Part shown: in pieces, positions 1-64,000 of the stretch | How positions within the stretch are numbered: position 1 is the first letter of the stretch | How the letters are laid out: every line of letters starts with the position of its first letter | Origin: Pyropia yezoensis | Taxonomy: Eukaryota; Rhodophyta; Bangiophyceae; Bangiales; Bangiaceae | Length of the DNA stretch: 64,000 nt | Direction: 5' to 3' | NCBI GenBank assembly: GCA_009829735.1 | Contig: CM020620.1 | Coordinates: forward strand, 19,380,020-19,444,019 | Translations under genes and position numbers: made by a program | The notes under the pieces: model-generated | Database searches by the model: none | What the model was told of the DNA's origin: nothing | What the model saw: the letters and a program-made list of their open reading frames with translations, nothing else

Positions 1-2015
1 GGACGGGTGACGGCCGGCCGCTCCCGCGCTGCCAATGCTGGCGCCACACCAGCCGCCTCGTCTGGCGCTGTCGTCGCCGGCACGTCTTGGCGGGGTGCAA
101 ACCAAGGCGCCCGTAGCGCCACGTCGGCCGCGGGCCGCCGGCTCGGTGCTGCCGCGAGTAGTGACGATACCAGTGACCGCCCCGCCTCAGACACCCCCCG
201 CCACGAGGCTTCCACCAACGCATCAGAGGAGGGGCCCCGGGGCGGCCCGGCCGGTGCGTTGGCCGTCATGCACCCGCACACGCCAGCACTGCCTCTCGCC
301 GGCCCGCTGCCGCGGCGATCCGCGGTGGTTGAGCCGATTGCTGTCGACGCAAACGAGACGGACAGGACGGACCACGCCGACGGCGGCGGCGGCGCGGTGG
401 CGGTGCCACTCCTGCAGTGGCAACCGCAGCAGGTAGGCGTCGGTACGGGGTGGTGTGCCGGGTAACCCCCCGTCAGGAGGTAGTAGAGTGTGACGCCAGC
501 CGCATACACGTCACTGGGCGGGCCGTAGGTGGTACCCGGAGCGCCCAGTTCGGGGGGGATGAAGTGCGCCGCAGTCGGGTCCACGTCCCCTTCTGCGGCC
601 ATGGCTTGCAGCGCCGACGCTGTCGCGGCGGCGGCCGCCGCCAATTCCTCGGGGGTCGGCGCGGCAGCGGCGACGCAGCAGGGTGCCCCCCCCGCCAGCT
701 GTGGCCGTGATGCATATCTGGCGGAGGTGGAGCCACACCACAAGGAACCCCTCCAGCCGCCGCCCCCGACGCCCACCGACGGGCGGCTGTAGGAAAAGCC
801 CGACAGGTTCGAGACGCTCCCCAGCGGTGGGGCAGAGCCCGGAGAACCTCCATACACCCCCGCCGCGGCGGCGGCGCCCACCACCTCCACCCGCGGCGGG
901 GCGATGCCGCCCATGGCAAGCGGATGGGTGGCGCCGATACGGCCGCCGCCGGTGCCGCCCACCCTCCCAAGCCCCGCAGCACCGTCGACGACAAGGTCTC
1001 CCGCCAATCGCTGGTAATTGTACCACGCGGCGCGCCCCCACGACACGAGCCGCACCTGGCTGGTCGTCGGCACGACCCCCACCCGCGCCGCAGACAGCAG
1101 CGTCGCTGGCCGCACCCGCCGGTGGACCACCCCCTGCGCGTGGAGGGCGGCGAGGGTGGTTAGCATCGCACGCGCAAAGACGATGACGAGCGCCTCAGGA
1201 AGCCCCCCCTCGCCGCCACGGGCGGCCACCATCTCCGCCGCTGACCCGCCCGGCAGGAGCTCAGTGACCAGCTCCAGCGCCGCCGCCGAGTCAAACGCGT
1301 CAATGAGGCGGAGCGCGCCGGGAACGGCGGCGGCGGCGGTAAACTGCAGGACCCGGACGCTGTGGTAGCCCCGTGCAATGGCCGCCTCGGACGCGGCTGA
1401 CGCGACCTTGGTCACCCGCTTAACCGCCACCAGCCGCAGCGCGCGGCGGCGATCATAGCCCATGACCACCACCGCCGGTGAGAGGGCACCCGCCGACGGA
1501 GCCACCGCCGCCGACAGGCGGGTGGTGGTCAACTCGTAGTGAGACCGCAGCCGTCGGCGGATGGACGTGACTGCCCGTACCCACCGCACCATGTCCGCTT
1601 CGGACGCGAGCGTCAGGATGAGGCGCTTGGCCGACCCGCCGCCGCCCGCCCCCCCCCGGTTGCGGTCCTTGGCCCACCAGCCGCCGCCGCCGCCACCGCC
1701 GCCACCACCCCCTCCATCGCCGGCGCCGCCACGGCTGCTGCGGGCGCCGCCGCCCCCCCCCGCAGCGGGCGTACCGGTCGGCGGCGACGGCAGCGGTGGC
1801 GGGAGTGTGTAGCGGATCTCCACGTCAAAGGACTCGGCCACAAACTCCACATCGTCAATCGCATGTCCGGGGATGGTCAACGTCTTGCCGGGGCCCGCCT
1901 TGGTCACTTGCAGCGCAAAGTCCCGCACCGTCACATGGGCCTTGCACAGGGGCGTCAGCCGGCTGCCGCGGCGGAGCAGCACCCAGCCGTCCAGGCCGGT
2001 GGCCCGGCGGGACAT
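1..2015 (-). CDS. PH domain plus CAMK-like pseudokinase (C-terminus off the left edge)
   Basis: The frame is open from an ATG at 2015 to base 1 with no stop, about 671 codons. Residues 1-155 read as a pleckstrin-homology domain: it opens with GWVLLRRGS and ends with LILTLASEADMVRWVRAV, including the usual C-terminal Trp. A Gly-rich low-complexity insert sits at about 85-128. A kinase fold follows: VAVK lysine near 198, ELLPGG hinge near 251, HRR instead of HRD near 297, SWG instead of DFG near 324, a PPE form of APE near 487, DVYAAGVTLYYLLTG, and a final LL..AP..R....L..PWF block near the edge. The glycine loop is also degenerate and the activation segment carries a ~150-residue Gly/Ala/Ser-rich insert. 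Known for the family: loss of the HRD and DFG aspartates normally abolishes phosphotransfer, so a scaffold or lipid-recruited regulator is inferred. A diverged active kinase is the alternative. Confidence 0.75.
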   Translation of the reverse strand, partial: MSRRATGLDGWVLLRRGSRLTPLCKAHVTVRDFALQVTKAGPGKTLTIPGHAIDDVEFVAESFDVEIRYTLPPPLPSPPTGTPAAGGGGGARSSRGGAGDGGGGGGGGGGGGWWAKDRNRGGAGGGGSAKRLILTLASEADMVRWVRAVTSIRRRLRSHYELTTTRLSAAVAPSAGALSPAVVVMGYDRRRALRLVAVKRVTKVASAASEAAIARGYHSVRVLQFTAAAAVPGALRLIDAFDSAAALELVTELLPGGSAAEMVAARGGEGGLPEALVIVFARAMLTTLAALHAQGVVHRRVRPATLLSAARVGVVPTTSQVRLVSWGRAAWYNYQRLAGDLVVDGAAGLGRVGGTGGGRIGATHPLAMGGIAPPRVEVVGAAAAAGVYGGSPGSAPPLGSVSNLSGFSYSRPSVGVGGGGWRGSLWCGSTSARYASRPQLAGGAPCCVAAAAPTPEELAAAAAATASALQAMAAEGDVDPTAAHFIPPELGAPGTTYGPPSDVYAAGVTLYYLLTGGYPAHHPVPTPTCCGCHCRSGTATAPPPPSAWSVLSVSFASTAIGSTTADRRGSGPARGSAGVCGCMTANAPAGPPRGPSSDALVEASWRGVSEAGRSLVSSLLAAAPSRRPAADVALRAPWFAPRQDVPATTAPDEAAGVAPALAARERPAVTR

Positions 2016-4260
2016 GGGGATGGGCACGCAGGTGGGAGTGGGGGAGCGGAGAGGAAAAGGGGGGGAGTGGCGAGGGGGGGCTTCCGGAACAAGATGGGGC
2101 CCAGTGGCTGAGCAGGTAGGAGGGAAGGGGAGGGGAAGAGGGGCACGGGGGGGTTGGAAAATGCGCACCCTCGCGCAGCAGCGACCGCGACGGCGGCGGC
2201 GGCGGCAGCGGCCGAGGCCCCCGACGCGGCGGCCGGCCAGCGGCCCGCAGCGGCACCAGCCGACGGGCGCGGCCACCGGCGGCCGTGGAGGCGACGCCCC
2301 CGACGGGGGCCCTGCCAAGACCCCTTGGCACCAGCCCGGCTCCCAACGCACCGGGCGCGCCGGGCGCGGCTCCCACCCCGTGGACGACAGCGACCGGGCG
2401 CGGGGACGCCACGGCGGCGGCGGGGTCGCGGTGGAGCCGGCGGGGCCGAGGCACCGCCAGGGCGTGGCCGGGCGTGGCCGGAGCGTGGCCGGAGCGTGGT
2501 CGGCGGGCCACGTGACGGCGCAGGTCGCGGGGCGGGGGGGTGGGGGGAGGGGGGCGAGGAGGGCAGCAAGACGCTCGGCACCGGTGCCCGCCCCCCCCAC
2601 AGCTTCCTCCCCCAGACCCGCCCCCCCCGGCGCCGGTCCCCTCCCCCCCTCTCAAGCGTCTACGCGCGTGCGGCGCGGCCGACACCCCCCCCCGCCCACG
2701 CGCGGCCGACACGGTCCCACGTGGCGTGCGCGGGCGTGCCGGCGCTCACCCCCACGGCGGCGGATGGGCAAGACGGGCGTGCCTCCCAAAATAAGAGGGC
2801 GGCGGCCAGGCCGAGTAACAACCACGATGGACGCGCGGGAGGGTGGGGGTGGCGGCGGCGGCAGCGGCAACGGCGGCGCCTCCGCGCCGGCGTGGCGCGC
2901 GTCGGCGTGGTAGCGGCGCCGCAGCCGGCCGCGTTGACTAGCTCGCCGCACACCGCGCTGGTGTCGCAACGGCCGCGGGGGGGGAGGGGGGGGGGGGGGG
3001 GGGGGGGGGGAGGAGGGGATGGGGTGGCACGCTACAGTGTAGAGTGGCAAAGGGGAATGGTGGTCGTGCGCGGCGCCGCGCACCTCAGCCTCGTCCTTGA
3101 TGCCAGACAGCCGGGGGGTGCCCACGGGTCGCCCCCGCCGCCGCCGACACGGGAAAATGCCGACGCCGACGAGGCGCGCCGACGCGACGCGGATGACGGA
3201 GCGGGGGACGGGCCGAGACGGGGGCGGGGGGGGCAGCGGCGGGACCCGGTACGGCGCGCCTCGCGGCGAGGGTGGGGGGGGGGGGGTGGCAGCGACAGAG
3301 GGCACACGGCGGCGGGCTCCCCCCCCGTCCTGGCAGCCGACCAGCAGGCCTGCGGCGGCAGCGGCGGCAACGGCAGCGGCTACGGGAGGCCCACGAGCGC
3401 AGGGGCGCAGCTATGCCACGCGTGCGCGGAAGCGCGGCGGTCCCCCACCCAATCAACACACCCACCCACCCCTCCCCCCCCCCCCACTGGGCGACTGGAG
3501 GGGGGGCCGCGAGAGAAGTGCTCAGGGGACGGTGCGATGCGCGGCGCTTCTGCCACTGGGCCCCACCGCACCTCCCCCCGCGCACCCTCCCCGCGACTGC
3601 TGCCGACCGCCGCCGCCGCCGCCGCCGCCGCCGACGCCACCACCGCAAGCCAACACCGCAAGCCACCACGCGACCTCGCGGCCGCGGCACGCCCCGCGTG
3701 CAGCTGGCCCGCCGGCCCCTGCGCACGCGGGCCCGGGGGAGGTGGTGCCGGTCGGCCGGGGGGCTGTGACGTGCTCGCGTGGGTGCTGGTCGCCGCGGCA
3801 CCCGCGACGACGGGTGCGGGTGGAGACACCAGAGCCCGCCGGCCCAATCGAAGCGACTGTGGTTGTGGGTGGGTGGGGGGGGGGGAGCCTCGCTCTTGGT
3901 GGGATTGAGGGGTGGCTGCCAGTCTGTGCCAGGCTTTGAAGGCCTGACGCGTCTGTGGGTGGAACGCGGCGTGGCCGGCAGCGGCCGAGCCCATCCACCA
4001 CACGCCCAGCCGACACCACCGCGTCGTCACCGTCAGGAGGCCCACAGGAGCTGGCACGAGCATCCTGCTGTGTGCGACAGACCACACCGCGGCCGTCGAC
4101 GCCGCGTTGAACGCCGACGCACGAGAGAGGATGCCGTCTGCCAATCAAACTTGCGTCGCGGCCGCGAGGCGCCGGGAGCGTAGGGAGGGGAACTGAGGGA
4201 GCCCTCGCTCGGAGGGGTCCTGCGTGGTCCTGTGGACTCCAGAAACGGGCCGACCATGAA
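2016..4260. other. GC-rich stretch without a recognisable gene
   Basis: All six frames carry long open stretches because stops are rare at this base composition. None shows a domain, and their translations are Pro/Arg/Gly-rich. The stretch holds a 25-base G run (2986-3010). It probably includes the 5' flank of the PH-kinase gene that ends at 2015. Confidence 0.5.
2986..3010. repeat. poly-G tract, 25 bases
   Basis: Uninterrupted run of 25 G on the plus strand, bounded by A on both sides. Similar tracts occur at 21487-21507 (C), 47889-47911 (C) and 51947-51968 (G). Confidence 0.9.
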
Positions 4261-4512
4261 TCCGGTCCAAACAGTGTACCCAGAACTTTACCGAAAAGAG
4301 TATTAGGCGAAGACTCAAGCTCCCTGCGCGGGGCGGTACTTAGACCACGGCTAAGATTTCATCCCCGGATCATCAGTGTGCGTCGATTTGTAGGCTCTCG
4401 AGAATCTCGAGGGTCCAGCTGGAGGACCATTGCGCCCCGTGGCGACCTCCGAGCTCCACGTGGCAAAGTCTGCCACACCCTCAAGCACGTACAGTCTCAA
4501 GAGTTAGCGCGT

Positions 4513-5066
4513 CTCCACCAATGGAGCCAAAAGCCAACCCAGACGAGACACGTGACGCCACGTGGGCGACTCTGAATGGCTACTCCAACTGAGAATCCAA
4601 CCCAAAACGCGGCATACTTCAATAACGCCCCGCCAGGGGCTACTAGAGGCCGTAGTCTTCCGCATGGAATCTCTAAATCCTCAGCAGGCAAGCCTGAGAG
4701 GTTGGCGGCCGGCCCTCCTATGACGCGTGGCTGGCAGGTGGTCGTGAGCCAGAGGACCCACTGCCTCACGACCGTCAGCGAGCCACGCGTCACGCTTTTG
4801 ATTGGCGCAGGTTGGCTCGGCGTTTGGCCAAAAGCCGAAACACCGAGCCAAACAGGCTCGTTTGGCTCGGGGGTTGGCCCCGCTGCCGTTGAAATTCAAA
4901 AAGTCGAGCGCTCTCGAGGTGCATTAAGGTGGTGTCGAGGGCAATTAAGAATTGTGATATGACCTTAGTTTTGGAGCGTCACACGGCACGCCAGTCAGAG
5001 CCAAAGCTAAACCGCTGAAACTGCTGCCACGTAGTTGGCTTTTGGCTTTTGGCTCCATTGGTGGAG
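4513..5066. mobile_element. Foldback/MITE-like element with perfect 16-bp terminal inverted repeats
   Basis: The ends CTCCACCAATGGAGCC (4513-4528) and its exact reverse complement (5051-5066) bound 554 bp with no coding capacity. Inside the right end the unit AAAAGCC is present once more than on the left. A second, internal inverted repeat (4721-4748 against 4765-4792) would form a long hairpin. GGCTCGG/CCGAGCC palindromes fill 4800-4880. I could not see an unambiguous target-site duplication. The structure fits a non-autonomous DNA transposon; the superfamily cannot be named from the ends alone. Confidence 0.55.
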
Positions 5067-5359
5067 GTGCTCTTACCGGAGAACATATTGCCCTTCCACG
5101 CGAGGGCGGCGGCGGCTATCCTCCGACAGTCCCGCTGCCGCCGCACGAGTGACCTTGACCGTCGTGGAGGCAACGGTTGCGGCGACGGCCCCCGCGGTCA
5201 TCGCCGTTTTTCGGCTCGCGCAGCTAGAGGAGGGTGACGGCGGCGGCGGCGACGGCGGGGGCGGCTGCGTCGGCGGCCGCCTTCCGCGTCGAACTTCGGA
5301 GGGGGCGGGGGGAGGCGTGTCAGCTGCCGCCGGCCAGGCGTTCCGCTGCAGCTGCGAGC

Positions 5360-5848
5360 TCAAACACAGCGTCGCCTGTGGCAGACGTTCAATGCCCACC
5401 GGCATACCCGACCAATCGACGGGGCTGCACAAGCGGGGGGGGAGTAAAGAGAAGGGGCAGCGCATGATAGCAGTGGTAGAAGTGAATAAGCATGTACCCT
5501 CTTAAGTGCTCTATACCCCGCCAATGAAAACCTTGCCATCCACTGCGCGTCGTGGGTGTGTGGCCACATCCTGTTACGGGGTTGGACTGTGATGCGACGG
5601 AGGTGACTTGTGAACGCAATCAAGAAAACTGCATTACACACATTCTGAACTGTCTCCCAAAGTTTGTTGTTGAGATCCCGTGACGATAGAGTTCGGCATG
5701 AGTACATGTTTGGAAAGATCTGTCGGTTTACGGTGGTTCGATACTGTGGCGTGCCAGCAGCCGTCGTGGCCAGCTTGTCGAGTGCGAGCCAGCCGGGCTC
5801 GCTTGAGGACAGCCAAACAGTCAATCCGCAGTGGCTCCACCGCATCAT
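5360..5848 (-). CDS. Hypothetical ORF, 162 residues
   Basis: An ATG-started frame with mixed amino-acid composition in a stretch of lower GC than its surroundings, which makes it less likely to be a pure composition shadow. No domain, signal peptide or membrane segment is recognised. It lies between a foldback element and the Fanzor relic and could equally be part of an old mobile element. I do not assign a function. Confidence 0.2.
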   Translation of the reverse strand: MMRWSHCGLTVWLSSSEPGWLALDKLATTAAGTPQYRTTVNRQIFPNMYSCRTLSSRDLNNKLWETVQNVCNAVFLIAFTSHLRRITVQPRNRMWPHTHDAQWMARFSLAGYRALKRVHAYSLLPLLSCAAPSLYSPPACAAPSIGRVCRWALNVCHRRRCV

Positions 5849-6075
5849 GGTCCTCTCAAACGGCGCTGTGGCCTCTCAATCAATGGAAGCCCCCCTCCCC
5901 GAGAGGGGCTTATAGCGACGCCATCTAAGAGGGTCCTACACTATCGCTGATCAACCGTGCGACAATTGCCCCCGCCGTCGCCGGCAGGACTCGTCGCTGC
6001 GCGGGAAAAGGCAGTGGCCCCGTCCAGAGCCCTCACCGAGACGAGTTTGGTCGTCGCCCGGACAGGGTTGGTAGT

Positions 6076-6168
6076 ACCACCACCGCCTCCACCGCCTCCA
6101 CCTCCTCCACCGCAACCGCCACCGCCTCCACCGCCTCCACCGCCTCCACCGCCACCGACCGCTGGGCA
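6076..6168. repeat. Microsatellite, unit ACCGCCTCC
   Basis: Tandem, slightly degenerate copies of a 9-base unit (ACCGCCTCC, with ACCTCCTCC and ACCGCAACC variants). It lies just beyond the 3' end of the Fanzor relic. Confidence 0.85.
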
Positions 6169-6199
6169 GTAGCCGCCAGAGGCCGGCGAAGGTGACAGT

Positions 6200-8742
6200 T
6201 GCGGGAAAAGGGAGACGTAGACGGCCCCAACAACGAACTGACCGCCACCTGCGCGATGCTGAGCGTCGTGTTCTTTCCCGGTTGAGGTACAGCCGACCAC
6301 AGTCGGGGTTGACACACTTCTTCACGGACCAGCACGCCAGCACATCATAGCCGCCAGAGCGCTTGCCACTGACCAAAATCTCGGCCAGCCGCTCTCGCTC
6401 CTCGCCGGCATCGCTCTCCTCTGCCCGTCCTCGCTGCGTCACGTCCCGTGGGGAGAGCCCTCGCGACCGTGGCACCCGCGATGCCCCTTGGCCGCCTGTC
6501 GCCGGCGCACCACTAACTTGCGCTTGCTGCCGTCTGCGTCAACAAGCGCCTGCGCCGCGCACTGCGCCACGTTAATGACCTGCCGCCTGTCACCCGGCGA
6601 GAGGTCGGTGGGGTAGACGAGCACCAGCCGACAGCGACAGTCGGCACAGGTCTGCGACGAGCTCTACTCGTCTTTGGTGGCAAGGCAGCGCCACCGCGCC
6701 ACTCGGCGCCTCAAGGCCTCCACCCCACCCCTCGTCGCTGGTGCCCCCCACACCACCAAGACGGCCTTGCCGTCCACGATTCGGCGGCCATACCCGCCGC
6801 TCAGATCCCGCGCGACCTTGGCCGCGAACCGTCCGCGCTGCGCATGGCGGTGCACGCGGGCCTTGCGCAGCGGCCGCAACGGGTCTTTCCCATAGGCGCC
6901 AGCATGGTCGGCAGGGCTGCGAAAGGCAGCCCAGGTCAAGGCGGCTGCCGCCCAGTCCAGCAACGTCGGCTGCTTGAGGGACATACCCTCAAAGAGGTCC
7001 TCTGGGGTGGCCTTGGAGCCGGCTGGCCGGCTGGCCTCCCACACCGCCAGCCACAAAGCCTGCGCCCTTGCCACAATCTCGCCGCCCGACTGCTCGGCAT
7101 ACGCAGCACTGCTCACAGACAGTGTTGCCCCGCGAGGTGGGCAGATGGGGGGGCGTGCTGGCTGGTGTCGTCGCCATCCCCGCCGCCGTCGCCGACAGGC
7201 GCCCTTCCCGTGCGCCCCAGCAGTCTCGTTGGCCCCAGATGCCAGCATCGCCTCTGCACACAGCGTGTCAATGAGCCACGCAGACGCGCTCGTATGGGCG
7301 AGCTCCTCCTGCGCCTCCTTGAGGAGCTCGGCACGTGGTGCCCGCCTGGCCGTCGCCACGGGTCCCCGGCGCTTGCGCTGCGACCGCCGGTGCCGCCCGG
7401 ACCGGGATACCTTTCCCGCCGCTGCCGCGGTACAACAACCGGCAGGACAACCACTCGCAATCGCAGCGCCTTGACCCACCCCCCCTGCCAAGGATACACT
7501 ACCGTTGATGTTGACCGGCCCCACCGCACTTGCGACCGACTCGCCCCCGACAGCGGCGGCCGCCGCGTCGTCTTCCGCAGCCAAGGGTGGCAGCGTCCCG
7601 GTCTTCTTCTGGGTCCCGCGTGCGACAGACAGGGGCGGCAGGGCTGCCTGCCTTGCTTCGGCCGCCGTCTTAATCTCCTGGGCTTGAGACCGTGAGGCGC
7701 CAGCGGCGGCCAGCCGGCTCAGCGCGCGCGCAGCCCGCGCCAGCGAGTGGGCTGCGACCGTCCACGCCCGCTCCGACCAGTACGCAAACACGTGTGGCGA
7801 CGGGACGACCACAAGGTCGGGATCCAGGCCCAGCAAGTAGGCCGTGTAGATGTCATTGGCCCCCGAGTCCACGCCTACCACACACTTCTTGACCGTCCCG
7901 TCAAGGGGCAGCCCCATGACGGCCGCCTGGTGTTCCAGGCTCGTCACATCGCCGCCCGACGTGGTCCCGGTGCCGCCCGGCAGTCGTCTGGCCTGGTGCG
8001 CTTGCGCGGCCGTCACCTCGGCCGCGTCGGCCGGCCGCTCCAGCGTGAAGACAATAACCGTCCCGTTAATAACAACGTAGGGGCAAAAGCGGGACCGCCT
8101 TGTATGCACCCCGGCCATAGCGGCCAGCTTGGCGACACCGGCGCTCCCATTCGTGCCGCGATTCACCGCTACTAGGGTGTGCACCTCGCCAAGCCCCGGG
8201 TTTGAGACGAGTTCATCCCGTTCCATCGCCCGCCGCAGCAGCGTCGGGGTGACGTACGTGCAGCGGCACAGGTCAGGTGCGAGGCGCAGAAAGACCGCAT
8301 ACGACGTGCGCTTCCGCGACAAGAGCAGCCGCTGTACTTCAATTTGGAGGGGAATGAAAAGCAGCCAGGACGCCTGGCGGCGCGTCTCGGGAAGGGTGAT
8401 GACCAGCTCTGCGCCGAACTTCATGCACAGAACCCGCGGAAGTACAGCCCTGAGGTCTGCGGCGATCCGCTACTGTACGAGGGGTGGCGCCCCCGCCGGC
8501 CACGAGCCGTCCTTGACCCCGTCGGCACCCCCCATCATCGTGTCGGCGATAAACCGCGTGAGCTTGCCGCGGAGTGCGCGACGCTCACAGTCTTGCGCGC
8601 GGCCTGCAGGGGTGGACGCCTGTGCTTGCGCCTGCGCCGTCAAGGGTGTATGCGGTAACAGCCCGACCGCTTGCAGGTCGTCATCGACCATCACCTTCGT
8701 AAGGCACGTCACTGCCGTTTTTGCCGTTCGTGCAACGTGCAT
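6200..8742 (-). pseudogene. Fanzor (eukaryotic TnpB-like RuvC nuclease), disabled
   Basis: Read leftward from an ATG at 8742. The N-terminal part (TCLTKVMVDDDLQ) resembles the start of Fanzor proteins. RuvC-I is VVGVDSG, near 7870. After a disordered Ala/Arg-rich middle comes the block typical of Fanzors just before RuvC-II: KDPLRPLRKARVHRHAQRG, then VDGKAVLVVWG, then a pair of Arg-rich helices ending KDE. The next codons align with the family's DE-aromatic-x-T-S-x-x-C-x-x-C motif, but the aromatic position is a TAG stop (6664-6666), followed by SSSQTCADC. A second TAG lies at 8470-8472. Further on, VKKCVNPDCGRLYLNRE near 6320-6275 matches the second zinc-ribbon half and the NRDxNA motif of RuvC-III, with E for D and a frameshift right after it; another frameshift lies near 6440-6475. 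Known: Fanzors are RNA-guided DNA endonucleases carried by transposons. This copy must be dead. Family assignment is by motif order, not by a search. Confidence 0.72.
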
Positions 8743-8768
8743 CGAGATGGTCGTGGCCGCCGTCTTGA

Positions 8769-9131
8769 TGCAGCAATATGGATGACCGTATTGCGTCCCT
8801 AATTCAGAGGGACTACTTCTAATCCTTAACTGTCAAGTTGGGAGTTCGCATTGGTCACGGTATCTGCGAGTTACGTATGACCAGAGGAACTTGCATCTTG
8901 GGGTGGGGGGTAGTTAGTGGTGTCTCCGAGGGTTTATAACGAGGGGGCCGGCGGCGAATCCACCGCCGGCCATGGTAAAACAACAAACCCCTCCCATTTG
9001 GGCTCCCATCTTAGTCCCGTGGCCTGCGCGCCAAGGACACAAAACCTTGGCCTCCCGGTGACGTTGGTGCCGATCCCCCCTGGTGAGTATTCCCTGAGAG
9101 TGGACGTGCTACGGCTTCCTATTGTGCTACA
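8769..9131 (+). repeat. 5' LTR
   Basis: Begins TGCAGC and ends GCTACA, near-complementary LTR termini. Contains a TATA-like TTTATAAC near 8934-8941, just before a 9-bp-arm GC hairpin (GGCCGGCGG...CCGCCGGCC, about 8946-8971). It matches 19635-19998 over its whole length. Confidence 0.85.
8934..8941 (+). promoter_or_regulatory. Putative LTR TATA box
   Basis: The motif TTTATAAC occurs at the same place in both LTRs and precedes a strong GC-rich hairpin. It is a reasonable transcription start region for the element; no start site can be read from sequence alone. Confidence 0.35.
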
Positions 9132-9132
9132 T

Positions 9133-9150
9133 TGGTGGAGCAGCAGGGGA
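9133..9150 (+). promoter_or_regulatory. Putative primer-binding site (PBS)
   Basis: One base after the LTR's terminal CA comes TGGTGGAGCAGCAGGGGA. It begins with the TGG expected for pairing with a tRNA 3' CCA end. The donor tRNA is not identified. Its position supports rightward polarity of the element. Confidence 0.5.
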
Positions 9151-9369
9151 CGGGTTTCCGTCACCCTAGTGGTGACGCCGTCTTCGGCTCTGGCACACGG
9201 ATTGAGAGCCGGTCCGTCTCTTGTACTCGTGGTGTCGCGATCTGGTTAGCTGTGTTGAGTTGTTACGTTTGATTGTGATTGATTGTTACGTCCCCCTACC
9301 TACCCCCTCGCTCTCTTCTTTGTGGTGACCTTCACGTCGGTTGACTGATTGTGACTACGTCTACCCAAT

Positions 9370-9879
9370 GTGGCAAAAACCACCTGCACACACGACACCC
9401 AAGTTGGGCCGGTTTTCAAGGGCTGCCTCCCGTGTCGGGGGAACCGGAAGAAGTGCAAGTCGCATACACTCTGTCCCTGTTGTGGGGCAAACCCCCCACT
9501 GACAAACAAGAGGATGGTGTGTGGTCCAACAGTTTCTTGGTCGGGACGGGGACGCAGGGCCAAGCCCCGCTGTCCCTCCCCTTATCCCCCCAGGGTCCCC
9601 TCAGAATCTCGCCACTCAGAATCTCCAACCCCAGCACCTGCCCACCGGGCCACACGAATATTCAAGACGATAAATGCAGAAAACCCTCAAATCCAAGTTG
9701 GATTTACTACTAAGCTAACTATCCCAAACTTAGGGAATATGGACCCAAATGCAGGGGGAGGAACGGATCAGGCTAGTGGCCTGCCGCCCCTTGCATGGCA
9801 CGTGTTGCCCCCCTACCTGGGGGTCAATACTGCCGCACTCCCCTCTCCTCAGTTCCGACCGACCCGGTCGGCCCTGTGA
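9370..9879 (+). CDS. Cys-rich leader ORF of the LTR element, hypothetical
   Basis: A frame between the LTR and gag-like ORF 1 has Cys and His in a tight cluster near its start (residues 6-52: C, H, CLPC, KKCKSH, CPCCG, C), a spacing reminiscent of small zinc-binding modules. The frame lacks an ATG at its 5' end, so the true start is unclear. Two of the element's CAASTTG palindromes (9398-9408, 9689-9705) lie within it. It could be a leader without a protein product. Confidence 0.25.
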   Translation: MAKTTCTHDTQVGPVFKGCLPCRGNRKKCKSHTLCPCCGANPPLTNKRMVCGPTVSWSGRGRRAKPRCPSPYPPRVPSESRHSESPTPAPAHRATRIFKTINAENPQIQVGFTTKLTIPNLGNMDPNAGGGTDQASGLPPLAWHVLPPYLGVNTAALPSPQFRPTRSAL

Positions 9880-12800
9880 GGGGGTGCGTAAACGCACGTC
9901 TCGGCGTTGGGGGCGCGACTTGCTGTCCCCCCCTTGAGTACGTAACGCGGATGTGGAGGCGGTCACGTTGACCGCCCCTCTCCTCATGCTTGCCCACTCG
10001 GCAGCTTGCTCTCCTCGGTTCACACTTCACCATCACCATCACCTCCCCTTCACCTTCCACGGGGCCGCCCCACGCTGGGGAGGCCACCCGTCTACCCACG
10101 ATCCGAGTCCCCCTCAACTCGAGGCGGGTCTCGTGCCGCTGTAGCCAGGGCGTCTCTCCCCAACTTGGGGAGAGCCATGGCGACCCCGGGAGTGGAGACG
10201 GACTCTCTCGACGAGCGTATGGAGGACACCTCCCACGGTGCAGCGCCCGCCGGGACTTCCGGCGGGGGCTCCGCGATCGCTCCGGGGGATGGGACTCCCG
10301 CGTCACCCGGCTTTGGGTTGACGGCGGGATCTCCCCCGGAGGCGGGACAAGTTGTCCGGCGTGAGGCCTTGGGGCGGTGGTTTTACCCCGCTTGGCCTCT
10401 CTATGAGGAGGGGTTGACTGTTCATCGCTGTGGCCGACTTGGCGCAGCGATGGGTCGGGTATGGGACCGCCTACGGGAGAAGTATCCCCGTAGGGTCGGG
10501 TTCCCTGCCGGCTTCAGGACGGACCAGTTTGCCTTCCTGGACGACAAGGAGGTCGAAGACGTACAGCGTGCCAAGGCCATGGTGGACCGCGGGGGAACTA
10601 TCCCGGGTCCCGGCGACTTGCCGACCTTTACGTGGGACGCTGTGGCAACTCGCCCCCCGTACCTTCACGAGGCCGATCCGCACACTCATCACTTTGATGT
10701 GCGGATGGAAAAGGACTTCCGGCGAGGTCCCTACTTGGTGACCTCGGCTCAACTTGAGTTTCCTCAGCAGTCTGCTGCCAGTAAGGAGCAGTACTATCCG
10801 AAGAAGCCCGAGTGGTGGACTCAAGTAGAGGTCCCCTACGGGTTCCCGGCGTTGCTGCCACGGTTGCTCGACCACTTCGGCTCCGTCATGTTGACGGCTG
10901 GCCCTGACCACCTGGTGTGGGCCATGTTGGCCACGCAGTGGCTCCTTGAGGTCATGTCGACCTGCGTGTCTTGTGTTCTGCGGCGGGGGATGCTCTGGCA
11001 TCTCCACCTCCGGCTTATCCAAGGTTTGGAACAGCTCACCCCTCAGCTAGTTGCTGAGGGGTGCTCATCAGGACAACTCACTCTACTTGAAAAGATGCTC
11101 CGCCTCCACAAGTTTATCGAGTGGGAGAGCATTGAGCACAAGTTGCGCCGCCCCACTCGTGGGCCCAAGGACGATGGCGCACTTCGCCAGTTCGTGTGGG
11201 TCGCTCGTGAACTTCACGACGGCCGTGTGGTCCTACGAGAGGGGTTGGGCATCGGGGACTACCCGTATGCCCCGGGAGTGGATCGCCACACTGCGCCACC
11301 CCCGGACAAGCCCATATTTATGGCCGTGCTCTCATATGATGACCATATGACTCAACCCACTGCGGGGGCCCCAAGTCGGGGTCGCAGTTACACCCGGGTC
11401 CCGCCACCTCGGCGTGCCCCTCCGCTTCCTCCTGTCCCCTACCAGCCGCACGGGGACATCCCGATTAGCGTGGCCATTGAGTCGTCCACCCCGGTGTCCC
11501 CCAACTTGGGGGCCACCCTCCTGACGGTATACCCCAAGTTGGTGTTACCGCCCACGCCTCAAACCTCAGAGATGATGATCACCACGTTGGTGCGCACCAT
11601 TTCCTGGTTGGCCGCGTCGACCGCAACCCTTCAAAGTTCCGAGACTCCTCAACTTGAGGAGCGCGTTCGTACTGCCGTGGCGACCGAGAGTTGCGAGTCG
11701 GTGGCGGAGTTTATGACGGCCGAGTTGGCTCGCATTGGGGCTATTATGCCCCAGCCAGCCCCACTTGGGCGTGGTAAACGTCGCGCGAGCCGGGCATACT
11801 CGCCTCCTCGCCGTCGTCGCCGACACTCGCGGCGCTCTCCCTCCGTGTCGGAAGACGAGTTGTCTTACTCCGTCTCGGAGTCCTCGACTCCGTCAGAGTC
11901 GGAGTCGGTCCGGCGTCTGCGTCGCCAACTTGCGCGCAAGACTAAACAGAAGGGCAGCCGCGGTCGTCGCCACTTGCGCGACCGTGAGGGGCGCGACGGT
12001 TCCGACTTGGAGCCGCCGGCCCCGCCGACTGGTGGGGAGCGTTATCGCCGTGGATCTCGCCGCTCGCCTCTACGTGAGGGCGAGGGCCGTGGGGTTGGAG
12101 AGTCTAGCATGCATGCCTAGTTGGCAGCTGCCTTTGTTGTGAGAGTGTGAGGGTTAGGGCTGTAGTTAAAAGCCACTCTGCGTACCACTTCGACTTGAAG
12201 CACTCTCTTGGCACTGTTACTCGGCCTTCCCTCACGTTGAGGGAGGGCTGTTAGGGTCTATCTCATTCCGGGCACAGTATGCCCGGACCTTCTCAGCGGG
12301 AAGGTCCTCCACATACTCCCACGTATCATCCTTGGCTTTGTAGCCAAACCAAGGCACCCTCAACATGAGGCGGTCAGTGTCCTCATCCCAGCCGTGGTCG
12401 ATGAACTTAGCGAACACGTACTCTTGCGGGCCCTGTTTGGCCGCAGGCAGCGAGGGGAGGCGCCACGCTTCCAACGCACGCGCCCAAGCTGGGTCGCCTG
12501 CAGGCGGTGGTGCAACTTTGACCACGTCCTGTCCGTTCACTGTGCGGACACCATCGTCACTTTCGATGGTGAAGCGCCGCCCATCAGTACGAAGGACCTG
12601 GTACGGCCCCTTCGTCTGGAATACCAACTTACCCCCAGTTGGGGTGTGTGAGTGTACCAGCACCCAGTCACCCTGCTCGGGGACATGCTTAGCATTGCGC
12701 ACCTTTTTGTCAAAGGTACGCTTGTAGCGCTTTTGTGCTTTGTCCATCTCAGCCCTGACTTTAGGGATGAGGTTTTCAAGCCTAGCAGCAAACTCCGCCT

Positions 12801-15208
12801 TACTCTCAGTAGGAGTAGGCGTACTGCCACCATCCTCCCTAGTTGGGAGCGGCCGCCGTACGGCAATAGACCGCACGCGACGGGGGGTCACAAAAGCGAG
12901 GGGTACTTCCCCGGTAGATGAGTGAACCTGCGAATTGTAGGCAGTGGTAAGAATAGAAATGTATTGGTCCCACGTTTTCACATGCTCACTCACATAGTGG
13001 CGCAGCTGCCGAACAATAGTTTTGTTGAAGCGCTCCACCTGCCCGTTAGTTTGTGGGTGGTAGGGGGTAGCATAGTTTGCCTTAACCCCCAAAATATCCA
13101 GCACTCCCTGAAACAGTACAGACGCAAATTGCGGTCCATTGTCCGATAGTGTACTATCCGGAATGCCATACGCGGCAACCCAGTGATCTAGGAAGGCTGA
13201 CACGACCGACATGGCCGTGATCTCTGCCAGTGGGATCGCTCGCGTAAGTTTCGTGAAGCGGTCACAGATGACCAGGAGGTACTGGTTGCCCTCCTCGGTC
13301 ACTGGCAGTGGCCCAAGGATGTCCATCGCCAACGCGGCAAAGGGCTCCTTGGCCGGGAACAATAGCATAGCCGTAGTAGGCCGCCGTTCCATCAGACGGT
13401 TCTGTGCACAACTTGTGCAGGCAGCCACCCAACTGTAGATGTCCACCACCATGGACGGCCAGTAGTACTTGGTCCTCAGGGTCTGGTACAGGTTACTAGA
13501 CCCCAGGTGTCCACCCGTGGGAGCGTTGTGCTCCCTCTCAAGGATACTGTCCTTGAGGGATGCGGGGACGACAAGTTGTTCGGTCCCCTGGAGTACCCCC
13601 CTCCTCATGAGGAGGCCATCGTCTCCCAGAAAGAACCGCGTCTTCGCAACTGTATCCAGTGTATCCCTCTGCGACTTGCAGAAGGGATCCTCGGCCTGGG
13701 CCTTCACCACCTCGTCGAGGGACAAGGGCAAGTACTTCTTGTTCCCTGGCGCCTCGGGGTTCAACACCTGACCCGAGCGCGTGACTACCCCCACGATGGG
13801 GATGTCCTCATCGACTGGGTTAGTGTCCAGCCCCTCGGTAGGTACCCGAGAAAGGCCGTCGGCAAGGGCATGTTGCCTGCCAGGTCGGTACTCAATATCA
13901 AAGTTGAAGGGTGCCAGTCGCACCCTCCCCCGGTTGAGACGAGTGTTCGTACAGTCCGTCTTAAAGATGAACTGCAACGCGCGGTGGTCACAGCGGATGA
14001 GGAACTTCTCACCCTCTAGGTAGTGACGAAGTGACGTCACCGCCCACACCACTGCGAGTCCTTCCAACTCGGTGACTCCGTAGTTCTTCTCGGCCGAGTT
14101 CAGCCCCTTGCTGAAGTATCCCACCGGCAAGTACTCCTTGTCCGGCTGCTGCTGAAGCAATACACAACCAAGTTGGTCGTAGCTAGCGTCCACATCCAGG
14201 ATGTACTGGGCTCCCAACCTGGGAATAGCCAGGATAAGGGGCTTCAGCAGAAGGTCCCGAAGAGTCTCAAAGGATTCCTGCTCCACCCGACTTGGGGGAG
14301 GCAGGTTCTTCGGTAGCGTTGAGCTCACTAACTCATTCAACGGCTTCGCCACCTTGGCGAAGCCCTCGGTGAAACGTCGGTACACGTTTACACATCCCGA
14401 GGAAGCTCCTCATCTGGGTCTGGGTCCGGGGGTACTGAGCCTTACGGATGGCCCTCAAGTTCTTCTCGTTGACACTGAGACGCCCCGGACGGACAACATG
14501 TCCCAAGTATTCCACCTCTTGAGTGAAGAGGTGGCACTTACTCGCCTTCAGTGACACACCGGCGTCAGCAAGTAGCTTGAACACCTGGCCAAGATGGCCA
14601 ATGTGCTCCTCCGGACTTCGGGAGAACACAATGATATCGTCTAGGTACACGAGACAGATCTGCCACCGTACTCCGGCCAGAATCATGTCCATAGCGCGCT
14701 GGAAAGTTGCCGGCGCGTTACGCAGACCGAACGGTAGACGCTTGCACTGGTAGGTACCACAGTGACAGGTAAAGGTAGTTTTATGCCTGTCCTCCGGGGC
14801 AATGGGAATTTGCCAGTACCCCGCGTTACAGTCCAGGGTAGAGAACACGTTCGCCTCCCCCAGAGAGTCCAGACAGTCGTCCATCCTAGGTAGGGGATAA
14901 CTGTCCTTCACCGTGCTCTCGTTGAGCTTACGGTAGTCGATACAGAACCGGGGGGTCCCATCAACTTTGGGGACGATAACCACCGGACTCGCCCACTCGG
15001 CGTTACTGGCCTCGATCACATCGAGGGCCTCCATGCGAGCAACTTGCTCCTTAACGAGGGCCCTTGAACGGGGTCCTCCCCTATACGGTTGTTGGCGTAT
15101 AGGGGCTGCACCGGGCTTCAACTCGATCCGGTGTTGGGTAGCTCTCATGAGTCCCAATTGACCATCCCACAACTTGTGATATTGGTCCAAGAGGCGTTCA
15201 ACTTGAAC
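9398..15208. repeat. Family of CAASTTG-centred palindromes
   Basis: Short palindromes with an odd centre share the core CAA-C/G-TTG but have different, self-complementary arms. Perfect ones: 9398-9408, 9689-9705, 10154-10174, 10345-10357, 10748-10758, 11205-11219 (core GAACTTC), 11498-11512, 11645-11661, 13405-13419, 14167-14177, 15037-15049, 15168-15178, 15196-15208. With one mismatched pair: 9722-9736, 10611-10623, 11037-11063 (27 bp), 11758-11770, 12188-12200, 12631-12645, 12835-12849, 14212-14224. They lie in leader, gag-like and pol coding sequence alike and fade out after about 15.7 kb. Confidence 0.8.
10177..12120 (+). CDS. Gag-like ORF 1 with a C-terminal Arg/Ser domain
   Basis: 647 residues from an ATG at 10177; an open extension upstream to 10006 has no better start. 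The N-terminal ~70 residues are Gly/Pro/Ser-rich. The middle (about 100-400) is a globular, Trp- and Leu-rich region without zinc knuckles. The C-terminal ~100 residues are Arg/Ser-rich (PRRRRRHSRRSPS and SESESVRRLRRQ), which would serve as a nucleic-acid-binding tail. I recognise no named capsid family. The call rests on position behind a 5' LTR and PBS and on this architecture. Its strand agrees with LTR polarity. The DNA carries about ten of the CAASTTG palindromes inside codons. Its 3' end faces the 3' end of pol across 112 bp. Confidence 0.5.
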   Translation: MATPGVETDSLDERMEDTSHGAAPAGTSGGGSAIAPGDGTPASPGFGLTAGSPPEAGQVVRREALGRWFYPAWPLYEEGLTVHRCGRLGAAMGRVWDRLREKYPRRVGFPAGFRTDQFAFLDDKEVEDVQRAKAMVDRGGTIPGPGDLPTFTWDAVATRPPYLHEADPHTHHFDVRMEKDFRRGPYLVTSAQLEFPQQSAASKEQYYPKKPEWWTQVEVPYGFPALLPRLLDHFGSVMLTAGPDHLVWAMLATQWLLEVMSTCVSCVLRRGMLWHLHLRLIQGLEQLTPQLVAEGCSSGQLTLLEKMLRLHKFIEWESIEHKLRRPTRGPKDDGALRQFVWVARELHDGRVVLREGLGIGDYPYAPGVDRHTAPPPDKPIFMAVLSYDDHMTQPTAGAPSRGRSYTRVPPPRRAPPLPPVPYQPHGDIPISVAIESSTPVSPNLGATLLTVYPKLVLPPTPQTSEMMITTLVRTISWLAASTATLQSSETPQLEERVRTAVATESCESVAEFMTAELARIGAIMPQPAPLGRGKRRASRAYSPPRRRRRHSRRSPSVSEDELSYSVSESSTPSESESVRRLRRQLARKTKQKGSRGRRHLRDREGRDGSDLEPPAPPTGGERYRRGSRRSPLREGEGRGVGESSMHA

Positions 15209-15763
15209 CCTCAACCTGGGTGGAACACCCTCCATGTTCACATGGGGCCGAGGAGAGGCGGCCGACTTGGCTTGATGCTTCTCCTTTCCGGACTTCGGGT
15301 CGCTACTTGCGCCCGCGTTGAGGGTGACCGCTACTACCGGTCCTTCTTGTTGGTCGATATTGCCGAACTTGGCTCCCGACTTGAAGTACTTGGGCGACGA
15401 GCTCAGGTTCATCACCTGGATCCTCCACGGGACTCCGGCTTTGGAGTCCATCGTGCCAAGGGCAACATGCACTTGGTGCTTGCGAGCAAGACGGGGGTAA
15501 GGGTGCACCAACCCGTTCCCCGTATAATCAGTTACAACATCAACGTGCGCCACCGAGTTGGGGGGCAACGTGACTTTACGGGCTAAACGCAGGGTAGCAG
15601 TAAACCCTTCCCTCACAGAACAGACAGGCTTCGACTGTGAGACTGTCACAGGAGCCACAGACTTTCCCTTACCAAGGATGGGGATGGTCTCCCCATTCAT
15701 CAACTTGACCCAAAAATATTGGCCCGTATCGAGGCTCGGTTTTCCGGACTCGACGCCCGTCAA
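12232..15763 (-). pseudogene. pol: Ty3/gypsy chromovirus Pol (RT-RNase H-integrase-chromodomain), frameshifted
   Basis: Encoded leftward, opposite to the LTRs. From the 5' end: a remnant before RT (FWVKLMNGETIPILGKG), reverse transcriptase with VDGTPRFCIDYRKLN, LPFGLRNAPATFQR and the catalytic YLDDIIVFS; then RNase H (ILDVDASYDQLGCVL, TELEGLAVVWA); integrase with an HHCC zinc finger (H..H, CTSC), the D, D and E core (AMDILGPLP, LSDNGPQF, HPQTNGQVERFN); and a C-terminal chromodomain-like segment (FGYKAKDDTWEYVEDL). One extra base near 14388-14392, in the FLGM-VNVYRRF stretch between RT and RNase H, breaks it into two overlapping frames. No protease active site is seen. The 5' end is cut near 15716, where the sequence changes to gag-like ORF 2 of opposite strand. 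Confidence 0.9.
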
Positions 15764-17080
15764 GAGCGTACGGAGGACGCAATGGCAGTGCTGGTGTCAA
15801 CACGCCACACGACGGTACCCCTTCGTATTCCTGCCACACCGGCACGGTTTGAACCGTACGGACTACTATCGGAGTCTACCGGGGCGGACTTCGGCGCAGC
15901 GACTCCCGGACAACCCCCGGGTACGGCAGGTTATGGATCCCACTCGTCAGCCGAGTTGAAACGGATCCACACGGAACGCTACGCTCGGAGTACCCGGAGC
16001 GGACTCCGCAGATACGGCCCGGCGGATACTTACGCCGGAGCAGAGTCGGCCATAGGAGGGGAGGGTACCCTGTCACAGTACCCCCGCGACGGAGAAGGCC
16101 AAGCAGCTCGGGATCCCGAGGCGCCTACGCCGGAAGTACCAGCTTCAATGGTACAGGCCATGACTACGCAGGTAACGGCGAGCTTACTGAAGCGGATGGA
16201 GTCCGATGAGCTCACTCACCAACTGGCCAAGCGACTGGACAGCCAGTACGCTGACACGGAGATCGTCAACGAGGTCTTCGGATCGGTAGTGACTCCAGAA
16301 CGGTACCGGTTGGAACACCGTTCTACTATCGTATCGGAATCGGTGCGTAACACCTCGCATCGGGCGATTCGCTCCATGCAGACCCTGATGAGACGGGGTT
16401 CCGATGTTCGGAGGCCCGAACGGACGTGCGCTGGCAGTTGTAGCATAATACATAATCACCGATCGGCTTACCTAAAGGGTAGGTACTCCTAATGAGATGG
16501 GGCCAAAAGCCCAAATCTGGCTCGAGATGTCAGGGATTTCACCCGGTTGCCTGGTGGTTTGAGCGCGCCATTCCGCTTACTTCTCAAGGGCCCGGGTTCG
16601 ATTCCCACTCTCCGATATCTACTTTTTCGTTATTCCACAGCAGTCATCGGCTTCTTTGTTCATGAACGGGTACCAGGTATCCTCCGCCGGGCATCCCCGA
16701 TGCCGAAAACGAGGGTCGCAGCCACCCCCATGGATTACCGTGGTATTCTAAAGGAGCTGATGAGCAGCTACCGCAGTGAGGATAAGTGCGAAGACCATTG
16801 CCGGGCCCTTCGCACCGTCACCGCCCAGTCCTGGGAGGATGAGGGGATGCTCGGATGCCGAATCCAGGAGCTCGACTACGAGCTGGAGAAGCTCCTAGGA
16901 GAAGGTGAGCTATGGGTCATCTTGTTCGCAGGAGTACCAAACTACATGCAGATACCCGCACGGGGGGCTTATACGGCACGGACGAACTTCAGTCGAATGA
17001 TGCACATATGCAAGTCACTGGAGGACGCCTACCGGATGCTTCACCCGGAGTGTGCCTTAGCCCCGACGCCCAAGGGCTAG
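15719..17080 (+). pseudogene. Gag-like ORF 2, split by stops
   Basis: Two open stretches in the same frame, 15719-16492 and 16547-17080, are separated by TAA and TGA codons at 16490-16495. The first has a coiled-coil-like start (IEARFSGLDARQERTEDAM) without an ATG, as if truncated at the junction with pol, and an acidic/Arg-rich middle. The second, from an ATG at 16700, is charged and helical (MDYRGILKELMSSYR, ELDYELEKLL), like the C-terminal half of a Gag capsid. No zinc knuckle is present. No named family is recognised. It may be a passenger from another element captured between the LTRs. Confidence 0.35.
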
Positions 17081-17580
17081 GGCAGCAAGCTCAGTCTTAC
17101 CCCGGTATCGAAGCAAGAGAAGGTGGAACGCAAGGCCGCACCAGTACTGGTGGCGACCGAGTACGCACCCACGGGTGAGGACGAATTCCTGATCGACCAA
17201 CAGGGCCACCTGTTGCTCCGACGCGTTAGGCACGCCGGCGCTGGAAGATGATCCTGCCGCACTGTCAACCTCCATGGTCAGTCTTCACGGGTATCGTGAG
17301 CCGACCCGACATTCGAAAACGGTAGGCCCCCGAAGCTCTTCTCGTGGCACGGTGGGAAGGGGGAGGGATAGAGGGCGCGCAAAGCGGACGTCACTGGCAC
17401 TCAAACGTTGCACGGCGACTGCTTGGTTGGCGCCCAATCACGCTTATTCACGGTGGCGCATTGTGGGAGGCGCACAAGTCCAGAGGTCTTTAGTTCAATG
17501 TCAAAAAAGGTATTAAAAATGACAATCGTTGATTAATTATAAAATGCATTTAATTAAAGCATGCTTTAATCAAGGGCGAC

Positions 17581-19051
17581 TCAAAAAATGCATGCATTTT
17601 GCCAACCATGATGCACGGGACGATCGGCCAGCACGCTACCGAAATATCGGAGGCACGGTCCTGTGTCAAACCGAAAAGCCGGGGCGGGCTCCCACCCCTC
17701 CTGCCACCTATTCGGGCGCACCAGAGTATACACGGGCGCACGACCGTTATCGGTCTGGAACGCGCACGATATTTCGGTGCGATACGCATCCGCCATGATG
17801 CCATAGTTGTGCCGCCAACTCGACGCCGACTTCAACCCATACATGGGCGGGAAGGGTGCCGTCAACGACAGAACGGGATTTTTCCCCGGGAAGTTCTCAA
17901 AACCGGGATACAGGTTCGTACCGGGTACGGTGTGCCCAAACGCCACGGGGGTCGTGGAAGCCGCCACCCCCCGAGCACTGGAAGGGTAGTCGATGTCCCG
18001 CGGCAGCGCGGGAGCGACCAAGTCGCGCACCCCAAAAAAAGGGTTGAGGACAACCTCCCCCCGCCCGACTCGGGCACGCCAGAGTTGAACATGCCGGTCG
18101 TCCGGCTGACTCAGCGCCCAATGATGCTCCACGCATACCGCGACAGGCTGCGCGACCGGCCGATCCAACTCCCGTTCCCAACACGGGTCCACCTTGACGA
18201 AACGGGAGGAGCCTCCACGGTAGCCCGGGGGGTGGAAGTCGACCAGCATCCGGCCGCCGGAGTCCATGGACTCCTTGAAGGTCAAGCCCCGTACCCGAGC
18301 CACCAAGTCGGGGACCTACATAGGGGGGGCCCCCACCGCAACGGGTACGCCGCCACCCAACCGGGCAACCCGAGCCGGCCCGGGAAGATTCGCGGGCGCC
18401 GGTGGAAGCCCGACCGCCACTTGTATCGGAATAGGCGCACGGGGCCGAGGAGGGAGAAGAGGAGCGGGCACCCGCCCGGAGTAGCTCCCGGTGTCCACCA
18501 CCATGAATGAAGACACATCTTGACCAAACGACGCCCGCGGCACCGCGGGTAGCTCCCCAACCGCCGGCGTCACCTCCGCGACCGAATGGCCGCACCGAGT
18601 GGCCACGGGAGGGTTGGGCACTTCCACCCCCTCGGTTGCCGGGGCATCGGCCGGGCGGGCACCCGCACCATCTTGATCCGCTATGTTCGGCAGGGAGCCG
18701 CCACCGACAACAGACACATAACCACTACCCCCGGCAGCACCATCTTGAGGGAGTGCGGCGCCGGCACCGGCACCCGGCCCCATCTGCGCAGCCGGACGAG
18801 AAGGAAGCGGCGCCGATACCCGCGGGTGAGCGCCTGCCGACGGTGCCGTCGTGCCGCTGCACAAGGAGGGCAGTCTTCCTGACGGGGTAGCCGCCGACAC
18901 GCGGACGGTATCGTCCTCCTCGCCGTCGTCCGACGAGCTCGCCGCCTTAAAACTGGACGGGCGCTGGCGCAGACGCGTGAGCCGCGTCGTCCTCCATCTC
19001 TTCCTCAACGAGGAAGTCGTTCATATCCCGACGTACCTGGGGATCGGCCAT
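17581..19051 (-). pseudogene. Gag-like ORF on the minus strand, interrupted
   Basis: Reads leftward from an ATG at 19051 (MADPQVRRDMNDFLVEEEME). A one-base shift near 18960 is needed to reach the long frame, which then runs through a Pro/Ala/Gly-rich segment to an in-frame TAG at 18316-18318. It continues open to 17581 with a Trp/Pro/Gly-rich globular part (CWERELDRP, HHWALSQPDDRHVQLW). Orientation is the same as pol and opposite to the LTRs. No domain is recognised; a structural protein of a retroelement is the best guess from context. The in-frame stop and shift make it inactive unless read through. Confidence 0.3.
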
Positions 19052-19621
19052 GGTAAACTGGGGCAGCAGGGGTTCCCCGTGAAATCGAGCCGCAGCCGGC
19101 TACGCGCCGGTATGGTATGGCAACCTCGACGAGCCGGGTAAGCGCGGATGCCCGCAATTATGAACACCGTCACCCAGCGACGTGCAACACGGCAATCGGG
19201 ACGACCCGGGCCCCACAAATCTACAAGAGCGCTCCACCCAGGCACCTGGGCCCACAACCCACCCTCTCAAGGGGTGAATCAGGGGAAAGCCTCCAGCAAC
19301 CGCCGCCGCGCAACGCGGGCGTTCCCTCCTTCTCTGGCCCACACGAGATGGCCGCCTTCACCACCAGACGCCTGCTGGCGGATCCTCTCGCACCACCCCC
19401 CGTGGGGTCGTAACCCGATCACCGCATCGGGAAATTCAACGGTCCGGAAAACGGATCGCTTACGCGCCACACAAAGGGGGGCAGCCCCCTCAACCGACCC
19501 CGAAATGGGGCGGCTTCCGTGAGCGGGCGCAAAGCCCCACCACGCCCGACTGGTAAACGGTAGCGCGACACATTTCATTCGGAAAGCCGAATGCGTATCG
19601 ACGCGAGGACGGGCCGAATCT

Positions 19622-19634
19622 AAGGGGGGGGATA
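19622..19634 (+). promoter_or_regulatory. Polypurine tract
   Basis: AAGGGGGGGGATA lies directly before the 3' LTR's TGTAGT, the expected priming site for plus-strand DNA synthesis. Its place confirms rightward polarity of the element. The reverse complement has no tRNA-like TGG start and could not be a PBS for a leftward element. Confidence 0.65.
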
Positions 19635-19998
19635 TGTAGTAATAAGGACGACCGTATTGCGACCCTAATTTAGGGGGGGGCTACTTCTAATCCCTAACTG
19701 TCAAGTTGGGAGTTCGTATTGGTCACGGTATCTGCGAGTTACGTATGACCAGAGGAACTTGCATCTTGGGGTGGGGGGTAGTTAGTGGTGTCTCCGAGGG
19801 TTTATAACGAGGGGGCCGGCGGCGAATCCACCGCCGGCCATGGTAAAACAACAAACCACTCCCATTTGGGCTCCCATCTTGATCCCGCGGCTTGCGCTCC
19901 AAGGACAGCAACCTTGGCCTCCCGGTGACTTTGCTGCCCATCCCCCCTGGGGAGTGTTCCCTGAGAGTGGACGTGTAACGGATCCCTATTGTGCTACA
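19635..19998 (+). repeat. 3' LTR
   Basis: Starts TGTAGT and ends CTACA, giving perfect 5-bp terminal inverted repeats. Roughly 90% identical by eye to 8769-9131, with the central ~150 bp almost unchanged and the ends more diverged. Confidence 0.85.
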
Positions 19999-20593
19999 GG
20001 TTGCCACGCGCACGGCGTCGGGCCTCACCTCAGTCGCGCAGTGTGCAGCCTGGTCGCCGACGTGGCCGGCGTTCGACAACATCGGCGGTGGAAAGGACGC
20101 CCGCGGCGGTGGCGACCATGCAGCTGAGAGGCACCTCGCCGCCTTCGACGCATGCTGGTGTCAGTGGCACTAGCCATCTCACACGCAGTGCCTTCGAGTG
20201 GGAGACAGGATGCCTGTCACAGGTGACTGTCGCCGCCACGGTGGTCGCGTTCATGGCTACATATCGCGTCCTTCCCGTCGAGCTCGATGGCTCAGCAAAG
20301 GGCTCACACCATGGATGGCACCAATAAAATCGATGCATTAAAGTGAATACAATTCATCATAGTATAATTATGGATTAATCAATTGGCGCATTCCCGTTCT
20401 TTTATATGTTCTTTTTTAACCAAATGCTGGGTGAGCCCTCCCCCCCCACCTCCCACTGCTCCCCACTGCCCCTTGTTATGATCGTAATCTCATTATTATC
20501 CCCAGCTACGCCACGGAGGAGCCACAGCAGGACTGGCGCCGCGCGACGGTCAGTCGCTCACGCCGGCGTTGCTACTTCCCTACAAAAGAAAAC

Positions 20594-20653
20594 ACCTCAA
20601 TATCGAGGTTTTCGAACCTCGATATCCATGTTTAAATCTTGATATTTAGATTT
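20594..20653. repeat. Cluster 1 of AACCT-GATATC-AGGTT palindromes
   Basis: Three adjoining imperfect palindromes with GATAT(C/T) or AATATC at the centre, for example CCTCAATATCGAGG and AACCTCGATATCCATGTT. Same family as 22181-22298. Confidence 0.6.
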
Positions 20654-20962
20654 GTGGATCCCGCGGCGAGTCTGCTCGCGGCGAAGTCTTGGAGGCAGGC
20701 CACATCTGGGCTCGGTGGCGCTGGCACAATTCGAGCTCGAGCACAACGTGGCTCTTTTGAAGTCTGCCTGCACGGGTCGACGTCTGACTGAGAGCACGTC
20801 TTGACGGCGGAACTCGCGCGTGTCTCGGACACAAAACAGAGGTAAGGACATCTCCTATCGATTCGAAGTGGAACATGTTCCGCGCACTAGATGGGCCAGG
20901 AGTCTGGGGCACAAGAACTTACTCAGACCTTTTCAAGTAAAACGAGTTGCAGACATGCCTTG

Positions 20963-21001
20963 TTTGTGGTCGGAAATGCACTGTGTTCTTCCGACCACAA
21001 A
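20963..21001. repeat. Hairpin with perfect 13-bp arms
   Basis: TTTGTGGTCGGAA (20963-20975) and its exact complement (20989-21001) are separated by 13 bases. No gene or transposon context explains it. Confidence 0.6.
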
Positions 21002-21486
21002 AAAACACGCCGTCACCTTCAAGCAAGATCCGCAACGGCGTACGAAAGGACCTCTTTGGGCCTCTCCGAGCCTCCAGGCCCCTCCCGCGCAATCGTGGTG
21101 TACAAAAAGGTAGCCCACCCCTTGCCGTCGTATCCTCCAGTCACCAACGTTTGCTCGTGCATTTTGTCTAGATGTCAAGACGGGGCGTGTCTGGCTGCGT
21201 GCGCGCACGGAATTACAGCCCGTGCTTTGTGCATGCATGGTCACTTTCCGGATGTCATCAAGACGTGCCCTGAGCGACGATCATGACGCGTCTGGCCGAC
21301 ACTTGCGCTGCTCTATGCGCTTCCAGCCCACGTGTGGCTCCGAGCGCACGCGTTTTTGTTTCTCTCGGCAGGAATCCCAGGTGCTCGTTTTGCCTTTCAC
21401 GCGACCTCGCCGCGCATGCCGGCCCGCCTCCATAAAATGGCTGCGTTCCGCGCCTCGGCTCTCACCCCCAGCGCCCCACTCCGTGA

Positions 21487-21507
21487 CCCCCCCCCCCCCC
21501 CCCCCCC
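21487..21507. repeat. poly-C tract, 21 bases
   Basis: Run of 21 C followed by a C-rich stretch to about 21550. Confidence 0.9.
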
Positions 21508-22180
21508 GCCCCCTTCCCCCCGCCCCCCCCACCCCCCGCCCTACCCCTCCACCATTGCTCGCGGCGCCCACCCTCACTGCGCTTCTCCTCTGCGGTCGCC
21601 GTTAACATTCTCCTCGCGAACAGCGCTTGACGTCCTCTGCTGTTGCTGGGTCACGGCCGTCCGTGGGACAGTGTCTCCGTGATGGCTTTTACTTGGTTGT
21701 ATGTTCCAGTTCGATCTGTTCCAGCGCGAGTGCACGAGGCGGGGGGGGGGAGGGGGAGGGGGAGAGGGGCAATGCGGGTGAGTTTGGCGCAGACGGGGCG
21801 CTGCGGTGGCGACTTGGACGGGGCCCCTGCAGCGGTGGGTCGGTTGGGGGGTGAGAGAGGGGCTGTGAGAGGATCGTGTTCGCTCCGCCGCGGACGCGCG
21901 CCGTCGGCGTTGGCGAGGGGGACTTGGCGGCTGGGATTGTCGCGCAGCTGCGACGGAGATTTTACAACTGCAATTATTAAAAGTGGCGTCAGCTCAGTGG
22001 CTCTCGGGACGAATAACCAGCCTATCAGGTCCATCAACCGGCCTACCACTGGTCAGCCGCGTGCGCCATGGATGGCTGAGGATAATCCACCAGGTATGTG
22101 ACGTCTCCTGTGGACCATCCATAGTGCAATTATCCAGGTTTGCGAATCTGCTCTTGCGGCGTCCCTGTGGGCGTCTCTTC

Positions 22181-22298
22181 AACCTGGATATATAGGTTTC
22201 CTCCACCTCGATATCCAGGTTGCCATAACCTCGATATCCAGGTTCTCATAAACCTCGATATCCAGATTTCCAGGAGTTGTCAGAAACCTAGATTTTGG
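22181..22298. repeat. Cluster 2 of AACCT-GATATC-AGGTT palindromes
   Basis: Copies begin at 22181, 22204, 22227, 22251 and (decayed) 22285, a period of about 23-24 bp. The best copy, AACCTCGATATCCAGGTT (22227-22244), is an 18-bp palindrome with a single mismatched pair. Confidence 0.7.
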
Positions 22299-25041
22299 GC
22301 AGCGTTTTATTTAGTAGGGCTTGTGCCATCACTGCTGTCGCTGACAGCGCAGACTTCCTCGCCGCCGCACTGGCCGCCGACTCTGTCGCCCTCATGGTTG
22401 CGCGCTCCAAGTACGGTGGGGGGTCGGTACGATGCTGAAGAACACTTGTGCCGAGACTGCTACGACCACTGGCTCAGTCGACTTTGCCGCCACGACAAAT
22501 GTCGCCGCCGATCCACCGCCGCCTTAAACACCGTCCTGGGCGGCAAGAAGGTCAGCAAAGAGAGTGCCAGGAGCTAGCAGGTGTCAAGCGTAATTTCTGG
22601 GCGACGACATTAGGCGCGCGCCCCTCGGCGTCGCGGCAGTGAGGGTCAGGCCGAGTCCAGCAGAACGCAGTATATTACTTGAAAAGCGATATTTGACAGA
22701 CTAATCTATCTGAGATGTAAAAATCCACTCTTTTCCATCCATGGCTCACACGCATCCAGGGACACGTAGTCGACCGTTCGATGATTAAGATCAGGCAGTC
22801 TCGTGATCGTTTCTGTTTGCGATAAATTACTCGATAACTTTGACGTCATAATTATGACCTCCCAACCCTAGCGCAATAGAGAGTATCAGCAACTCGAATG
22901 TGGGTCGGTGGCGTGGGTCGGGGACACGTTTCGCCCGAATCACGCCACCCGACCAACGATTAGCATCCTATAAATGGCTATGTACCCCTGCGTACCCATG
23001 TCAAATATCTGTATGGCCTGACCGTCAGATGCGCTCAAGTGTGCCACGTGACAGGCTGCGAGCAGTTGTACTTGAGTGAGGACCGATCTCGTAACCGTCT
23101 GACACTGCCTTACGGCACACGGCAGCGGCTGGCGCGCCGAGGGCGCCACGCCGGCTCCGCCTCGCGGTGCCCGCCCTGTGCACCCGCCCCGCCCCGCCTC
23201 GCAGGGCCCGCCCTGTGCACCTACAGTACCTCACCCCGCCTCCTGGTGCTCGCACGGCCCGCGCGGGGGGGCAGCGCCTGCCCCGCCGCGTGCGCCGTTT
23301 TTATACAGCGACGACCATCCCCCTCTCGCTCGCCGACCCTTCTCCGCCGCCTCACAACGACCCACTCGCCTCTCTCGCTCCTACCACTATACCCGGCCGT
23401 GCTCCCTTTTTTTATCCCACCCATCATGGCACCCTCCGCGCCCCGTGGCACCCTCACCCCCTCCGATGGTCCATAAGAATGTGGACTAAGAGTGTGCGTC
23501 GCAGCTGCGTGCGACGCTGTCGCAACACTCCGAGCGCCAAGCCCCGAATGGCCGCCATGCGTGCAGATAGAGCTGCTCGGTCAATGACAGGAAGCGCACA
23601 CGGCTCCCGTACCCTCACCTTCGAGGACAACGCGGGGATGGCGAGTGGATGCGGCCGAACGGCCGGTCGCGCTCCCTCAGAAAAGCGATTCCTGGCAAAT
23701 GAGAAGGAGCGCGTGAAGACCGAGGAGAAATTCCAGCGGGAACTTCTAAAGAGAGGCCATTCGCAGTCACACCGTTTTTTCCCGACATGCTGATGCTCAT
23801 TGCGGGTACAAATGTGGGTCGCTGCCCGTGGGTCGACTGCCCGCATTTTACCCACAGTTGGTACCCATTTCGCACTTGCTGATACTCTCTAATGGCCAGC
23901 AGGTGCCAAGAGCCGGGCAGGTCAAGAATTTCACCCAGCGCACTTCGCTGCATTCCCTGCAAACTCCGGCGGACAGTACATAAGTACGTATGAGTGTCGC
24001 TTTCATTACTGATTGGGTCCAGCCATCGTCTTTCATTAATCTATCATTGATCTATCGAAATATTAAAATATTGTAATGTATACATTTTGCCCCTGACAAC
24101 CCCGCACGCACGCCCCGCGAAACCCTACAGTCTTTCTCCATTGCTGTGACATCCTTTCTTGGGCACGTTGTCTAGTAACCAATGCAGGTCGACCGACCTC
24201 TACGGTGCGATCAACGCATGTGTCAGCACTCGATCGTTGTCACCGACCAATCAGAGGGCGGAATCAAGTTACAATCCTTGGCCTTACGGTCGCCACAAAG
24301 GGTGCCGAACAATGGAGAAAGACTGTACCCGAGCCAAGTCTTATGGAAAGTCTTCGATCAGCGAATTTGCAGTCCACTAAATATATTTGCAAACGAGTTT
24401 TGGAGCTTGGGCCTACGATGAAACGTATTTGACGAAAGTGCGCATCACGTCATAAATATTTACGCGCCTCTTTTCGACTTGAGAATTGCACGTCATGCGT
24501 GTTGTGAAAACAGATCGGCGTCGCTGCTCCGCGGCCACCTCTCTCGCCCACCTCCGCGAGTGCGCGCACAAGCGGCTTGTGCCCGGTGCGTGAGCCACTC
24601 GTCTCCACCCCTGCGCTGTTGCTGGCTGGCCTTGTCCGTCTCAACCCCATTCTTCGCGCTGCCAGAGGACGCGGCGGCTGGCTGGGTATCTGCCGACGCT
24701 GCCTGAGCACCCCTCTTCCCCCTCCCCCGCCCGTTGGGGTCGTGCGTGCGCTGCGGCTGTCCGCCAACAAGTCCGGCCCAGCCCGCTTGGTCATCCGCCC
24801 GCCCGCGCTTGCCGCCGCACCTGTCGTGCCACCCGGGAGCGGGGGCCTAGCGCCCATCCCCTCGCCTACACGCCCGCCGCCCTGCCGTCGGGCGCACTTC
24901 CGCATTGCTTTGCGTCACTGCTGCCTTCGTGCACGCTCCCGGCGTTCACCTGCCTCCCAGCGGTGTGCACCCCCCCCCCCTCCCGACCGGCGTTCCCCTC
25001 GCCCTTGTTGTTTTCATCCAGCCCCTCCCCGCTCCTACACT

Positions 25042-26061
25042 ATGGCCAGCGCCATGCCCCCCCCACCCCCGCCGCCGCCGCCGCCGCCGCCAATGATGGC
25101 CGGCGGGTCTCCCCCCCCCGCGCCACCCCCGCCGGCCATGGGCGGCGGCATGCCCGAGGCGGCCGCCGCCCCCGCCGCGGGGGCGGTGCTGGACCCTGTC
25201 GAGGATGCGGGGGCGGCTGCGCCGCCGATGGACGAGGCGGGGATGCAGCCCAAGAGTCCAGTCGTCCATGGCACGTATGAGGCGGCAGAGGAGGAGGAGG
25301 AGGAGGAGGTGATGGTCAAGACCGAGTTTGTGTGGGCCGATGGCGCCGAGCACGATGTGAAGCTGAGCGGCGCGTGGAATGGGTGGATGCCGGGTACGTG
25401 GGCGAGCTACGGGCTTGCATTGTTTTGTTTTTTGTACGCGGTTGGTACAGGTTGTCAAGGGTTGGTGGGGACGTGCAGTTGGGGATGAGGGCGAGCGCCG
25501 CCTGGGTGATGTGCTACGGGGTAGCTTTGGGCAGAGGGTGGTGTTCGTGCTGGCGGTGCGGCTGTCCCTGTATCGCAGGACTGCCTTGAGGGCGTCTGCG
25601 TGAATGTCGTCTACCTGTGCTCACGCGTGAGACCGTCATCTGTGAATGACCTTCACACAGACCTGCTCGCCCGTTTTGTTCATCGGAACTGACACGACTG
25701 CCTCTCGCTGATCTTCCATATTTGTTGGTGGTTCTCTTCTATTGGACTGCTCCTTGGTCATCCCCTGTTTCACTGTCATGCAGTCCAAATGTACCACGAG
25801 GGCGGTGGTATGTGGTCGGTGGTTACCCCTGTGCCGGCGGGAACCCACGAGTTTAAGTTTGTTGTCGACGGGGAGTGGAAGCACAGCACTCGCCACCCGA
25901 CGGTGGGTGACGACGAGGAGACGATGAACAACGTGCGGGTCATCCGTGGGCCCCCGAAGCAGAGCGCACAAACGAACGCGGCGTCTCCGCGGCCTGGAGC
26001 GGACACCAGGGCCCCTGCGCCCCTGCCAGAGCAGAAGAGTGGGTGCTGCGTGATTTCCTAG
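25042..26061 (+). CDS. CBM48/AMPK-beta-like glycogen-binding protein with CaaX end, copy 1
   Basis: Two exons, 25042-25393 and 25784-26061, with a GT...AG intron of 390 bp (donor GTACGT, acceptor ATGCAG). The product is 209 residues. A poly-Pro/Gly/Ala N-terminus (1-60) leads to an acidic run of seven Glu, then a CBM48/E-set domain from about residue 95: VWADGAEHDVKLSGAWNGW, then after the splice LPPG-like PVPAGTHEFKFVVDGEW with the sugar-stacking Trp, and NN near the end. Known: in AMPK beta subunits and starch-associated proteins this fold binds alpha-glucans. The C-terminus is KSGCCVIS, a CaaX farnesylation-type motif, so membrane anchoring is inferred. There is no AMPK-beta C-terminal (ASC) domain, so a kinase subunit is unlikely. 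The second copy keeps identical exon lengths. Confidence 0.85.
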
Positions 26062-26279
26062 GAGCAGCTGGAGCTGATGTGGGACGGGGGAGTGATAACG
26101 GGGTGGAAAGAGGGCGAGGATGCGTTTGGGAAAGGGGGGGTGATGAGTGGGTGGGGGCTCGGGTGCGGACGAGGCGCACCTTGCCATAAAGACTACGTGG
26201 GCGCGCCGCGAGACAAGTGGGCGGCTTGGTGGTATTTTTTTTTCTTCTGTGTGACTGCCCACAATCGCTGTCGCTAAGT

Positions 26280-28268
26280 GGCGATGACGGGCAGCACACA
26301 GACGCACAAAAACATATATGAACACGACGGACCGTCTGTGCGAGGGACAAGGGAAGGGAGAGCACAACGGCTGGGCGGGACATCCTCCAACAAGGTCACA
26401 CCTACCGCTCCTTCCGCACCACACCCGCGCTCACCCGGCGGAGAACGTGCATGCCCTGGCGCTTGGCGATAAGCCGCGTCATCGTGCGGGGGCTCCCGGG
26501 CGTCTCGACCGACCGCCGCGCGTCGGCGTACGTGCTGCTTCGGGCTGACAAGTAGGACTCGCTGGACCTGTCGGCCACCCATGCGGTCGTGTTTGGGTAC
26601 GATTGGGTTGAGGATTGGTTGGTCGTGGGCGCGGTGGGGCGGGGTTGGTGGGATGAGGGGAGGGCGTGCAAGAAAAAGGAGGGGGGGGCGTGCAGGAGGC
26701 GGGAGTTTGCGGGTGGTTTTGCTGCCGGTCGCTGCTCTGCTACGGATTGTTGGCAATAGGGGGTGGTGGCCGGCAATGGCTCCTCTACCGAATGGGTGTG
26801 CCAGCACTGGTTGACTAACGACGCCCACTGCTTCTTGCCTCGAGGCAGTTGCGCAAAGTGACAAATTTGCACGCAGAGTGACATTTGATCTCGCCACCCG
26901 CCCCCCCCCCCGTCGAGTCCTACGACCCCTGTCCACCATGAAGAAGTGCACCCTGCGGGACGTGGGTCACACCGCTGTGCTCCTCAGACCTTGCGCTCTG
27001 TGCCCATGTGTTTTTTTCTGGAAAAAGATTGATCATTGGCCACGTATGGCCATCATCCATACAGAAGCAGAAGTACGCTCATGTCCGTCGCCCGCCCCAT
27101 GATCTCCGCACCACCAGGCACCGAAGAGCAACACCACGCACCACGATACCTCCCTCTACCTATCCTGCTTCTGTTCGTCAAAAAAAAACCGGTGGGTATC
27201 GATTGTATGTTGCCCTGTGGAGCACTTCTTCACGACGAAGCAACTAAAAACTGTAGTTTTTGAGCCCCCCCCCTCATCGCCAAGAGAAGGACAGCAACCG
27301 GGCAGTAGCATGGCCCAAAATAAACCTCTGTGTCCCTGCGAGCTTGCAGGTACACAAAAACTGCTTTGCCGGTATCCCGATGTGCTCCCAGGGGCGGGGT
27401 TTTGCACACGCTGGGACCCCCCTGCCGCAGCGTGTGCCTATGAAAAAAAGTGGATCCTCACAGAACAGACCACCCCCCGCGAGCTCAGGACCCTCCGCGG
27501 AGTCCGTATGAGCAACCGGTGCCAAAAAGTTCAGTTAAACGACGCCCAGGACTGGGTGGGGATATGTGGATAGGAGACCTCATGTTCCTGTGCTCTCTCT
27601 TGTGTTTCAATGGGTAGGCACGGGCCTTGGGGCACGATGAAAGACATGAACTGTGCACTGTTGCGCATCCTAGCGTGTTGGGACTCTGTAGATTCTCTTC
27701 CATCCCCCTGCTCAGTGCCAGCTCCCAGCCAGAGTCAGTGAGTGAAGCAGGAAGCACACTATGAAGAGTACTGCCTGTACGGGGTGCATTTGAGCTATTC
27801 AAGCCTCTCTCTAATGGATGCGCATCCAGACGGGCCTGGACCCCCCCCCTCCCTCAAGGTCACCCTCCGCAGCCTCCCCCAGGTGGTGGGCGCCGCAGCG
27901 TCGGCGGCACCGACGGGCACGCCTCGGTTGCCTGGCACGCCAGCAGCCGCCAGCCACCCGCAAAGGCGGCCCCAAAGTGGGCGGCACGAAAGCCCGCCGC
28001 CGCCTGGGGGGTGGCGGCGGAAAAGAGGCCCACAGAGGCGAGGCCCCACAGCACCCCCGCGCCGTGGATGGAGACCGCGTCGAGCGGGTCGTCGATGCGG
28101 AGGGCGCGCATGGCGCGGGAGGCGGCCATGTAGATGGCCGCGCCGGCCATGCCCACCAGCAGGAGATGTAGGGCCGGAAGGTGGCGCAGCCGGCGGTGAT
28201 TCGGACCAGCCCCTCGAGCAGGAAGTTGACAAGTGCCTGCCAGCCTGTCGGTGACCACCCGCACTTAG
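26280..28268. other. 2-kb segment present only in the left duplication arm
   Basis: The right arm passes directly from the sequence matching 26277 to that matching 28268. The extra segment holds an ammonium-transporter fragment at its right end, an open minus-strand frame (26402-26884) with no recognised domain, and an imperfect palindrome near 27332-27360. No terminal repeats or target duplication are obvious, so insertion here and deletion in the other arm are both possible. Confidence 0.6.
27880..28236 (-). pseudogene. Ammonium transporter (Amt/Mep) fragment
   Basis: Leftward reading gives NFLLEGLVRITAGCA, matching the conserved Amt segment before the ninth membrane helix. After a frameshift come AGAAIYMAASRAMRALRIDD, PLDAVSIHGAGVLWG and LASVGLF, the signature region with the conserved D-x-x-D-A-x-x-x-H-G. 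Both ends are missing and two frames are needed, so it is a relic of about 115 residues out of a usual 400-500. Amt proteins are membrane NH3/NH4+ channels. It lies at the edge of the segment unique to the left arm. Confidence 0.7.
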
Positions 28269-28899
28269 CATGTGTCTGGCATCCCTCGTTGCCATTCCGT
28301 GAGGTGTCGACGGCGACGGTATCGGCATGCACCCTGCCTGGGCCGCTGGTTCTTTCAGTGGGCACCAGCGGTGGGCCTGGTCACGATACGTTTTCCACCT
28401 TCAGTATTCCCCACGGGTGCCTCGTGCGGTCCTCTATCAACTTGGGGGCTGGTCGCCAAGCCACCATCTTACAAACTTTTCTCGTTGGCCACGACTGCAA
28501 ACCCCATTCCGAAACGCGTTGCAGGGCCGCTCAGTGCTTACGCCATGTCCGCCCACCGCCTCATCAGGGCCCACCATCGCCCATGTCCCTGTCGTCGCCC
28601 GCAGCGGCTCTATCTGTAACAGTTCACGAGGCATACACACTGGCCTCCGTGGTATCGTCGAGGTCTTCTAGGGCACAAGCAACTTGTTGAGGCGAGGGAG
28701 GTTGACATTGTACGTTTGACCAAGCGGTCAACCTCTGGGTTCGCATCCGGCGCAGCATGTGCAGCTCACGCTTGTCGCCGCAGGGTCAACCATCGGGAGC
28801 CACGCCGGCGCACCCGGTCATGCTCCCCCCTACTCCCCTCTGCACGTTCCACCACGAGAGACGCAGACGTGGCCGGTGCATCCCTAGGCCGCTTCTGCC

Positions 28900-29690
28900 C
28901 AGGCACTGGGGAGGCGAACGCGGCCGATCCAACCACTGCCGGGGACGCCGCACCTGGCGGCGCGGTGGCGGCCTGAGGTGGCTCTCCAGTCCCCTGCGGT
29001 AGTGCAGCAGCCTAAGTGGGCGGTGTCGCCACCGACACAGCGTCTGCTGCGGCCCCCAGGCTGAGGTCGCCTCTGCTGCGGCTGCCTCCCTGCGCTGCCG
29101 CACCTGCCGCATCTCAAGCTGCTCGCCCAATTCGCACATTGCAGCACGCAGAGGACGTCCCAAAACGCCTCCAGCGTCCGCGCCTTGCCCAGTGACTTGT
29201 TCTCCTCCATGTCGGTGCTGAGGCGGGAGCGCATCAGCTTGAAAAGGTGAGCGCGCACGCAGCGCATGGGAACTGGGGGGGCCTCAACAAGCGTCAGGTA
29301 CTCCTCGGCCAGCGCCATGCGATTCGCCAGCGCCGCGGCATCTGCGTCGGCCTCAAACAGCGCCGAGCTCTCCAGAAGCCACACCGCAGACAGCACCCCG
29401 TCCGTGCCCGTGGCGGCAATGCACACGTCCGCGTCCGCCCGGTGGTGGACGTTGCCACGTGGCCAGCACGGAACGGTCAGGGCGACCTTGACCGCTCGGA
29501 ACACCTCCCAGTCCGCGGGCCGGCGGCGCGCCCACTTCGCTCCCGCGTGCGGAATTGGACGGCCAGCACCGACGCGCCATCATCCTCAATCATCTGCGCA
29601 TCGGCGACCGTCTTGGCCACGTCGGGGAGAGAGCGACGCAGGGGTCGCCTGCTCCCGCGCCGCTATGGAGATGATCGCCGCCACACAGGC
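28900..29690 (-). pseudogene. Truncated, decayed copy of the Dus1-type dihydrouridine synthase gene
   Basis: Matches the 3' half of the intact gene at 43006-44772, from about its SAKIRIFPDVAKTV codons to the stop. Preserved: NVHHRADADVCIAATG, DGVLSAVWLLES, MALAEEYLTLVEA and MRCVRAHLFKLMRSRL. Lesions: loss of the N-terminal ~310 residues including the FMN-binding start and the catalytic NLGCP, a frameshift in the HGRTREQ segment, and frame loss after LCVLQCANWASS. It cannot make an active enzyme. It marks the outer end of the left duplication arm. Confidence 0.85.
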
Positions 29691-30320
29691 CCCGGCGCGT
29701 CGAGCGCATCAACTGCAGTCATATCGCCGACTTCGCCACGCCTTCGTGCACCTGCACGCCCAGAAGCCAAGCTCGTGCGATTCAACTTCAATCATGGTTT
29801 CGATGTACAGTAGTATTCGTACATACCTTGTCGGAAACTTTTCGGTACGCGCGTCACTGCTGCTCGCCTGGCTGGGGTGCTGTCTCTGCGGAGACCCCCG
29901 CTCGGCTGTTCGCGCCGCATCCTCCCAACGCCGCGGCGTTCGCTGCCACGTCGACCACCTCGTCGACCATCGCGCATCGCGTCCAAGACGATCCACCGAG
30001 CAGGGGTGGGGTGTCCTCAGCGCTGTTGCCGGCTCGGCCAGGCTTGACTCCGCTGCGTACGTATCGCTCTGCTCTTCTGTTTCGTCCGGCCGTCGTCGCC
30101 TCGTCCGGCCGTCGTCGCCTCTGCGCGCGCCCCGCCCGCCTGTCTCTTCCACACCCGCCTCGTTGCCTTTGAGCAGCCGCCTCTTGTGTACCTGGTGCCG
30201 CCGCTGCGGCCGTACCTGCTGCCACCGTCGCGGCCGCTACGCTCAGTGGTCACCCCTCTCCGAACCTGTCACCGTGCTTTGGGTGGTGGCGGCGGCGACC
30301 GCTTGCCGTCATTTGCGCCC
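29691..30320. other. Intergenic, no gene seen
   Basis: Upstream flank of the UBX-domain gene. Open frames here are composition shadows without domains. Confidence 0.4.
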
Positions 30321-31283
30321 ATGGCTGATACCGGCGGTGGCCCTGGGGGTGAGGCCACGCCCCCGCCCGTAGGCAGCGACAGCGGCGGTGGTGGCAGCAG
30401 CAGTGCCGCCCCCCCGGCTGGGGCGTCGCCCTCAAAGCCCCGCGGCAGCACGACCATTGGCACCACCGCCGTGCCGGCCGCGTCGGGCGGTGGCCCCCCA
30501 ACCGCGAAACCCGCTTCCGCTCCCGCTGCGGCGGTGGACGGGGGCAGCGGGAGTGCGGCGCCCAAAAAGTTGGGCGCCAGCACCACCGTCGGCCGTACCG
30601 CCGCGGCGCCCTCCGCCCCCGCGGGCGAGGCGGCCGCCGCGGCCGCCGCGGCAGCCGCTCGCGAGTTCCGCCTCTTCCGCCCGTCGGCTGCCAACCCCCA
30701 GTCGGACATCCGGGCGCTGTCCAAGGCACTGGCCGCCGCCCCCGACATTGCACCCACCGCTGGGGAGCTCCGTGTCGCGGCCGCGTCGCTGTCTGCGGCG
30801 GCCTCCACGGGGGGCCCCCTGCTAACGCGCAAGCACCGGGAGGAGGCGGCCGCCGCGCGGGCGGCGCGCTTCCCCCGCGTCCTTATCCGCCTTCGCCTGC
30901 CCGACCGGTCGATGCTGCAGGGGGTGTTTACGCCGTCCAGCACGGTTGGGGAGGTGCGGGCGTTTTTGGCCGCCCACCTCCTCCCGGGCGTACGGGCGGT
31001 GCTGTTTGTCACTCCCCCCAAAAAGGTGCTCACCAAGGACAGGGTGACGTTGTGGGAGGAGGGGCTCGTCCCCGCGGCGGTGGTGTGGGTTGGCGTGGAA
31101 GGGGGAGAAGCGCAAGACGGGGCGGCGCTGCTAAAGCCTGAAACACTGGCGGCGGCCGAGGACCTGCCCCCGCCAGCGGCCGGCCTCGCGGCAGTGGCAG
31201 AGCAGCCTGTCGACAAGGGCAAGGGCAAGGCGGTCAAGGGCAAGGCCAAGGCAGCGCTACTCAAGGGGCTGTCCCGGCGGTAG
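30321..31283 (+). CDS. UBX-domain protein (ASPSCR1/TUG/PUX1-like)
   Basis: 320 residues from an ATG at 30321. The first ~115 residues are Ala/Gly/Ser/Pro-rich and probably disordered. About 115-185 is a helical segment beginning EFRLFRPSA. The UBX domain lies at about 193-265: RVLIRLRLPDRSMLQGVF, TVGEVRAFLAAHLL, VLFVTPPKKVL and TLWEEGLVPAAVVWV, the regular beta-grasp pattern including a T-P-P turn. The tail is Lys-rich. Known: UBX domains bind the N-domain of the AAA ATPase p97/Cdc48 and recruit it to substrates; TUG/PUX1 proteins regulate hexamer assembly. The order of disordered N-terminus and late UBX fits PUX1/TUG better than the UBA-UAS-UBX class. Function beyond a p97 cofactor is inference. 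Confidence 0.75.
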   Translation: MADTGGGPGGEATPPPVGSDSGGGGSSSAAPPAGASPSKPRGSTTIGTTAVPAASGGGPPTAKPASAPAAAVDGGSGSAAPKKLGASTTVGRTAAAPSAPAGEAAAAAAAAAAREFRLFRPSAANPQSDIRALSKALAAAPDIAPTAGELRVAAASLSAAASTGGPLLTRKHREEAAAARAARFPRVLIRLRLPDRSMLQGVFTPSSTVGEVRAFLAAHLLPGVRAVLFVTPPKKVLTKDRVTLWEEGLVPAAVVWVGVEGGEAQDGAALLKPETLAAAEDLPPPAAGLAAVAEQPVDKGKGKAVKGKAKAALLKGLSRR

Positions 31284-33240
31284 GACGTTGCACACCACGT
31301 GCGGGCGGAGGGGCCGAAAGCGGATGCGGGCGGGTGTGAGGCGCGCAAGGGTGTCTGCCCTCAGAGACGGGCGGTCGCTGCTGTGTGGGATGTGGCGTTG
31401 TGGGGCGTGGTCCCACTGGGAGATGTGGGTGGGGTTGAGGGATGGGTGGGGCGGGGTGGGGGCGCTGCAGTTTGTGAGCGCTGCGGTTTGTGGTGCCTGT
31501 GTCTGGCCGGCCTGTACAGTTTGTCACGGTATTCATGGTACCGTTTGTTTGCTCCCCTCCACAGCCAGCAGTCCTCGCTCCATTCGCTCTGCCTGCTCTG
31601 TAAAGTGGCGTGGCTGGCTCCGCCAAGCATCACCTTCCCTCGGCTCCCCCCCACCCTCTTGAGCTTCCCATCCATACGAGATGTTCTCGGCGGACCGCTC
31701 ACCACTGCCGCTGCCTCCGGGAGCTTCGCTGCCCTCGGCCGCCGCGGCGGTGACGAGCAGTGGTCAACACGACCGGTCGAGTCCCCCGCCCGCCTTGCCA
31801 TCCAGTCCGACGCGCATCTACAGTTTCACGCCCGTGTTGACGACCGTCGCTACGGGCGCGGTCCACAAATGAGTGCCCTGTAGGGCGTCTGGGTTGCGGC
31901 GATCTCTCACTGTCGCTCGTACGCGTCGAGAATGGCAATGGCGTTGCCGCCGCGGCCTCCGCTGCCATCGCCGGTCAAGACACCCGCGCGGAGAGGCCCC
32001 AGGTCGGACGGCGGACCACCGCCGCCGCTGAAGCCGCCAAAGCAGCCGCCGCCACCACCACCGTCGCCGCCGACGCCGCCGACGCCAACGCCCGTCGCCC
32101 CCTGTGGCCCTCTCTCTTCACCACCTTTCCTCCTACGTCCAGCCCCGCCGCCGCCGCCACAACCGCCGCGATGTCCTCAAGCGACGGTCGGCCTGTGTTA
32201 ACACCTCACTAGCGAAAGAGCGGCCGGCTGTCCGTCTTCTTACCTCCTTTTGCATACACCACTCTCGAGCGCACGTCTCCACCTCTACGGTCCCCCCTCC
32301 CTCCCGTGGAACCTCCCGGCCACCGCGTACACCTTGTACTCATTGTGTGCCGGAAAAGGCCCATAAGTACCAGCGAAGGGGGGGGAGGCGGGCGGGCAAG
32401 ACGCTATAGGTGGCACCATACCGGCCCAGCTGAGACGGCGCCGCTGCCATCTGTCCCCAAAAGAGTAGGAGAGAGCTGCAGCGGGTGGGATGGGGAGCAG
32501 ACGCAACACACCGCGGGATGAGACGATGGCGGCGGCCCCAACGAGGTGCAGCAGGGCTCTGATGACAGTTAGTAGTTGCAGGGCCGCTACAGCAGAACCG
32601 TCAGAAATAGGCACCGCCAGCGGCTTTGCCAGACGGTGAGTCAGTCGTTGCATGTGCAAGATAGCAGTCACGATTGTCGGCTTGGCGACCATCGTGGTAC
32701 GCGTCAGAAAGTCTGCGACGTAGGCCGGCCTTTGAGGGCTACATATGTACAAACCGACTGAAAAATGACGCACAAAATAGCGCCTACCGTGCAGCAGAGG
32801 GGACCCCAATAAATGCGCGAGATGACGCAGTACAGTACAGTATACATACATTGTCTCGAAGACGTGCCTTCTGACGACTTTCCTAGATACAATTTGCTCT
32901 TCGCAGAAACCGTAAATAACGCGCTGGGACGGTCAGGGTTCGCGTCAATGAATAAACCCTTGAAAAGTCGCTCGGTTTGTAACGCCCCGGGGCCCGGCAT
33001 GCTGCGGCGTCGTGTCTCACGTCCTCATGAGACCGCGAAGACGGGGGCCAATGGGAGCCCGGGGCATGAACGACGCCCGCCGTCTCGTGGTATCAGTTTC
33101 AAAGTCCCCCCCGCGCAAGGGCCCACTTCGGGACTGCATGGGCATCAGCGGGCTGCAGCCCGGTAAGTGCCCTGGGGCGGACACGCACAGCGTCCATGGG
33201 GAGTCCCTTGCCGGGTGAAGGCCAAGACTGTGCCGCTGGG
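31284..33240. other. No recognised gene; one Ala-rich open stretch
   Basis: The plus strand is open from about 31850 to 32215 and reads as an Ala/Thr/Pro-rich peptide ending SSSDGRPVLTPH; there is no domain and no good start. 32280-33150 has lower GC and no coding signal that I can defend. Confidence 0.35.
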
Positions 33241-33254
33241 GGGCTGGCAGGTCG

Positions 33255-33780
33255 GTGGACGAAGCTGTGGCCGGTGCCTACCCACTTTGGCGGCGGCGGC
33301 GGCGGCGCAACTCGTGCCGCCGATGCTTCTGTCGCCGCCGATGGCGAGGTTGCCGCTGGAAGTGGGGCGTCTGGGAGGGCTCAACTGCCGCCCGTGCGCA
33401 CCCACGGTGGCGGCTGCGGCGGTAGCGGCGGTGCTGGTGGCGGCGGCGCCCATCGTGGTGACGGCGACAGCGGATTTGCTTACTCCCCCCGCCACCGCCG
33501 CCGACGCCGACGGGAGAGCCTGCCGCCGGGGGGGGGGTGCTTTGTGAGGGCTTTACTGTCACCCGTGACCACCCTTGTCTGTGCAGCGGCGGAGACGGCT
33601 GTGGCGGTGGCGCTTGAGGCTATGGCGCCCGCGTTTGCGACGGTGGCGGTGGCGTTGTTTGCTCTCGTACCGCCGCCCACGCCGACGGACGAGAATGCCG
33701 TTGGGGGGAGGCGGGTATAGGCGGGCCCAACTGTCGCTGTTGTCTACGCACTGTGGCCGCGGTGGTGGCGGGGGAGGTGG
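33255..33780. repeat. Degenerate tandem repeat, unit about 120-175 bp
   Basis: The motif (C)AACTG-CCGCCCGTGCGCACCCA-like followed by (GGC)n recurs at about 33260, 33381, 33553 and 33727. It is seen as AQLPPVRTHGGG, ALLSPVTTLVCA and AQLSLLSTHCGR in translation. The copies have drifted and do not keep one reading frame, so this is a DNA repeat rather than a protein. Confidence 0.5.
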
Positions 33781-34084
33781 CGGCCGTGTCGCTGGTCCCA
33801 CACCGCGACGACGGCGGCGGTGACTTTGGTCGCGCCTACCGGCACCGCTGCCGCACCGGGCCCCCTCCCCCACCCCCTTTCCCCGCCGCCCAGAGTTGCC
33901 TCCTTGCCACCACCCCCCCAAAAATCGCCGTCTGGGCGGGGAAGAGCGGGGGGGGGGCGACCGGTCGCGTCGCCCCCCCCCCCTCCCTACCCCTCCCCTG
34001 CAAAAGGGCCCGATGCCCAGAGTCGTGCGTGTCGTGACAGAGGGGATGGAGGGACCGGTCGCACCGGGCCCCCCCCCCGCCCCC

Positions 34085-34462
34085 TTTCACCGCCGCCCAG
34101 CCTTTGATGAGGCCTTCATTGTACGCTACGACCTGGAAAAGCTCTACCACCGCCACATCCCCCTGTCGCTCTTCACTGACTCCAAGCAGGCCTTCGACGT
34201 GATCACGCGCGCTACCCACCCCACGGAGAAGCGGTTATTGATCGACGTAGCAGGGCTGCGCGCCTACAACCGGCGCGAGGAGTCCAACCTGGGCTTGGTC
34301 ACGACGGAGAATAACATGGCCGACGCCATGACCAAGCTCAAGTGTGGCAGCGCGCTGGACTGCCTGATCAAGACCGGGATTGACGCCACCCCGGTGGCCC
34401 AGTGGGTCATCCGCCCCGCGGTTGGACCCCCGTGTCCGGCCACGGGAGGCCGGGGAGTGTGA
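34085..34462 (+). pseudogene. Ty1/copia RNase H fragment
   Basis: Reads IPLSLFTDSKQAFDVITRA, TEKRLLIDVAGLRAY and ENNMADAMTKLK, the conserved C-terminal RNase H block of copia Pol (the aspartate in TDSK, TEKRL, NxADxxTK). The rest of Pol is missing upstream, where only GC-rich low-complexity sequence is found. It is a solo remnant of an element class different from the Ty3 element at 8.8-20 kb. Confidence 0.75.
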
Positions 34463-34649
34463 GAATCCGGGAACAATGGCGGCGGGTTCCACTTTGGGAA
34501 GATGAGCAATGGTCAGATATGGCTGGCATTGGTGCGGAGGGGGGCGAGAAGTGAGATATTGAGTGGGACGTGGTCGGCCACGGGGGGTTTGTGGTGCCTC
34601 GTCGGCCACCATTCCGGCTGCTCGAGCGGGAGGGACGCCCCGTTAGCTG

Positions 34650-35297
34650 CGCAGCACTGCTCATCGCCTGTCAAAATGTTCTTGCTTTTTTGGGAAATTC
34701 TCGAGCAAAAATCTGCATAAAACCTGCATCGACCCCCCCTCAAGGCATCATAGACACCGCTTTTACCCCCGTTTCTTGCTTTCTGCCAAAAACAGCTCGG
34801 GCGATTGGTGGTCGCCACCTCCCTTGGTATGACCGGAAGCGCTCGGGGCAGGGGAGCACTCTCGTGAAGCGCAAAGAAGCGACCGACCATCGCTACACTT
34901 GGGAGCAATGTTTAAACAAACGCGTTTAAAAAGCGCGCAATCTCTCGCACTGGTTAAGCAAAAACCTGCGCGACGACAGCTTTCGAGGGTCTGCACGGAA
35001 AAATCTCTCCGCCTTGCTCGACGTCTACAACGTGAATTCTGACCAATGGAACGCTCCGTCCAGCAAACAGCAGCGCCACCGCTGTTGTCATTGGCTGACA
35101 GAACACCGACAGCGGCCGTCGTGTCGGTCATCCTGGGGGAGATTCTGTGGCCTCAGCCGATCCCCTCGATCAGAAAAGCAAAGTTCTTCTCGAGCCGTTC
35201 ATTTTCGTGCTCGAGCAGAGCAAGAATTTGCACAACGAAGCAAGAGATCTGGCCAAAATCGGGCTTGTATCTTGACAGGGGATAAGCACTGCTGCGC
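34650..35297. mobile_element. Possible inverted-repeat element
   Basis: GCGCAGCACTGCTCATCGCC (from 34650) continues into CTGTCAAAAT. An imperfect inverted copy lies at 35270-35297 (CTTGACAGGGGATAAGCACT, then GCTGCGC). AT-richer DNA lies between. The arms are only about 27 bp with some mismatches and I see no target duplication, so a decayed non-autonomous transposon is only a suggestion. Confidence 0.3.
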
Positions 35298-36109
35298 TGG
35301 GCGCCCCGTGTCGACTTGTGGGCGGCCTCGTGACTGGGGGCCACACGAGGCCCTGGCGCACGACCGCACAGCCGTGCGCGCGACCGGGCCCGTGGGCCGA
35401 GTGGAGAGGGGGGGTTCTTTAGCGAGCCGGCGACACGCCGCAGGCGGCCGTCTCGCTCCCCTTTCGTTGTCTTGTTATTACGTTTGTAAACTCTGCCTTT
35501 ACGTTGGACGCGCTCACACGACGGCGCTTCACTTTGGGCAGGCATGGGGAACGGCGGAATCGATCCCCGCGAACAGGGCCACGCAGCTGACCGATAGTGA
35601 TCACACCGCCACCTTTCCCCGCCCCCCTGATTCGCCTCGCCCCCCCCGCACCCCCCCCAAGACGGCCCCGTCTGGGTGGGTGGGGGGGCATCGTCATGTT
35701 CGCCCCAAGCCGAAATCGCCCGCAGGTTGCGTTAAGGCAGCGATGCACGATGGGCCTTGATGGGGCCGCGACAATGGAAGCCCCCCCCAGGAAGAGAGGG
35801 GGTTGATAGCAAAGCTTTGCACACAGAGCAGGACTTCGTCATTAGTGTGACTGTAATGAACTCCCAAGTGCGCAATACCCAACTCCCTCCTCAAGGAGAT
35901 CATGTGGCAGGGGCCACGTGGAGCTTCACAGACCGGCTCGCAACCAGAAGCACAACACAGCGGTGTGGTCAGCAGTTTATTTTTTTTTCCTCTTCTTTTT
36001 CTGCCTGCTTGGTGCATACGTCTCTCGGCGGTTACTCCAATACATTGCCCCTGCTGGTCATAGCCCACCGGTCGTCGAAGTTCCAAGAGGCGCGGCCGGG
36101 CCACCCCTC

Positions 36110-36850
36110 CCACTACTGTAGCAGTCTCCCCGCGCCGCCCCGCTCCGCCCCCCGCCGCTATCCACCCAGCCACAGCTGCCCCATACCTCGAACGAACCCG
36201 CACCCCACCGCTGCCCGCAGCCCCCACCCGAGGCGGCGGCCACCCACCCCCCGGCAGCAGCCAAACCCCCCCCGCGACCACAGCTGGCCCCCCCCCCGGC
36301 AGCGACCGCCCGCCCCCGCCGCCCTAAAACACCCTCCGCGGCGGCACCCGCCCCCCCCACCCCCCGGCCGCAGCCGCCCCACCTCACGCAGCGGCCGCCA
36401 ACCCCCCGCCTCCGACCACCAGCGGCCTCCTCGCCCCAAGCAGCAGCCACCCCCCACCCAGCACTGATTGCCCACGAAATGCCCCCAGCCGCCCGCAGCC
36501 GCAGCCCCCCTACAGGCAGCAGGACCACCCGACCCCCTCCCCCAGCCGCCAGTGGTCGCCCCACCCCCATGAGCGGCCGCTCTCCCTCGGGCAGCAGCCG
36601 CCCCCCCCACAGCTGCCGCCGCCCGACCCACCGTGCGGCGGCCGCCCGCTCCCACCGCTAGCCGCCTGTGGAATCCCCCTCCCCGGAAAAGGCCTCATCA
36701 CACCCGGCCTCAGCCGCCGCTCTCGCGGCCGCGGCCGCCCCCCCCACCCAGCAGCGGCCACACCCCGCATGAACGCAGCCGCCCAACGCCAGGCAGCCGC
36801 CGCCCCCCCCCCCCGGCAGCAGCCGCCCCTACTCCGGCTGTAACCGCGCC
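36110..36850. repeat. C-rich degenerate minisatellite
   Basis: Irregular repetition of CCCCGGCAGCAGCC- and CAGCCGCC-like units, translating to Pro/Arg/Ala-rich nonsense in all frames. No stable period is visible by eye. Confidence 0.5.
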
Positions 36851-37112
36851 CCCCCCAGGCACAGCGGGTGACCCCCCGCCCCGAGTCCCCCTTCCCCCTC
36901 CCCGACCAGGCCCCCGAAGCGAGCGGGCACCACAAGGCAACCCCGAAGAGGGCCGCCCGCAGCTGGACAAGACAGACGGCTCGCCGCATCGTGCACTCGA
37001 GTCATACAGGTGCAACGTGTGGCTGCGAGCAATTTGATATCACCAGTACGTGGACCAACCAAAGAGCGTTATCGCGACAACAAGCGTGGCTGCATCATAT
37101 CGCTAATAAAAT

Positions 37113-37411
37113 GTGGCGCCTTACGACAGAATCCTCATTCTCTTTGGCTCTGAATTTTTGAGCTAGACCCATATTGGACTTGAGAGATGGAGATCTTTCC
37201 AGTGGTGCATGCCTCGTGTCTGGAATGCTAGGCCCCAGAGAGTTTCATAAACATTAAAAAACTGCGAGATTCTTGGGCGAGTCTCGGAATCGCGCTCGGG
37301 TGGCGCGTGGGCGATTTCTCGGGAAGACCTTGGATCACCAAGAATTACTTGAGCGTTTATCTCAGCTTGACCCTGCTCAAATACTATGAGTGTTCTATCG
37401 TAAGGCGCCAC
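37113..37411. mobile_element. MITE, 299 bp, with TIRs and AAAT target duplication
   Basis: The left end GTGGCGCCTTACGACAGAA and the right end TTCTATCGTAAGGCGCCAC are complementary except for one base, and similarity continues about 15 bp further in. The 4-bp direct repeat AAAT flanks it exactly (37109-37112 and 37412-37415). There is no coding capacity. The interior carries inverted CTCGG/CCGAG-type repeats. Confidence 0.75.
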
Positions 37412-37415
37412 AAAT

Positions 37416-38127
37416 GCAATAAATACACCAAAAATAAAACTATAAATATATAACAGATTAATCTATACATTAATGAAAGCCCTGGAGAAAAATGTATCGT
37501 TATTGCGGTCCTTCGCCGATGGAGGTGCTCTGATTCCGGTTCTGGTGTCAGAATCGGTGTGCAACAAGCGGTTTGTTCAGAATGTCACGTTAAAAACCCG
37601 GACCATGTGATCCGAAAAGGATAATAATTTGATCATGTATCGGATCATTTTATGTTTCCGGTCGGGGGAATATACCTACCTATTAGCGCGTGGTGCCGCT
37701 TCAAAACCGGGCTCCGCATCCGCCTGAAAACAAAAGCTCCATGCCAGTGCGCCACGTGGGACACCGGTGCTAGAGACATCCCCCACGTGGATCAGCCACG
37801 ATGGCAACCGCGTGAGGCCCAGACACCACTCTGGGGCATCGGGGGGTCCTCTTGGCGGAGCAACTCCCCGGCGGATCGCCTCGCCAGCCCGCCAGGGGCA
37901 GCCCACGTAGGGCTGCGGGCGCGCGGGCGGGCGCCGCCATCGCCTGGCGGCGTTCACCCTCAGCGTCCCGTAAAAGCCGCAGAGCCCCATAGCGTCGGCG
38001 CGCCCCATTCTCCATCTCCCCACCCTCCTCGCCCCCCCCCCGCGCCATCCACCCGGCCGACCCCCGTCTGCGTCTCTGCCTAGCTTGGACCCTCCCCGCT
38101 GGTCGTGGTCCGCCCCATCCCGCCGCC
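37416..38127. other. Upstream flank of the 2OG oxygenase gene, no gene seen
   Basis: AT-rich to about 37680, then steadily GC-richer up to the ATG at 38128. No repeat or ORF that I can support. Confidence 0.4.
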
Positions 38128-39900
38128 ATGCACGCCTTCGTCCTCGCCGTCGGGCGCCCGGGCGCGCTCAGCGCCGCCGCGACGCGGTCGGCGGGAACCT
38201 CGCGCCCCTGTACGCGTCGCCCGCCGTCGGTCGGGTGGCGGGCCGCACCAGCGCGGTCCCTCTTGGGCCGGTGGGGAGGGGCCCCCCTGGGGGTGCCGCC
38301 CCCCACCCGTCAGCCCCCTCACACGTCTCCCGCCCCGGCGGGCGCAACACCGTGGACGGCCACGGCGTCGCCTGTGACGGAAGAGGTTGACAGGGACGAG
38401 TACGACACGGATGACGACGACGCGGAGGAAGCCGAGCCCTACGTGGTGCCTGTGGAGTTTGTGCGCGCCGTCCAGGCGCTCCTGCCCGCCGGCCGCTACG
38501 CGGCGGGCGGCCTGGCGGTGGGCCTCCCCAACCCGGTCATCCGCCTCCGCGGCATGGACCACATCCTCCCATGGCCATGCCCGCCGGCCAGCGCGCCCGC
38601 CGCCATGGCCGTGGCGGCCCGCGCGCCGTTTGGCCGCGGCACCGAGACGGTGCTGGACCCCGCGGTACGGTCGTCGTGGCGGGTCGGCCCCGCCGACCTG
38701 TCGTTTGGCAACACGGTCACGTGGGAGGCGGCGCTCGCCGGGGTGGTGGCCGAGGCGCGGCAGGGCCTCGGCGTGGCCGGCCCCATCCGCGCCGAGCTGC
38801 ACAACCTCCTGCTGTACGGGACGGGCGACCACTTTGCGGCGCACCGGGACACGGAAAAAGTGGAAGGCCAGTTTGGGACGCTCGTCCTGACGCTCCCGGC
38901 GGTGCACGAGGGCGGCTCGTTGGTCGTGCACCACGACGGCCAGTCCATGGCCTTCCCCCCCAAAGACGTGGGGGGGGACGCCACCCTCGCGCACGCAACC
39001 TGGGCAGCCTACTATGGGGACTGCAAGCACGAGGTGCAGCCCGTCACGTCGGGTCACCGGGTGGCGCTGGTGTACAACCTGGTTCGGGAAGAGGCGGACG
39101 CGGAGGACCAGGAGGGTGGGGAGGTGGGGCGGGCGTCTTGGGTGGCCCCCGACCAAGCGCCCGCCATCGCTGCGCTGTCCGCCCTGGCCACGCGGTGGTC
39201 GTCCCTGCGGGCCGCGGCGGTGGCGGCGGGCAGCGTGGACCCTCCCTGCTCGCTCCAAAGCAAGTGGCACTGGCGGGACTCGTGTCCTGACGACGACTGG
39301 AACAACCGCTACGACGACGGGGGGATGCTGCGGTGCATGTGGGAGGAGGACGTGGAGCTGTCGGGCCGGGCGGTGGTGCCGGACAAGCTGGTTCGGTTCC
39401 TCGACCACCAATATTCGGTCGACGGCCTCGGCTGGGGGTCGTTCAAGGGGCGCGACGCGGCGCTCGTCGACGCGCTGCTCCGCGCGCGAGTGCTTGCCGC
39501 TGGTGGCGGCGGCGGCGGCGGCGCGTCGTCGTCGGCTCAGGAAGACGCGGCCGGCGCGTCGGCGGCCGCCCCCGCGACGGCACCCGCCTTTACCCTCCAC
39601 GCCGTCCCCGTGCGGGTGGAGCGGCTGGACCTGGACCCCGAACACGACACCGAGTCGTACATTGACCTCCACTTTGCGGCCGACTGGCTGCCCGCGCCGG
39701 GCCAGGCGGCCGCCGCCCGCCCCGCGGACCGGCACTTTGGGTGGGACCACGTGGCGCACGACGACGAGGAGCGGCTGCTCGAGGACCGCGCCGCCGACGG
39801 GCGGGACTTCGAGCCCCACGGCAACGAGGGCGCCCGTCTGACCCGCTGGTACCAAACGGTGGCGCTGGTCATCCAGCCCGCGCCGACGGCGGCCGCGTGA
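38128..39900 (+). CDS. 2-oxoglutarate/Fe(II)-dependent dioxygenase (prolyl 4-hydroxylase-like)
   Basis: 590 residues, single exon, ATG at 38128. After an Arg/Pro-rich N-terminus (1-85) and an acidic run (DDDDAEEAE), the double-stranded beta-helix core shows LHNLLLYGTGDHFAAHRDTE with the iron-binding H-x-D near 238-240. Then come GTLVLTLPAVHEGGSLVVHH, the distal His in GDCKHEV near 300 and the 2OG-binding Arg in GHRVALVYNL near 308. The facial triad and Arg are all intact. The C-terminal third (370-590) has Trp-rich and acidic segments and a Gly/Ser/Ala linker (about 457-487) and no recognised domain. Known: such enzymes hydroxylate protein or small-molecule substrates. The substrate here is unknown. 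The architecture is typical of algal stand-alone P4H-like proteins. Confidence 0.8.
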   Translation: MHAFVLAVGRPGALSAAATRSAGTSRPCTRRPPSVGWRAAPARSLLGRWGGAPLGVPPPTRQPPHTSPAPAGATPWTATASPVTEEVDRDEYDTDDDDAEEAEPYVVPVEFVRAVQALLPAGRYAAGGLAVGLPNPVIRLRGMDHILPWPCPPASAPAAMAVAARAPFGRGTETVLDPAVRSSWRVGPADLSFGNTVTWEAALAGVVAEARQGLGVAGPIRAELHNLLLYGTGDHFAAHRDTEKVEGQFGTLVLTLPAVHEGGSLVVHHDGQSMAFPPKDVGGDATLAHATWAAYYGDCKHEVQPVTSGHRVALVYNLVREEADAEDQEGGEVGRASWVAPDQAPAIAALSALATRWSSLRAAAVAAGSVDPPCSLQSKWHWRDSCPDDDWNNRYDDGGMLRCMWEEDVELSGRAVVPDKLVRFLDHQYSVDGLGWGSFKGRDAALVDALLRARVLAAGGGGGGGASSSAQEDAAGASAAAPATAPAFTLHAVPVRVERLDLDPEHDTESYIDLHFAADWLPAPGQAAAARPADRHFGWDHVAHDDEERLLEDRAADGRDFEPHGNEGARLTRWYQTVALVIQPAPTAAA

Positions 39901-42900
39901 GGGGAACGGTGGGGGGAGGGGGGGGGAAGGGCAGTGCATGGCACGGTGAGGAGGGCGGGGGGGTGTTCTTAGGAGAAGGCTGGAGGGATAACCGGGCAGG
40001 CAAAGGCGCTGGAAGAGCAGCAAGGGAGGGGGGGGTGAAGGACGCGCTACGGGGTGCCCCGCCACCGCGGGCGGCTGTGGCCCAGCCTTGCTCGTTGCCC
40101 CGCGCGCGGCCGCGGTCCCGGGGCGCGGTTGGAACCTTGCCGCACGTGTGCGGGTGCACGCCCGTGAAAGAAAACAATACGTGCTCTGGTCTTGTCGGAC
40201 TCGCCTCGTCCTGGCGCCCATCGTGCTCTGCTGAATAAAATCCAGACCGCCGGAACGGGCGAATAGGACAACAACAGGACTGACTGTCTCGGCGGGAGAA
40301 CGGCGAGTGTGGTCGCGGCGCGTCTGAAGCCCAGAAGTACAACGGACCGGGCCGGTGAGGATGGCACGACGGCCACGGCTGATCAAAAAGCACAACAAAA
40401 AAGAAGAAGATAAGGACCGCGGCGGGGGTGGCGCCATGAAGAGGCACGGAACGGAGGGGTGGGCGAGGCGCGCTGCGAAAGAGCGGCCCGCCCGCGCCGA
40501 GCAACAGCGGCGAGACGGGCGCCGGGCGTGGCCGGGGTGGCCGCCGCCTGGGGAGCCCCCCCCCCCGTGCCCCGCCCCGCCGCCGCGGTGGCAGGCCCAC
40601 CGCCGCGGCCGCCACCGCCGCCGCAACCACCGCCAGCCGTCCCACAGCGGCAGGCCGTCTGCCGACCCCAACGTCGACCCCCCCTACCGTGTGCAACAAG
40701 CCCCCCTCCTCGGCCATGAGCGGGCGGCCCACGACGGGGGCCGCCGCCCGAGCACCGCCGCCGCTCGCCGCCGCCGCTCGCCGCCGGTCGCCGCCGCCGC
40801 CGCGGCCGCCACCGCCGCCGCGCGGCGGCACGGCAGGGGACGCCCCCGGCCGGTGGGACCGGCCCGCGACGCGGCGGTGGACACCGTCCGCCGCCGCGCG
40901 CACAAGTCCCGGGACCGCTGGCTGCGTCGCCGGCTGCGGCGGCGGCAACGGCGGCGGCGGCGGCGGTGGCACCTTGGGAGATGGCGGCGACCGCTGCAGC
41001 CGTGGTGGCACGTCGCGAGGCGCCGTCCCCTGTTTTTTTCTTCCGTACGGGATGTGGCTGCACGGGATGGGACGGGGGAGGGGCGGCCGACTCGCGGCAG
41101 GCCGCCGTCCCCCCCCCCTTTCGCCCGCCGGGGGCGGGCGTCGTGGTTGGGTGGGGGGGCGGTGTCCACGGCGGGGACGGCAGCTTGCCCCGCTGCGAGC
41201 TGTCGTTCCCGCGGGGGGGGCTGCCACGGGCGGCCGCCCGCTGTGGCGGGACCCGCTGCCGCCCGTTGCGGCTGGCCACGCGGTCGACGGCAGGGGGGTG
41301 CCTCCAATACAAGTAGATAGGTACCTACGTAGGGACAAGCACAAGAGCTGGGCCGGCAATGGACCCGTCTGGAGGGAGCCACCGACACCCCTCCAGCGCG
41401 AGCGTCCACGCCAAAAAGAGCAGGGACCCACCACAACACGACAACAATGACAGTGAGAAAAGACAGAAAAAAACAGAGGGGGCGCACCGCCCGGTCTGCC
41501 CTCCCCCGTCCCTCTCCCGCGCCCACAGTGCGCCGCACACCTGGCGTGGCTGTCATGCCGGGGGGGGAGACGAGTGGGAGGGGATGAGGGTTGGGGGGGG
41601 CGGGAGCGTAGCGGCCATGACGGGCCAGCGAGCGCGTGCCGTGAGGAAGAGCGGTACGGCACGGGCAGCGTGGCGCGGGGACGGGCCCGCCGCAACGCGT
41701 GGGGCGCCACGCCCCCATCCCCCGCGCCCCCGCCCCGCCCCATCCGCGCGGGTCTCAAAAGAGGCAGCGGCCACCAGAGCTCCCCACGCCCCCCTCTCCA
41801 CCCCGCCGCCCTACCCATGGCCAACGGCTGCATACAGACGACACGGGGTTGGCGGGCGGGCGGGCGGGCGGGCGGGCGGGCAGGCGCACTGGCCAGGCCA
41901 GGGCGGCCGCGTCCCCGCCTCCCGACGCCCGGCATGGACGGGGCGGCTTGCGCCTGTAAGGAGCCCCGCCGCCCCACCGCGGCGCGCAGCGGCAGCGGCG
42001 GCAGCGGAGTGGGGTGGGGCGGCCGGCGGCGGCAGAGCGTCGGCGGGGGCAGGGGGCGTCTGCAACCGCCGTGGGCGCTCCCGATGGGAGACGGTGGCAG
42101 GAGTGTGGGTGGGGCGTCCAGCGAGAGGAGGTGTTGGGAGCCGCAGCGGGAGGTGGCTGTGGCGGCCGTGAGGGAGGCGGTTGGATGGCGGGTGCCTGCT
42201 GTCGTGGTGGGAAAGGGTGCGTGGCGATGGCGGCCGGCGGGCAGCCGGCGCCGTGCATCCCTCCGCACGACGCTGCCGCGGCCTGGGGAATGGGGTGGTC
42301 CGTTCAAGAGCAGCGGCTCGGGAGGGGGGTGTGCGCGCCCGGGGCTCCTCCAACCAGCGGCAGCGTCGGTGGCGGAGAAGGCGTGGGGGGGTGGGGACGT
42401 CCGATGTGGTTTTGTGTGTCGAGAAGGGGGCGCCCGCCGGCCCGGGAGAGGCTGGGGCGGCGGCGGCAGCGCCGAAAAGGACGGGCCATGGCGACATGGT
42501 CATGCAGTGGCGATGCGACTGGGCAGAGGTGGCTGTTGTTCTTGTTGGCGACCGAGCACCCTTCCCCGTGACTGTTCCGGTGGCTCGTCCGCGGGCACCG
42601 CTGTGACCGTCGGCAGGTGCCCAGAGGCGTTGCGTCGGTGAAGAGGGCGATCGCGGGCGGGACCGAGGAGGACACGGCCTTCAGAAGAAATCTGCTCTGC
42701 TCGCGTATTCTTTCAACACCGTTCTTTCAGAGAATAGTTTGGCTAAGGAAGGGGTTTTCAGTGTGATAGTCTCAGTTCTGACGTTGACGCGTGGCACTTT
42801 TTCTTGGCTGGCTAACCCACGACGGCGGCCGTTCTGTGTGGGTGCCTCACCTTCGCCTGTGCAGTCAGAAGCAGAGCCGTCGGCGGTGGGTGCCTTTATG

Positions 42901-43005
42901 CTTCGTCCCACACCAGTCGTCTTACCCCTTTGCTCTAGTCCCCGTTAGCCTCTCTGGCCTTGTCGGATCCCGTCGCCGTTTGTTTTTTGGTTGGGGCACC
43001 CGGCC
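39901..43005. other. 3.1-kb GC-rich stretch without a supported gene
   Basis: Very long open frames on both strands (up to 812 residues on minus) have Pro/Arg/Gly composition and no domain, and they overlap one another completely. A GGGC microsatellite lies at about 41846-41885. The last ~300 bases are the upstream flank of the Dus1 gene. Confidence 0.5.
41846..41885. repeat. GGGC microsatellite
   Basis: About nine tandem copies of GGGC/GGCG within a longer GC-rich stretch. Confidence 0.85.
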
Positions 43006-44772
43006 ATGGTCGGCACGGTTCCCCCGCTGCACGCCGGCGCGTCGCGGCCGGCAGACGCGGCGGCCGACGCCCCCGCCGCGGGACCCAGTGCGGCGGTGGC
43101 AGACGTGGTGGAGTCTTCCCCGCAAGGCGCTCCTGCCGCGGCAACGTGCCCACCGGCGGCTGGCATCGAGGGTGTGCCGTCTGTTGGGGGTGCGGCCGCA
43201 GCCGTTGCAAGGCCATCGCCTGGTGGTGGGGGCGCCCCTGAGGGCACGCCAGACGAGGCACCCGTCGGCCAGCCGGGAGGGCCGCCCACGGCTCCCGCGC
43301 CCTCTGTCCTGCCGCCGATGGCTTCAGTGCGAGCAGCGGCGTCGCGGGTGCAGCGGGCTGTGCGGGTCGCCATGGCCACCGCGGCGCCCGCCACCCCCCC
43401 CGGATTGGCGTGTCGCGGCGGGTCCCCCGCTGTCGTCACCCCCCCCGCCGCCACATTGGCCATTCCTGTCGCGGCAGTGACCACCACCCCGTCCGCGGCG
43501 CCGCCGCCCGTCGTCGCCGCCGCCCCCGCCGGGAGCGTCCCACGGCCGCTGCCACCTCCCGCCCAGCGGCCGTTCACGCCGTGGCCGTTTGGCCGCTACG
43601 TGACGGCGCCGATGGTGGACGCCTCGGAGCTCCCCTTTCGGCTGCTCAACCGTCGCCACGGGGTGTCCCTCGCGTATACGCCCATGTTCCACGCCGCCCT
43701 CTTTGCCTCTTCGCCGCGCTACCGGGCCGAGCATTGGACCACCATCCCCGCGGACCGGCCGCTGGCGGTCCAGTTTTGTGCCAACGACCCGGCCACGCTC
43801 GTCGCCGCCGCCCGTTACGTTGACAATGGGGAGGTGGACTTTATCGACCTCAACCTGGGGTGCCCACAGGGGATTGCACGCAAGGGCCACTATGGGGCGT
43901 TCCTTCAAGACGAGTGGCCGACGGTGGCGGCGCTCATCTCCACGGCGGCGCGGGAGCTGACGACCCCCGTGTCCGCCAAGATTCGCATCTTCCCCGACGT
44001 GGCCAAGACGGTCGCCTATGCGCGGATGATTGAGGATGCGGGCGCGTCGGTGCTGGCCGTTCACGGCCGCACGCGGGAGCAAAAGGGGCGAACCGCTGGG
44101 CCCGCGGACTGGGAGGTGATCCGGGCGGTAAAGGCCGCTCTGACCATCCCAGTGCTGGCCAATGGCAACGTCCACCACCGGGGCGACGCGGACGCGTGCA
44201 TCGCCGCCACGGGCGCCGACGGGGTGCTGTCGGCGGTGTGGCTGCTGGAGAATCCGGCACTTTTTGAGGCACCCGACGCAGACGCCGCGGCGCTGGCGGA
44301 TCGCATGGCGCTGGCGGAGGAGTACCTGACGCTTGTTGAGGCCTACCCAGTCCCCATGCGCTGTGTGCGCGCTCACCTATTCAAGCTGATGCGCTCCCGC
44401 CTCAACACCTGCATGGAGGAGAACGGGTCGCTGGGCAAGGCGCGGACGCTGGAGGAGTTTTGGGGCGTCCTCCGCGTGCTGCGTGGCAAGTGCGACGTGG
44501 GCGAGCAGTTTGAGGTGCGGCAGGTGCGGCAGCACAGGGAGGCGGCCGCAGCAGAGGCAGCCGCAGCAGAGGCGGCGTCGGTGGCGAAACCCTCAACTGA
44601 GGTTGTTGCACCGCCGCAGGGGGCTGGAGAGCCACCTCATGGGGCGACCGCGCCGCCAGGCGCGGTGTCCCCAGCAGTGGATGGGGCGGCCGTGTCCGCC
44701 TCTCCAGTGCCTGGACAGAAGCGGCCTAGGGAGGCACCGGCCACGTCTACTTCTCTTGTGGTGGACGCGTAG
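43006..44772 (+). CDS. DUS1: tRNA-dihydrouridine(16/17) synthase, Dus1 type
   Basis: 588 residues, single exon, ATG at 43006. The N-terminal ~190 residues are Ala/Pro-rich and of low complexity. The Dus TIM barrel starts at about 199 with YVTAPMVDASELPFR (FMN site) and continues with LAVQFCAND and then DFIDLNLGCPQGIARKGHYG, whose Cys in NxGCP is the catalytic acid. The GIARKGHYGAFLQDEW form is characteristic of Dus1 rather than Dus2-4. Also present are SAKIRIFPD, LAVHGRTREQKG, ANGNVHH and DGVLSAVWLLENPALF. A helical tRNA-binding part ends near 500 and an Ala/Gln-rich tail follows. Known: reduces U16/U17 in the tRNA D-loop using NADPH and FMN. A truncated inverted copy lies at 28900-29690, and the gene's 3' half belongs to the right arm of the inverted duplication. 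Confidence 0.9.
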   Translation: MVGTVPPLHAGASRPADAAADAPAAGPSAAVADVVESSPQGAPAAATCPPAAGIEGVPSVGGAAAAVARPSPGGGGAPEGTPDEAPVGQPGGPPTAPAPSVLPPMASVRAAASRVQRAVRVAMATAAPATPPGLACRGGSPAVVTPPAATLAIPVAAVTTTPSAAPPPVVAAAPAGSVPRPLPPPAQRPFTPWPFGRYVTAPMVDASELPFRLLNRRHGVSLAYTPMFHAALFASSPRYRAEHWTTIPADRPLAVQFCANDPATLVAAARYVDNGEVDFIDLNLGCPQGIARKGHYGAFLQDEWPTVAALISTAARELTTPVSAKIRIFPDVAKTVAYARMIEDAGASVLAVHGRTREQKGRTAGPADWEVIRAVKAALTIPVLANGNVHHRGDADACIAATGADGVLSAVWLLENPALFEAPDADAAALADRMALAEEYLTLVEAYPVPMRCVRAHLFKLMRSRLNTCMEENGSLGKARTLEEFWGVLRVLRGKCDVGEQFEVRQVRQHREAAAAEAAAAEAASVAKPSTEVVAPPQGAGEPPHGATAPPGAVSPAVDGAAVSASPVPGQKRPREAPATSTSLVVDA

Positions 44773-45671
44773 GGGGGCGCACGGCCGGTTGCGCCGGCGT
44801 GGCCCTGTGTTGGACCGCGGCGACCAGGGCGAGCCGCACGTGCTGTACCGGATGCGAGCCCGGATGCCACCGCTTGGCCAAACGCACAACGTCACCCTCC
44901 CCGCCCCAAAACTCACAACATCAACCTCCCTCGCTTCAATGAGTTGCGTGTTGCCACGACTCCGCAGAGGCAAGCGTGGATACCTCGTGTGCACGCGAGG
45001 CGTTGCGGAAAAGCACTATCCGCGACGACAGGGACGGTGGCAGTGGGCCCCCTGATGGAGCGGTGGTGGCGCCTGGACAAGGCGGAAGCACTTGGCGGCC
45101 AGCGAACGCGTTTCGGAATGATTGCCCGCGTGTGAGTTTGCACTTGAGGCTAACGAGAGTTCGTATGGTGGTGGCTCACGCAGGGGCAAGTGGCCACGAC
45201 GACTGCCAAACTGGAGCACAAGCGAGCCGTCGCAACACTGGGCGGCGACCCTCGGTCCGTGTCCACGAACGACTCCACGAGGCACCCTTGTGAATGACCA
45301 AAAGTGGAAAGAGTGCCGTGACTTGCCCCACGGCCGGTGCCATCAGAAAGAACCAGCGGCCCAGGCAGGGCGCATGCCGATGGCGTCGCGGTCGAGACCC
45401 CATGGAATGGCCACGACGGATGCCAGACAAAAAAGACTGAGTGCCAGACAAACACGACTCGACGACAGCTGTTGTGGACAGAAACATACAGAAGAAAAAA
45501 GACCACCACCGCCCGGTTGTCTCGCGGCGCGCCCACGTAGTCTTCGTGGCACTGTGCGCCTGGTTGGCACCCAGGCCCCCACCCAATCATCACCGCCCCT
45601 TCCCCATTCGCTTCCACGACCTCTTTCCACCTCGCCACCACTCCCCCGTCCCACATCAGCTCTACCTGCTC
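44773..45671. other. Intergenic spacer between convergent genes, duplicated on the left
   Basis: No gene. The sequence is recognisable, inverted, at 26062-26277 and 28268-28860, which helps to define the duplication. Confidence 0.6.
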
Positions 45672-46693
45672 CTAGGAAATAACGCAGCACCCACTCTTCT
45701 GCTCTGGCAGGGGGGCAGGGGCCCTGGTATCCGCTCCAGGCCGCGGAGACGCCGCGTTCGTCTGCGCGCTCTGCTTCGGGGGCCCACGGATGACCCGCAC
45801 GTTGTTCATCGTCTCCTCGTCGTCACCCACCGTCGGGTGGCGAGTGCTGTGCTTCCACTCCCCGTCGACAACAAACTTAAACTCGTGGGTTCCCGCCGGC
45901 ACAGGGGTAACCACCGACCACATACCACCGCCCTCGTGATACATTTGCACTGCATGACAGTTGCACAGAGGGTGACCAAGGAGCAGTCCAGCAGAGCAGA
46001 ACCAGCAATAAATCAGTCGTAATCATGTCAGTTCGGATGAACGAAGTGGGTGAGCAGGTCTGCGTGAATGTCGATCACAGATGACTGTCTCACGTACGAG
46101 CAGAGGTAGACGACGCACACGCCGACGCCCTCAACGCAGGCCTGCGATGCGAAGGCAGCAACACCGCAGGCAAGAACACCACTCTCTTCCCAAAGCAACC
46201 ACATCGCACATCACCTAGGCGGTGCCCGCCGCCCCTCCCTCCATCTGCACGTCCGCAGCAACCGCCAGCAAACAGACTGGACCAACTTCCCACGGCAAAC
46301 AACAACACAGAAAAAAGCAAGCCAGCCAGTCGCTCACGTACCCGGCATCCACCCATTCCACGCGCCGCTCAGCTTCACATCGTGCTCGGCGCCATCGGCC
46401 CACACAAACTCGGTCTTGACCATCACCTCCTCCTCCTCTTCCTCCTCTGCCGCCTCATAGGTGCCATGGACGACTGGGCTTTTGGGCTGCATCCCCGCCT
46501 CGCCCATCGGCGGCGCTGCCGCGCCCGCATCCTCGACAGGGTCCAGCACCGCCCCCGCGGCGGGGGCGGCGGCCGCCACGGGCATGCCGCCACCCATGGC
46601 CGGCGGGGGTGGCGCGGGGGGAGGAGCCCCGCCGGCCATCATTGGCGGCGGCGGCGGCGGCGGTGGGGGTGGGGGGGGCATGGCACTCGCCAT
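45672..46693 (-). CDS. CBM48/AMPK-beta-like glycogen-binding protein with CaaX end, copy 2
   Basis: Exon 1 is 46693-46342, exon 2 is 45949-45672 and the GT...AG intron is 392 bp. Exon lengths (352 and 278) are identical to copy 1 and the phase is the same, giving 209 residues. The product differs from copy 1 at only a few N-terminal positions (for example APPPA for SPPPA, MPVAA for MPEAA, MGEAG for MDEAG). The second exon, with FKFVVDGEW and the CCVIS end, appears unchanged. Intron and flank have diverged more than the exons, which suggests that both copies are under constraint. Role as for copy 1: an inferred alpha-glucan-binding, prenyl-anchored protein, not a proven AMPK subunit. It converges on Dus1. 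Confidence 0.85.
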
Positions 46694-47970
46694 AGCGTAG
46701 GAGCGGGGAGGGGATAGACGAAAGACAGGGGGGGGAAAGCGCCGGCGGGGGGCGGGGGGGGGCGGGGGGGGGGGGGCGACAGCACTGGGCTGCGCGATAG
46801 GGGGGTGGGCGAGCGCCCGTGTGCACACACCGTTGGAAGGCCGGTGGACGCGGGGAGCGTGCACGGCACGAAGGCCGCGGCGACGCGGAGCAATGCGGCA
46901 CGGTGCCCGACGGCGGGGCGGCCGGCGCGCAGGTGAGCGGGGGGGCGCCTCGGCCCCCGCTCCCGGGTGCAGCGACAGCCGCGGCGGCCGGGGCGGGCGG
47001 GCGGGTGACCAAGCGGGCTGGGCGGGACTTCTTGGCGGCCAGCGGCAGCACACGCACGGCACTGGCGGGAGGGGGGGGGGGGAGGGTTGGGTGCAGCGGC
47101 AGCGTCAGCAGACCCACCAGCCGTCGCGTCGTCTCGCAGCGGCAAGGACGGGGCGGCGACCGCCAAGACAGCAAACACAAGCGCGCAGGGGTGGAGACGG
47201 GTGTGTCACGCAGCGGGCAGGGCGGGCCGAGGGCGCGTGTGCGTGAGCGCCCAGGCGGGCGAGAGAGGGGGGGGGCGGCGCGGCTGCCGGCCGGCGCCTC
47301 GGCGGTGTTTGGGGCGGCGTGCGCCCAAACCACGGAGGGCGAGCGGGGTGCTGTGGCGCGCGCCGCCCAACTGACAATTCGCACGCATTGTCCACCAGTC
47401 GGGCCTCTGGAGAGGGTGAGGGGCGGTGGGGGGGTGGGTCTCGTCGGCCGGATTCGTCTGCGCGGGCACCCCCGCGGCCACGGCTGACAGACTGGTTCAC
47501 GGTGAAAAACGGTCGCGGCCGTGGCGGGAAAACCGCGGTCGCCTTCAAGGGGAGCCGCCTGGCAAGCGAGACACCAAAGTGGCCCGCCATCAAGAGTACG
47601 AATAGAGATACACACGACCGAGTTGTATTTACCTACATGTCAAGAGTGCCCGTTGACCTGACGCCCAGCTGAACGGCATGGCGGATGTACAACCAATGTT
47701 CGGATCGAACACAGGGACCGTGTGGTGGATCTAGGGTCAACCCAAACAGAGCCCGCGCCTGATGGCGTAGATAAATATGTATCTATTTACGTACGCCACT
47801 CCCCTTTGCGTCGCCTTCTCGTGAGCAGGCCGGCACCACGGGTGTTGCTGCCCCAGCTGTCCCTCCCACCCCCTCCTCCACCCCCTCTCCCCCCCCCCCC
47901 CCCCCCCCCCCGTCAGAGGCTGGCCTGGTGGGGCGCGCTGACGGTCCCCCCCCCGGCCAACGCGGGCTGG
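46694..47970. other. Divergent intergenic region between CBM48 copy 2 and the GT8 gene
   Basis: About 1.28 kb between two divergently transcribed genes, so it should contain both promoters. GC-rich near the CBM gene, moderate at 47590-47800, ending in a C23 run (47889-47911) about 60 bases before the GT8 ATG. No TATA or other box that I would defend. Confidence 0.4.
47889..47911. repeat. poly-C tract, 23 bases
   Basis: Run of 23 C just upstream of the GT8 start codon. Confidence 0.9.
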
Positions 47971-48059
47971 ATGGGCCGTCCGGTGGCCGGCCGGCGCGCC
48001 GCTTTCCCCTTGCGCCAGCGGCTGTTGCTGGGCTTGGCCGCCGCCCTGGCCGCCGCCTC

Positions 48060-48091
<32 letters not shown>

Positions 48092-48105
48092 ACGGCGGCG
48101 GTGGC

Positions 48106-48137
<32 letters not shown>

Positions 48138-50244
48138 GGGCGGCGGCGGCGGCAGCAGCAGCGACGACGTCCGAGGCAGCGGTTGGGGCGCAGGCGTGGT
48201 GGGCCTGCCACTGGAGCCGCCCCGCCTGCTCCCTCCTGCCGCTCCCCTCCCGGCGGCGGCAAATGGGTCCGTCGGGGTACCCCCCCGTGCGAACGAGGCC
48301 TACGTGACGCTCCTCTATGGCGACGCGTACGTCCTCCCTGTGCGGGTGATGTTTGCTTCGCTCGCCGCTCACTCCCCCGACGCGGCCGACGGCACGCGGG
48401 ACCGCGTGGTGTTGGTTACTCCCGACGTGTCGACCGCGGCGCGGGCGTCGCTGGCCGCCGATGGCATCCGCACGGTCAACGCGTCGGTGGTGCGGTCGCC
48501 TTACACGGACAATGATAAGTACAACCCGCGGTTTGACGCGGTGCTGACCAAGCTCCGCGTCTGGACGCTTGTCCAGTACCGGCGTGTGCTGCTCCTCGAC
48601 GGGGACGTGCTCATCTCGGGGGACATGGCGCCCCTGTTTGGGTGCGGCACCTTTTGTGCCGCCTTTCTGAACCCGTGCCACTTCAACTCGGGAGTGGTGC
48701 TACTGACGCCGAGCATCGACACGTACGACCGCATGCAGGAGGCCCTGCCACGGATGGACTCGTACGACTCGGGGGACCAGGGCTTCCTCAACTCGTTTTA
48801 CCCCGACTTGCTCAACGCGCCCTCCTTCCGCGAGGCCCCCGGCGGGCCGCCGGGTGGGGGGAAGGGGGGGGCACCCGCCACCGTTGCCACCGCCGCCGCC
48901 CCCGCCGCAGCTGCCACAACCACCACCCGGCTCTCCGGCGACGGCAGTGGCACGCCGGCCGTGGCGGCGGCGGCGCCCGCCGGCGGCGGTGTCCTCTTGG
49001 CCGCCGCGCCCGACGCCCCCCCCCCCCCGCCGGCGGCACTGCCGCCGGCGACAACGGCGGCGGGAACGCCCGCCCTTCCCTCTGATGTTCCCCGCCGGCT
49101 GCCCATGGGCTGGCACGCCGACCACGGCGAGTACTACGTGGGCGGCTTTGCGTGGCGCATCAGCGAGTCCCGCTGCGGGGCGGTGCGGGCGACCGAATTC
49201 CTCGGCCCCCCGCAGTTCAAGCCGTGGCTCTGGTGGACCTACGCCGCGCTCCCGCTGTCGTGGCGCTGGCACGCCGTCCGCTCCACGCTGCGGTCACCGA
49301 CGCCGCCCGGGGGGGTGACGCCCGCTGGCGCGGTGGGGCGGGTCCTTGCCTGGGCCGCCGCCGCCGCCGTTGCCGTCGCCGCCGCCCGGCGGTCGGTGGT
49401 TCGCCTGGCTACCGGCGCCGGTGGGGGCTGGGGCGGCAGCGGCGGCTGGGGCGGCGGCGGGGGGCTGCCGCTGGGCGGCGGCGCGCTGCTGGTGGCGGTC
49501 CCCCCCCGGGCGTTCCTCCTCGTCTCGACCGGCCTCGCCGCCGCCGAGTGGGCGGTGACGTCGCTGGTCGCGGCGGTGGCGGTGCCGCCGGCGCTGCCGC
49601 CAGTGCCCGCGGCGGCGCTGCTGGTGGCGGCCAAGTTTGCGCTCGCCGCCGCCGCGCTGGCGGCGCACGGCCACTGGTTTTGTGCCTCCCGCCTGTGCGT
49701 CCATCCGCTGGGGGTGGGGGGGGGGTGGCCAGCCGCCCACCCCGCCGCGCTCGGTGGTGGTGGCGTCAGCGGGGCGCTGCTGTCCAGTGGTGGCGGCGGC
49801 GGGTCGGTGGGGGGGGCGGGTGGCGTCCACGGGGTGGCTGCCGGCGGCAGCGGTGCGGCCACGACGGCGCCGTGTCGGGGCGGGGTGGCCAACGGGGTGT
49901 CTCCCTCCAACCCCCCTCTCTTGCCCCTCTTCCCGACCCCCACTGCCACCGCCACGACCATCCCCCCGCACCCCCCCCTCGCCGCCGCCCGGCGGCGGAT
50001 CATCCGTGCCCTCCTCACCGCCGCGGCGGTGGACGCGGTGACGCCCGTGGCGGGGGCGGCGGCGCTGTTTGTACCCCGGTGGGGCAGCGTGTGGGCCAAA
50101 ATGGCCGCCGCCGCCTTCCTGACGTCCGCCTACCTCGCGGTCGTCCTGGTCCTCCACGGCCGGGTGGCGCTGCTGTGGGTGCGGGCCGCGGAGGCGGTCG
50201 CCGCCCCCGCCGATGGGGGGGGTGGGGGGGGGGATGACCCGTGA
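47971..50244 (+). CDS. GT8 glycosyltransferase, IPUT1/PGSIP6-like, membrane-bound
   Basis: 757 residues from an ATG at 47971. A signal-anchor helix (LRQRLLLGLAAALAAASA, about 14-31) is followed by a long poly-Gly tract. The GT8 domain spans about 106-445: EAYVTLLYGDAYVLPVRV, VVLVTPDVS, RFDAVLTKLRVWTLVQYRRV, the metal-binding D-x-D as LLDGDVL near 209, FNSGVVLL, YDSGDQGFLNSFY and HADHGEYYVGGFAWR. LGPPQFKPWLWWTY near 410 matches the end of plant inositol phosphorylceramide glucuronosyltransferase (IPUT1) and related PGSIP proteins. An Ala/Gly/Pro insert of about 80 residues sits between the GDQGF and HADHG motifs. The C-terminal ~310 residues hold several hydrophobic Ala/Val-rich helices, as in IPUT1. 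Golgi sphingolipid or glycan glycosylation is inferred; glycogenin-type self-glucosylation is less likely given the membrane part. Confidence 0.75.
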
Positions 50245-52047
50245 GGCCTCTATTGGAGGGACAATGATGGGTTGTGGGGCAGGGGTGGGGGGTGGTGGCG
50301 GGGTGAGACCGGTGGGGTGCCGCTTGACGTTGCACCGGCGGTGGCCCGCCCTCGCGCTGCCTCGTGCTGGGACGGGCGTGGGGGAGGGAGGGACGGGGAG
50401 ATCCCGCCGCTGCCCTTTGCGATTGAGTTGGGGATGGTGCACGGGGGGCGGCGCCGCCAGACTCGCCGCCGCTGCGGGTCTTCCGCTGTAGCTGTACTGC
50501 TTGGCGGGGGAGAGTGAAGTGCCCGTTGTGATGCGCGTCGGGACGGGCGGCTACGCGCTGCCTGCCAGCGCGGCCGCCAGTAGCGGTGGCGGCGGTTGCG
50601 GCAGTGGTGGTGGCGTGGCGGTGGCGGCGGTGGTGGCGGTGTTGTCGGTCGGGGTTGCGTCGGTGACGCGCCAACGGCGTTCCCTGGCCGCCCATCAGAG
50701 GAGCGACCGTGTGCTCTCGTGCGTAGGTCGGCAGTGGTGACGCGTGCGCGCGGCGCGCTCGGCCACCCCTTCCCTCCGTCCTTTTTCTTGTGGGGCATGG
50801 GGGTGGTTTCAACAGCTCACTCCCCCCCCCCTTCCCCCTCCCCGCCGCTACCGGCTTCACCGCGCACCGGGGCAGCGGCGGCGGTGGTGGCTGTCCGCGC
50901 CGGGCGGGGTCGCGAGCGTCAACCGGGAAGCAACCGCCGTGGGGGGCGGGTTGGGGCCGCTGCCGACGCCCAGCGGGGACGGTCGGCCGCTGGGGAGGTT
51001 GGCGCGTGTGTCGGGCGCGGGCGCCCCCCCCGCCGCGGCGCAGCGTGTCGCGGGAGCCCAGGGCGCTTGGCCGCGGCCGTGGTGGTGACGTCGTGCGGGG
51101 AGAGCTCCCGCACAGGCTCTTCAGGGGCGCTGGGAGGCGATATGGCTTGTCATGTGGCAGCCGCGCGTGGGAAGAGGGGCGTGGGCGGGTGGCGCCCCCA
51201 ACGGGCGTGCCCAGCGGCGCCCGACGTAGGGCTGCTGGCGGGATGGCGGGCGGGTGGATCAAGAGCTGAGAGGGCGCGTGTCCAGCGGCTGGCTAACGAT
51301 GACGTGAGATGGAGCACAAAGAAACAGCGTAAAACATTGACGTCATGGACGACCGCCACGCGCCGGGAAGAAGGACCAACAGAAGCCGCACTGCGGGTAA
51401 TAAGACTGTCATGTGAAGGGCACAAGAGAAACCGCACGGCGGGTCCGCACCATGTCGCTGCCAGAGTGGTTCGGGAGGGAGGTGAAACAGAGATGGCATG
51501 GGCTGCATCCCGAGGGGTACAATGCACCACCTCCACGGGAGAAATGTATCGAGCGAGTGCCAAAAGAGTTTCTGCACGTGTCCGTCGCTATAGAAGACGA
51601 CAACCGTTGTCGGTTTCCACGAAAGGGGGCAGCTCGTGACAGCCAGCATCAACTCAACAAGCACCCCGAATGCGCCGCCCAAGAGCGCAGCACGTGGCAG
51701 GTGCTCGAGCCGTGGGGTCCACATTGAAGTTGAGCTGCTGCGCCACCAACGCCACCGTCGCACCAGCCGGGAGTGTCGACAAAGGAGGGGAAACGACGAA
51801 TAGACGAACAATAACGTCAGTGACAATCCTTAAGCAAAGGAAGAGCGGCAACGAACACACACAAGCTCTCAGAGAGTACGAATACGAATATAAGTGTATC
51901 ATCACAGGTCAGATAGACTAATCATCAATAATCATTGAGCAGGGACGGGGGGGGGGGGGGGGGGGGGGCACCGCTCGCAGCCAACGTACCAAGCAGTCCA
52001 TGCCAATAGCGCCAAGAAAGAAGACACACGCGCCGCATGATGCCGGG
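50245..52047. other. No recognised gene
   Basis: GC-rich to about 51270 with overlapping domain-free open frames, then moderate GC. It ends in a G22 run (51947-51968) 80 bases beyond the CDF gene's stop. Confidence 0.45.
51947..51968. repeat. poly-G tract, 22 bases
   Basis: Run of 22 G immediately beyond the 3' end of the CDF transporter gene (whose minus strand reads poly-C here). Confidence 0.9.
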
Positions 52048-53268
52048 TCAGCAGTCGGCCGACTCGGACGGACGACTCCGGACGGCCGCCCGCTGCTCCG
52101 ACGCTCCTGGGCTGACCGACCCGACGGAGGAGCTGACGAGAGAACTCCACCCCGCCAGGCGCACGCGCTCCTCGGGTGCAAGTGCTGCTGCCGTTGCAGC
52201 CCCCTCGTCGACATACTCGTCGTCCACGTCGTCCTCATCGCGCACCTTGCGGTACACAGCGAGCGGGAGGGCGTCGACAAATATATCCCGCGCGCCCGAC
52301 TCCTTGCGCAGCACCCGTCGGACCGCCGCGACCGACTCGTCCCAGTCGGCGTGCGCGGCCAGCGCAATGTGCACACTCGCACACACCCGGGTAGAGCTGA
52401 TCGACCACACACGCAAAGCCGACATGTCCACCACGCCGGGCGTCGCGGCCACCCGGTCCGCGGTCGCCGAGATGTCCACCCCGGGGGGGGCCCACTCGCA
52501 CAGGATGTAGACCGCTTCGCGGACGAGGGGAGCGTTGCTCACCATCACACCCGCAGCAACAAAGAGGGAAAAGAGCGGGTCGACAAAGAGCCAATGCGGC
52601 CTCAGCACCATGATGATGCCCGCCGCAATGACAGTGATATTCTCGCCAAGATCCGCCCACAAGTGCGCCTTGACCGCCGCCACGTTCATGTTGATCCCCG
52701 GCCCTTGAAGCGCCAGGCCGTCGGTGCTGTCAGCAGCCCCACCGCCATCGCTGTCCTCATGGCCATCGGGCCCGTGATGGCGGAGGACGTCCATCTCCCG
52801 GAGTTCCTGCTCGTCCACCGGCTCACGTGCAGGGCGGCCCGCCGGGGCGGTGCCGCCGCCCGACATGCCACAGCAGCTGAGGATGGTGGCCATCACAAAG
52901 TTGCCAACCAGTGCCACCGATGCGGTGACAAAAACGAGGCCCCCGTGAACGGGCTCGGGTTGGCCAAACAGGCTCCGCGCCGCCGAGATGCTCATCGACA
53001 CGCACAGCGCAATCAAGATGGATACAGACACAAAGGCGACGAGCACCTCGGCCCGGTCCGACCCAAAGGACGCCCGCGCGTGCGGGGAGGAGTGAACGCG
53101 AAGCCATGCGGGGAGGAGCGCCAACACAAACGTCGCTCCGTCAATGGCCGAGAGCGTCGCAGCAATGGTGAGCGCGTGGCTGTTGGCCACGTGGGCAGCG
53201 ACCAGCTCGGCTAACGCCACCACCAGCTGAACCGCGAGGGCGCCCAGGATGGCGCCCGTCTCAGTCAT
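52048..53268 (-). CDS. Cation diffusion facilitator (ZnT/CDF) with an incomplete metal site
   Basis: 406 residues, single exon, ATG at 53268. Six membrane segments in CDF order: TM1-2 at about 7-55, FGSDRAEVLVAF leading into TM3, TM4 near 108-126, a loop with HHGPDGHEDSDGGG, then TM5 with KAHLWADLGENITVIAAG and TM6 starting DPLFSLFVAAG. The cytoplasmic C-terminal domain (275-350) has the usual alpha-beta reading (VVDMSALRVWSISSTRVCASVHI). TM5 keeps H-x-x-x-D. In TM2 the family's DAxHxxxD reads AATLSAID, so two of the three residues are lost. Known: the TM2/TM5 tetrad is the transport site. ZnT6-like CDFs that lack part of it act as partners in heterodimers, so an auxiliary role is inferred. 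Confidence 0.8.
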   Translation of the reverse strand: MTETGAILGALAVQLVVALAELVAAHVANSHALTIAATLSAIDGATFVLALLPAWLRVHSSPHARASFGSDRAEVLVAFVSVSILIALCVSMSISAARSLFGQPEPVHGGLVFVTASVALVGNFVMATILSCCGMSGGGTAPAGRPAREPVDEQELREMDVLRHHGPDGHEDSDGGGAADSTDGLALQGPGINMNVAAVKAHLWADLGENITVIAAGIIMVLRPHWLFVDPLFSLFVAAGVMVSNAPLVREAVYILCEWAPPGVDISATADRVAATPGVVDMSALRVWSISSTRVCASVHIALAAHADWDESVAAVRRVLRKESGARDIFVDALPLAVYRKVRDEDDVDDEYVDEGAATAAALAPEERVRLAGWSSLVSSSVGSVSPGASEQRAAVRSRPSESADC

Positions 53269-53870
53269 GTCAGGCGTTCAGACGCCACCAAAGACGCCAA
53301 TGGGCGGCACAGGGCCACCAAGAGGCATAGGCGCACATGACCACGGACTGGAGGGGTACGGCGGCACGATGCCCACCTGGCAGCGGTTCCGGGCAGAGAC
53401 ACGCCGCGGGCAGTCCTTTTGGTGTCAAGCACGCGTGCTGAATGCTCTAAGCCAAAGCAAATCGATTCTGTGCGCAACTTTGTATGTAGCCCCCCCCAAG
53501 AGCCATCGTCGGTTGCCTTCGCCGTGGTGCAGTCGTGAGAAAGTGGAGCCCTCGCCCAGGTCAACAGCAAGAGAGGGTGGGGCGCGGCGTGACCGCCTGC
53601 CTCCACGCCTAGTTAACAGAGGCCGATCCTTGCCTTACGGGTTTCGAGGTCTCAGGTCCGCTCTGGTTGGATATCGCCCTGCAATTCTCTTGTGTGAGTG
53701 GCTGCACGTCTCTCTGTCAGTAAGTTTCTATCTTCAGATGCAAGAAGCTCATGTATATGAAAAGTATGTCCACGTGTAGGGGACTACCCCGGCCAGGACA
53801 GCTCTGGTGACATGCTGTGGTGGGCTTTTTGAGCCAATGGTTCGAGAAAGCAAGAAGGTTTGTACGTTTC
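53269..53870. other. Intergenic, no gene seen
   Basis: Short moderate-GC region between the CDF gene start and the 3' end of the transposase. No repeat noticed. Confidence 0.4.
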
Positions 53871-56420
53871 CTACATGGAACCAGCAATGCGGCCGAGAAA
53901 CGAAGACGCAATTCGATCGGCCTCTTCGAACTGAGAGCCAGCCCACTTCTCGCCCTCCTTGACCGCCTGCTCCTCAGTCGAGTCGCACAGGGGTACGGCG
54001 ACTTTGTTCTCCTTGAGTCGTCCGTCCCCCGGCTTGGTAGCTCGCCTCGCCCCCGGTGCCGCAGATGACCGCCGCGTATGCGGCGATCTATGGGAGTCAC
54101 TCGCGTCCCGAGCGAGCGCCATCGCCCGAAGATACATTGACGCGGACTCCAGCTCGGTCGCGGCCGGGTACTCGTCCGCATGCTGGTTCATGTGCCCGTG
54201 CCAGGCCTCAATGCCCTGCTCGCCGTACAGGCCAATACTGCCAAAACGGTCGAGAAAGTCTGGTGCGTGGCACCACAGCGCATGCAGCTTCGGAGACACG
54301 CGCACCCAGGGGAACGAGCGACACAGGAGGGTTACAAACTCCCTCGTGTCCGCACGAAACCGCACGGACTCCTCCCGGCTGATGACGGCCGCGCGGCTCA
54401 AAGTCGACCGCACGCCCCGCCACAGCTCCCACGCTTTTGCATACGCGTCTGAGTCCTTTTTGGGGACGAGGGGCGCAAGCGTCGCACAGACCACTTCGCT
54501 CTTCTCGGCGATGGCGTGGCAGTCACGCCCGATGAAGACGCCGCCGTGGTAGGGCGTCGGCTCGACACGAACAGCCAATCGTAGTTCGACCGCCAATTCG
54601 TCCGCATAAACTCGCCCGATCGCCGGCGACTTACAGAGGATGACGATTTCAATCGCCAATCGCAGAAGTCGAATCGTAACTCCCAAGAGGATGTGCAATG
54701 GAATTGGAACCACTTGACGCGGATCGATACCAATCAGCGGCCGCTGCGCAATCGACCGGTGCACGGCAAGGACGAGCGCCCCGTCGCTGCCGCTCGAGTG
54801 CGTGGCGTGCATTGCGCGCAAGTGTGCGGCCGTACGCAGCAACCGCACCCCTTGAAGATCCTGCAGCGTGCCGAACTGGGCGTCCAGAGCCGCCTGGGCG
54901 GCACTCGGCGCCCTCGTGCTGTAACACCACAAGCACGGCATACTGGCATTCGGCCCCTTGTGGCCGTGGATGGCGCATAACGCCTCGTAGTCGCCGGAGG
55001 CGAAAAGACGGACTGCCCGCCGCGTGCCCGCCACGACAATACCTTGACGCACCAGCTGCCGCAGCTGCAGAAGGTGCTCCGCCAGCATGGCCGTGAGCTG
55101 CGCATGCTTGTCCTTCGCCGCAGGGCACACGGCCACCAAAATCGTATTGGAAATCCAATTTGGACGACTCTGGTTGATAGTTCCAGCAACAATCTTAACC
55201 GAGCTCGGCGACCCGCCCTTGTCCACACCAATGGAGACGTGGATGTCCTTGACGTGGACGGGCGGGCTGGCAGCCCACAGCTCCTTGTCCGCTGCGGCCG
55301 GCGGGGTGTACGCGTCCGTCTGGGCGTACTCCTTTCCGTCTGGGCCGCGGAGGAGCCGGTCGATGAAGAGGCCCGAGGCCGCCAAGGCATCCACCGCCTC
55401 TTGGATGGCCAGTCTCACAGAGGATAGGTGCGCTCCCGTGCTGGTCACGGCGACCATCTTCGCCTCCGCGGCCGCCAGGCGCATGCGGGCTGCGCGCAAG
55501 TCTGGGATGCTCGCCATCGGGCTCCGCGAGCCGCCAAAGCCCAGCGGCAGCTTGTTGAACTGCGTCGCCTTGACGCCCGCGGAGGCAATCAAACCAACCT
55601 GTGCCTCGACTGGCACAGCGGCAGGGCACGCACCGGTTCGTGCACCCCCCCTGGCGCTGGCGGGAGCGCTCGCCGTCTGCTCTGACCCAGCGGCATACGG
55701 GCGCTGAGTCACGCCCACTCCGAGAAGGCCTTCAACGTCCGCACGACGTCTCTTGGACTGCCGTGGCTGCACATCTTCCTTGCGCGGAACGGCGACTTTG
55801 ACGTACTTGCACGGCTCGCCGTTGGAGTGCTTGGTGACAATCTCGGATGGAGTTAGATCCAGCAGGATAGCCGCTGCAATTTCCATAAAGTAGATCTTGC
55901 CCGGATCCTCCGCGTACTTGCCACAAATAAGTGCATCGCGGAAGTCCTTAATACTTGGCGGTAGTAGTTGGGAGATGTTGGGTGCGGTCGTGCCGTTCGC
56001 CTCGGGCGCACATTGGTCGGTAGCGGCGTCTCGCAGCTGGCGGAGCGCGTTTTGAAGCTCTCGCCCGACGCCTGCGGCTTGCTGCTCAGCGTCACGCACT
56101 CTGGCGCGCAGCGCGGCCACCGCGCTCGCGTCCAGCGCGAGGCCCTGGGGGATGGGAAGCCCTGGGGGATGGGAAGCTCTCCAACAGCTCCCGAAGACCC
56201 TCCCGGAGCCGCAGGGCTGGCGCCGTACGCGCGCCTGTGCCGAGTGTAGCACGGCTCGCACACGCCGGCGGGGACGCCGGACTCCGTCACTCCGGCCGCT
56301 TGTTTGCTTTTCGACTCGGGCAGCCGCGCGACCGCCAGCACCGCCGGAGATGTTCCTGAACCGGCCGTCGAGCGCCAGGCCGCCAAGGCGGCACCCGGCT
56401 TTAAAAACCGTTTGAGGAAG
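53871..56420 (-). pseudogene. DDE-type transposase of unassigned family, frameshifted by a 17-bp duplication
   Basis: The main frame (56261-53871) shows a helical N-terminal part with an Ala/Gln coiled coil, then an RNase-H-like core: VSIGVDKGGSPSSVKIV (first Asp), SGDYEALCAIHGHKG with CLWC just after (second Asp and a Cys pair), and SPKLHALWCHAPDF followed by YGEQGIEAWHGHMNQ (candidate catalytic Glu). The N-terminus continues in another frame (SGVPAGVCEPCYTRHRRAYG). The shift coincides with a perfect tandem duplication of CCCTGGGGGATGGGAAG (56143-56159 and 56160-56176). Removing one copy in thought would restore continuity, so the duplication is the likely disabling event. Superfamily is not certain; the motifs resemble proteins with GDYxxL...CxWC and KLHxLxxH...SEQ..E..H patterns. 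Terminal repeats were not found. Confidence 0.55.
56143..56176. repeat. 17-bp perfect tandem duplication
   Basis: Two exact adjoining copies of CCCTGGGGGATGGGAAG. The extra 17 bases shift the frame of the transposase on the minus strand. Confidence 0.9.
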
Positions 56421-57467
56421 CGACAGCAGCCAAAGGCCAAGCTCCTGTTGGGAAAAACATCGTTTATAGCATCATCACTAGGGGGGGGGGGAGGGGGGAC
56501 AAAAAAAAAGAAAGATACGCGACACCAGAGCGGAAAGGGTACGTCAGTCACTGTGCAGTCACTCAAACAATGGTAGTACAATTCACGCATTGGTCCAGGC
56601 TCCCACGTGAGAAGCTTCTGCCCATAACGCACATTGCACCGTGCGCAGCCTGCTCCTTGGTGAGGTCCGCACCTATCGCGCCGGCATCCGCCATTGGATA
56701 GAACGGGTAGCTCCGCGGAAGGGAAGGGAAGCAGTTCACACAGTTGCTTGCGCTGTACTGCTGGGATGGCTTCATGGAGGGGCACAAGGTCGGTATAAAA
56801 GGATGAGACAGGTGAGGGGTGGTGCACCACCGGTGGGAACGGCGAGGGCAGGCGGCGGAAGGCGCCACCGCGTGCACTGAAGATCAATTCGACGACAAAT
56901 CAAAAACCCTTGGTGTGGTCTGTCGGCAACCGCGCTCCAGAGTGTGCCCTGGGCGTGGCGACAATTGGCGACAGATTGGCCAAGATATATGGTCGCGAAT
57001 CAAGTCTCAGCCACTGTGCGGGCGCCACATAAGTTGAAAGCTGTGTAAAGCATCCGACCCGTAAAGCAGGCCTTAACTGGGCGTGCCTCCTGCACAAACG
57101 GGGGCAGGAAGACCCCTGTCGAATCCGTCAACGCAAGACTCAAGAAGACAGCCGCGGGGGGGCCCGTCCGGGGGCCCCTTACAGACACGTGCCAGGTCTA
57201 ACTCCGAATCAAATTATCCACCACTGCCACGATATGCCGATCGGCGCCCACGTGTGCTGGGCGACAGTTGTGCTGGCGGGAGCGGAAGCAGGCAAGTGGG
57301 ACAGCTGTCTGGGGTTTGCACTTGTGGTGTACCGGTATTGATGCGGATGAGCATCGTCGGTCCTGCTGGCCAGAGGCCGTGGTCTTTGCCTGTGGTGGCG
57401 AAGGCGGCTCGTGGGTGACTCCGCTGTCGTCCAGCACACCTTCCGCCGTCTGCGGCTATGTTGCGGC
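56421..57467. other. Intergenic between two divergent transposase genes
   Basis: About 1 kb, moderate GC, no supported gene. It may contain the outer ends of one or both transposons; I could not pair terminal inverted repeats. Confidence 0.4.
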
Positions 57468-60400
57468 ATGACATCGTCGGATAACGACAACGTCGAGCCG
57501 TGCCGGACGAGGCTAGGCTCGCCATCCGCGAGGCGTACACCGTACTTTGCCGAGCTCGGCGGGTCGGCCCTGGGGTTCTACACCCCTCAAGACATGCTAC
57601 AGGCGCTGTTGCACCACCGTGGCTCTATCAAAGGCGTCAATGCGGTGCGTCCAACTAGGGAGGGCGCTGTCTATGGTCGTCGTCGAGATGCTCTCCATCC
57701 ACCAGCGGCGGCTGCTCGACGGCGGGGGACGAATGACGACCAACGGGAAGATGGTTGCCTGCCCCCCGACGCCTCGCTCGTCAAGTCATTGCCGCCTAAA
57801 CTACCATTGGCGGCTGTGGAGGATATGTCGATATCCGCTCTGACTGGCCATCTACAAGACGGGATCATGGTTGGTCTGGGCCTCATGGACCTGGATGTCC
57901 GCACGAGCTCTTCTAAGAGCGCTCTTGTGCGGCCGCTGTTCGGTGGCAGAGCTATCTTTTGCTCTCACGGCCAAGACGTCTTCGTTGTGTGGGCGGCGAC
58001 CAAGGATGACGCCATCGGATGTTTCTGCTCCTGTGGTGGCGATATGCTGAACGAGAATGTAGGCGCTCGCGTGCGCACGGGCGAGTCCTCCACCTGCCGG
58101 CATGCAGTTTCATTGAGCGTCGCCCTCCACGCTGTTGCCAACCACACCATGTGCAGGTCCGTTCCTGATCTGCTTCGGAAGCATCCATCACTCGACGGGG
58201 GGCTCGTAGAAGGCACGGACGTTGACACCTGCTTGGTGTCTGACGACGACGTTGGCCGTGGGACACACGTCGTGTCGTACAACCACATCTTCTGCGTCGT
58301 CGAGACGCCTGCCACCATGGCCAAACAGCGGAGGCCTGTTTGTCGGCACGTTCCCTGCCGCACGCGGAATGTGCGCTGCTTGCACTCGTTGGCGATTATG
58401 CCGTCTGCAGCCGGTGACGGGGCTTTTGCCAATGATTCTGAGAGCGACGCTGGCCCTGACGATCCTTCGGGAGCGGAAGGCGACCGGGACGCAGCGGACG
58501 CAGCGTCCGGTGACAACAGGTACAACCGCGGCGACTCGGCTGGTGTTATCGAGGGTGCTTCACAGGAAGATGGGGCTCGTGCCACTCCTGCACGGCCACG
58601 CCGTGGTACTAGCACCAGGATGCGGGAGCCGCGCGCGTTTGCGGACCTGTACTGTAGGCGGCGGGCAAGGAACATGCTGCCGTGCGCCTCTGAGACGGAC
58701 AAGTGCGCGAGATACGATGCACTGGCGCGCGGCCAGGTTCAGCCGTCGATTGAGGACGTTAAGCTTCATGAGCAACTCTGTGTCCACTGTGGGGGTGCCA
58801 TCGGAGAGCTCCACGCAGGCAAGCTTGCCGTGCTCCACACGCTAAGTGGTCGCGTTGCAGTTGAGACGCACGCTGGGGTTTGCTCGAACTAGAATTGCGG
58901 CGAGTTGGTGCCCTTTGACGGATCGCACCTGGGTCTCTTTTGCTACTCGGCGCGGACGGTTTACACGCGAACGTTCTTGGACGTCATCCTCTTTACGATC
59001 ATCGCCACGAAGAACAGCATATCGGCGGCGTCTGCTACATCCGCTTTTCAACTTCACTGCACAGGGGCTATCTTTGATGGCGACTCGGCCAAGTCGCGGC
59101 AGGACCTAGGCCGCGCAACCGACGAGTTCTCTAGGACGCTGATCGTGCCGCGGAGATTGTACAAGTGCTCTACATGCTACGGCTCCAGCCAGACCCCTTA
59201 TGCGGCGGTGGTGGCCGACGGCCAAACCATCGGCATCTTCAGGGACGCGGCCCACCCGTTTGAGCGTGCCACGCAGAACGTCCCGACGATTCCCATTTCT
59301 ATCGACAACGCCTGCTCGGTGACGGCGGCGTCGGTGCGCAGGTGCATCAGGCAGCGCCTCAAGGCGGGCTACGGTGAGGAGGTGGTGGCCGACGGCCAAA
59401 CCATCGGCATCTTCAGGGACGCGGCCCACCCGTTTGAGCGTGCCACGCAGAACGTCCCGACGATTCCCATTTCTATCGACAACGCCTGCTCGGTGACGGC
59501 GGCGTCGGTGCGCAGGTGCATCAGGCAGCGCCTCAAGGCGGGCTACGGTGAGGAGGTGGTCTACTCCAAGGCGGACCAGCAGGCACTGTCAAAGTTTGTG
59601 GCTGGTAGCGGCACGATGCCGTCGGCTGGTGACCATTCGGATGCCAGCCACCGTGCCACGACGGCGGCGTGGGCGGCATCGTGCTTCTGGAACTCCTTTT
59701 TTGTGATGTCGTCGGCACCGCAAGACACCAAGAGGGGCCCTCCAGCGCCATCGGAGACACCCTCTGACCCGCCCTTATCTCCTCCACCGACGTCTGTACG
59801 ATCGTCGTCCTCGCCGCCATCCCCTGCCGCCCGTGATGCGCGACCAAGTGTTGCCGGTCCCGGCGCTCTTCAAGGTGGCGGACCGACCCCTGCCGCGACG
59901 CGACCAGTGAAGCACCCCGAAGAGTTCAAGTACTGCAACGTTATCCCGGCGGCACTTGGCGAGGCTGAAGCGCTGCCTGTTGTACGAAGGGAGCGATGGG
60001 CCACGGTGTACACTTTTTTTCGCACCTTGTTGGCCGAGCCGGTCATTGGTGTCTTTGCTGGGGGAAACGTGAACGACCTGACGGCGCTGTCCAAAGCTCT
60101 CATAGTCGGTCAGATGCACAAGGACTGGATGCGGCTGACGGATTGCGTGGCGTCTGTGCATGTCGTCTGGTCGATGCTGGACCTGCTCGCAGATGATATG
60201 GACAACGACACTGAGTTCTGCAGGGCTACTGGAGAGCTCCTCCTGTTTGCGGTGCTCACGGACATGCACATGGAGAAGCTGTGGAGAGCGGAGATGAATG
60301 CGGACGCACTTCCCTACGAGGCAGCGTGGCAAGACACTGACGCTGCGAAGATCCAGGAGTGGATCGCGCGGCAGCCACTGCCTCCGGGCCATCGTCCTTC

Positions 60401-61205
60401 AGGCTTGGTGGCTCGAGCTGCGTCGCGGGACCGTGCGGTTGCACAAGCCAACGAGGTGCGGTCGGGGATTGTGTTTCTTGACCTCGATCAAGTGCGGGCA
60501 CACCCCGCCGACGCCGTGGCAGCTGCGGCTGCAGCTGCCGCCAAGGAGAAGGCGCGACTGAACCCCAAGAATAAGTTGAAGCGGAAGCGCGGGGACATGG
60601 AGGACGCCGGCCTGGGTGACGATGACTGCCGCCATGCTTTTCTTACGCGCTCTGCTTTTACACCCGGGGTGGTGTCCTATCTTTGTTCATGTGGGATGTT
60701 GATCGGCTTTGAGGTGCTCGAGAGCGCTGAGAGCCCCGCAGGCATTGTTGCCGCATTGACTTCACGCTTCCCACGCCTCCCAAAGACTATCTACTTCGAC
60801 ACCGCATGTCAAGCAGCACGTAATGCCACTCGCCGCGTACCTTGGCTTGTGCGCGTCTCCGAGACAGCGTGGGCGTTGGACCGCTTCCACGCGTCTGCGC
60901 ACAAGTGTTCGCCCTTGTTTGACGCAAACAACTATCCTGAACGGTCAGGCATGCACAAGACATCAGCCGCTGAGAACCGGCACTCATTGAACAAGCCTCT
61001 CAAGAATCATCTCACGTACCTTGGCCAAGACAGGTTTGTCGCCCAGATGCGGCTCATTGGCGCCATCAACAATCTTCTCATCCTCTACCGCCGCACCATC
61101 GGGGGGTCCGACGTCCGACACCGGCCTTTGCCACTCCTTTTCCACTCATTAGTTGCCTTGGTGTGCGAGGGGGAGGGATGTAGTTGTAGCGACGCACAGA
61201 CATGA
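57468..61205 (+). pseudogene. KDZ-like transposase with SWIM finger and in-frame TAG
   Basis: From an ATG at 57468 one frame runs to 61205, broken only by TAG at 58890-58892. First part: SWIM-type zinc finger (CFCSCGGD ... TCRHAVSL, near residues 190-220), then a Ser/Asp-rich linker and CVHCGG. Second part: YKCSTCYG, TIPISIDNACS, an Ala/Pro/Ser linker, DDDCRHAFLT with YLCSCGM, then IYFDTACQAARNATRRVP, ALDRFHASAHKCSPLF and AENRHSLNKPLKNHLTYL. The D-x-A-C, D-R-F-H-x-x-x-H-x-C and late Glu pattern is that of the Kyakuja-Dileera-Zisupton group. A perfect 174-bp in-frame tandem duplication (59211-59384 and 59385-59558) doubles the DNACS segment. It is dead unless the TAG is read through or spliced out. 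Confidence 0.65.
59211..59558. repeat. 174-bp perfect tandem duplication inside the KDZ-like gene
   Basis: Two adjoining copies of 174 bp (58 codons) look identical base for base, so the event is recent. The reading frame is preserved. Confidence 0.9.
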
Positions 61206-61426
61206 CTTTTGTTCTTCTTCCTTCGCACTCAAAGACCCTTTCAATCCGCAGGACGCAGCCCACCACCTCTCATGCTTAACCATTCCCGCTACAGAGCTGT
61301 CCCCTCCCAGCAAGGCGCAACGGCACTCATGCCACCGAGCGCGACGGCGACGGCCTCGTCGGGCTCCCCCTCCTCCGCCGCCTTGAGCGCCGCCAGCAGC
61401 GCCGCCGCGACGCACGACGACGACTA

Positions 61427-61899
61427 CTACAGCAGCAGCAGCTCCGGGAAGTAGAAAACGAGCAGCACCAGCCGCGACTGCATGTGGGTGGGCGACCGCC
61501 CCACTCGCATGTCAGAGGAAGGCGCCAGCGAGTAAAGGGACCGCCCCGACCCGCCGCCGCCCGCCTCGCCCGGGCCCCTCCCCGCGCCCGCCGAGTTGCC
61601 GCCCAGGTGCAGCAGCAGCGACGGCACCGCGTAGTGGCGCATGCCTGCGTCGCGAGCCGCCTTGACGCGAGCGACGACGTAACGTCGCTGGGGACCTCAA
61701 CCGCCAGCCACAAGGACACGACGTAGTCGCCAACGGAGAGCGTGGTGGGTACCGCCTTCTGGCCCGCCACGTCGAGCGCCGGCGGGCGGCCCGACCGCAG
61801 CTGCCGCGCGTCGACGATGACGCGCCCGCGGCGGACCGCGTCGGACGTCAGCACCGCGTGCGCCCCGCTGGACGCCGTTGCCGCGGTCGCCGACGCCAC
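61427..61899 (-). pseudogene. XPF/ERCC4-type nuclease domain fragment
   Basis: Leftward reading from about 61825: RVIVDARQLRSGRPPALD, then VPTTLSVGDYVVSLWLAVE, then SSLASRRLATQA. After a frameshift near 61645 come MRHYAVPSLLLHL and, further on, MQSRLVLLVFYFPELLLL, where a stop (61427) takes the place of the usual W-S-x-S. This is the ERCC4 nuclease block of XPF/Rad1 in order. The catalytic V-E-R-K is VEVP here. There is no helicase-like N-terminus and no HhH2 end. Known: XPF with ERCC1 cuts 5' of DNA lesions in nucleotide-excision repair. This piece cannot do so and is a relic or a displaced segment of a gene elsewhere. Confidence 0.65.
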
Positions 61900-62227
61900 C
61901 CGGCGATGGGCGTCGCGGCGGCTGCCGCCGCTGCCTGCGGCGGGTCTTCCGCGTCCAGGACCGCCGTTACAGACGCGTCCGCCACCGCAGAGTCGACCCG
62001 CCCGTCCTGCTCAGCATTGGTGCGCGCTGGCGGCAGAGTGCTTGAAACGCGGCGGTCTCGGCCGACGTGGCCGCCGCATCGCCCTTGTCGTCAAAGCCCC
62101 GGTCGTACCGGGTGAGGTGGAAGTGACCACGGGAGGAAGAGAGGGGCACAGGGTGGGGAGGGGGGGGACGCGACCACGTCGTCGCTGCTGGCGCCTACCG
62201 CGAGGGTACCGCGTCGCAGAACCCGAC

Positions 62228-62325
62228 GCATAAGCGCCGCTACGCCGCAGCCCGATGCTTGGGCGCCGCTACAGCAGCCGCCCGACGCTCGGGCGCTGCT
62301 ACTGCCGCGCTGCGGCGCTCTGCAG
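62228..62325. repeat. Degenerate ~30-bp tandem repeat, 3 copies
   Basis: GCGCCGCTAC...GCCCGAYGCTYGG-like units begin near 62233, 62263 and 62294, with decreasing similarity. Confidence 0.5.
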
Positions 62326-63812
62326 CGCAGCCAGTAACACTGGCTGGCGCTGGCCTCGAGCACGATCGTCACCGTGCACCCGCCAGCCATCCGGTGGGCA
62401 AACAATACCAGCAATAGCGGCACCTACCCAGACCTACGGGGCTTCGTGTACATACTACAGGGCGTCTACCGGAAAGGCCGCCATGGCTTTGCCAGAGCGT
62501 GCGCCGCACAGCCATACATTGCATGCTGGAGGGCTACTTAACGGCTTCATGGCCATCGTCTTAAGGACGCGACAATGGGGAACAAGGACACCATGACAAC
62601 TGTAGAAGTATGCATGGATAGAGCCGGTAACTATTGCAAGTTCGGGTCAGCATGGTGCGAGCCATCCGCGAGGAGACGTACTGGTCTGCGGGTCCGCTGC
62701 TCCCTTAACTAGGGCACAGCTACGCGCATACGCCTGCTGCATCCGTATATCAATCCATGCTCTCCTGTGGGTCACAGCTAGGACGCGTTTCTTGAAGTTG
62801 GACGCTGTCTGAGAGGGTGCGAGAAGATCTCCCACCAAGCTGCTCCTCAGGCGGGACAATGCGCAAGAAAATCGTCGCTTGCCGTCCAGTCACCCATCCC
62901 TTTTTCAGGTTCGGTGGTCAAACCGTCTCTGGAGGACAGAGAGATGGGCGCTGCCCTGCAAAGAAGAGTGCAGTGTGATCAGAGTAGGTACGATCCGACA
63001 CCCATCCCCACATGGACAGACATTCGGTGAGCTCGCGCATTCCCATTCCTACATATGTGACGGAGACCAGGTGACCGTGGGTGACACGGTGTGCACCCCA
63101 CCTCCCTGAGCCAGCTGCAGTGGGCCCCTCCGCCACATGGCGTACTCTTAATCCATGCATCCCAGAATCGTCGCCCTCAGCATCTGCCCCCGTTGACTGA
63201 GCACCAGTTGTTCATCTGTCCGCCAACCGTATGCGGCAAGAGGAACTTACGCAGCGCCAAGCCCCTGCGCGCGAACCTGTTCGCTGCGCAACCGTACAAA
63301 ACCCTCGCTTCCTGGGTACATATGTGCCCTCTGTCAGTTCTGCTCATAGACGAGAGTAGGGGACTGAGTGAGAACTGAGTGTCAGCCGGGGCGTAGCAGG
63401 TGAAGCGCGTCCCATCGGTGTGATGGCGCCCGACATGGTCGTCTTCGGCTGGTGCTGCAGGAGACTATGTGCAGATGGTCAGGTCCGGAAGCGGACAAAC
63501 GCCCCATGCTGCGCGCAGCAGTGTGAGAGAGCACGCATGTCCATGTCCGATGTGGGGGATAGGTCTCCTCTGCTCCGGGCGCACGGGTACGCCGTGTGGC
63601 ACAGTGCAAGCAGGTCGCACTTGGGCGACACGGCCGTCCATTTTAAAGTTCAAATGACATTGTATCCCGGATCCATTCGTATTTTCAAACAGATCGGTGC
63701 AATTTTTGATGCGGACCCCCTCGGACGGCCGCGTGGCACCTTCGTGCAGCCGCCGCTTGGCAGCCCGTTACAGAAATACTGCGCGCGCGCGCGTGCCTGC
63801 GGACGGGTACGC

Positions 63813-63880
63813 TGAACGGCCTTGTCGGGGGGGTGAACGGCCATGTGTTAGGGATGAACGGCCGCGGCGGTGAACGGCCG
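63813..63880. repeat. Spaced TGAACGGCC repeat, 4 copies
   Basis: Exact TGAACGGCC at 63813, 63834, 63854 and 63871 (spacing 17-21 bases). Confidence 0.7.
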
Positions 63881-64000
63881 TGTGCTTGGCGCCTTTCTCT
63901 TGCGCCCTCCTTGAGACCCCGCCAACGAGGCGGCGACGGTCATGTCCTTCCCCCCGCCTGGCGGCTGGCAAAGCTCCCCCCAGCAGCCGCCCCCACCGTT

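Follow-up and report, generated by a model that had tools for sequence, protein, structure and literature searches.

A very probable Fanzor relic in the red alga Pyropia yezoensis and its high-copy relatives, one family of which is linked with a UPF1-like helicase

Fanzors are the eukaryotic cousins of the CRISPR nucleases. A 64,000-nucleotide stretch of contig CM020620.1 of Pyropia yezoensis (hereafter the window) carries a broken coding region, which a first-pass annotation, made from the letters alone, had read as the relic of a Fanzor nuclease gene at positions 6200-8742. The locus thus raises the question of whether this gene is a Fanzor, whether unbroken relatives accompany it, and whether its 3' end could specify a guide RNA. 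The analysis described here identifies the region, with high confidence, as a 5'-truncated, multiply broken, divergent Fanzor-type nuclease gene on the minus strand, i.e., a dead copy. The relic does lie in the span originally given, but its true extent is longer, at 5879-8768.

All of the motifs named in that annotation were confirmed by their coordinates in the window, on the minus strand and in the order claimed. RuvC-I (VVGVDSG, 7861-7881) is followed by an Arg-rich block, QRGRFAAKVARDLSGG (6793-6840), which aligns with the equivalent block of a related family (family B, see below), and by AVLVVWG (6745-6765; AVVVAMG in family B), the hydrophobic strand preceding RuvC-II. The RuvC-II segment (6664-6675) consists of KDE and a TAG stop codon (6664-6666), the latter located, as had been proposed, exactly at the aromatic position of the DE-aromatic motif. 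The first Cys pair of the zinc ribbon, TCADC (6637-6651, within SSSQTCADC), is separated from a second pair, CVNPDC (6299-6316), which occurs in a different frame. A remnant of RuvC-III (6252-6283) comprises NRE (6275-6283) and, across a frame change, KNTTLSIA (6252-6275), where the relative L002 of the same family (family A) has NRDRNAARDIA. In total, the reading frame shifts twice in the last third of the relic; a second in-frame stop is located at 8470-8472, and a C-terminal poly-glycine tract, shared with family B, at 6076-6156. In L002, VVGVDPG, QDEYNSSQTCADC and CVNPDCGRLYLNRDRNAARDIA occur in a single frame, together with CVNPDC and NRDRNAAR. Since these motifs share one frame in L002, the TAG of the window evidently replaces the aromatic residue, which is Tyr in L002, L003, L006 and L009.

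The two ends of the relic differ in character. Homology among family A copies stops at 5879, or at most 4 bases away, in 10 copies including that of the window, which marks this position as the 3' terminus of the element. At 8768 the window copy breaks off, whereas eight other loci (seven copies, as L010 and L011 overlap) run on in frame. Family A as a stand-alone 2.9-kb element was therefore ruled out, since the stop at 8768 is peculiar to the window copy and the other copies extend upstream.

The truncated end adjoins neighboring repeat DNA at 8768-10207 (in pieces, 8768-9131 and 9360-10207; no strand assigned). A repeat of ∼613 bp, LTR-like by its look, adjoins Fanzor breakpoints at this position and in L007, L008, L010, L012, L013, L016, L022, L025 and L031. 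Preferential insertion of this repeat into Fanzors was considered and rejected: 2,731 candidate places for it exist genome-wide (40 of them scored), such that its abundance may suffice and chance may account for its presence at the breakpoints. Elsewhere in the window, long frames on the minus strand at 12235-15796 resemble, by eye, a Ty3-type polyprotein.

The assignment to Fanzors relies on a published fingerprint, which combines a DPG motif within RuvC-I with a glutamate located six residues ahead of the first CxxC (E_alt), as given in the part of Yoon et al. (2023, PMC10711439) consulted. In the P. yezoensis genome, DPG is present as VVGVDPG in L002 and as VGGDPG in 16 of 19 family B sequences (VGREPG in the B copy L033), while the window copy lacks the proline (VDSG). 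E_alt was detected in all three families recognized here, as EYNSSQTCADC in family A, EFNTSQACSEC in family B and EHNTSAACAGC in family C, and the window keeps the glutamate ahead of its TAG. Families A and B thus carry both parts of the fingerprint, and family C carries E_alt, the fetched C DNA excluding RuvC-I. The RD of RuvC-III follows the zinc finger in each case (NRDRNAAR in A, NRDDVAAR in B and NRDKNAAR in C; decayed to NRE in the window). The Fanzor reading proposed for the locus is thereby supported through its relatives.

The alternative, that the gene encodes a non-Fanzor zinc-binding protein whose motifs resemble those of Fanzors by chance, draws on spacings beyond the published ranges and on the lack of a significant match to solved Fanzors. 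The accessible text of Bao and Jurka (2013, PMC3627910) gives a Fanzor spacing of D-X(125,275)-[TS][TS]; the corresponding distances here are 402 residues in family A, 405 in family B and 412 in a further protein, P0007. Similarly, the short zinc ribbon CxxC-x(12,18)-CxxC, a search pattern for Fanzor-related TnpBs in the part of Yoon et al. (2023, PMC10711439) seen, is replaced by a long insertion, with 118 (A) or 133 (B) residues from the first CxxC to NRD; the second Cys pair is CX4C in family A and CxxC in family B. Against chance resemblance, the six-frame translation of the window contains a single instance of E-[F,Y,H,R,W or stop]-x-[TS]-S-x-x-C-x-x-C, versus an expectation of 0.005 per window (200 frame shuffles); E_alt-CxxC and NRDxxAAR recur in this order in the diverged families, accompanied by DPG in A and B; and the OrfB zinc-ribbon family PF07282 ranks first, below its gathering score, for a family A frame and a piece of B. 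Chance resemblance is regarded as highly improbable.

The profile check suggested at the outset gave matches below threshold. PF07282, the family named for the zinc-ribbon motif in the portion of Bao and Jurka (2013, PMC3627910) consulted, was the top Pfam match of both a family A frame (E 2.2e-4, 21.8 bits) and a 233-residue piece of family B (E 2.1e-3, 18.6 bits), and in L002 it spans the place of the first Cys pair; both scores are below the gathering score of 26.3, and the window frame gave no match. PF07282 was likewise absent from the whole B frame (no family at E up to 1), from P0007 and from the genome scan; it reached E 0.18 for L045 and was not seen in two C pieces, both of which lack the first Cys pair. 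The window protein alone matched nothing in Pfam, NCBIfam or solved structures. Neither the window protein nor the profiles significantly matched any solved Fanzor or TnpB; the 60 matches listed were mostly antibody and fusion chains, and three alignments proved to be glycine-linker matches, none of them to a Fanzor. NCBIfam yielded nothing, and PHROGs and PADLOC yielded weak matches only. Database homologues numbered 10 for the profile, three for P0007 (itself included) and none for the zinc-ribbon part of family A; none was named Fanzor, and none of the searches gave a significant direct match to any characterized Fanzor. Two AlphaFold2 runs returned mean pLDDT values of 31.5 and 35.7, too low for the models to be used. 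Judged from sequence, families A, B and C are best described as divergent Fanzors by fingerprint and motif order, without assignment to Fanzor1 or Fanzor2.

A fourth Fanzor-like lineage was also observed, comprising P0007, P0012 and P0013. P0007 (733 aa) contains SADPG and PERNTSAACDGC. P0012, annotated as a hypothetical protein of P. yezoensis (I4F81_012934) with no function name, has a D-to-[TS][TS] spacing of 217 residues and lacks RuvC-III.

The genome-wide search for paralogues that had been recommended recovered relatives of the window frame. The genome searched comprised 107,475,971 bases in 11 contigs, the three large ones being of 43.59, 34.33 and 29.39 Mb. The 601-residue window frame gave at least 79 matches; since 73 of 142 candidates were scored, the match counts are lower bounds. 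Grouped by identity and position, these fall into three diverged families: A, with roughly 18 loci (at least 60% identical to the window), C, with about 8 (36-46%), and B, with about 40 (31-47%), these locus counts likewise being lower bounds. The B loci at 31-33% identity may represent a further branch. Two family A fragments of equal score and opposite orientation, C1:38860362-38860949 (minus) and C1:38972017-38972604 (plus), lie ∼110 kb apart and are possibly an inverted duplication. Runs of 500 N at L041:2425-2924 and in L026 look like assembly gaps.

In terms of gene integrity, family A is decaying: no unbroken gene was found among the copies translated (the window, L002, L003, L006 and L009), and pN/pS was 0.70-0.73 in three pairs from three sequences, two of the pairs involving the broken window copy, so that selection on the protein looks relaxed. 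The unbroken relatives predicted from the window were found in family B. The 20 fetched B loci were 92-97% identical to one of them (L029) in their main aligned pieces, some 5' pieces being diverged, and in at least 10 the frame is whole, spanning 1,387-1,414 residues that open with MNDDDDGSD and close with ..LVDTARR, and includes VGGDPG, DEFNTS and NRD; the remainder were broken or deviated from the search patterns. Mean pN/pS among 12 B frames, two of them flawed (L025 truncated, L033 with VGREPG), was 0.43 (range 0.26-0.62), which indicates that the B source genes have been under purifying selection. By eye, the B protein has an acidic stretch and two zinc-knuckle-like motifs at its N-terminus and a glycine tract at its C-terminal end, a plan shared by L002 of family A.

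Copies that reach the 3' end of the element stop at one exact base, beyond which the flanks are unrelated. Ten A copies show this, as do 19 of the 20 B loci and five of the six C loci; L020 (A) diverges earlier, L025 (B) is interrupted earlier and L046 (C) falls short of the end, as do other family A copies. The first flanking base varies among A, B and C copies and is thus not the fixed nucleotide to the right of the element that is described, in the part of PMC10711439 consulted, for an IS607-type Fanzor2 element. The last ∼126 bp of A align with C by blastn, while most of the stretch between RuvC-III and that block does not. The idea that the final 200 nt of A are strongly conserved at the DNA level was considered and rejected: conservation is modest, at 91.6% versus 89-90% upstream, and falls to 84% from -60 to -20 (L004 and L020 omitted from this count). 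Similarly rejected was the idea of ghost elements that keep the 3' end alone, of which no family is proposed: the A end has 25 matches, the stronger Fanzor-less ones being mostly longer A 3' fragments, while two keep just ∼158 and 251 bases and four others are too short for a judgment.

The last ∼80 nt of families A and C adopt a common branched fold with a closing stem at the terminus, and the topology in family B is similar. Folded alone, 7 of 8 A ends form a closing stem, with the terminus as its 3' strand and two hairpins inside (L006 folds otherwise). The z-scores of the A ends were -3.90 (L002) to -1.73, with +0.77 for the diverged L005 end and -0.96, over 100 nt, for the window. The five C ends scored -2.39, -0.17, -0.64, -1.11 and -2.06; L043 and L048 close at the terminus like A, L047 has a shorter stem, and in L044 and L045 the closing stem is not in the best fold. 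In the B locus L029, the last 150 nt take a closed branched form (z -2.76), and the last 100 nt give z -1.84. Rfam, applied to window positions 5000-10000, produced four matches, every one under its gathering score.

Ten A ends were used to build a covariance model, which matched all five C ends at full length (37.1, 32.2, 31.4, 28.4 and 22.6 bits), the weakest (L045) equaling an antisense match in L004. A sequence-only model gave the C ends 22.6-25.8 bits, such that structure adds for four of the five by bits and for two of the five by E-value; the A model found none of 18 B loci. Pairs changed on both sides numbered 0 of 81 within A and 0 of 89 within B. Across 14 A and C ends, in an alignment that was fitted to the structure and in effect holds two lineages, the paired fraction of cells was 88.2%, compared with 86.4% for shuffles (none of 500 reached the observed value) and with 44-51% when slid. 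Double-change cells numbered 12 versus 6.1 (0 of 500), and covariation was 0.166 versus 0.137 (1 of 500). Double-change pairs (4 versus 3.5; 258 of 500) and further pair types (18 versus 19; 437 of 500) were no better than shuffles. L004, having also yielded the antisense match, was omitted from the pair count. Overall, covariation is modest.

For comparison, SpuFz1 carries a 75-nt scaffold and a variable guide of 14-15 nt at the element 3' end, according to the part of PMC10432273 consulted. By analogy, the 3' end of family A is probably a putative guide-RNA (omega RNA) scaffold. In the window, it would occupy 5879-5960 on the minus strand, a placement based on the covariance model and on the folding of relatives, the window copy itself looking decayed. 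A guide-like RNA had been predicted just 3' of the gene, below 6200; a conserved, foldable 3' end lies there, and to this extent the predicted location has held.

The chief rival for the RNA reading is that a gene of the TnpB/Fanzor superfamily is accompanied by a conserved 3' end that serves as a transposition signal, e.g., a Helitron-like 3' hairpin, rather than as a guide RNA. Hairpins are found at the 3' termini of Helitrons, and in Chlamydomonas the Helitron2 elements that carry Fanzor1 occur as 5'-truncated copies with an over-abundance of 3' ends, as described in the portion of PMC3627910 consulted. The copies examined here are likewise 5'-truncated with the 3' end kept, the 3' ends of family B have 103 candidates versus 56 for its leftmost stretch, and the modest covariation is also consistent with such a signal. 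Helitron helicases, on the other hand, are PIF1-like, whereas the helicase linked with family B (see below) matches AAA_11/AAA_12 and UPF1. Moreover, the closing stem finishes at the very terminus, like a guide-RNA scaffold, while the Helitron2 hairpin sits inside the end (PMC3627910, in the part consulted), and at least 10 of the 20 B frames retain the catalytic residues. The transposition-signal reading is considered unlikely, and the two roles of the 3' end may coexist.

The favored account is that the window harbors the defunct remains of a mobile element, of the nori alga, that carried a Fanzor. A working element would encode a large Fanzor, with an acidic and zinc-knuckle-like N-terminal part, a RuvC domain split by a zinc ribbon, and a Gly-rich tail. 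By analogy with characterized Fanzors and TnpB, the last ∼80 nt of the element would be transcribed as a guide-RNA scaffold, and the transcript would continue into the DNA flanking the insertion, which would act as the guide. The complex of protein and RNA would then cut an empty site matching the flank, and repair would copy the element back into it.

Family B bears an additional gene. The B Fanzor is preceded, on its own strand, by a superfamily 1 helicase gene that contains GPPGTGKT and matches the Pfam families AAA_11 and AAA_12 (372 residues scanned); in the L041/L027 copy the helicase frame is broken. The nearest solved relatives are UPF1/NAM7, followed by NFX1-type helicases and DNA2, with weak matches (E 0.005-0.24). 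The helicases were counted from 100 matches, of which 48 places of this first family and 16 of a second were used, fragments and weaker matches being omitted. In 35 of the 48, the 25 kb downstream contained, on the same strand, a B Fanzor of the list (29 places) or a B 3' end (30 places), versus a chance expectation of about 0.005 per helicase, and 23 of the 30 distances from helicase to B 3' end lay between 8.2 and 10.4 kb. Conversely, 29 of 40 B Fanzors have the helicase upstream. One B copy could be followed for 11.07 kb, between the 500-N run of L041 and the 3' end present in L027. Of 56 candidate matches to the leftmost 676 bases of this copy, 40 were scored, and every one aligned from the very first base, which places the left end of B further out; the left ends of A and B were looked for and not found.

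The linkage could also reflect two elements, a helicase element and a Fanzor element nested in an ancestral copy that then spread jointly. The stretch between helicase and Fanzor varies among B copies, one 5' form containing a transposase-type helix-turn-helix (HTH_38, E 3e-6, at L027:528-872), and a second family of such helicases occurs mostly away from Fanzors, both of which would suit this reading. The recurrent association in 35 of 48 places and its narrow range of distances speak against it, and joint spread of two elements is viewed as possible though somewhat unlikely.

The second UPF1-like family (38-42% identical to the helicase of B) occupies 16 places, e.g., C1:8767773-8768711 and C3:25435876-25436826; seven of these are in open frames of 1,786-1,940 codons, and two lie within 40 kb of a listed Fanzor. 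It is perhaps a related transposon family without a Fanzor. SNF2 and RecQ helicases are mentioned in other transposons in the part of Bao and Jurka (2013, PMC3627910) consulted, and the word "helicase" is absent from the main texts of Saito et al. (PMC10432273) and Yoon et al. (PMC10711439). A bolder proposal, advanced here as speculative and doubtful, is that family B constitutes a new large eukaryotic transposon (>11 kb), in which a UPF1-like superfamily 1 helicase and a guide-RNA-directed Fanzor would stand in for a classical transposase; the helicase would open or peel DNA, the Fanzor, programmed by the flank, would cut the target, and repair would copy the element.

Among known systems, the P. 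yezoensis elements are like Fanzor1 SpuFz1 of Spizellomyces punctatus in their split RuvC, the zinc ribbon ahead of RuvC-III, and DPG with E_alt, as well as in the many copies per eukaryotic genome, the structured 3' end followed by a variable flank, and Ty3 insertions in some copies. Unlike SpuFz1, the protein is far larger (∼1,400 aa in B), with D and E about 400 residues apart, 118-133 residues separating the first CxxC from NRD in A and B, and N-terminal zinc-knuckle-like motifs; no inverted repeats were established here, and no significant match to solved Fanzors was obtained. The other comparisons draw on the available part of PMC3627910, which already documents a Fanzor in a red alga, Cyanidioschyzon. 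The Fanzor1 element CMe-1A of Cyanidioschyzon merolae is likewise red-algal, high-copy and without a recognized class. By its description it is set apart by a length of about 3 kb and copies ∼80% identical to the consensus, in contrast to a B copy read over 11 kb, B copies mostly 92-97% identical to L029, and a linked helicase. The MCi-2 Fanzor elements of Mucor circinelloides share a variable 5' part and a constant, Fanzor-bearing 3' part, but one of their subfamilies has a partial Crypton transposase, and a helicase is not described there. CRe-1, 2 and 3, the Fanzor1 carriers among the Chlamydomonas Helitron2 elements, are similarly algal, with 5' truncation, a retained 3' end and a 3' hairpin; they have Helitron-type ends and target, whereas the linked helicase here is UPF1-like (372 residues scanned, a Rep domain elsewhere being possible). 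Among the papers searched, none joined Fanzor with Pyropia or with Porphyra.

The relic is real and very probably a Fanzor, and by itself it is of modest interest; its relatives in family B, recently spread, with whole genes, an exact 3' end and a helicase partner, raise that interest. With them, Fanzor elements present in many copies are documented in a red seaweed that is cultivated and whose genome is public. The families are so divergent that the standard profiles tried barely detect them, and Fanzors may accordingly be undercounted in GC-rich algae, P. yezoensis having a GC-rich genome (PMC7423979, in the part consulted). The near-identical B copies, which combine whole genes with different flanks, offer a direct test of the guide-from-flank model through small-RNA sequencing. 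The linkage of family B with a UPF1-like helicase, undescribed in those parts of the Fanzor literature that were examined, may point to an unrecognized route of transposition.
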